A stretch of DNA of 33,047 nucleotides, from the NCBI GenBank assembly GCA_902783985.1, contig CACZTI010000085.1:1-33047 (forward strand). The letters run 5' to 3'. Positions 1 through 33,047 of this stretch are shown one piece after another. Each line of letters opens with the position of its first letter. The first letter of the stretch is position 1. The notes beneath the pieces were generated by a model, which searched no databases, was not told the DNA's origin, and saw only the letters and a list, made by a program, of their open reading frames with translations. The DNA is from an uncultured Erysipelotrichaceae bacterium. Lineage in GTDB: Bacteria; Bacillota_I; Bacilli_A; RF39; UBA660. Both the position numbers and the translations under genes were made by a program.

Positions 1-35
1 ATGGTATATTTTTTATAATTTAATAAAAATATGCT

Positions 36-75
36 GAATTCATCCCCAACTTATTTAATAGAAGTTGGGGAATTC
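36..75. repeat. Inverted repeat at the broken 3' end of the RhuM remnant
   Basis: CCCCAACTT (44-52) is matched by AAGTTGGGG (62-70) across a 9-base loop. The arms are flanked by GAATTC (36-41) and AATTC (71-75), so pairing can continue after a 2-base bulge. This is one of the most GC-rich short stretches in its AT-rich surroundings. It sits exactly where RhuM similarity ends. It could be a terminator-like hairpin or the end of an inserted or deleted element; there is no clean T tract on either strand. Confidence 0.6.
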
Positions 76-341
76 TTTCCGTTTTAGTTAAAAAATAATT
101 AAGTTCTTTAACCCAATCACTCATAGTCATTGTTTTTTGTTCTATTGCTTGTAATTCAGCATAATCTAAATACATCGAAACAATTCTATTTAAAATATCT
201 AATTCTTTATCATTTAAATAATTTTTAGCAATTTGAGCATCCGTAAGTGTAGGATAATCCCCTTCAAAAGAAGTTAATCCCATAAAATTTTTAGTACTAT
301 CTGCTCTTTCAACAATAATTTCTGCTGCTTACCATCACTAG

Positions 342-368
342 CAGTTGTTCGGAAATTCCGAACAACTG
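342..368. repeat. 27-bp perfect palindrome inside the RhuM remnant
   Basis: CAGTTGTTCGGAA (342-354), a single central A (355), and TTCCGAACAACTG (356-368) form a perfect 13+1+13 inverted repeat. On the minus strand it encodes the VVRNFRTT region, about codons 63-71 of the remnant. A palindrome of the same geometry lies in the ORF6N gene at 27909-27935. Confidence 0.9.
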
Positions 369-566
369 AATTTTCTTCTAATTCTCCCTCTTCAAATATA
401 TGCTTTATATGTTCAGATATATTGGATTTACTAGAATTATATAATTTTACCAATTGATCTTGATTTAACCAAACTGTATTATCTTTGATTTTAACTTCTA
501 TATTATCATTACCATTTTTATCTTTATAAATTATGATACTTCCATGTTCATTCATTTTTATACCTC

Positions 567-3104
567 TTAGCTATCCTTTTTTATTTTTTCACATATTTCA
601 TATAGTTTATTTAAAGCTTCTATTGCTGTTATATTAAGAGGGTCTATTTGCTTTAATTCATTAATTATTTCATTATCTTTATTATTACTAAAATCAAAAG
701 TTGTTTGTAAAATAGTTTCTTTTTTAGTAATCTTTTTGTCTTCATAAGTTTTTAAAATATCACTTGCTCTTTGGATTACTTCATCAGGAAGTTTAGAAAG
801 TTTTGCAACATTGATACCATAACTTTTATCAATAGCTCCATCACATACTTTATGAAGGAAAGTAACTACTCCATTTTCTTCACTGGCTGATACATGAATA
901 TTTTTAATTCTTTTTAAATTTTTACTCATTTTAGTAAGTTCATGATAATGAGTCGAAAAAATAGTTTTAGCATGAATATGGTTATGAATATATTCTAGTA
1001 TTGCTTCAGCTAGGCTCATACCATCATAGGTTGCAGTACCTCTTCCTAACTCATCAAATAAGATTAAACTATTTTTTGTAGCGTGCGATAGGGCCATATT
1101 AGCTTCTTTCATTTCTACCATAAAAGTACTTTCTCCACCTACTAAATCATCACTTGCTCCTATTCTTGTAAAGATTTTATCAAATATGGGAATAACACAT
1201 TTTTTACATGGAACAAAACTTCCTATTTGAGCCATAATGGAAATAATAGCAAATTGTCTCATATAAGTACTTTTTCCAGCCATGTTTGGCCCAGTGATTA
1301 ATAAAATATCCGTATTTTTATCCATAATAATATCATTAGGAACATAATCACTTTTATTAACTTTTTCAACAACTGGATGCCTTGATTCTATTATTTCAAC
1401 AGTATTATCAGTAGTTAATATTGGTTTAACATAACTATTTTCTTCGGCAACTAAAGAAAATGATAATAACATATCTACTTCACTAATGATTTGACTATCA
1501 TATTGTAATATTGGTATATATTCTTTAACTTTTTCCCTAATCTCACTAAATAAAGAATATTCCATATTAATAATTTTTTCTTCAGCTCCTAATATAATTT
1601 GTTCTTTTTCCTTTAATTCTTCTGTAATATATCTTTCACCAGTAGTTAATGTTTGTTTTCTAATATATCCATATTCTGGTAACACATCTTTAATATTACC
1701 TTTACTTATTTCAATATAATAACCAAATACTTTATTATAACCAACTTTTAAATTCTTAATACCCGTTCTTTCTTTTTCTTTTGTTTCAATACCAAGAATA
1801 TAATCTTTACTATTTTTTCTGATACTTTTAATTTCATCAAGTTCCTTATTATAACCTTCTTTTATTAAATCACCATCATGTAAAGTCATTGGGGCATCTG
1901 GATTAATACTACTATCTAATAAATTAACAAGGTCATCTAAAGTTTTAAGTTCTCTATCATATCCAATATTTTCTAATATTTTTTTGATATCTGGTAAATG
2001 TCTTATGCTTTCTAATAATTGTAATAAATCTTTAGCATTAGCATTACCATAACTTATTTTACCGGATAATCTTTCTAAATCATATACAGTATTTAATAAT
2101 TTTAATAGTTCTTCTCGATAAATAAATTCTTTAAGAAATATTTCAACATATTTATATCTTCTTTCTATTTTATCTTTATCACATAAAGGATTTAAAATAT
2201 TGCTTTTAAGAAATCTTCCTCCCATAGCTGTTTTTGTTTTATCTAAAAGCCATAAAAGTGAATATATTCTTTCATTATCTCTTATCGTTTCGGTTAACTC
2301 TAAATTTCTTTTAGTATGAATATCAAATTGTAAAAATTCATTTTCATTATAATGATTAACTTTTTTTAAATGAGTTAATGATACTTTTTTAGTTTCATTA
2401 ATATAAGATAGTAAATGTTTAATACCAGAAATAATTCTTAAATCTTTTTCATCACAATAAATATATTGATAATTATCATCATCACATAATGTATCAGTAA
2501 TAGTCACTAATATATGATAATTACTTTTTAAAGTATATACTAGTTCTCTATCTACTTTATCATTACAAAGAAGTTCTTTAATATTATGATTAATAATTTC
2601 TTTAATTAAATCATCAGTATTATTTAAAATTAAAGAATTAATTTCACCAGTTGATATATCAGCATATGTTAAAGTATAACTATCATTTAAATAATAAATA
2701 CTTCCTATATAATTATTACTTTTTTCATCATCTAAATTATTAAGTAAAGTTCCTTTAGTAATAACCTCTATTACATCACGATCTACTATTCCTTTAGCGT
2801 ACTTAGGATCTTCCAATTGTTCACATATAGCTATTTTATATCCTTTATTAATTAACTTAGTAACATAACCCATATATGCATGATATGGAATACCACACAT
2901 TGGTACTCTTTCATCAAGTCCAGCATTTCTACCAGTTAAAGTAAGTTCTAGTTCCCTACTTACTTTTTCAGCATCATCAAAAAACATTTCATAAAAGTCA
3001 CCTAATCGATAAAATATAATGGTATCAGGATATTTATCTTTAATCTCTAAATAATGTAACATCATTGGAGATACTTTACTTCTATCTACTTCAATTCTTT
3101 TCAT
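567..3104 (-). CDS. mutS: DNA mismatch repair ATPase MutS
   Basis: Full-length MutS of 845 residues, which recognises base mismatches and small loops and starts mismatch repair. The mismatch-binding Phe-Tyr-Glu motif is at residues 37-39 (GDFYEMFFDDA). The Walker A loop GPNMAGKST is near residue 606, and Walker B LILFDELGRGT near 685, followed by the STHYHEL segment. A QTTFDF stretch near the C-terminus could act as a sliding-clamp contact (inference). A usable AAAGG ribosome site precedes the ATG. A possible promoter lies upstream at 3127-3155. No mutL is visible on either side; downstream lies only the RhuM remnant, so a mutSL arrangement, if it existed, is broken or the partner is elsewhere. 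Confidence 0.98.
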   Translation of the reverse strand: MKRIEVDRSKVSPMMLHYLEIKDKYPDTIIFYRLGDFYEMFFDDAEKVSRELELTLTGRNAGLDERVPMCGIPYHAYMGYVTKLINKGYKIAICEQLEDPKYAKGIVDRDVIEVITKGTLLNNLDDEKSNNYIGSIYYLNDSYTLTYADISTGEINSLILNNTDDLIKEIINHNIKELLCNDKVDRELVYTLKSNYHILVTITDTLCDDDNYQYIYCDEKDLRIISGIKHLLSYINETKKVSLTHLKKVNHYNENEFLQFDIHTKRNLELTETIRDNERIYSLLWLLDKTKTAMGGRFLKSNILNPLCDKDKIERRYKYVEIFLKEFIYREELLKLLNTVYDLERLSGKISYGNANAKDLLQLLESIRHLPDIKKILENIGYDRELKTLDDLVNLLDSSINPDAPMTLHDGDLIKEGYNKELDEIKSIRKNSKDYILGIETKEKERTGIKNLKVGYNKVFGYYIEISKGNIKDVLPEYGYIRKQTLTTGERYITEELKEKEQIILGAEEKIINMEYSLFSEIREKVKEYIPILQYDSQIISEVDMLLSFSLVAEENSYVKPILTTDNTVEIIESRHPVVEKVNKSDYVPNDIIMDKNTDILLITGPNMAGKSTYMRQFAIISIMAQIGSFVPCKKCVIPIFDKIFTRIGASDDLVGGESTFMVEMKEANMALSHATKNSLILFDELGRGTATYDGMSLAEAILEYIHNHIHAKTIFSTHYHELTKMSKNLKRIKNIHVSASEENGVVTFLHKVCDGAIDKSYGINVAKLSKLPDEVIQRASDILKTYEDKKITKKETILQTTFDFSNNKDNEIINELKQIDPLNITAIEALNKLYEICEKIKKDS

Positions 3105-3126
3105 ATCTTGCCTTTCTAACCTCTTT

Positions 3127-3155
3127 ATTATAACAATTTTTTAATCCAATTTAAA
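3127..3155 (-). promoter_or_regulatory. Putative sigma-A promoter for mutS
   Basis: Minus-strand TATAAT (3127-3132) is preceded at exactly 17 bp by TTTAAA (3150-3155). The -10 is perfect and the -35 weak. It lies between the LRR terminator and the mutS ribosome binding site. Confidence 0.45.
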
Positions 3156-3165
3156 CATATTTGAC

Positions 3166-3199
3166 AAAAAAATCTCTATTGTATCAACAATAAAGATTT
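3166..3199 (-). terminator. Intrinsic terminator of the LRR gene remnant
   Basis: On the minus strand a 12-bp stem (arms 3188-3199 and 3170-3181, one G-U pair) with a 6-base loop is followed by seven T. It lies about 30 bp after the stop of the BspA-like fragment, so the old gene kept its terminator. Confidence 0.75.
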
Positions 3200-3229
3200 A
3201 TATTTTTATAAGTTATTTTGATTATTCAT

Positions 3230-3433
3230 CTAATTAGAATTAAATACTTTGCATGTATAATTATTACCATTCCATGTTACATTTACACCTACATCAAAAT
3301 AATAACAATAGTTATAATAATCTACTGGACTATCTTCTAGACTATTTGGTACTGTTACATTAGATAGGTTATTATTTTTAAAAGTATAATATCCAATTGA
3401 TGTTACACTCTCAGGTATTACTAAACTTGTTAA
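3230..3433 (-). pseudogene. C-terminal fragment of a BspA-type leucine-rich repeat (LRR_5) surface protein
   Basis: Sixty-seven sense codons on the minus strand begin [14 protein letters not shown] and continue with [10 protein letters not shown], the classic LRR_5/BspA repeat signature, then end in a short Cys-containing tail ([11 protein letters not shown]) and a TAG. There is no start codon or ribosome site: a TAA directly precedes the first Leu codon (3434-3436), and a 52-bp hairpin module begins just beyond. I read this as the 3' end of a cell-surface LRR protein gene whose 5' part was deleted. It is the main content of the otherwise gene-free stretch 3105-3498. Proteins of this type are often large, exported and present in many copies in gut Firmicutes. 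Confidence 0.75.
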
Positions 3434-3442
3434 TTAATTTTC

Positions 3443-3494
3443 AAAAAAAGATTAGTGTTTAATTTTACACTAATCTTTACATTATTTTACAAAA
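3443..3494 (-). terminator. Intrinsic terminator of the lipoprotein gene; copy 1 of a 52-bp repeated module
   Basis: Read on the minus strand, a 12-bp perfect stem (3467-3478 with 3447-3458, 8-base loop) runs into a T tract just after the lipoprotein stop. The whole 52 bp, including 16 bp before the stem, is repeated at 32560-32611 with one mismatch. Confidence 0.85.
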
Positions 3495-3498
3495 TATT

Positions 3499-4341
3499 TT
3501 ATTCTGTAACTGGTAATTCATTTTTCTTATTTTTCTTTAGTACCATTAATACGATAGCAACAATAGCAATAATAATTAAAGCAATAACAGCATAAATAAT
3601 TATTGGATTAATATTATATAAACTGAATGAGAATTCAATATTCTTATCACCTAATGTCATTAAATTCCATTTAAGTTCTTTATCACTTGTTTTAGTATCA
3701 GCATTACTACTCTTAGCAGCATAAGGAAGTTTTAAATTGAAACTTAAATCCATATTAGCATAAGCACTTGGATCACTTAAACCAGATAAATCTAAATCAT
3801 TTGATCCATCCTCTCCTGTTGTTAAAAGATTATTATCTTCTTCAGTCTTTTCGTTTACATCAGGATTTTCAAAATCAAAATTAGTTTCATCTTCAGTCAT
3901 ATCCATACTACTATCATTCATATCAAATTTATATTTAGCAGTATAGGTATTTTTTAAGAAACCTTTTTCTACTTTGAACATATATTCATCTTTATGTTCT
4001 TTACCATCTAACATACCAGATAAACTATATTCGGCATCTTTATCAGTACTTACTTCATCAATATTATTAATATGTTTAGTAATTTTAATACCTTTCATTT
4101 TACCTTCGGTATAATCCTCAACAGTAAAACCTTGTTTCTTTAACTCCTCCTTTTGTTCATTAGTAAAAGTTTCTCCTGATGTTTTACTTTCACCTCCCAT
4201 AGCTGATGTGTCAATAGCGTAAATAATAGAGAAATCCATTGATTTATCTTTCTTAATTTCCATGTTGGCATTAAATTTAACACATCCTGTTAATGCTAGT
4301 GTTGCTACTAATAGTAATAGTACATTTCTTATTTTTTTCAT
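3499..4341 (-). CDS. LppM-like lipoprotein with C-terminal membrane anchor
   Basis: Predicted surface lipoprotein of 280 residues. It has a basic, hydrophobic signal peptide with lipobox LALTGC (Cys20), followed by VKFNANMEIKKDKSMDFSI, which resembles the LppM/DUF3153 type of fold (two-stranded repeats in membrane-attached proteins). An acidic Asp/Glu-rich linker occupies roughly residues 140-190. A transmembrane helix near the C-terminus (IIIYAVIALIIIAIVAIVLMVL) is followed by a Lys-rich tail. Both ends are therefore probably membrane-attached, with the middle outside the cell. Function unknown. It has its own terminator, and a 16-base inverted repeat lies between the possible promoter and the start. 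Confidence 0.8.
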   Translation of the reverse strand: MKKIRNVLLLLVATLALTGCVKFNANMEIKKDKSMDFSIIYAIDTSAMGGESKTSGETFTNEQKEELKKQGFTVEDYTEGKMKGIKITKHINNIDEVSTDKDAEYSLSGMLDGKEHKDEYMFKVEKGFLKNTYTAKYKFDMNDSSMDMTEDETNFDFENPDVNEKTEEDNNLLTTGEDGSNDLDLSGLSDPSAYANMDLSFNLKLPYAAKSSNADTKTSDKELKWNLMTLGDKNIEFSFSLYNINPIIIYAVIALIIIAIVAIVLMVLKKNKKNELPVTE

Positions 4342-4355
4342 TTTTCTATCCTTTC

Positions 4356-4373
4356 TACAAAGTTTACTTTGTA
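4356..4373. promoter_or_regulatory. Possible operator: perfect inverted repeat upstream of the lipoprotein gene
   Basis: TACAAAGT-TT-ACTTTGTA is an 8-bp perfect dyad with a 2-base spacer. It lies between a TACAAT-like -10 on the minus strand and the AAAGGA ribosome site of the lipoprotein gene, a typical place for a repressor operator. A short mRNA hairpin is the alternative. Confidence 0.35.
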
Positions 4374-4423
4374 ATTTTATTGTATCATATATTTGGTATT
4401 TTTTTACATATTTTTTTATTTTT

Positions 4424-5863
4424 TTATTTTTCTATAATTAATTCTACACAATATCTTTTGATTTCTTTAATAAACATTGATGGATTTTTTTTAGGAACTA
4501 AAATATATATTTTTTCTCTACATCTTGTTAAAGCTACATAAAAAAGTCTTCTTTCTTCAGCATAAGGAATATCTTCATGAAAATTATCAAACATTCTTAA
4601 ACAATCAATTTCTTTTATTTTAGATGGAAACCCTAAATAACTATCACTCATATTAAGTAATATAACATTATCTGCTTCTAAACCTTTTGATTTATGAACA
4701 GTTAAATATTTAATAGAATCTTCTTTTTTTATTTTATCTAAATCTTTATTATATCTTGCTAGAACCATTATATCTTTTTTATCTTCTAAATATAAATAAT
4801 CTAAGACATTCTGATATGTTTTTATTAAATCAGTGTAATACACTAAAACAACTGGATGTCTAAGAAGAAATTTAGCGTAAATAGATTTTCTTAATTGATA
4901 GGGATTTCTTAAAATAAATTTTTTGGCAATATTAATTAATTGATAAGAATTACGATAAGTATTTTTAATATCTATTCTTTGATAATTAGAAAAGTATTTT
5001 TTAAAATCAATAAATAAGGATAAATTACTTCCAGAAAATCCATAAATTGATTGATAATCATCACCAACACACATTAATTTGGCATTAGTTTTATTAATAA
5101 TTTCTTTTATTAAATCAAATCTAATTTTAGAGATATCTTGATATTCATCGATAATAATATATTTATATCTTCTCTTGAATCTATTTTTTCTTACAATGTT
5201 TTTAGCATAAATAATCATATCATCAAAATCAATTCTACGACAACTTTTTAATTCTTCTTCATAGATACTATATATTTTTAAAGCTAAAATAATAAATATT
5301 TTATCTGAATCGTCAATAATTTTTTTGATAACTTTTTTTATTTTTTCTAAAGAATAATTATTACTTTTAATCTTTTTGATAAAAGAAATAATATGTAATT
5401 TAAATAAATCTAATTTTCCATTAATAATTATTTCGTTAATACTGGATGCTTTAAAATAAGATAAAATTAAATTTTGATATGGAATAAACAAATAACTTAA
5501 GAAAAATTCATCAACAATATATTTTAATAAATTATCATTTGATATGCCAAAATGTTTATTTTGATTTCTAATAATTCTTAAAGCTAGTTTATGGAATGTT
5601 AAAATATCAACATTATATGATACTTTTTCTTTTAAATTATTAACGGTTTCATTCGTAAAGGATAATACCAAGATATCTTTTTCTTGATATTTTAAAATAT
5701 CAATTAAATATTCTATTTTTCCTATAATAGTTTTGGTTTTTCCACTACCAGCGGCTGCGACAACTAAAAGATTTTGGGAATCATTTAGGATAACTTTTCT
5801 TTGATATTTATCATAAATTTTATTTTTTTCTTGCAAGAAAAAAGAATCAATTTGATTCTTCAT
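4424..5863 (-). CDS. Short UvrD/Rep-type superfamily 1 DNA helicase
   Basis: ATP-dependent SF1A helicase of 479 residues, considerably shorter than UvrD, PcrA or Rep (about 650-720). Motifs are in order: Walker A AAGSGKT (37-43), motif Ia LSFTNETVNNLKEK (68-81), Walker B DEYQD (239-243), motif III GDDYQSIYGFSG (267-278), a motif IV-like NTYRNSYQL, a TVHKSKGLEAD motif V, and VALTR motif VI (443-447). All catalytic motifs are intact, so the missing length is probably in the 1B/2B insertions. Expected role: unwinding DNA in repair or replication restart; the exact substrate cannot be read. It lies 30 bp downstream of the prepilin peptidase on the same strand and may be co-transcribed with it. 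Confidence 0.88.
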   Translation of the reverse strand: MKNQIDSFFLQEKNKIYDKYQRKVILNDSQNLLVVAAAGSGKTKTIIGKIEYLIDILKYQEKDILVLSFTNETVNNLKEKVSYNVDILTFHKLALRIIRNQNKHFGISNDNLLKYIVDEFFLSYLFIPYQNLILSYFKASSINEIIINGKLDLFKLHIISFIKKIKSNNYSLEKIKKVIKKIIDDSDKIFIILALKIYSIYEEELKSCRRIDFDDMIIYAKNIVRKNRFKRRYKYIIIDEYQDISKIRFDLIKEIINKTNAKLMCVGDDYQSIYGFSGSNLSLFIDFKKYFSNYQRIDIKNTYRNSYQLINIAKKFILRNPYQLRKSIYAKFLLRHPVVLVYYTDLIKTYQNVLDYLYLEDKKDIMVLARYNKDLDKIKKEDSIKYLTVHKSKGLEADNVILLNMSDSYLGFPSKIKEIDCLRMFDNFHEDIPYAEERRLFYVALTRCREKIYILVPKKNPSMFIKEIKRYCVELIIEK

Positions 5864-5893
5864 AAAACATCACCCAATATTAATATACTCCAA

Positions 5894-6664
5894 TTATCTT
5901 CTTCCTAATAAAAATTCCACAATACTCATGGTATCAAGTTTTAAAAAGAAAATAATTAAAATACCTATAACTAGAAATGGTCCAAAGGGAATAATATTTT
6001 CTTTGTGTTTGAATAATAAAAGTAATGATACTGGAAGCGCAATAAAACTAGCGATAATAATAACTAATAAGGAAAGGAATGGTTCTAATGTTACTCCTGA
6101 TAAAATCATTAGTTTAACATCCGCTCCACCAAGACATTCTTTTTTAAAAATAAACTCTCCAAATTTCATTATCAAATACATTATTAAAAAACATAAAAAT
6201 CCACTAAATATTGATAATAAGAATGCTTTCGTACCAAGAAATACTAATTTTATTATTAAAATTAGAATTATAGGAATGAAAATAAATCGATCAGGTATCA
6301 TTAAATAAGTTAAATCACTCACGGTTACTAAAATCATCACACTTGATAAAATAATTGAAATCATAAGTTCATAACTAAAACCAAAGGAATAATAACTAAT
6401 CATGAAAAGTAATCCTAGGGCTATTTCTGAAAAAGGATACAATAAAGATAATTGGGTTTTACAATTGGTACATTTACCTTTTTGAAATATAAAAGATAAA
6501 ATAGGAATTAATTCATACCATTTAAGTTTATGTCCGCATTTTTCACAATGAGATCCTGGACGAATAATTGATTCATTTTGAGGAATTCTAATAGCAAGAA
6601 CATTAAAAAATGAACCAAAGACTGTTCCTAAAATAAAGAACATTATTAAATATAGAATATTCAT
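5894..6664 (-). CDS. Prepilin peptidase (type IV leader peptidase, A24 family)
   Basis: Polytopic membrane protease of 256 residues that cleaves, and in many species methylates, type IV pilin-like precursors. The N-terminal FGSFFNVLAIRIP segment is followed by two CxxC pairs (Cys40/43 and Cys65/68), which bind zinc in this family. The two catalytic aspartates fit Asp117 (VSDLTYLMIPD) and Asp182 (GGADVKL). It overlaps the upstream pilus membrane protein by one base (TAATG), so the two are translationally coupled. It corresponds to ComC/PilD. No pilin genes and no assembly ATPase are in the window, so its substrates must be encoded elsewhere. Confidence 0.95.
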   Translation of the reverse strand: MNILYLIMFFILGTVFGSFFNVLAIRIPQNESIIRPGSHCEKCGHKLKWYELIPILSFIFQKGKCTNCKTQLSLLYPFSEIALGLLFMISYYSFGFSYELMISIILSSVMILVTVSDLTYLMIPDRFIFIPIILILIIKLVFLGTKAFLLSIFSGFLCFLIMYLIMKFGEFIFKKECLGGADVKLMILSGVTLEPFLSLLVIIIASFIALPVSLLLLFKHKENIIPFGPFLVIGILIIFFLKLDTMSIVEFLLGRR

Positions 6665-8076
6665 TAACTAATCACCTTATACATTTCAAACATTGGAAGA
6701 ATAATTGATAAAATGATAATACCAACAGCTCCTGCTAAGAAGACAATTAAAATAGGTTCAATTAAACTTTTAATAGCATTTACGGAATTTCGATGAAGAT
6801 TATCATAATAATCAGCAACTTTTTCCATCATTACAGCAAGTTGTCCTGTTGTTTCACCTGTTACAATCATCTCATAAGCAACAAGTGGGAATGCCCAATG
6901 ACCTTTAAAAGCTTCTGATATTTTTCCACCACCATTTAGATTTTGAACTGTTTTTAATATTATTTTTCGATATACTTCATTTTCAGATACATTTAATAAT
7001 ACATCCATACTATCAGTAATATAAACTCCATGAGATAAAAGGGATGAAAAAGTTCTTGCAAACATTGATACTTCACTATACATAATAATATTTTTAATAA
7101 CAGGAATATGTAAATAAATTGTTTGCATCATTAATCGAAAACTTCTAACATTTTTAAATAAATATCTATAAATCAATAAAACAATTATTAATATTATTAA
7201 AATACCTAAAGCATGATTCTGTAAAAAATCACTAACTTTTAAAACAATAACCGTTATACGAGGAAGTTCGGCATCTAATCCCGCAAACATTGATTGATAT
7301 TGTGGTACAACCCAAACTAAAACAAAGGTTACAACTAAAATAGCAAATATTAATACTACTGTTGGATATGTCATAGCACTTTTAATTTGTTTTCTTGTGG
7401 TATCTATGGAAGTATAATAATCAGCCATCTCTTCCAAAACATTGGCAAGATCACCTGTTAATTCAGCACTTTTACACATATTAATTAATAATTTTGGAAA
7501 AACTTTACCTTGTTTTGCAAGGGCAGATGAAAAATTATCTCCACCTAATAAATCATATACTATACCATCATATATTTTCTTTTTTGAAGGATTATCTGTT
7601 TGTTTAGCTAAAATTCTTACGGAATCTACAAGAGTAATACCAGCTCTTAAATATGTAGAAAGTTGGGCAAGAGCAAAACATAATTCACTAGTATTAATAG
7701 GATTACCTAGTGTTATATCTATATCATATTTTTTTCTTAATTCTATTTTAATGATTTCTAATCCTTGATTTTGCAAAAATTTTCTTGCAAGATCAATATT
7801 ATATGCATCAATTGTACCCTTAATTATTTTACCATCTTCTTTTTTAGCTTGATATTTAAAATGAAGTTTATCCATTAAATCAGCATTTCTAATATCTTCA
7901 TTACTTTTTTCAAAACTACTTTTACGATTTTTGGCAAAAATATCATTACTATTTAAATTAATGGCATTATCATCATCAATAGCAAACATTTCCCTTATTT
8001 TTTTCTTTTTTCCAAAAATAAAATAGATTATTGAAAACAAACCACGATAAGCATAAGTTAATATATTATTTTTCAT
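6664..8076 (-). CDS. Type II secretion/type IV pilus inner-membrane protein (PilC/GspF/ComGB-like)
   Basis: Platform membrane protein of 470 residues for assembling pilus or competence pseudopilus fibres. After an atypical N-terminal extension of about 75 residues (a hydrophobic start, then a polar linker) comes YQAKKEDGKIIKGTIDAYNIDLARKFLQ split across the usual PilC N-terminal motif. Two T2SSF domains follow, the first with LSTYLRAGITLVDSVRIL and the second with FSSLLSHGVYITDSMDVL, and a C-terminal hydrophobic segment. It pairs with the prepilin peptidase. The usual partner ATPase (PilB/ComGA) is not upstream, where ylbE and ylbD lie instead. Its own promoter is visible at 8099-8127 and AGAGGGA is a good ribosome site. 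Confidence 0.93.
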   Translation of the reverse strand: MKNNILTYAYRGLFSIIYFIFGKKKKIREMFAIDDDNAINLNSNDIFAKNRKSSFEKSNEDIRNADLMDKLHFKYQAKKEDGKIIKGTIDAYNIDLARKFLQNQGLEIIKIELRKKYDIDITLGNPINTSELCFALAQLSTYLRAGITLVDSVRILAKQTDNPSKKKIYDGIVYDLLGGDNFSSALAKQGKVFPKLLINMCKSAELTGDLANVLEEMADYYTSIDTTRKQIKSAMTYPTVVLIFAILVVTFVLVWVVPQYQSMFAGLDAELPRITVIVLKVSDFLQNHALGILIILIIVLLIYRYLFKNVRSFRLMMQTIYLHIPVIKNIIMYSEVSMFARTFSSLLSHGVYITDSMDVLLNVSENEVYRKIILKTVQNLNGGGKISEAFKGHWAFPLVAYEMIVTGETTGQLAVMMEKVADYYDNLHRNSVNAIKSLIEPILIVFLAGAVGIIILSIILPMFEMYKVIS

Positions 8077-8098
8077 TTTATCCCTCTATTCTATTATC

Positions 8099-8127
8099 AT
8101 TTTATCACATATTTTTTGCTTTATCAA
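8099..8127 (-). promoter_or_regulatory. Sigma-A-type promoter for the pilC-like/prepilin peptidase genes
   Basis: TTGATA (8122-8127), a 17-bp spacer and TAAAAT (8099-8104) on the minus strand, just before the pilC-like ribosome site. The hexamers and spacing are the same as in the promoter of the ORF6N leader. Confidence 0.7.
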
Positions 8128-8140
8128 TTAAAAAAAACAT

Positions 8141-8362
8141 TTATTTTAAAATATCCATTATATTTGTCATTATATTTAAATCTTTATTTATTTTTTCAAT
8201 TCTATCCGTTATAGTTAATTTATAACTTTTCTTCATTAATTCAATTAATTCATTAATAAAATAAGGATTTCTAATTAACATTTTATAATAATAAGAATTT
8301 TCTCTTAGGTATTTCTTTAGATAAATATTTTTATTAATTATGTTTTGAATTTCATAATCCAT
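8141..8362 (-). CDS. ylbE: YlbE-like protein
   Basis: Small protein of 73 residues. The segment YLRENSYYYKMLIRNPYFINELI followed by TITDRIEKI matches, from memory, the YlbE-like family (PF14003), whose members carry REQPEWYRRLSRNP and TIPHRVEKF. It begins two bases after the ylbD stop behind GAGGATT, so it belongs to the ylbD unit. In Bacillus subtilis ylbD and ylbE are also adjacent, which supports both calls. Its function is unknown. The sequence is rich in Ile, Asn and Tyr, as expected from the base composition. Confidence 0.72.
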   Translation of the reverse strand: MDYEIQNIINKNIYLKKYLRENSYYYKMLIRNPYFINELIELMKKSYKLTITDRIEKINKDLNIMTNIMDILK

Positions 8363-8364
8363 AT

Positions 8365-8703
8365 TTAATCCTCAAAATATTTATATTTTGGTCTTTCTTC
8401 ATAATTATTATTTTCAATACTATTATTATTAAAATCTTTAAATACATCAATTGCTTTATTTAAAGAATTTAATGTTTTCTGTATACTTTTTAAGTCAATT
8501 CCTTTAAATAATGAAAATAAATCTTTAATTGTTGTAGTATTTACACTATTTTCTTTATTTTTAAAATTATCCCAGATATTACTTTCTTCACCATATAAAT
8601 CGTATATTTCATAAAATTGTTGCCAAGTCATTTTGTTATTTATGACATAATCTACTAAATTAGGATTTTTTCTTACAAAATTTTTAAAAGAATCTTTTCC
8701 CAT
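8365..8703 (-). CDS. ylbD: YlbD-like putative spore coat protein
   Basis: Protein of 112 residues opening FKNFVRKNPNLVDYV, then NKMTWQQFYEIYDLYGEESNIWDNF, the YlbD signature (family PF14071, annotated as putative coat protein). The C-terminal half is polar, ending in an acidic tail, and the middle LFSLFKGIDLKSIQKTLNSL agrees with the family's helical segment. It is followed directly by ylbE. A GGTGG ribosome site precedes the ATG. Assignment is by recalled family similarity and neighbour order; a coat location is inferred from the family name rather than shown here. Confidence 0.75.
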   Translation of the reverse strand: MGKDSFKNFVRKNPNLVDYVINNKMTWQQFYEIYDLYGEESNIWDNFKNKENSVNTTTIKDLFSLFKGIDLKSIQKTLNSLNKAIDVFKDFNNNSIENNNYEERPKYKYFED

Positions 8704-8762
8704 AAAACCACCACTATATTATATGAAAAATGGTTTTTTTTACTACAAAAAATATTTTATAC

Positions 8763-8797
8763 AAAAATAAAGAAATAATAAATTATCTCTTTATTTT
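8763..8797 (-). terminator. Weak terminator-like hairpin at the ATPase stop codon
   Basis: On the minus strand, AAAATAAAGA (788-797 within the 8700s) pairs with TCTTTATTTT (8764-8773). The stem is almost all A-T and is followed by a short T-rich stretch, so it may or may not separate ylbD from the ATPase. Confidence 0.3.
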
Positions 8798-11107
8798 ACT
8801 TGGTAATGAAAATAAATAATTGGTTAATTTGGTTAATCTATCATATGAAAATAATGAAAAGATTATCAATAGAAAATATATTAATCCTATTTGACCATTA
8901 AACTCTTGCATACTAAAGAATTCATGTTGAAACAAACCTCCATAAATAAAGGCTAAAACGAGAAAACTAAATAATACTCCTCGTAAATAATTGAATGGTT
9001 TTGAAATATTATATAAATGAATAAATCCAATAGCTCCAGTTGTTAATACGGCAAGAGCGTTTGTTATTGATGGAGTTGTTTCAAAGTATTGTTTAAACAT
9101 CAAAATAATTATCATATTAAGGAATACTGTAAAACTTGCAGGAATACTTTTTTTAAATATTTTTAATAAAAAGTTGTTACCATCAACCAATGATTTATTT
9201 GGTTCAAGTGCTAAAATAAATGATGGAATACCAATGGTTGTCCCAGTAATTAGTGTAAGCTGAATTGGTACAAAGAAATATGGTGATCTAAAGAATAAAC
9301 TTGTTAGAATCAATAAGAATGTATAAATTGTTTTTACAAGTAATAATGAAGCACTTCTTTCAATATTATTAATATTTCTTCTTCCTTCAGCAACAATCTT
9401 AGGCATTCTGGCAAAATTAGAATCTAGTAATACTAATTGACTTACAGCTTTAGCAGCATCTGAACCACTGGCCATGGCTACAGAGCAATCAGACTCTCGA
9501 AGAGCTAAAACATCATTTACACCATCACCTGTCATACATACTGTATCACCATTATTTTTAAGAGCTCTTACTAGTTCTCTCTTCATTTCTGGCCTTACTC
9601 TTCCAAAAATATCATATTCTTTGACAATATCATTTAGGTTATTAGTATCTAGTGTAGTTGTATCAATTCCTTTTAAATTTTTAAGACCAACTTTTTCAGC
9701 AATTTTTAATACTGTATTAAAATTATCTCCTGATATTATTTTTACCTTAACACCTTGTTCTTTAAAATAATTTAAAGTATCTTTAGCCTCACGTCTTATT
9801 TCATCTTCAATTAAAATATATCCATCAATTATAGGATTAATTATTTCTTTATCTAATGTTTTAGTATGAACTAATACTAATACTCGATAATCGTTTTGTT
9901 TATCAATTATCTCTTGATCATTAAATTTTTCTTTTAAAATAAACTCTGGAGCCCCGATATAATAAGCAACATCATCTATTACACAAGCAGAATACTTTCT
10001 ATCTGATGAGAAAGGAATCATATCTCCTACAGAAATATTGACATCTTTTTTATATTTATTTCTAAGAGCTTCAAAAGTTGGACTATTATCTTTAAAAGCG
10101 GCAACAATTTTGCTTAATAAAAATTCTAATTCACTTTTCGAAATATTTTTATTTATTATTTCAAATACTTTCATATTACCAGTGGTAATTGTTCCAGTTT
10201 TATCAAGACAAATAACATTAACTCTAGCAAGGGTTTCTATACAATATAACTGTTGAACTAATACTTTTTCACGTGATAATTTAACAACAGAAACAGCCAT
10301 TACGGAACTAGTTAATAAAACTAATCCTTCAGGTATCATTCCGATTAAAGCGGCAACTGTTCCAACAATAGCATCATATAATGGTTCTTTTAAGTAAACA
10401 TATTGATTTAAAAATAGTAAAACTCCTAATGGAAGGATAACATATGACAAAATTCTCACTAATTTCTCAAAAGAATTAAAAATAATAGATTTATTATTTT
10501 CCATGGTTTTCGCTTCTTTAGATATGGTATTTATATAATTATCATTACCTACATGAATTACTTTGGCAACACAATTACCACTTACAACAAAACTTCCTGA
10601 TGTTATTATATCACCTTTCTTTTTTGTTATTGTTTTTGATTCACCGGTAATAAATGATTCATTAACTTCAACCGAACCTTTCATTATTTCAGCATCTACA
10701 ACTACTTGTGATCCTATTTCATAAATAATGGTATCATCTAAAACAATTTCTTCTTTTTCAATCAATTGTTCATTACCATTTCTAATTACTTTGGCTTTAA
10801 CATTAGATAAAACTGATAATTTATCAATGGTTTTTTTAGCCATAACTTCTTGAACAATACTAATTACAGTATTAGATATAACAACTCCTAAAAATAAACA
10901 ATTTTTAAACGAATCAAAAAAGTGTTTAAAAAGAATCCCACTTATAATAATTGCAGATGCTAGTAAAATATTGAGGATATTAAAGTATGTAAAAATATTG
11001 GTTAAAATAATTTCTTTAATACTTTTGGTTTTACCATTATTGATATTATTAACTTTACCTTCATTGATTCTTTCAATAACTTCATTACTACTTAAACCTT
11101 TATCCAT
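8783..11107 (-). CDS. P-type cation-transporting ATPase, CtpE-like
   Basis: Membrane pump of 774 residues from the preferred start. The phosphorylation motif DKTGTIT is near residue 302; TGES lies in the actuator domain (ESFITGESKTITKK), GDGVND in the hinge near 527, and PEGL in membrane helix 4 (GMIPEGLVLLTSSVMA). The short N-terminus (LSSNEVIERINEGKVNN) and the lack of metal-binding CxxC repeats fit the CtpE-like group of low-GC bacteria; mycobacterial CtpE moves calcium, so calcium is a reasonable but unproven ion. I chose the ATG at 11107: the alternative GTG at 11116 directly abuts the GGAA ribosome site, while the ATG is 8 bases beyond GGAAG. It follows the flippase closely. A weak terminator-like stem overlaps its stop codon (8764-8797). 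Confidence 0.92.
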   Translation of the reverse strand: MDKGLSSNEVIERINEGKVNNINNGKTKSIKEIILTNIFTYFNILNILLASAIIISGILFKHFFDSFKNCLFLGVVISNTVISIVQEVMAKKTIDKLSVLSNVKAKVIRNGNEQLIEKEEIVLDDTIIYEIGSQVVVDAEIMKGSVEVNESFITGESKTITKKKGDIITSGSFVVSGNCVAKVIHVGNDNYINTISKEAKTMENNKSIIFNSFEKLVRILSYVILPLGVLLFLNQYVYLKEPLYDAIVGTVAALIGMIPEGLVLLTSSVMAVSVVKLSREKVLVQQLYCIETLARVNVICLDKTGTITTGNMKVFEIINKNISKSELEFLLSKIVAAFKDNSPTFEALRNKYKKDVNISVGDMIPFSSDRKYSACVIDDVAYYIGAPEFILKEKFNDQEIIDKQNDYRVLVLVHTKTLDKEIINPIIDGYILIEDEIRREAKDTLNYFKEQGVKVKIISGDNFNTVLKIAEKVGLKNLKGIDTTTLDTNNLNDIVKEYDIFGRVRPEMKRELVRALKNNGDTVCMTGDGVNDVLALRESDCSVAMASGSDAAKAVSQLVLLDSNFARMPKIVAEGRRNINNIERSASLLLVKTIYTFLLILTSLFFRSPYFFVPIQLTLITGTTIGIPSFILALEPNKSLVDGNNFLLKIFKKSIPASFTVFLNMIIILMFKQYFETTPSITNALAVLTTGAIGFIHLYNISKPFNYLRGVLFSFLVLAFIYGGLFQHEFFSMQEFNGQIGLIYFLLIIFSLFSYDRLTKLTNYLFSLPSKIKR

Positions 11108-11112
11108 GATAT

Positions 11113-12513
11113 TCACTTCCTTTTAAACTTTTTTTTAATAGTTTTCATAAAACTGTTAACAAGATTTTGATTGATATAGTAACTATAACCAATGGAAACA
11201 ATTAAACCTAGAAAATATAGATACACATTGTTACTATAATATATCATACTAGTAAACAAAAGAAGAATAATATTTATTGGAATATATTTATCATATGGTA
11301 AAACAATATATTTTCTTAATTTATAATTACGATATAAATTAATAACAATATAACTTGTTAAAGTTCCTAATATAGGTGCAAATAAGCCTAATTTATTAAT
11401 AAAAACAAAGTTAAATATTAAATTAATCATGGCTGCTACAAATGTTGTTGGGGCAAGAATTTTAGTATCCTTGTAGGCAGAAAAAATACCACTTGAAAAA
11501 GATGCCAATGAACTCATATAAACAGACACCACCATCAATGGAATATAAATATATGATTCATTATATTTTTCATTAACTAATATATGAAACACAAATGGCA
11601 ACACTGATATAATCATTAATGATACTCCAATTAAAAATCTTCTTACAGATAAATAAACAGAAGCATAAAAATCATTTTTATCTTTACTATTTACAGCACG
11701 AGAAGCTGATTCACGCCATGATGTATTAAAAAATCCAAAACAAGTATTCATAATAGTAGGAAAAGTACTACTTGTAGAATATATACCATTCATTCCACTT
11801 CCAAGATTCGTCGTAATCATTAAACTATCAGTAAGAGTTATAATACTCCATGAAATACTACTTGGAACAAGTGGTAGTGAATATTTAATCATTTCTTTCA
11901 TTTTGGTTTTATCTAATTTTAATGTAACCAATTTATAAGCTTTTAAATATATTAATCCATATATTCCTGTAGATATTGAGGCAATGATATATGATAAAAA
12001 CATTCCTTCAAGACCTGTTTTTAATACAGCAAGAAAGAAAACATTTAAAGAAATGTTAATAAAACTATTAATAAAAGATAGGATGGAATACATCTTGAAG
12101 TTTCCTTCACCTCTTAAAAAGCCATTAACAATCGTAAATAAGAAACTAGCAAGACAATAAAAGATTAACCAATTTGTATATTGATAATGTAAAATATTAC
12201 CAAAAATAAATATTAAAATACTCCACGTAATACTACTAATAATAGCAAAAATAGTTAATTGACTAAAAATATTTTTTTTATCACCATCATTTTTAGTATC
12301 AATTAAAAATCTAAATAAAGCTTCATCCATTTGTAAAGTAATTAATGGTATTAAAAATAATGATATTCTATTTAATAAATCAACTTGTCCTTTTTCACTT
12401 GGCAAAAGTATTGCTGTATATAATGGTAATAGTAAAAAACTCACTATTTTAGTACTAAATTTACCAATAGAAATAATTAATGTATTTTTAACTAAATCTT
12501 TTTTTCGATTCAT
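11113..12513 (-). CDS. Oligosaccharide flippase / MATE-fold polysaccharide exporter (Wzx-like)
   Basis: Polytopic membrane protein of 466 residues with about a dozen or more hydrophobic helices along its whole length. The N-terminus NTLIISIGKFSTKIVSFLLLPLYTAILLP is typical of Wzx/PST flippases of the MOP superfamily, which move lipid-linked sugars across the membrane. FRGEGN-like and GIFSAYKDTKILAPTT segments also fit. The substrate cannot be inferred: no glycosyltransferases or polymerase are nearby. Spore-associated SpoVB is a distant relative, but nothing here points to it. It begins behind GGGAG, is the first gene of the unit with the P-type ATPase, and is separated from the T7SS side by a terminator. 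Confidence 0.85.
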   Translation of the reverse strand: MNRKKDLVKNTLIISIGKFSTKIVSFLLLPLYTAILLPSEKGQVDLLNRISLFLIPLITLQMDEALFRFLIDTKNDGDKKNIFSQLTIFAIISSITWSILIFIFGNILHYQYTNWLIFYCLASFLFTIVNGFLRGEGNFKMYSILSFINSFINISLNVFFLAVLKTGLEGMFLSYIIASISTGIYGLIYLKAYKLVTLKLDKTKMKEMIKYSLPLVPSSISWSIITLTDSLMITTNLGSGMNGIYSTSSTFPTIMNTCFGFFNTSWRESASRAVNSKDKNDFYASVYLSVRRFLIGVSLMIISVLPFVFHILVNEKYNESYIYIPLMVVSVYMSSLASFSSGIFSAYKDTKILAPTTFVAAMINLIFNFVFINKLGLFAPILGTLTSYIVINLYRNYKLRKYIVLPYDKYIPINIILLLFTSMIYYSNNVYLYFLGLIVSIGYSYYINQNLVNSFMKTIKKKFKRK

Positions 12514-12551
12514 AATTTCTCCCTTTTATCACAAATATTATATCATTATTT

Positions 12552-12578
12552 AAAAAAAAAGTAACTATATAAAGTTAC
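12552..12578 (-). terminator. Intrinsic terminator on the minus strand upstream of the flippase
   Basis: GTAACT (12561-12566) pairs with AGTTAC (12573-12578). Read on the minus strand, the stem is followed by nine T. It would stop transcripts arriving from the type VII secretion operon. Confidence 0.6.
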
Positions 12579-12619
12579 ATTATATTATAAATTATCTTAT
12601 AGTAGACATTCCTTTACTT

Positions 12620-12641
12620 TATAATAATAATTTGTTAAAAT
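12620..12641 (+). promoter_or_regulatory. Promoter region of the RNHCP gene
   Basis: A perfect TATAAT lies at 12620-12625 with a weak TTATAG 17 bp upstream. TTTACT (12613-12618) and TAAAAT (12636-12641), also 17 bp apart, are an alternative that would give a very short leader. The ribosome site GAGG is at 12648-12651. Confidence 0.45.
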
Positions 12642-12656
12642 ATTTTTGAGGTTGTT

Positions 12657-12959
12657 ATGAAAAGATTTAATATGTTAGATGAAGATTTTACATGTAATAA
12701 TTGTGGATATAAAGTATCAAAACTAAATTATACAGCAAGAGATCACTGCCCTAATTGTTTATATTCATTACATGTTGATATATTGCCAGGTGATAGACAA
12801 AATACATGTCATGGATTATTAAAACCAATTGGTATAGAAAAATATCGTGATACTTATAAAATTATCTATGAATGTATGAATTGTCATGAAAAACATAAAA
12901 ATATTATGGCCAATGATGATAATATGGATTTAATTATTGAATTATCAAAAAACTATTAA
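12657..12959 (+). CDS. RNHCP domain zinc-ribbon protein
   Basis: Small protein of 100 residues with three CxxC pairs: CNNC (14-17), CPNC (32-35) and CMNC near 74-77, plus a further Cys and His, consistent with bound zinc. RDHCPNCLYSLHVD and GDRQNTCHGLLKPIGI are hallmarks of the RNHCP family, here with Asp in place of Asn in the naming motif. The family's role is unknown; nucleic-acid or ribosome association is only a guess from the zinc-ribbon fold. It is the only plus-strand gene between 555 and 29,600, has its own promoter, and ends in a terminator that overlaps its stop codon. Confidence 0.88.
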   Translation: MKRFNMLDEDFTCNNCGYKVSKLNYTARDHCPNCLYSLHVDILPGDRQNTCHGLLKPIGIEKYRDTYKIIYECMNCHEKHKNIMANDDNMDLIIELSKNY

Positions 12960-12977
12960 GATTTTCTTAATAGTTTT
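12949..12977. terminator. Bidirectional intrinsic terminator between the RNHCP gene and the T7SS operon
   Basis: AAAACTATTAAG (12949-12960) and CTTAATAGTTTT (12966-12977) form a 12-bp perfect stem that includes the RNHCP stop codon. T-rich sequence follows on both strands, so it can serve the RNHCP gene and the convergent type VII operon. Confidence 0.8.
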
Positions 12978-13015
12978 CTTTTACTTTTAAATATTTAAAA
13001 ATAATATTTATATTA

Positions 13016-13312
13016 TTAATTTACAGATTGATTAATTGATCCAATTGTTGTTTGATAAATTCTTGAAGCTTCAACAATAAATCTACTATGATTCATAATA
13101 GCGTTATAATAATTCTCTAACTTTGGTTTTACTTCTCCTTCATATCTTGATGAAAATTTTGCACCTTGTGCATCTTTCCAATTATTTCTAATTTCACTGA
13201 TAATATTTGTAATTCTACCAAAGCAATTTTTTAAATCAGTTGAAATCATTTCTAAATCGTGTGCTGTAGCATCAAGAACATCAGGTGTAACAGTAATATT
13301 ATTTGTATTCAT
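13016..13312 (-). CDS. WXG100-family protein (EsxA-like T7SS substrate/component)
   Basis: Small secreted helical-hairpin protein of 98 residues. Family features are the length, two predicted amphipathic helices, and a central turn NNWKDAQGAKFSSRYE with Trp45; the motif is W-x-D rather than W-x-G. The C-terminal helix ends near IYQTTIGSIN, and I see no clear YxxxD/E export signal. It is last in the essC operon, 34 bp after the second WXG-like gene. The ribosome site AAGGAG is about 11 bases from the ATG, longer than usual. It is expected to be exported as a dimer by the EssC motor. Confidence 0.88.
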   Translation of the reverse strand: MNTNNITVTPDVLDATAHDLEMISTDLKNCFGRITNIISEIRNNWKDAQGAKFSSRYEGEVKPKLENYYNAIMNHSRFIVEASRIYQTTIGSINQSVN

Positions 13313-13346
13313 TTAATAGAAATCTCCTTCCTTTTATAAATTCAAA

Positions 13347-13667
13347 TTAAGCCATTGTGTTTTGGTTAAGGCTTTGTCCAATCAGTCTTTCTGTTTCATT
13401 CATAAGAGCAACTGTTTTTCCAGCTACATCTCTGTATGATGCAATTACATCAATTGCTTCCTTGAAAGCTGGCTTGGAATTCTCAATTTGTTGTTCTAAT
13501 TCAACTTTGTTTTTACTATTCCATGAATCAAGTTTTTTACTAATTGTCATGTAACTTTCACTTAATTCTTGAAATTTTTCAATTTCTTTAGATAATTTTT
13601 CTACTTGTTCTGCAACTACTTCAGGAACTATGTCAATTGTTCCACCAAAGTTATTAACAACTTCCAT
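13347..13667 (-). CDS. Second WXG100-like helical protein
   Basis: Protein of 106 residues predicted as two long helices around a turn with Trp49 (KKLDSWNSKNKVE), a degenerate WXG motif. Length, all-helical composition and position between the YukD-like and EsxA-like genes mark it as a WXG100-like partner or substrate of the type VII system. It has a strong ribosome site (AAGGAGGTG, 5 bases before the ATG), better than that of its neighbour. It may form a heterodimer with the downstream WXG100 protein, as EsxA and EsxB do in other systems; this is inference. Confidence 0.78.
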   Translation of the reverse strand: MEVVNNFGGTIDIVPEVVAEQVEKLSKEIEKFQELSESYMTISKKLDSWNSKNKVELEQQIENSKPAFKEAIDVIASYRDVAGKTVALMNETERLIGQSLNQNTMA

Positions 13668-13679
13668 CTTTTCACCTCC

Positions 13680-13934
13680 TTACAATAATATAATCGAAGA
13701 ACCATTACGAATATCTGTATCACGAATTAAAACATTCATATCATATACAGCGCCTGTTAAAGCATTATATAAAATATAATCTTTCTGCATATCGAATGAT
13801 CCAAGAGATAATTCAAAAAGTGTTGTTTTAAACATATTAATAACGCTATAAACTTTTCTGTTTACAGGAATGTAAACATCAAATTTAGTTTCAAGGGAAG
13901 GTACATTAATTGAAACTAAAACTTTGTATTCCAT
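13680..13934 (-). CDS. YukD/EsaB-like ubiquitin-fold T7SS protein
   Basis: Protein of 84 residues: KVLVSINVPSLETKFDVYIPVNRKVYSVINMF followed by a short helix and the closing RDTDIRNGSSIILL strand. This is the pattern of the YukD/EsaB ubiquitin-like family. It overlaps essC by one base (TAATG), which supports the call. EsaB/YukD is a small cytoplasmic component needed for, or regulating, T7SSb secretion. The length is close to the family norm (about 80). Confidence 0.82.
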   Translation of the reverse strand: MEYKVLVSINVPSLETKFDVYIPVNRKVYSVINMFKTTLFELSLGSFDMQKDYILYNALTGAVYDMNVLIRDTDIRNGSSIILL

Positions 13935-16900
13935 TAAAGCACCTCCTCTTTCTTACCTAAAGAGCTTTTATTAATATCCCTTTCAATTAAATTTACTAAA
14001 TCAGTTTTACTATTTTTAACAATAATTCCATATCCATCAGGTATTTCATTATTAACTTTCTTAAATCCGATATTAGTTTTAATTAGAGTCTGATCGGCAA
14101 TACCATTACCTATCCATATTCCATAATTACTTTGAACTATGCTCTTATACCAACTATCATACTCCATTTTCTTCAAATTGTCAACAGTATCGACAATTAT
14201 AAAATTAAATATTCCTAAATTTTTACCCTTTTCTAAAGCACTTAATAATTCTTTTTTATCATCAGGTGATATTTTTAATAAAATTTTAGAAAAATTATAT
14301 AGAATCGTTGTTGTTTCTTTATTATTCATAATGTTTTTAGTACTAAATCCATCTTTTTCATAAATTTCATTTTTACTATTAACATCATTAATTATATTTT
14401 TTATTCCATCATTTATATTAGCAGATACATAGTTGACATTTTCACTATAAGTATCATTTATTGTTTCATCGGTATCAAGAACAATAATATTATGATTATC
14501 AACATGAGATAACATATCTATTAAAGATTTTACAAAATTTGGAGCGATATCTAAATCACTTGTAGATAAAAGTGTCGCATAATTATCTTTAAAGTTAAAT
14601 AATTCTGGACTTATTGTATCCTTATTTATTCCAACTGGAATACCTCTCGTACCATGAATTTCTCCTAATAAATCAGAAACATAAACATGTTCTGGAACAA
14701 CAGGGATTTTCTTAGCAGATACAGGATATTTATTTTTTAATTCTTTAGCAAGAAAATCAATTTTATCTTGAACTTTTTCATCTGTATCAATTCTTGCTGT
14801 TTGAAATTCATAAATGTTATCAAGTTTAACAAGTCCTCTACCAAAAATATTTGATGGATATAATTTTCTAGTATTTCCAATAATTACTGAATAATCATCT
14901 TGATCATTAAATTGTAATGTTATATCAGAATGGAAATTTTGTCTTAATTTATATCTCATTCCACCTGTAGAATTTATTGTTGGAATAATTATTATTCCAT
15001 ACTTTGAACACTCTCTTGATATACGATTTATTGTATCATCATAATCATATGTTTCTTGGAAAACATCATAATAATTAATAAACAAGATAATATAAGGAAC
15101 AGTTTTTCCACTTCTTTTAATATAATTTTGATAATCACCATTGTAATTTAAAAATAATTTTTTTCGATTTTCTAGTTCATCTTCAATCATTTTAAACGTA
15201 TTTTTTACTTTTTCTTCATCATTTGCTAAAATAATATCTCCAACATGAGGAATACCACGGAAACTTCCTAATGTTCCTGAACCAAAATCCATAATATACA
15301 TATTAACTTCTTCTGGTGAATGACAAACAATTAGTGAATAAATTATTGATGATATTAATAATTCTTTACCACTACCACTTGATCCATAAATGGTGGTATT
15401 TCCATCACTAGATAAATCAATTGTAAGTAAATCTTGTCTTTGATTATTTGGATCATCAAATTCGCCAATAATTGGTTTTAAGATAAACTTTTCTGATTTA
15501 TAATTATATTTTTTTATTAAGTTATCCACAAAGATATTAGCCGCAATTTTCTCAAGCCATAATTTTTGAGCTTTTAATCCTTGTTCATCACATACTTTTA
15601 TAATATGAGATAAAATGTTACTTAACTCTTCACCACTTGATTTAACATTGGTTTCTTTCATATCATCATTTTGAGAGATAATGTTACCAATATCATCAAT
15701 AACAACAACAGATTGATCAATTTTTTTCTTTATTTTTTCTGTTGGATAATATTGAGCTCCACACCATGCTGATTGTCCAAGAGCAAATAGTTCATTATAA
15801 CCAACTTGTAAATAGAATCTTCCTGGTTGTTTTAAGAAAGCTGCATCTGGTGTTTTAATCATTTCATTACTATCGCCTTTTTCTTGAACTTTAAGACAAA
15901 CTCTGAATCTTGAGTTACTCCAGATTTGATCATTTACAACACCACTTGGTTTTTGAGTAGCTAGAATTAAGTGTACCCCTAAACTACGTCCTATTCTGGC
16001 TGTTGAAATAAGTTGATCCATAAATTCAGGTTGTTGACTTTTAAGTTCGGCGAACTCATCAGATATAATAAATAGATGTGGTACTGGTTCTTGAACTTTT
16101 CCTTCTTTAAAGAATTTTTGATATTTATAAATATCTACAGTACTTTCTCCTAATTTATCACGAGCTTCATTAAACAATTGCTGTCTTCTTCGAAGTTCTG
16201 ATTGTATTGATGATAGACTTCGATTCATTTCGCTTACATCAAGGTTGGTAATTGTTCCAGCAAGATGTGGAAGACTTACACCAGTTTCACGATTTTCAAA
16301 AGCTCCGGCAAGACCACCACCTTTATAGTCTATTAAGATAAAGGCTACATCATTAGGGCTAAAATTAGTTGACATCGATAAAACGTAAGTAATTATAAAT
16401 TCACTTTTACCACTACCAGTCATACCAGCTATTAAACCATGGGGTCCATGATATTTTTCATGTAAGTCTAGTTTTAATAATGTTCCGGATTTTTCTATAC
16501 CAATTGGAACTGCTAAGGATTTTTGAGAATTATTTCTTTGATATCTTTGTAATACATTCAATTGTTCTACTTTACCAACATTATACATACCTAAGAAACT
16601 AATAGAATTAGGTAATGCCTTTTCAGCATCAGCAAATTCAATAGGAATATTACTTATTCTTCTAATACATTCATCAACATCGATATTATCACAAAATTCT
16701 GTTTGAAATTCTTTTTGATTGCCAACACTTATTTCACTTTCAAAAATACCAGATCTTTCTTTATTAACATTAATAAAGTTTTTACATTCACTTGGTAAAT
16801 TTTGTAATTTTTCACTAAAAATTATTAAACTAAATCCATAGTTATTAGGTGAATCTAAAATATCCTTAATAATTTCAATTTCACGATACATATGATAGTT

Positions 16901-18556
16901 ATCAGTTAATATTAAATAATATGGTGGAGTTTCTCCAAACTTCTTATTAACTGTTTTTCGATCTTGAAATATTCTTTCAAGATATAGAGATATTTCTTTA
17001 GTTTCATCAAGATTTTCTGCAAAAAATCGCATTTGTCTTTCATCATCAAATAAATATGGTATATTTCTTAAATAATCAAAATTACTAGCATTCTCGCTAT
17101 TAGTAAGAACAACTATTTTTAAGAACTCATAACTTTGAAATGTTATTAATTGAAGTAACATTCCTTTAAAGAATTCATGTAATAATCCATAATTTCCAAT
17201 AATACTGGTAATATTTTTTTCGGTTAAAGATACCGTAATTGGAACATTTTTTAATAGTTTTCTTTCATCTACTATTTCAGATATTTTATTTTTAAGTTCA
17301 TCTTCTTCCATTGAAAAACTTTCACGAGAATACTTAATATCTGCAAAAATAGGTGTATTACCAAGACCTAATCTTAAGGCTAAGAAGTCTTCTTGGTTTA
17401 TATTTCTTTCCCATAAGTTACTTTTTTTACGCATAATGATATTAGCACACTCTGATAATGGAATATATTTATCCTTTAATGTCTGTGATTGTTTTGCAAT
17501 AATACCTTCTATTTCTTTAGCCTTACTATCAAGATAAGCTGTATATTTTTCTACTCTTTCTTTCTCTAATTTTTTTCTTCTTCTTTTTTCAACAATTCTT
17601 GATATTATCGGCCAAATTAACATACTTAAAAACATACTACCTGCGGTTATAAGTGATGGAAGTGACTGTCTCCAAGTTGTTGTACCATTTGATATATTAT
17701 TAATTGTTGTAAAAGCAGTTGTAAATGATGTAAGAGCCATTGTAAACATCGGTCCGTATGTTAGAATCAGTGACTGATCTTCTTGATTTATTTTTGATGG
17801 AGGATTATCAATCTCAACAGTTTCCTTATAAATATCCTCAATAAATCTAGGTGAACGATAAAAATATTCTTCTTTAGCATATAAGGTACGATTTAATTCT
17901 TCATCTTTTAATACTGTTTCATTTATTGTATAAACATCTCTTGGTTTTACTCTTAAGATATTAGAAGCAACTCTTACGGAATTTTTTATTGAATTAATCA
18001 AAAGAAAGTTATTCATTACAATTATTTTTAATCCTGCAATAAAAATGATATCGCCATACTTCAATATTTTACTTCCAACAACCTTCGCATTATTAACATA
18101 AACACCTGTTGGAGCGTTATTATCTGTTATTTGCCATAATCCACTATTATAATCAAGTTTAGCATGAAGATCACTAACTAATACATGATGATAGATGATG
18201 TCATTGGTATCATTTGATCCTATTAATAATCCCCCATTTGAAACAATATTATAGGCAACATATGATGCTTCAATATCAGGAATAGCATATAAATAGTAGT
18301 AATTTTTTTCACTATCATTTTTAATAGTATAAAATTGATATTCTGTTAAATAAACTCTATCATGCATATTTTGAACATCAACAATATGGGTTTCATAATT
18401 ACTTGCTAATACCCATTTTCCTTGATCAGCTTCAACATTTATTAAATTTCTTAAATTATCATAACTATCGATATCTGTAATCCAAAAATTATTTTTTACC
18501 TCTTTTGGTAACGAATAGTGATAAATTCTTCCATTTTTTATTAACAGTACTTTCAT
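13934..18556 (-). CDS. essC: Type VII secretion FtsK/SpoIIIE-family ATPase EssC
   Basis: Membrane motor of T7SSb, 1540 residues from the preferred start. The N-terminal part holds two forkhead-associated-like segments (NGGLLIGSNDTNDIIYHHVLVSDLHAKL is split around one). Two membrane helices lie near residues 270 and 315. The first ATPase domain is canonical: GMTGSGKSE near 706-714 and Walker B LFIISDEFAEL. The second, near 1060, reads GSSGSGKEL, with Glu instead of Ser/Thr after the lysine, and its Walker B lacks acidic residues (ILFINYYD). The third, near 1332, has no recognisable P-loop. Only domain 1 looks catalytically competent. I chose the ATG at 18556, since the alternative GTG at 18562 overlaps the AAGGAG ribosome site. 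No essB, essA or esaA gene is present nearby. Confidence 0.95.
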   Translation of the reverse strand: MKVLLIKNGRIYHYSLPKEVKNNFWITDIDSYDNLRNLINVEADQGKWVLASNYETHIVDVQNMHDRVYLTEYQFYTIKNDSEKNYYYLYAIPDIEASYVAYNIVSNGGLLIGSNDTNDIIYHHVLVSDLHAKLDYNSGLWQITDNNAPTGVYVNNAKVVGSKILKYGDIIFIAGLKIIVMNNFLLINSIKNSVRVASNILRVKPRDVYTINETVLKDEELNRTLYAKEEYFYRSPRFIEDIYKETVEIDNPPSKINQEDQSLILTYGPMFTMALTSFTTAFTTINNISNGTTTWRQSLPSLITAGSMFLSMLIWPIISRIVEKRRRKKLEKERVEKYTAYLDSKAKEIEGIIAKQSQTLKDKYIPLSECANIIMRKKSNLWERNINQEDFLALRLGLGNTPIFADIKYSRESFSMEEDELKNKISEIVDERKLLKNVPITVSLTEKNITSIIGNYGLLHEFFKGMLLQLITFQSYEFLKIVVLTNSENASNFDYLRNIPYLFDDERQMRFFAENLDETKEISLYLERIFQDRKTVNKKFGETPPYYLILTDNYHMYREIEIIKDILDSPNNYGFSLIIFSEKLQNLPSECKNFINVNKERSGIFESEISVGNQKEFQTEFCDNIDVDECIRRISNIPIEFADAEKALPNSISFLGMYNVGKVEQLNVLQRYQRNNSQKSLAVPIGIEKSGTLLKLDLHEKYHGPHGLIAGMTGSGKSEFIITYVLSMSTNFSPNDVAFILIDYKGGGLAGAFENRETGVSLPHLAGTITNLDVSEMNRSLSSIQSELRRRQQLFNEARDKLGESTVDIYKYQKFFKEGKVQEPVPHLFIISDEFAELKSQQPEFMDQLISTARIGRSLGVHLILATQKPSGVVNDQIWSNSRFRVCLKVQEKGDSNEMIKTPDAAFLKQPGRFYLQVGYNELFALGQSAWCGAQYYPTEKIKKKIDQSVVVIDDIGNIISQNDDMKETNVKSSGEELSNILSHIIKVCDEQGLKAQKLWLEKIAANIFVDNLIKKYNYKSEKFILKPIIGEFDDPNNQRQDLLTIDLSSDGNTTIYGSSGSGKELLISSIIYSLIVCHSPEEVNMYIMDFGSGTLGSFRGIPHVGDIILANDEEKVKNTFKMIEDELENRKKLFLNYNGDYQNYIKRSGKTVPYIILFINYYDVFQETYDYDDTINRISRECSKYGIIIIPTINSTGGMRYKLRQNFHSDITLQFNDQDDYSVIIGNTRKLYPSNIFGRGLVKLDNIYEFQTARIDTDEKVQDKIDFLAKELKNKYPVSAKKIPVVPEHVYVSDLLGEIHGTRGIPVGINKDTISPELFNFKDNYATLLSTSDLDIAPNFVKSLIDMLSHVDNHNIIVLDTDETINDTYSENVNYVSANINDGIKNIINDVNSKNEIYEKDGFSTKNIMNNKETTTILYNFSKILLKISPDDKKELLSALEKGKNLGIFNFIIVDTVDNLKKMEYDSWYKSIVQSNYGIWIGNGIADQTLIKTNIGFKKVNNEIPDGYGIIVKNSKTDLVNLIERDINKSSLGKKEEVL

Positions 18557-18580
18557 AGCCACTCCTTATTATATAATTAT

Positions 18581-18609
18581 ATTATATCATTATTATTTTT
18601 TTTAATCAA
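18581..18609 (-). promoter_or_regulatory. Near-consensus promoter of the type VII secretion operon
   Basis: TTGATT (18604-18609), a 17-bp spacer and a perfect TATAAT (18581-18586) on the minus strand, giving a start of transcription about 20 bases before the essC ATG. It implies that essC, the yukD-like gene and both WXG genes form one unit with vegetative expression. Confidence 0.75.
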
Positions 18610-18629
18610 TTATAATAATAATTTTTTTT

Positions 18630-19205
18630 CTAAAAACTATTTTTTATAAAATATATTTTGTCTTTTAGATAATAGGCATAACTAATATTATTTATTTTAA
18701 TATTTTCTCTTTCTAATTCATTGCTTAACCACAAATTATTTTTATTTATTAATTTTAAGTTTTCCTCTCTAATTATTCCATTAATAATAATACTAACAGG
18801 AAAATTTTTAATTATTTTATCTTTAATAATAATTAAATGATTATTTTTTAAAATACAGTAAGATATCTCATCTAATTTAATATTTCTAATTTTTAAATAT
18901 GTTAGTAATTTATAATAACTATAATATTTAACTAAATTATGAAAATCAATGTTTCCATCTTTGATAAGAATAATTTCTTGATTATTGTTATTGTAATAAT
19001 GGAAAACATTATAAAATATTGATGATATAATGCTAAATAATAAGAAATATATAAAATTAATATCATTATAAATAAAGAAAAAAGATAAATTTAAATGAAA
19101 TATAATAATTATAAAAGTATAAATATTAAATTTATTTTTATAAATTAATACTGTTATCATATTAATAAAAAAATACATTAATATATTAAAAAATAAATAA
19201 ATCAT
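18630..19205 (-). CDS. DUF421 (YetF-like) membrane protein, divergent
   Basis: Protein of 191 residues with three hydrophobic N-terminal helices followed by a soluble domain. The soluble part carries LIKDGNIDFHNLVKYYSYYKLLTYLKI, DEISYCILKNN, a ...SIIINGIIREENLKLI stretch and NNLWLSNELERENI. These follow the DUF421/YetF layout: IkdGkId, DEVeyAilE, PlplIidGkiieeNL and WLlneLkkrgI. It is more divergent and slightly shorter than Bacillus relatives (about 220). Such proteins are common in spore formers, and their role is uncertain. Its ribosome site GGTG sits in the loop of a 19-bp inverted repeat (19192-19237). It lies between the T7SS operon and gpmA. Confidence 0.7.
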   Translation of the reverse strand: MIYLFFNILMYFFINMITVLIYKNKFNIYTFIIIIFHLNLSFFFIYNDINFIYFLLFSIISSIFYNVFHYYNNNNQEIILIKDGNIDFHNLVKYYSYYKLLTYLKIRNIKLDEISYCILKNNHLIIIKDKIIKNFPVSIIINGIIREENLKLINKNNLWLSNELERENIKINNISYAYYLKDKIYFIKNSF

Positions 19206-19237
19206 AATATCACCAAAAATATTATGATTTATTTATT
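19192..19237 (-). promoter_or_regulatory. 19-bp inverted repeat over the start of the YetF-like gene; possible gpmA terminator
   Basis: Arms 19192-19210 and 19219-19237 pair perfectly (19 bp) around an 8-base loop. On the minus strand the loop contains the GGTG ribosome site of the YetF-like gene, and the start codon ATG falls in the 3' arm. A T-rich run follows, so it can act as a terminator for gpmA or as a structure limiting translation of the next gene. Confidence 0.65.
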
Positions 19238-19242
19238 ATTAT

Positions 19243-19932
19243 TTATTCACCTATGTAATAATGTTTTATTGGAGTTAAATCATCATTTAATTCATAACAG
19301 ATTGGAGAACCTGTTTTAATTTCTAGACTCATTACTTCAGTATCACTTAAATTATCAAGATATTTCATTAATCCTCTTAGAGAATTTCCATGAGCTACTA
19401 TAATAACTTGTTTTTTATTTTCTAAATCCTTTTTAATATCACTATTCCAGTATTCTACTACTCTTTTAATAGTATCAATTAAATTCTCTGTTTTTGGAAG
19501 TTCATCTTGGGATAAATCTTTATATTTAGGATCATTTCCAGGATATCTCGGATCATCTATGGATAATTCAGGAGGTCTTACATCAGCACTTCTACGCCAT
19601 AGTTTTACCTGTTCTTCGCCATATTTTTCTTTAGTTTCATCTTTATTTAATCCTTGTAATGCACCATAATGTCTTTCATTTAATTTCCAAGAATATTTAA
19701 TTGGAATAGAAAGATTCATTTCTTTTAAAATAATATCTAAAGTATCATTCGCTCTTTTTAAAAATGATGAATAAGCAATATCAAAAGAATAATTATTATC
19801 TTTTAATAATTTACCCGCATTTCTTGCTTCTTCGATACCTTTATTTGATAATTCAACATCAGTCCATCCAGTAAATTTATTTTCCATATTCCAGATGCTT
19901 TCACCATGTCTTACTAAAACTAATTTTATCAT
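19243..19932 (-). CDS. gpmA: 2,3-bisphosphoglycerate-dependent phosphoglycerate mutase
   Basis: Glycolytic enzyme interconverting 3- and 2-phosphoglycerate, 229 residues, cytoplasmic. The phosphohistidine motif LVRHGES (His9) opens the protein; [27 protein letters not shown] and [10 protein letters not shown] complete the expected dPGM pattern. I chose the ATG at 19932, preceded by AGGAGG that overlaps the engB stop; an upstream in-frame start at 19953 would add seven residues inside engB and lacks such a site. It is translationally linked to engB. Confidence 0.97.
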
Positions 19933-19939
19933 ATTCCTC

Positions 19940-20533
19940 CTATATTGTTTCAACTAATAATGTTTCTATTAATTGTAAAACATCATCTCTTCCTTTTTTA
20001 TTTAAAGAAGAAAACATTATCATATTATCATCTTTATTTAATTCTAAATGTTCTTTAATTATTTTCATATTTTTTTCTGTTTTACTTCCACCTACTTTAT
20101 CACATTTATTTAGGATAATAGTTACTGGTATATCATAATATTTTAAAAATTGATACATCAAAATATCATCTTCAGTAGGTTTAATACGAAAATCTACAAT
20201 CATAAAAACTCTTTTTAATTGTTTTCTATTTTCTAAATATTCTTCAATTAGTAAACCCATTTTCTTTTGCATATCACGGTTTACTGAAGCATAGCCATAA
20301 CCAGGAACATCAACAAGATAAAAGGCATTATTAACAAGATAAAAATTTAATGTTTGAGTTTTACCTGGTGTACTAGATGTTCTGGCTAAATTCTTTTGTC
20401 CTGTTATGGTATTTATAAAACTACTTTTTCCAACATTACTTCTACCAACAAGTAAAAATTCTGGTAATTCATCAGTTGGATATTGACTTATTCTTGTAGC
20501 TAAAATTTTTAAATAAACATTATTTATCTTCAC
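19940..20533 (-). CDS. engB: Ribosome biogenesis GTPase EngB/YsxC
   Basis: TRAFAC-class GTPase of 197 residues acting in assembly of the large ribosomal subunit. G1 is GRSNVGKSS (30-38), the G3 motif DVPGYGYA is near 75-82, and the G4 NKCDKV is near 140. The N-terminus, with [14 protein letters not shown], matches the family. The start is a GTG at 20533 overlapping the end of the nrnA-like gene by 14 bases; the nearby ATG at 20520-20522 opens only a three-codon frame. The ribosome site is weak, which suggests translation coupled to the upstream gene. Confidence 0.96.
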
Positions 20534-21497
20534 TTAAATCCACATCTTTCTTTAAATATTTTTTTAATTCTTCATCTAATTCTTTAATTAACAAATCTGC
20601 TTCATTTATATCAGTAATTCTAGCGCCACTTGCAAAATTATGACCACCACCATGATATTTTTCCGCTATTTTGTTAATAATTGGACCACGAGATCTTATA
20701 GATATACGATAATTTTCATTTTTAACATCTTCAGTAACAAAAATCCAAACATATACATTATCAATATAATTAAAGTTACCTATCATATTACCAGGAGCTG
20801 CTGCATCTGTTTTAAATTCATTTAATGTTTTATCAGTGATTTTTATATAACCAACACCATTTTCCGTAATTTCCATGTTACTAGCAATAAAACCTTCAAG
20901 TCTTACCTCTTCTAGTGGTCTTAGATATAGTGGTTCATATAATTTATTAATATTTAACTGATATTTTTCAATAAGATTCCCAATTAAATGAAAGGTATCG
21001 GGACTTGAATTATTAAACATAAAGCGATTAGTATCAGAAATTATTCCCCAAAATATTTGACTAGCGATTAATTCATCCATCAAAAGTGGTGTTTCATTAA
21101 TTAATCTTAATACAATTTCACTAGCACTTGATGAATTAATATCAATATACTCTAAAGAATTATCTTGAAATTTTTCAATAAATGGATGATGATCTATTTT
21201 AATAACATCACTAAATTTATTAATGTCATCCACCCCATCAATTCTTCGAATATCAGGGGTATCACAAACAATTAATAAAGTATCTTCTTCAATCTCTTCA
21301 CATTTATCAAATTTTCCAAAATATGAAAAACGATTACTTCCCGTTCCTAGTAATTTAACATCTTTTTCAGGGAATGTTAATAAAATACTATTTTTAAGTG
21401 ACATTGTAGAACCTACAGCATCAGGATCTGCTCCAACATGTCTTGCAATTCTAATCTTTTGATATTTTTTTATTAATTCAAATATATCTTTAAACAT
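20520..21497 (-). CDS. DHH-DHHA1 phosphoesterase (NrnA-like oligoribonuclease/pAp phosphatase)
   Basis: Metal-dependent phosphoesterase of 325 residues. The DHH domain has RHVGADPDAVGS (19-30, family pattern H-x-x-P-D-x-D-A-x-G-S with local change), VCDTPD (78-82) and DHH at 102-104. A linker and the DHHA1 domain with HGGGHNFASGARI near the C-terminus follow. This layout is that of NrnA, which degrades nano-RNA and dephosphorylates pAp, or of a c-di-AMP/pApA phosphodiesterase of the same group; sequence alone does not decide. It follows ackA by 8 bases and overlaps engB. Confidence 0.88.
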   Translation of the reverse strand: MFKDIFELIKKYQKIRIARHVGADPDAVGSTMSLKNSILLTFPEKDVKLLGTGSNRFSYFGKFDKCEEIEEDTLLIVCDTPDIRRIDGVDDINKFSDVIKIDHHPFIEKFQDNSLEYIDINSSSASEIVLRLINETPLLMDELIASQIFWGIISDTNRFMFNNSSPDTFHLIGNLIEKYQLNINKLYEPLYLRPLEEVRLEGFIASNMEITENGVGYIKITDKTLNEFKTDAAAPGNMIGNFNYIDNVYVWIFVTEDVKNENYRISIRSRGPIINKIAEKYHGGGHNFASGARITDINEADLLIKELDEELKKYLKKDVDLSEDK

Positions 21498-21505
21498 AAT
21501 GATAC

Positions 21506-22684
21506 CTATTTAGCAAGATTATAATTATCTCTTGCAATCATAATTTCTTCATCTGTTGGAATAACATAGCATGGAACCTTAGATTCAGCGGTTGTTACTA
21601 GTTTTTCTTCTCCACGACAGTTATTAGCTTCATAATCAGGAACTACTCCTAAAACACTTAATCCTTCCATAATATCAATTCTTGTACGAATAGAATTTTC
21701 TCCAACACCAGCAGAAAAGGCTATAGCATCAACGCCACCCATTTCAAAATAATACATTGCAATATAATCAATTATTTTTTGAACATACATTTTTTGAGCT
21801 AAAACACATCTTTCATTACCTTTTTGGATACCTTCTTCAATATCTCTTGAATCATTAGAAACACCTGATATACCAAGAAGTCCACTCTTTTTATTTAAAA
21901 TATTATCCATTTCTTTTGGTGAAATATCTTCTTTTTGCATCATATATGTAAGAATTGATGTATCAACATCACCACATCTTGTTCCCATAATTAAACCAGC
22001 ATTTGGTGTTAATCCCATAGATGTATCCATACAAATACCATCACGGATTGCGGAAACTGATGCACCACTACCTATATGACAAGTAATTAATTTAGTATTA
22101 GTTCTACCAAGAAGTGCATTAAGTCGTGATGCAATATACTTATGACTTGTACCATGAGCACCATATTTTCTTACTTTATATTTTGTATACCATTCATATG
22201 GTACAGCATACATATAATTTACTGGTTCAATTGTTTGATGGAAAGCTGTATCAAAAGTTACTGTCTCTATGGCATTTGGAATAACTTCCTTGGCAGCATT
22301 TATACCAGTTACCGCTGCTTTATTATGAAGTGGTGCAAGAGTTGCTAATTCACTGATTTTACTTACAGCATCATCATCTGCAATAACTGTTTTATCAAAG
22401 TAATCACCACCTTGAACAATTCGATGACCAATTCCCTTAATTTCATCAAGTTTTTTAATAATTTTATTCTTTTTTAGTTCTTCAACTAATATTTCAAAGG
22501 CTACTTTATGATCAGGTAAAACGATTTCTTTACTATACTTATTATCATCTAACTTAATAGTATAACTAGACATTTTCTCCCCAATTCTTTCAAATAATCC
22601 TGAAATTAAAACTTTTTCTTCAGGCATTTCATACATCTTAAATTTAAGTGATGAACTACCACAATTTACTGCTAATATTTTCAT
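21506..22684 (-). CDS. ackA: Acetate kinase
   Basis: Converts acetyl phosphate and ADP to acetate and ATP (substrate-level energy conservation), 392 residues, close to the family length. The N-terminal NCGSSSLKFKMYEM, the GHRIVQGG motif, TFDTAFHQT, HIGSGASVSAIRDG, MDTSMGLTPNAGLIMGTR and the closing FSAGVGENS segment are all present, so the ASKHA fold and active site look intact. It starts behind AAGGAGATAT. No phosphotransacetylase gene is adjacent. It leads the ackA-nrnA-engB-gpmA run. Confidence 0.98.
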   Translation of the reverse strand: MKILAVNCGSSSLKFKMYEMPEEKVLISGLFERIGEKMSSYTIKLDDNKYSKEIVLPDHKVAFEILVEELKKNKIIKKLDEIKGIGHRIVQGGDYFDKTVIADDDAVSKISELATLAPLHNKAAVTGINAAKEVIPNAIETVTFDTAFHQTIEPVNYMYAVPYEWYTKYKVRKYGAHGTSHKYIASRLNALLGRTNTKLITCHIGSGASVSAIRDGICMDTSMGLTPNAGLIMGTRCGDVDTSILTYMMQKEDISPKEMDNILNKKSGLLGISGVSNDSRDIEEGIQKGNERCVLAQKMYVQKIIDYIAMYYFEMGGVDAIAFSAGVGENSIRTRIDIMEGLSVLGVVPDYEANNCRGEEKLVTTAESKVPCYVIPTDEEIMIARDNYNLAK

Positions 22685-22730
22685 ATATATCTCCTTCTTT
22701 TCGTAAATATTATACTATAAATACTAAATA

Positions 22731-22776
22731 AAAAAAAGTCCTAATCTATCTTTTTTTGATAAATAAGACTTTTTTC
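22731..22776 (-). terminator. Intrinsic terminator after lemA
   Basis: On the minus strand an imperfect stem (22758-22771 with 22736-22750, 7-base loop) is followed by a run of T. It separates the lemA unit from ackA. A T run on the plus strand means it might act in both directions. Confidence 0.75.
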
Positions 22777-23307
22777 TTAGAACTTTATTTTTACATCTTG
22801 ATATTCAAATGATGGTAAATCTACTTGTTGAAACCCAAATATTCCAGCAATAATAGAACTTGGGAATGTTAACACTAAATTATTATATGATGTTATACTA
22901 TTAATATATATTCTTCTTGATGCTTCTATTTCTTTTTCAACATCACTTAATTCTTTTTGAAGTTTTAAGTAATTTTCCCCTGCTTTTATTTCTGGATAAC
23001 TCTCTATTAAAGCTAGATATTTATTATAAACATTATTTAATTCATTCATATCTTTTTCATTTGGTTTATCAGAAAAAGATGAACGAAGTTTAGCAATATT
23101 TTCTAATGTTTCTTTTTCATGTTTAGAATATCCTTTACATACTTCTACTAAGTTAGGGATTAAATCAAATCTTTTCTTTAAATATACATCAATTAATGAT
23201 TTATTTCTTTCAATTTTCTTCTTTTTTTCTACTAAACTATTTCTAATTGCTATAATAATCATTATAATCAATAATACAATAGCTAAAATAATATATATTT
23301 CTTTCAT
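22777..23307 (-). CDS. LemA family protein
   Basis: Protein of 176 residues with a single N-terminal membrane helix and a mostly helical body. RNKSLIDVYLKKRFDLIPNLVEVCKGYS, EIKAGENYLKLQKELSDVEKEIEASRRIYINSI... split around the signature, and the closing FPSSIIAGIFGFQ are the family marks. The short C-terminal tail ends ...YQDVKIKF. LemA proteins are membrane-attached with unknown function. The gene directly upstream is DUF3137, a frequent partner in Firmicutes, 10 bases away, and a terminator follows. Confidence 0.93.
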   Translation of the reverse strand: MKEIYIILAIVLLIIMIIIAIRNSLVEKKKKIERNKSLIDVYLKKRFDLIPNLVEVCKGYSKHEKETLENIAKLRSSFSDKPNEKDMNELNNVYNKYLALIESYPEIKAGENYLKLQKELSDVEKEIEASRRIYINSITSYNNLVLTFPSSIIAGIFGFQQVDLPSFEYQDVKIKF

Positions 23308-23317
23308 CTAAACCTCA

Positions 23318-24334
23318 CTAATCAAACATTTTCTTTTCTATAATTTCTTTAACTTTTTCCATAACTTTTAATGCTTCTTGAAATACTGCAATAGATTCCA
23401 TTATTTTTTCTTTTTCAACATTTTTATTAAATGATTTAGTAAATCCATCACCTGATAAAAATCTAATATACAATTTATCATGAATTATTCTAATATCAAT
23501 ATCACCATAACTATTTTTTTTAAGTTCAACAAATTGTTCCATAATATCAGGAGTTAAAACTTTATAAGCTTGTAATTCATTATCAGAATAAGCCACAAAT
23601 AATTTATTAAATTCATCGTTTTCAAATTCAATATTTATGTATTTTTTATCAGAAAACCATGATGTTTTCATTCCACCAAGATATATTTCACAATTAATAT
23701 CTTTGATATTCATTTTAGCAAGTGAACCAGAATATTCAGTTATTGTGTGAGTATCTCCATCACTATCTTCATGTTCTGATTCAATAAGAATATCAGCATA
23801 ATAAAAACCTTTTTTTAAATTGGAAATCATATCTTCAGAATGAAATCTATCACATCTTTCTGGAAAATGACATATATTATATTCTGATTTTGTAAAACCA
23901 CCATTAACATTATAATCAAAATCACTATCATAATCATCTAATATTTTATTAATAACTATATTATAAATATCATTCTTTTTATCGCTATAACAATAAATAT
24001 TTATCCCCAAAAATACTAATGGTATAAATATTAATACATAAGTTAAAATTTTATTTTTAAAATAAAAACATAAAATTATACAAATAATCAATATTATTAC
24101 AGACAAAAGTATTTTTGATTTATAAGAATCTATTCCTTCTAAATTTTCATCAACTATCTTTTCTATTTTTTCTCTGTTGCTATTGATATATTTATTATTT
24201 AAAGTAATATTTTTTCTATCTTTTTCATGTTTTATTGATTTTTTTATAATATAGAAAATCATAATTATCATTAATATGATAGCTACAAAAAAGAAAATTT
24301 TGGTAAAATTATGCATTTTATTAATATCTTCCAT
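23318..24334 (-). CDS. DUF3137 membrane protein
   Basis: Protein of 338 residues. One membrane helix lies near the N-terminus, and a pair follows around residues 70-115. The soluble domain carries NVNGGFTKSEYNICHFPERCDRFHSEDMI and HEDSDGDTHTITEYSG, split here but continuous in the protein; these blocks match DUF3137 (recalled pattern of GGF.KSEF, Dr.hSEDli and e.edsdGdt). The function is unknown. It is the usual partner of LemA. I chose the ATG at 24334 because AGGTGG lies 5 bases before it; an in-frame GTG three codons upstream overlaps that site. Confidence 0.85.
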   Translation of the reverse strand: MEDINKMHNFTKIFFFVAIILMIIMIFYIIKKSIKHEKDRKNITLNNKYINSNREKIEKIVDENLEGIDSYKSKILLSVIILIICIILCFYFKNKILTYVLIFIPLVFLGINIYCYSDKKNDIYNIVINKILDDYDSDFDYNVNGGFTKSEYNICHFPERCDRFHSEDMISNLKKGFYYADILIESEHEDSDGDTHTITEYSGSLAKMNIKDINCEIYLGGMKTSWFSDKKYINIEFENDEFNKLFVAYSDNELQAYKVLTPDIMEQFVELKKNSYGDIDIRIIHDKLYIRFLSGDGFTKSFNKNVEKEKIMESIAVFQEALKVMEKVKEIIEKKMFD

Positions 24335-24361
24335 ATATACCACCTAAACTAGATATAAATT

Positions 24362-25249
24362 TTATATCTCTATTAATTCATATTCAGTATTTCCTAAACC
24401 TAAACTTTTAGCATATTCAGTAATATGACGACCACATCTTGTATCAATTCGCTCTTTTATAGAATCTGTTCCTTCTTCATGTGTTTTCCAAATAGCATCA
24501 ATAAAGGCTTGGTCATTGGCAACTGGATCAAGACTTGCAAAAATACCAATATCAGCAATTACGGGATTTCCTTGATGAGCATCACAATCACAATCAAGAG
24601 ATATGGCATTGGCAACTGTTATATAAAGAATCTTTTTATGATTATCTTTTAAATAATCACTAACTGCAGTAGCAGCTTCTGCCATACTTTCAATAAAATC
24701 TTTTTGTTCATAAGGCATACTCCAACATAAGTTAGGATCTTCTGTTTTTCCACAACTATGAATATAAGCCTTACCATTTCTTGATGCTATACCAATAGAT
24801 TGATTTTTAAGATTGGCTCCAAATCCTCCCATAGCATGACCTTTCCCATGAGCAAGATTTAGGATACTGTCATAGTTTTTAAAGTGTTCTCCTATAATAT
24901 CATATTTTAAATGTTTGCCATTTTTAACTGGTATTTTAAATTCTCCTTCACCATCCATAATATCGACATCACTAAAATCAGTAAATCCATGTTCTTTAGC
25001 TACTTCTAAGTGATCTTCTTTGGTATTTCTAGCTCCATCATATGCTGTATTACATTCAATTATTGTTCCATGAAGTTTCTTAACAAGTGGTGCAATTAAT
25101 TCTTTTTTTAAATAACCTTTTGATCCTCTTTCACCAGTTGATACTTTAACTCCCACTTTTCCATCTAAAGTAACCCCTAATTTTTCATAAATTTCAATTA
25201 GTTTTTCACTAGTTATTTCCTTACTAAAATACACTTTACTTTTTTCCAT
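24362..25249 (-). CDS. DUF362 domain protein
   Basis: Soluble protein of 295 residues. The DUF362 pattern is visible: VGVKVSTGERGSKGYL, then IIECNTAYDGARNT, ...AHGKGHAMGGFGANLKN and NPVIADIGIFASLDPVANDQAFIDAI. Conserved cysteines occur in IHSCGK, LDCDCDAHQGNP and RCGRH, so metal or Fe-S binding is possible. There is no ferredoxin-type 4Fe-4S repeat, unlike many homologues. Function unknown. It starts behind AGGAGG and lies between the helical protein (7 bases upstream) and the DUF3137-LemA pair in the same transcription unit. Confidence 0.87.
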   Translation of the reverse strand: MEKSKVYFSKEITSEKLIEIYEKLGVTLDGKVGVKVSTGERGSKGYLKKELIAPLVKKLHGTIIECNTAYDGARNTKEDHLEVAKEHGFTDFSDVDIMDGEGEFKIPVKNGKHLKYDIIGEHFKNYDSILNLAHGKGHAMGGFGANLKNQSIGIASRNGKAYIHSCGKTEDPNLCWSMPYEQKDFIESMAEAATAVSDYLKDNHKKILYITVANAISLDCDCDAHQGNPVIADIGIFASLDPVANDQAFIDAIWKTHEEGTDSIKERIDTRCGRHITEYAKSLGLGNTEYELIEI

Positions 25250-25256
25250 GTTCCTC

Positions 25257-26450
25257 CTATTTCACCATATCTAAATATATTTTTTCTTTATCAAAATAAA
25301 TATTTTGAGTATTATTATACATTTTACTTATTAATTCTATTTTATTTATAAACATTTCTACATGTGAATTAGATAACTCTTCAAATTTTTCTTTAAACTT
25401 ATCTTTCATATCCTGACCAATATTTTTTAGACTATCACCCTTTTGATTAAACCAAGTATCTACTTTCTTCTCTTTTATTGTTTCTACTTTTTCAAGTAAT
25501 CCACCTAATGCTTTACTAACATCACCAGTTATTGATACTACATTACCTTGAATAGATTTATTTGCAGATTTAGATACATAGTCAAGTGCTTTTTGATATA
25601 AATCATTATATTCCTTAACTAAATTTTCTAATTCATCAATTTTGGATTTTAGAAAATCATTTTTAAAATTTTCTAATAACATTATTTCCATAAAAGTAGA
25701 GAAACTATATACATATAAAGATAATCGATAATAAGAAAAGTTTTTTTCTAATTCACTTTGTTTTTCATCAATATTTTTATTAGTCATAATAAGACTATTT
25801 TTATTTATATTAACATTAATAAGTTTTTGATATTGTATTATTTTATCACTTGCTTCTTTTTTAATATTTTTAACCTGGTTATAATTGATATTTATAAACT
25901 GTTCATCATCCCAATTATATTTATATTCATTAACTAAATTATTAAGTGTTTTAACAGAACTTTCTATTTTAGCTTCACTTTCACTTTCCAAAAAAGTTAA
26001 TATTTTCTTACTTATTTCTTTTATTTCATTAACATCTTTTTCAATTTCACAAAGAGCTATTGTCATCATAATAGTAGCTGGATCAAAACCTAATTTCTTT
26101 AAATTTTTAACTTTACTTTTATTTTTTGGATCATTAAAAAAATCGACTACTTCTTTTGCTCCTTTTATTCCACTTATTTGATATAAAACATTATCATTTT
26201 TAGTTTTTTTTCCATTTTTATTATTAGAAAAAGCATTATAATATTCTTTAAAATTATCATTAATACCAACTAAATCACTTATATATACTGATAGGCTATT
26301 ATCCTTGATATCTTTTTCTTTAACAGTAGAAAGCATGTAATTAGCATCATTTTTAATACTTTCATTTTCTTTATTTTCACTTTTTAATTCTATTTCTTTT
26401 TCTTCCGTTTTGCTTGTTTCATTTTCATTATTTTTTTTTAAATACATCAA
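25257..26450 (-). CDS. Helical cytoplasmic protein of unknown function; start disrupted by an A9 tract
   Basis: I do not recognise this 397-residue protein. Its first 45 residues are highly charged (Glu/Lys/Asn-rich). The rest is predicted mainly helical with coiled-coil potential (VKEKDIK..., EELSNSHVEMFINKIELI). It has no signal peptide or membrane helix. The frame as written opens at TTG 26450 or ATG 26447 without a ribosome site. A well-placed AAGGTG lies 6 bases before an ATG at 26458-26460 in another frame, which reads MGLFDVFKKK and then stops after nine A (26431-26439). Removing one A would join that start to this frame. It lies between an exported protein gene and DUF362, in what looks like one operon. 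Confidence 0.6.
   Translation of the reverse strand: MMYLKKNNENETSKTEEKEIELKSENKENESIKNDANYMLSTVKEKDIKDNSLSVYISDLVGINDNFKEYYNAFSNNKNGKKTKNDNVLYQISGIKGAKEVVDFFNDPKNKSKVKNLKKLGFDPATIMMTIALCEIEKDVNEIKEISKKILTFLESESEAKIESSVKTLNNLVNEYKYNWDDEQFININYNQVKNIKKEASDKIIQYQKLINVNINKNSLIMTNKNIDEKQSELEKNFSYYRLSLYVYSFSTFMEIMLLENFKNDFLKSKIDELENLVKEYNDLYQKALDYVSKSANKSIQGNVVSITGDVSKALGGLLEKVETIKEKKVDTWFNQKGDSLKNIGQDMKDKFKEKFEELSNSHVEMFINKIELISKMYNNTQNIYFDKEKIYLDMVK
26431..26439 (-). repeat. A9 homopolymer tract (slippage or phase-variation site)
   Basis: Nine A on the minus strand at codons 8-10 of the frame that starts at 26460. A change of one base would switch the long downstream frame on or off relative to the well-placed start. 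Confidence 0.8.
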
Positions 26451-26486
26451 ATAATCCCATTTTTATCACCTTATCATCAAATATTT

Positions 26487-27203
26487 CTAATAATGTTTTA
26501 TTTTTTTATTAATAAAACCTGTTATTAATCCAACAATTCCACCTATTACACCACCAATGATAGTTCTTGTAATAACTTTTTTCCAGTCAAAACCTTTTTT
26601 ATCACCAGTCATAGCTTTCATTACATCTTCACTTTCATCTTTATATTCATCAAGAATTTTAATATCAGCAGAATCAATTATCTTTTTTAAAGCATCTTTT
26701 TCTTCTTGGATAAATTCATCTTTTTTCTGCAATTGAAAATTATAACCTCTTCCATTTACAATTGTACAATAGTTTATAATATTATAACCTTTTATATTAT
26801 CACTATACTCTCTTACTAGATATGTATATTTATTTTTGTAAACCTCTGATTTATCTAATCCCACTTCTTTTGCTAGTTTTTCACCTAGTTCATTTAAAAA
26901 TGATTCTGGAACATTTGACAAATTATTTATCATATCTTTTTCTTCAGGAATAATGATTAAAATTTCATGAGAAAAATCATCAGGTACAATATCAAAATAA
27001 ATAGAGTTTTTACTCATATTATCCTGCATATATTCTTCAGTAATACCAAATTCTTTTAAATCGGCATTATCTTTTATATTATTTCTTGTAAAAACCATAT
27101 AATTATCAACATTAATTGTTAAGTTAATACTTGAGTCTTGATACTCCATACCAAAAACAAATATTGGAAACATCAATATTAATATCATAATTAATCTTTT
27201 CAT
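26487..27203 (-). CDS. Exported protein with C-terminal membrane helix, unknown function
   Basis: Protein of 238 residues that I do not recognise as a named family. A short signal peptide (LIMILILMFPIFVFG) is followed by an extracytoplasmic domain of about 170 residues rich in Asn/Asp/Tyr, with SINLTINVDNYMVFTRNN at its start. A glycine-rich membrane helix follows (TIIGGVIGGIVGLITGFI), and then a basic tail KKIKHY. The topology is outside domain, single C-terminal anchor. I chose the ATG at 27203, since GGTG lies 5 bases before it, over the TTG at 27206. A good promoter is at 27222-27250. It leads the five-gene run that ends with lemA. Confidence 0.75.
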   Translation of the reverse strand: MKRLIMILILMFPIFVFGMEYQDSSINLTINVDNYMVFTRNNIKDNADLKEFGITEEYMQDNMSKNSIYFDIVPDDFSHEILIIIPEEKDMINNLSNVPESFLNELGEKLAKEVGLDKSEVYKNKYTYLVREYSDNIKGYNIINYCTIVNGRGYNFQLQKKDEFIQEEKDALKKIIDSADIKILDEYKDESEDVMKAMTGDKKGFDWKKVITRTIIGGVIGGIVGLITGFINKKIKHY

Positions 27204-27221
27204 CAATTCACCACTAATTCT

Positions 27222-27250
27222 ATTTTACCAAATTTTATATAAAAGAACAA
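27222..27250 (-). promoter_or_regulatory. Sigma-A-type promoter of the exported protein-to-lemA unit
   Basis: TTGTTC (27245-27250), a 17-bp spacer and TAAAAT (27222-27227) on the minus strand, about 15 bases before the start codon's ribosome site. It marks the five downstream genes as a unit distinct from the ORF6N gene. Confidence 0.6.
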
Positions 27251-27268
27251 TGATATCTTCAAATATTT

Positions 27269-28141
27269 TCATCTACTTATACCAATTGTTTTTAATATTC
27301 TTTGTAAATAATCTTTATCATTATTTTCATAAATGCAAAAGCATCTTTTACCAAGTTCTTTAAAACTTGCCCCACATGAATATAGTTTATTTCTATCAAG
27401 AATTATAAATCGATCATGAAATGAGTTATTATTTATAAATCTTACATTGTTATACTGTGATTCATATTTCTTTTTTAATATTTCATTGATATTACTTGAA
27501 ACTATTATTATTTTTTTATTAACATTCTTTAAAATATCCAATAACTCCTTACCTGCATAATTATCTATTATAATTATTTCTTCAGATGTTTTATTAAAAA
27601 TATCTAATAGTAAAGAATAAGCATCATACAATTCTTTTTCAAAAAATATTTTGGAAAGTTCCTTTTCTTTAAAACTATCTAATGTATTTTCTAATACTAA
27701 CAATCTTTTTTCATGATTAACTAATATTTCATTATTACTTGTATTATTTGCAAAATACTTTCGCATTTTAACAAAAGCATTAATTATCTCAATATTTACC
27801 TTAACTGCTATATCACTTTTTAATAAACCAGATAACATCATTATCCCCTGTTCAGTTAACACATAGGGCAAATATTTTATATTGTAGCCACGTGAATTAT
27901 TACTTTTGTTCAAGGTCACAATTTGTGACCTTGAAGATAATTCATCTATTTCATCATTTGTTAATTGAAAACAAAAACTACTTGGAAATCTATTAATATT
28001 TCTTTTAATGGTTTGATTTAAAACTTTCGTTTCAACTTGATAAAGTTTAGCAACATCACTTGATAACATTACCTGCACTCCTCTTATTTCATAAATCATG
28101 TTTTCTATATGAATTGCTTCTTTTTCTATTACTTCGTTCAT
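27269..28141 (-). CDS. ORF6N domain protein with PLD-like C-terminal domain
   Basis: Protein of 290 residues with an N-terminal ORF6N domain (about 10-130): YEIRGVQVMLSSDVAKLYQVETKVLNQ, NINRFPSSFCFQLT and YVLTEQGIMMLSGLL. The family is DNA-binding, common in phages and mobile islands. The C-terminal half (about 165-285) has an alternating strand/helix pattern (EEIIIIDNYAG, KKIIIVSSN) and NSFHDRFIILDRNKLYSCGASF, a single HxD/HxK-like PLD motif with His242 but changed lysine. This is the layout of ORF6N proteins with phospholipase-D-like ends. It carries a 27-bp palindrome in codons 69-78 and is preceded by a structured leader with terminator. AGAGGAGG is the ribosome site. Confidence 0.85.
   Translation of the reverse strand: MNEVIEKEAIHIENMIYEIRGVQVMLSSDVAKLYQVETKVLNQTIKRNINRFPSSFCFQLTNDEIDELSSRSQIVTLNKSNNSRGYNIKYLPYVLTEQGIMMLSGLLKSDIAVKVNIEIINAFVKMRKYFANNTSNNEILVNHEKRLLVLENTLDSFKEKELSKIFFEKELYDAYSLLLDIFNKTSEEIIIIDNYAGKELLDILKNVNKKIIIVSSNINEILKKKYESQYNNVRFINNNSFHDRFIILDRNKLYSCGASFKELGKRCFCIYENNDKDYLQRILKTIGISR
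27909..27935. repeat. 27-bp perfect palindrome inside the ORF6N gene
   Basis: TTCAAGGTCACAA (27909-27921), a single central T (27922) and TTGTGACCTTGAA (27923-27935) form a 13+1+13 inverted repeat. It encodes the SRSQIVTLN region on the minus strand. Its geometry is the same as that of the palindrome at 342-368 in the RhuM remnant. Confidence 0.92.
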
Positions 28142-28167
28142 TATAAATGCCTCCTCTCAAAATAAAG

Positions 28168-28212
28168 AAAAAAAGAGTATTCCTCCCTTTAAATCCAAAG
28201 GTCGGTATACTC
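28168..28212 (-). terminator. Intrinsic terminator of the leader upstream of the ORF6N gene
   Basis: On the minus strand GAGTAT (28207-28212) pairs with ATACTC (28175-28180). An inner CCTTT/AAAGG stem (28197-28201 with 28186-28190) lies inside, and seven T (28168-28174) follow. The ORF6N ribosome site begins about 10 bases later. Confidence 0.65.
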
Positions 28213-28299
28213 CGCAGCATGCATGTTTTCATTTTGCCTCTAAAAACACACCTTAGCGTCCAAATTTTCCGTTTAAATATCAGGCAAACTATTTAATAC
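28168..28299 (-). ncRNA. Structured leader or small RNA before the ORF6N gene, family not identified
   Basis: A roughly 130-nt transcript is bounded by a promoter (28306-28334) and an intrinsic terminator. A 7-bp perfect stem TTTGCCT/AGGCAAA (28282-28288 with 28233-28239) encloses a loop containing GGACGCTAAGG. An AAGGT in this loop (28250-28254) could pair with ACCTT (28198-28202), part of the terminator stem, so an antiterminator-type switch is possible. The region is richer in G and C than its surroundings and lacks a reading frame. GGACGC and GC...ACCGA recall blocks of c-di-GMP-I riboswitches, but the full consensus is not there. It may be a cis regulator of the ORF6N gene or a free small RNA. 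Confidence 0.5.
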
Positions 28300-28305
28300 A
28301 TATTA

Positions 28306-28334
28306 ATTTTATTATAATCCTTCCATTTTATCAA
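28306..28334 (-). promoter_or_regulatory. Promoter of the ORF6N leader/ncRNA
   Basis: TTGATA (28329-28334), a 17-bp spacer and TAAAAT (28306-28311) on the minus strand. It lies in the gap after the RlmCD-type gene and points at the structured region. Confidence 0.65.
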
Positions 28335-28357
28335 TACTTCTATTAAAAATATTTTAG

Positions 28358-29530
28358 TTATTTTCTTTCCAAAATTGTGACTACCTCACAGTGATAAGTC
28401 TTCTTGAACATATTAACCAAATAAACCTTTTTTATATTATAATTATCTTTTAATAATTCTAAATCTCTTTTAAGTGATATCATATCACATGATATATAAA
28501 TTAAATAATTTGATTGTATTTCTTTTAAATATTTAATTGTGTTTTTATCTAATCCATTTCTTGGAGGATCAAGAATTATTAAATCAATATCTTTAAATTC
28601 ATTTAAATAATCTTCTACTTTACCATTTATTATTTTAATATTACCTATATTATTATTTTTAATATTAATTAAAGCATTATCACATGATTCTTTATTAATC
28701 TCAATACCAGTAATATTTTTAGAATAGTTATTTAAAAGGATTCCCCAAAGAGATTCTCCACAATATAAATCTAACATATTATTAATATCTTTATCTTTTA
28801 GATATTCTTTAATAATATTTAAAATATGAATTAAACCTTCTTTATTAACTTGAAAAAAAGCTTCTTTTGTTATTTTAAATACTTTATTATCTATAATTTC
28901 TTCTAAATATCCCTTACCATTAATAACTTTATCTTTAACAATAATGATATCTACACCACTTAAATAATTAATAAATTTATCATCAACATAATTATCTAAA
29001 TATAATAATACTTTATCTAAATTACATTTAATAATTATTTTAGAAACATTATATTTACTAAAATCAATATTATTTAATTTATCAATTATTTTATTAATTA
29101 AAGGATTTACTATTAAACATGAATTAATATTAATAATATCATTGGTTTTTTCTTTATAATAACCTATTTTATTATCTTTAATATGTAATGTTACTTTATT
29201 ACGATAATTATCTATCGTATCAAAATATCCATCACATTGTCCTAGTAATTCTTTGGCTTTATTTATTTTAAAATCTTTTTCTAAAGAATCTTTAGCATGC
29301 CAAAAATCACAACCACCACAGTTATTATAATAAGGACATTTTGGTATTATTCTATCTGGACTTTCTTTAATAATTTTACTTATTCTTGCTTCACTATATT
29401 TTTTCTTATCTTTAATTATTTCATAATCAATAATATCATTAGGTAAAGCTTTATCAACAAAAATAACTTTATTATTATCTTTAATTATTCCTCTTCCATA
29501 ATAATCTAATTTAATTACTTCTTTATTCAT
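28358..29530 (-). CDS. 23S rRNA (uracil-5-)-methyltransferase, RlmD/RlmCD (RumA) type
   Basis: SAM-dependent RNA methyltransferase of 390 residues forming 5-methyluridine in rRNA. A shortened TRAM-like N-terminus (GRGIIKDNNKVIFVDKALPND) is followed by Fe-S ligands Cys65, Cys71 and Cys74 (C-x5-C-x2-C), with Cys138 as a likely fourth. The SAM motif is LDLYCGESLWGILL, motif IV is LDPPRNGL, and the catalytic Cys is about 348 in YISCD. The family usually has Asn after that Cys; here it is Asp. GGTGAAA precedes the ATG. A weak promoter TTTAAA-17-TATGAT is at 29549-29577. It diverges from the ger operon. Confidence 0.9.
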   Translation of the reverse strand: MNKEVIKLDYYGRGIIKDNNKVIFVDKALPNDIIDYEIIKDKKKYSEARISKIIKESPDRIIPKCPYYNNCGGCDFWHAKDSLEKDFKINKAKELLGQCDGYFDTIDNYRNKVTLHIKDNKIGYYKEKTNDIININSCLIVNPLINKIIDKLNNIDFSKYNVSKIIIKCNLDKVLLYLDNYVDDKFINYLSGVDIIIVKDKVINGKGYLEEIIDNKVFKITKEAFFQVNKEGLIHILNIIKEYLKDKDINNMLDLYCGESLWGILLNNYSKNITGIEINKESCDNALINIKNNNIGNIKIINGKVEDYLNEFKDIDLIILDPPRNGLDKNTIKYLKEIQSNYLIYISCDMISLKRDLELLKDNYNIKKVYLVNMFKKTYHCEVVTILERK

Positions 29531-29548
29531 TTTTTCACCACTAAGAAT

Positions 29549-29577
29549 ATCATATCATATTTTTATTTATTTTTAAA
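29549..29577 (-). promoter_or_regulatory. Possible promoter of the rRNA methyltransferase gene
   Basis: TATGAT (29549-29554) and TTTAAA (29572-29577) on the minus strand, 17 bp apart, in the 101-bp gap between two divergent genes. Confidence 0.35.
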
Positions 29578-29631
29578 AAATATTGTGTGTTATATATTTA
29601 AAAAAAAATACCATATTAATAATGGTGAATT

Positions 29632-31035
29632 ATGGATATTTATAATAATATATTAGAAAATACAAAAAATATAAAAGATTTAATAACTAAAGAAATTAAG
29701 ATAAATAATAATACTTTAAATATTATTTTAATAGAAACAATATGTAATAGTGAAATAATTAATAATTATATATTAAGAAGAATTGATAAGTTAGAGAAAG
29801 AAAATAATATTCTAGATTATTTTTTAAATAATATTCCATCTATTAATATTAAAAAAATTAAGGATAATGAAGTATTAGCTATGTTATTAAATGGCTTTAC
29901 AATAATCATTATAAATAACAAAGATATAATTGCAATAGAGACAATTAATAAATTAACAAGAGGGATAGCAGAATCTAATTTTGAAAAAACCATTACAGGA
30001 CCAAAAGATAGTTTTATTGAACAATTTAATACTAATGTTGGATTAATAAGAAAAAGAATTAAAAGCAATCATTTAAAACTAGAAACAATAAATATTGGAA
30101 AATATACTGATACTAAAATAGGAATTATGTATATTGATGATGTTAGTAATTTATATTTTAAAGATGATATCATAAAACAATTAAATAAAATAAATATCGA
30201 TGGAATAATTGATGCATCATATCTTAAAAAATATTTAAATAAAAGTAATAGTTTATTTCCAACTATTAAAGAAAGTGAAAGACCTGATTTAATATCTAAA
30301 GAATTATTAGAAGGAAAAATAGTTATTATTACTGATAATAGTCCTGGTGTTTTAATACTACCAACTTTTTTTATTGATTATTTTCATACAATAGATGATT
30401 ATTATCAAAAAAGAGTTAATGTTACTTTTATTAGAATTATTAGATTAATATCCTTTATTATTGCAATATTTATTCCTTCTTATTATATTGCTATAACCAC
30501 ATATAATGTTGATTTTATCCCAATTAATTTATTAGTTAATTTTATAAGTCAAAGATTAACTGTTCCATTTCCCGCTTTTATAGAAGCTTTTATTATGATA
30601 ATATCTTTTGAAATATTAAGAGAAAGTGATATTAGAATACCTTCTAATATGGGAAGTAGTGTAAGTATTTTAGGAGGATTAGTATTAGGTGAAGCTGCTG
30701 TTAGTGCAGGGATACTTTCTCCCATGATGATTATAGTAGTTGCTATTTCTGCTATATCAGCCTTACTTTTTCAAAGTATTGAAGTTGTAAATGCTATAAG
30801 ATCATATCGTTTTTTATTAATTATTCTCGCTACTATTTTAGGATTATTTGGAATATTTATTGGTTTTATTTTAATAATTATTAATCTTTCTAATACCAAA
30901 AGTTTTGATAAAGATTACTTATATCCCTTCTCTCCTATTAATTTTAATGAACAAAAAGATGGATTTGTTAAATTAAAAAAGAAAATATTAACAAGAAATC
31001 CCATTGTTAGTAAAAATAGAATAAGAGGTGTTTAA
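29632..31035 (+). CDS. GerA-type spore germinant receptor subunit A
   Basis: Subunit A of a germinant receptor, 467 residues, near the normal length for GerAA/GerKA. The soluble N-terminal domain holds LLNGFTIIIINNKDIIAIET, ETINIGKYTDTKIGIMYIDDV and GPKDSFIEQFNTNVGLIRKRIKS in pieces, the last being the family's strongest motif (usually GPREGFTENLxTNxxLIRRRI). The membrane part begins near FIRIIRLISFIIAIFIPSYY and contains IRIPSNMGSSVSILGGLVLGE and a FGIFIGFIL helix. It begins the operon (1-base overlap with the next gene). A CATATTA resembling sporulation sigma -10 boxes lies at 29612-29618, but support for it is weak. Confidence 0.93.
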   Translation: MDIYNNILENTKNIKDLITKEIKINNNTLNIILIETICNSEIINNYILRRIDKLEKENNILDYFLNNIPSINIKKIKDNEVLAMLLNGFTIIIINNKDIIAIETINKLTRGIAESNFEKTITGPKDSFIEQFNTNVGLIRKRIKSNHLKLETINIGKYTDTKIGIMYIDDVSNLYFKDDIIKQLNKINIDGIIDASYLKKYLNKSNSLFPTIKESERPDLISKELLEGKIVIITDNSPGVLILPTFFIDYFHTIDDYYQKRVNVTFIRIIRLISFIIAIFIPSYYIAITTYNVDFIPINLLVNFISQRLTVPFPAFIEAFIMIISFEILRESDIRIPSNMGSSVSILGGLVLGEAAVSAGILSPMMIIVVAISAISALLFQSIEVVNAIRSYRFLLIILATILGLFGIFIGFILIIINLSNTKSFDKDYLYPFSPINFNEQKDGFVKLKKKILTRNPIVSKNRIRGV

Positions 31036-31625
31036 TGAAAAAAATAATAATTATATTAATATTACTATTATTAACAGGTTGTAATAAATATACGGAACTT
31101 AATGAACTAGCCATTATTAAAAGTATTGGAATTTCTAAGAATGACAATTACACTTTATATGCAGAAATAATTACTGATATTAAGGATAATGAACCAATAA
31201 CGGAGATTATTGAAGTATCAGATAATAAGATAGATAATTTATTTAATAAAATAAAATTATTAGTTAATAAAGAAATATATTTTTCTCATATAGATTTAAT
31301 AATATTAGATTTTAATTTAAATAACAATGATTATAATAATTTAATTAAATATTTTATAAATCATCATGAATTTCGAAATGATTTTTTAACTATTTTATCA
31401 AGTGATATTAAAAGTATTTTAGATAATTCTAAATATGATGAAATTGAAGAGTTGATAATTACTAATAAGGAAAGCAAAGATGTTATTAAAAAAACTTTTG
31501 AAGAATTAATTAGGGAATACTTAGATAATCATGAATTTACTCTATCAAGTATTAAATATGAAGATAAAATTATCTTTGATGGTAATTATCATTATAAAAA
31601 TGATAAATTAAAGGTGATTAAATGA
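31035..31625 (+). CDS. GerA-type germinant receptor lipoprotein subunit C, short
   Basis: Subunit C is normally a lipoprotein of about 370-400 residues. This one has 196. The signal peptide ends in LLLTGC (Cys16), and NELAIIKSIGISKNDNYTLYAEIIT matches the start of the GerAC N-terminal domain (family: lAlVsalGIDktd..y.lTvqii). The middle YFSHIDLIILDFNLN and FINHHEFRNDFLTIL also fit. The C-terminal half of the family is missing, and the frame ends cleanly in TGA overlapping the next start (ATGA). The operon order here is A-C-B. A reduced but functional subunit seems more likely than decay, since the frame and the overlaps are intact. Confidence 0.82.
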   Translation: MKKIIIILILLLLTGCNKYTELNELAIIKSIGISKNDNYTLYAEIITDIKDNEPITEIIEVSDNKIDNLFNKIKLLVNKEIYFSHIDLIILDFNLNNNDYNNLIKYFINHHEFRNDFLTILSSDIKSILDNSKYDEIEELIITNKESKDVIKKTFEELIREYLDNHEFTLSSIKYEDKIIFDGNYHYKNDKLKVIK

Positions 31626-32410
31626 AAAAAATAGAAATTAATATTTTATCTTTTATCTTAATGGAATCATTAATTTTATTATTCTTTTTTAAAGAAAATA
31701 TTTTAAATATAATTATTGGTAGTATTATTGGATTAATATTAATTATTTTATTAAGAAATATCAAATTTAATAAAGTAATTAAAATATCTTTATTAATTAT
31801 AAGTATTATTATTTATCTATCATCTATTTATTTAGTTAGTGATTATATAAGAGAGAATATTCTTAAATTCTATTCCGAAATAATAATCATTATTATCTTA
31901 ATTATTTTAAGTATTCATCTATCTATTAAAGGTTATCATACCTTTATAAAGTCATTACAACTTTCTAGTTATATCTATATTGTTTTAAAAATAATCTCTA
32001 TTGTTTTATCTATTCCTAATATTAATATAGGTAATTTAAATATTAAATTATTAGATGAATTACAAATAAATATAAATTCTTTATATATAGGTCTATTTAT
32101 AACTTATCTTTATTTAGGTATTAAATATTTAACAGATTTTAAATTAAATATAAAAAATTATGTTATTAGTATATTTAATCCTATATTTATAAAAATATTA
32201 TCATTATTTATATTAGGTAAAACATTATTTTATTTATATGATTATCCATATATTAATATTTTAAAAAGAATAAAATATCTAGATTTTATAGAAAGAATGG
32301 AAGGAATATTTTCCCTATTTTATTTAATTAGTTTTTATTTCTTTCTATCATTTAGTTTAATGTTAGTTATCGATATATCAAAGAATTTATTTATAAAGAA
32401 AAAAATATAG
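31622..32410 (+). CDS. GerA-type germinant receptor membrane subunit B, short
   Basis: Amino-acid-permease-like subunit of the germinant receptor, 262 residues against about 360 for GerAB/GerKB. About seven hydrophobic helices are visible. The best family matches are in the last third: LGKTLFYLYDYPYINILKRIKYLDFIERMEGI in pieces, corresponding to the Gkell.lyrYPt.e.lr.I..g.fleRlEai stretch. The N-terminus is shortened by about two or three helices, or is too divergent to recognise. It overlaps the C subunit gene by four bases (ATGA). The protein is extremely rich in Ile/Leu, as base composition predicts. Confidence 0.8.
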   Translation: MKKIEINILSFILMESLILLFFFKENILNIIIGSIIGLILIILLRNIKFNKVIKISLLIISIIIYLSSIYLVSDYIRENILKFYSEIIIIIILIILSIHLSIKGYHTFIKSLQLSSYIYIVLKIISIVLSIPNINIGNLNIKLLDELQININSLYIGLFITYLYLGIKYLTDFKLNIKNYVISIFNPIFIKILSLFILGKTLFYLYDYPYINILKRIKYLDFIERMEGIFSLFYLISFYFFLSFSLMLVIDISKNLFIKKKI

Positions 32411-32411
32411 T

Positions 32412-32561
32412 ATGTTTATATTCATATATAACAATGAATTATATCCAATATTAACGACATTTGCTTGTACTGTTATAGAACTTGCTCTTGTTATTATTAC
32501 AGCATTTTCTAATTCAGTTAATTCTGATGAATCTAACTACGATAATTATATTATAAATTAA
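32412..32561 (+). CDS. Possible small membrane peptide (49 residues) after the ger operon
   Basis: An ATG two bases after the gerAB-like stop opens a 49-residue frame with one hydrophobic helix (LTTFACTVIELALVIITAF) and a polar Ser/Asn-rich tail. Its TAA falls at the edge of the 52-bp hairpin module. There is no clear ribosome site. A different frame on the minus strand is also open here for about 45 codons, so the region may instead be gene debris. Confidence 0.3.
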   Translation: MFIFIYNNELYPILTTFACTVIELALVIITAFSNSVNSDESNYDNYIIN

Positions 32562-32611
32562 AAAAAGATTAGTTTTTAATTTTACACTAATCTTTACATT
32601 ATTTTACAAAA
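32560..32611 (-). terminator. Intrinsic terminator of the rpn gene; copy 2 of the 52-bp repeated module
   Basis: On the minus strand a stem (32584-32595 with 32564-32575, one mismatch) is followed by seven T, just after the Rpn-family stop. It matches 3443-3494 at 51 of 52 positions. Confidence 0.82.
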
Positions 32612-32620
32612 AGAAGTCAA

Positions 32621-33047
32621 TTATTTAGACTTCTTTTCATTATCCAAAATCATTTGGACTTCATCAATTGATAAATTAGCTGATTTACTAATTAAATCTA
32701 GTGTTGCACCATTTTGATAAAGATTATTTACCATTTTTTTGATTCCTTGCTCAATACCTTGCTCAATACCTTGTTCGATACCTTGCTCGATACCTTGCTC
32801 GATTCCTTCTTTGATACCGTCTTCGATACCTTTTTGATGTCCATCTTGATAACCTTTATCAAAACCTACTTTTTGATGGTACTCCATATCAAGTCTTGTA
32901 ATCTCATCATTACTTAAATATAGTGGCATTCTTTCTCTTCCTGCTATTTCCTCAGCATTTTTAATTACTTTCTTCATAAAATCATCATCCTTATAAATAT
33001 CATCTTTTTCCTCTTTGTCACCACAAATTAGAAAATATAAAAGTTTA
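32621..33047 (-). CDS. Rpn-family recombination-promoting nuclease (PD-(D/E)XK), C-terminal part
   Basis: The frame runs in from the right edge; 141 residues are visible. LLYFLICGDKEEKDDIY..., AEEIAGRERMPLYLSNDEITRLDMEYHQKVGFDKGYQDG and the following GIEQGI repeats are the typical C-terminal region of Rpn / PD-(D/E)XK transposase-like proteins; the nuclease domain itself is off the window. The final segment (LISKSANLSIDEVQMIL) is the helix-turn-helix-like tail seen in this family. An internal ATG at 32977 has AAGGA 10 bases upstream and may give a separate short product. The stop is followed by the 52-bp terminator module. Rpn proteins are linked to DNA cleavage and phage defence. Confidence 0.82.
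   Translation of the reverse strand, partial: KLLYFLICGDKEEKDDIYKDDDFMKKVIKNAEEIAGRERMPLYLSNDEITRLDMEYHQKVGFDKGYQDGHQKGIEDGIKEGIEQGIEQGIEQGIEQGIEQGIKKMVNNLYQNGATLDLISKSANLSIDEVQMILDNEKKSK
32741..32836 (-). repeat. 12-bp tandem repeat coding for Gly-Ile-Glu-Gln units
   Basis: Eight imperfect 12-base units in the rpn-like frame, of type GATACCTTGCTC on the plus strand. They encode repeated GIEQ/GIED/GIKE tetrapeptides and are in frame, so unit number can change without breaking the protein. Confidence 0.9.

Follow-up and report, generated by a model that had tools for sequence, protein, structure and literature searches.

AbiF loci consist of a promoter, a structured non-coding RNA of ~130 nt, an intrinsic terminator and a single defence-type gene that is expressed via read-through (PMC12373285), and in both AbiF-RCd22 and the type III systems the RNA serves as antitoxin, its ratio to the mRNA being set by the terminator (PMC12373285, PMC5086642). 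The put RNA of HK022 by itself suppresses downstream pausing and termination (PMC9378689). Here we describe a locus in a stretch of 33,047 nucleotides (the window) from an uncultured Erysipelotrichaceae bacterium, in which an RNA at 28301-28168 on the minus strand precedes a gene for an ORF6N protein (Table 1). An earlier note, made from the sequence alone, had placed a TTGATA-17-TAAAAT promoter, an intrinsic terminator and a directly following ribosome site where we also find them, and had likened the locus to defence genes with upstream ncRNAs, a likeness that the AbiF layout (PMC12373285) bears out. ORF6N, KilA-N, RhuM-Fic, DinD and YhcG proteins are widespread single-gene defence candidates, mostly unexplained; a common RNA before unrelated candidates of this kind points to common control and offers a sequence handle for finding further members.

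Table 1. Features of the RNA-ORF6N locus, in window positions.
Feature	Position	Strand	Basis or remark
Promoter: TTGATA (28334-28329), 17-nt spacer, TAAAAT (28311-28306)	28306..28334	-	Sequence
TATAAT, overlapping TAAAAT	28316-28311	-	Sequence
Conserved RNA core (match to models R1/R2)	28212..28301	-	5' end is the expected transcription start
Hairpin P1: TTAAATA (28296-28290) with TATTTAA (28279-28273)	28273..28296	-	Two-sided changes
Kissing-helix loop 1, TTTGCCT	28282..28288	-	Covariation with own partner loop
Conserved joining strand; triplet CGC here, CGA in most relatives	28252..28272	-	Correlated with 3' GCTGCG/GATGCG
Hairpin P2: GTGTGTTTT (28251-28243) with AAAACATGC (28229-28221)	28221..28251	-	Two-sided changes
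Kissing-helix loop 2, AGGCAAA	28233..28239	-	Complementary to loop 1
Intrinsic terminator, stem 28213-28174, 7-U run to 28168	28168..28213	-	Stem begins within conserved GCGG
Ribosome site AGAGGAGG, directly after terminator	28150..28157	-	Sequence
ORF6N protein with PLD-like C-terminal domain, 290 aa, ATG at 28141	27269..28141	-	Pfam ORF6N, PADLOC PDC-S05

The RNA recurs within the window's own genome, in a second copy that is 85% identical and likewise lies before an ORF6N gene (L002). A third copy, at a contig end, has diverged further and has a terminator. Searching with the ORF6N protein brought up 22 related loci, about half of which carry the RNA at the same position. Building a covariance model from ORF6N upstream regions, as the earlier note had proposed, both recovered relatives and brought out covariation: model R1, built from 11 copies, matched 35 of the 385 genomes of the order and 25 of its 117 genera, and model R2, built from 53 matches, found copies in three more genomes of the same family, in each case among draft genomes and with rough model E-values. 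The 52 distinct copies that were collected come from uncultured gut bacteria of the Bacilli/Tenericutes type. A class-level search gave no believable copy outside the host family; its sole match in another family lies inside a coding gene, a weak match before recG has no terminator, and both were judged to be chance. Viral, phage and plasmid collections gave no match to the RNA, the viral contigs being searched by three exact strict patterns that could miss distant copies, and a phage or plasmid origin was rejected on these results.

No family of Rfam 15 reached its gathering score on the RNA, and scans below threshold gave only scattered weak matches, all far under gathering scores. The c-di-GMP-I model (RF01051) had no match at E<=10 across the whole genome; together with all other Rfam families it is excluded by these searches, in keeping with the note, which could assign the RNA to no known family with confidence. 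We found no description of the RNA among open-licence papers. Judged by its sequence and its recurrence, it is a conserved family absent from Rfam.

As a single sequence, the window RNA folds more stably than its shuffled versions (z -2.75), and across the 52 distinct sequences 15 of the 16 pairs of two hairpins, P1 and P2, carry two-sided compensatory changes. The two hairpins together show 81 cells with two-sided changes as against 21.9 +/- 3.8 after shuffling, a value that exceeds all 500 shuffles, and slid controls reach only 11-25 cells; with the second copy in the same genome, this bears out the proposal that the structured RNA is real. Two-sided changes occur at six of seven pairs in P1, where 72.5% of cells are paired and the pairing register has moved by 1 nt in some copies, and at all nine pairs in P2, where 91.9% of cells are paired.

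In nearly all copies the P1 and P2 loops are complementary to each other over 6-7 nt, as counted by a simple complementarity search, and the complementarity is retained through sequence change (TTTGCC/GGCAAA, CTTGCC/GGCAAG, CTAGCC/GGCTAG, CTTGTC/GACAAG, GTTGCT/AGCAAC and CTTACC/GGTAAG). A simple energy model does not form this helix in the window; it is comparison that supports it. The 7-nt complement TTTGCCT/AGGCAAA, which had been read as a 7-bp stem-loop, is indeed present, but on this comparative evidence it is a loop-loop (kissing) helix between P1 and P2 rather than a simple stem. A triplet in the joining strand is correlated with the 3' strand, CGA occurring with GATGCG in 17 copies, CGC with GCTGCG in 11 and each mixed combination in one, a correlation that may be due in part to the relatedness of the copies. 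Each transcript in the alignments has one core, and the motif is free of tandem repeats. A loop-to-terminator pseudoknot (AAGGT with ACCTT), also proposed earlier, did not survive comparison and was rejected: its letters occur in the window only (one of 49 copies), and the region pairs with its own terminator no better than with those of other copies.

A -35/-10 pair lies just before the element in 26 of 51 copies, compared with 4.0 (maximum 10) in shuffled upstream DNA, and in most copies a -10 hexamer is found immediately upstream, which makes it probable that transcripts begin with the element. The core is followed by an intrinsic terminator in 49 of 50 copies. The first paired base of the terminator keeps a constant offset from the 3' CG in 43 of 49 of them, with a possible 1-nt overlap of core and terminator at GCGG, and the terminator sequence itself is free to vary between copies. 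In 37 of 44 copies the ribosome site lies no more than 35 nt beyond the terminator, usually within about 10 nt, which in most copies leaves no space for a second promoter, so that expression of the gene should depend on read-through. Most transcripts would end at the terminator as a free RNA of about 130 nt, and the gene would be nearly silent and expressed solely by polymerases that read through.

Pairing of the RNA with its surroundings was assessed by comparing each copy with its own and with other copies' sequences. The earlier note had entertained an attenuator; one of the classical kind, with a pairing-based antiterminator, is not borne out, because the gain with a copy's own terminator arm (-1.66 kcal/mol) is no better than with the arms of others (-1.57 kcal/mol; mean rank 0.53). 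A leader peptide was also rejected, since the ATG in ATGACAATTTAA is missing from several copies. C4 RNA acts beside phage antirepressor (ant) genes, and PHROGs labels the ORF6N protein an anti-repressor, which would suit an antisense leader of C4 type that pairs with the ribosome site of its own gene; we consider this extremely improbable, because the core pairs with its own ribosome-site region (-13.15 kcal/mol) no better than with those of other copies (-13.26 kcal/mol), no complementarity specific to its own gene's start was found, and C4 (RF01695) gives no Rfam match.

The genes behind the RNA encode mostly ORF6N-PLD proteins, as well as RhuM-Fic, KilA-N and Bro-N/DinD proteins (one Bro-N protein is DinD by NCBIfam), a YhcG/DUF1016 nuclease, a metallophosphoesterase and a REase-like protein, which makes at least six unrelated families of suspected phage-defence genes. 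Among the 44 proteins of alignment A3, 24 are ORF6N proteins. PADLOC assigned proteins of this cargo to PDC-S05, S23, S22, S13 and S02, where PDC denotes a predicted phage defence candidate and not an experimentally tested system (PMC11514479): PDC-S05, the best model for the ORF6N protein, matches 24 of the 44 and PDC-S23 seven, and scans of representatives from the other cargo families gave S22, S13 and S02 matches at E<1e-90. The window's ORF6N protein matches Pfam ORF6N at E 1.9e-29 and PDC-S05 at E 3.4e-84, and none of the ten other window genes scanned matches a PDC-S model. Its C-terminal half has a predicted PLD-like fold resembling NucT, Zucchini and TrmBL2, with pLDDT mostly 80-90 there, and in the modelled domain HxR replaces the usual HxK, so that catalysis is uncertain. 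In two genera a protein of ~250 aa follows the RNA (at 1707-2456 of L076, minus strand, and in L120 as an ORF 33-806 nt past the RNA); the L076 protein has no Pfam match and a weak match to a type II restriction enzyme.

The RNA does lie beside the ORF6N gene, as had been claimed, but a particular pairing of the two, or a strict dependence of the RNA on ORF6N, was rejected: other gene families are fronted by the RNA as well, and ORF6N occurs in 178 of the 385 genomes as against 35 with the RNA, so that most ORF6N genes of the group are without it. A general link to RhuM was likewise rejected, as none of the 24 RhuM matches of nearly full length is preceded by the RNA, and in the RNA-fronted RhuM-Fic proteins the match to the RhuM profile is confined to its N-terminal part.

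Some further sequence features of these genes were noted. A palindrome of 17-35 bp around GGTCNNAATTTNNGACC lies within the ORF6N coding sequence (27909-27935 in the window) and also in the ORF6N genes of L009, L010, L011, L014, L018, L034, L043, L078 and others; its arms vary between genes while self-complementarity is kept, with or without the RNA, and it may be an operator for the ORF6N protein or an mRNA hairpin. Palindromes resembling LexA sites (GAACAATTGTTT, GAACATATGTTT and similar) overlap the promoters of L061 and L073, and also those of L082, L084 and L085, which are without the RNA, which suggests possible SOS control of part of the gene group. The minus strand of the window further carries a RhuM gene fragment with an internal stop codon (74-331) and an ORF with a run of GIEQ/EQGI repeats near its C-terminus that is cut by the contig end (32621-33046).

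With the exception of L044, nearly every complete copy of the RNA is followed on the same strand by a candidate-defence gene or its remnant, with the ribosome site adjoining the terminator. This association weighs against a free regulatory RNA that has other mRNAs or host factors as its targets in trans and merely carries the downstream gene along, a reading that would account for a conserved free-standing transcription unit and for L044, which lies after ppdK without a gene behind it. L044, however, is degenerate: its promoter is lost and its core damaged, as expected of decay, and we regard a trans-acting RNA as distinctly improbable.

The sequence of the RNA tracks the host genome and not the gene family behind it. 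Copies before different genes of the same genome are on average 89.3% identical, whereas between genera mean identity is 75.9% for copies before the same gene family and 74.9% before different families (permutation p 0.07); in genome G359, three copies that are 97-99% identical precede KilA-N, RhuM-Fic and ORF6N genes. Recent duplication or gene conversion could produce such similarity within a genome. The pattern argues against a dedicated RNA-protein pair and so bears on the possibility that the RNA is an antitoxin, in which an abundant short RNA would bind the protein that rare read-through yields and keep it in check, in the manner of AbiF-RCd22 and the type III systems. The order of promoter, structured RNA, terminator and gene matches both AbiF (PMC12373285) and type III loci (PMC5086642), and the cargo includes the Fic domain of the RhuM proteins, of the Doc-like toxin type, and nuclease-type folds in other proteins. 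Toxicity of the cargo is only putative, though, the motif has no tandem repeats, and the cargo belongs to unrelated families, whereas a single genome can have nearly identical RNAs in front of different cargo; we hold the antitoxin reading to be doubtful, if still the foremost of the alternatives.

Gene and RNA are both accessory. In one genome of the same genus, the neighbouring methyltransferase gene is present with neither RNA nor ORF6N behind it, and several copies located after ppdK in different genomes are variously succeeded by ORF6N, by an ORF6N remnant and then YhcG, or by no gene. KilA-N (L035, L090, L091) and YhcG (L042) sit behind short remnants of ORF6N 5' ends, as if, to judge from these remnants, one candidate-defence gene had replaced another. 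That species of one genus differ in having the RNA at a given site, and that genes are exchanged behind a constant front, with KilA-N and YhcG inside ORF6N remnants (L035, L042), would also be expected of a mobility or recombination module, whose folded RNA or single-stranded DNA is recognised by a transposition or recombination enzyme. Promoter and terminator are conserved along with the fold, however, no conserved 3' end was noticed, and searches of phage and plasmid collections, and of viral contigs by strict patterns, gave no match, which makes such a module highly improbable.

We lean slightly towards the reading that the RNA is a general cis-acting 5' leader that gates accessory genes at the terminator, and not the dedicated partner of one protein. 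With the kissing loop holding it together and the terminator immediately adjoining, its tertiary fold would influence termination, and a partner common to the cell (RNA polymerase or an elongation factor, a metabolite, a signal of stress or of phage) would alter termination there and so open the gate. A partner of this general kind is most likely in view of the six or more unrelated families that share the RNA and of a sequence that tracks the genome. This reading is supported by the compensatory changes in the hairpins and the kissing helix, by the promoter, the terminator at its fixed offset and the nearby ribosome site, and by the varied cargo types behind an RNA with no pairing specific to its own gene's start. 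Against it stand the failure to find an alternative antiterminator structure, the many relatives of the same genes without the RNA, a fixed strong terminator that is equally compatible with a free trans-acting RNA, and a genome-wise similarity of the RNA that could stem from duplication or gene conversion. The constancy of the RNA before unrelated cargo is why we rank the cis-acting gate above the antitoxin, which comes second. A more specific version, which we think unlikely, is that the family is a general-purpose phage-defence gate: polymerase would normally stop at the terminator, and an event of infection, be it the action of an antitermination factor or a terminator-insensitive polymerase of the phage or damage to the leader RNA, would permit read-through and switch on whichever effector follows. 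If the gate exists, a single structured leader RNA would here serve accessory genes that can be exchanged, and not just one pathway, which would be unusual; a control exerted at termination would be open to direct test.

Compared with known systems, the locus shares the order of promoter, RNA, terminator and gene with the AbiF ncRNA (RF03085; RCd22 of C. difficile), but sequence and fold differ, with no Rfam match, a single kissing-loop motif takes the place of the two abiF motifs, and several unrelated protein families stand behind the RNA, none of them AbiF, which is a HEPN protein. With the type III systems (ToxIN, CptIN, TenpIN) it has in common one promoter for RNA and gene, split by an intrinsic terminator, and tertiary pairing of the RNA; it differs in having no tandem repeats, no ToxN-type RNase and an RNA that does not track the protein family. 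The c-di-GMP-I riboswitch (RF01051) shares a few letters with the RNA (GGACGC), but its fold is different. Terminator-type riboswitches and attenuators resemble it in the conserved 5' leader, the terminator adjoining the core and the gene after it, whereas in the present family no pairing-based antiterminator was found and the genes are accessory rather than those of a metabolic pathway. The HK022 put RNA, although its structure differs, is likewise a small two-hairpin 5' RNA, and the RNA described here could, like it, act on RNA polymerase.
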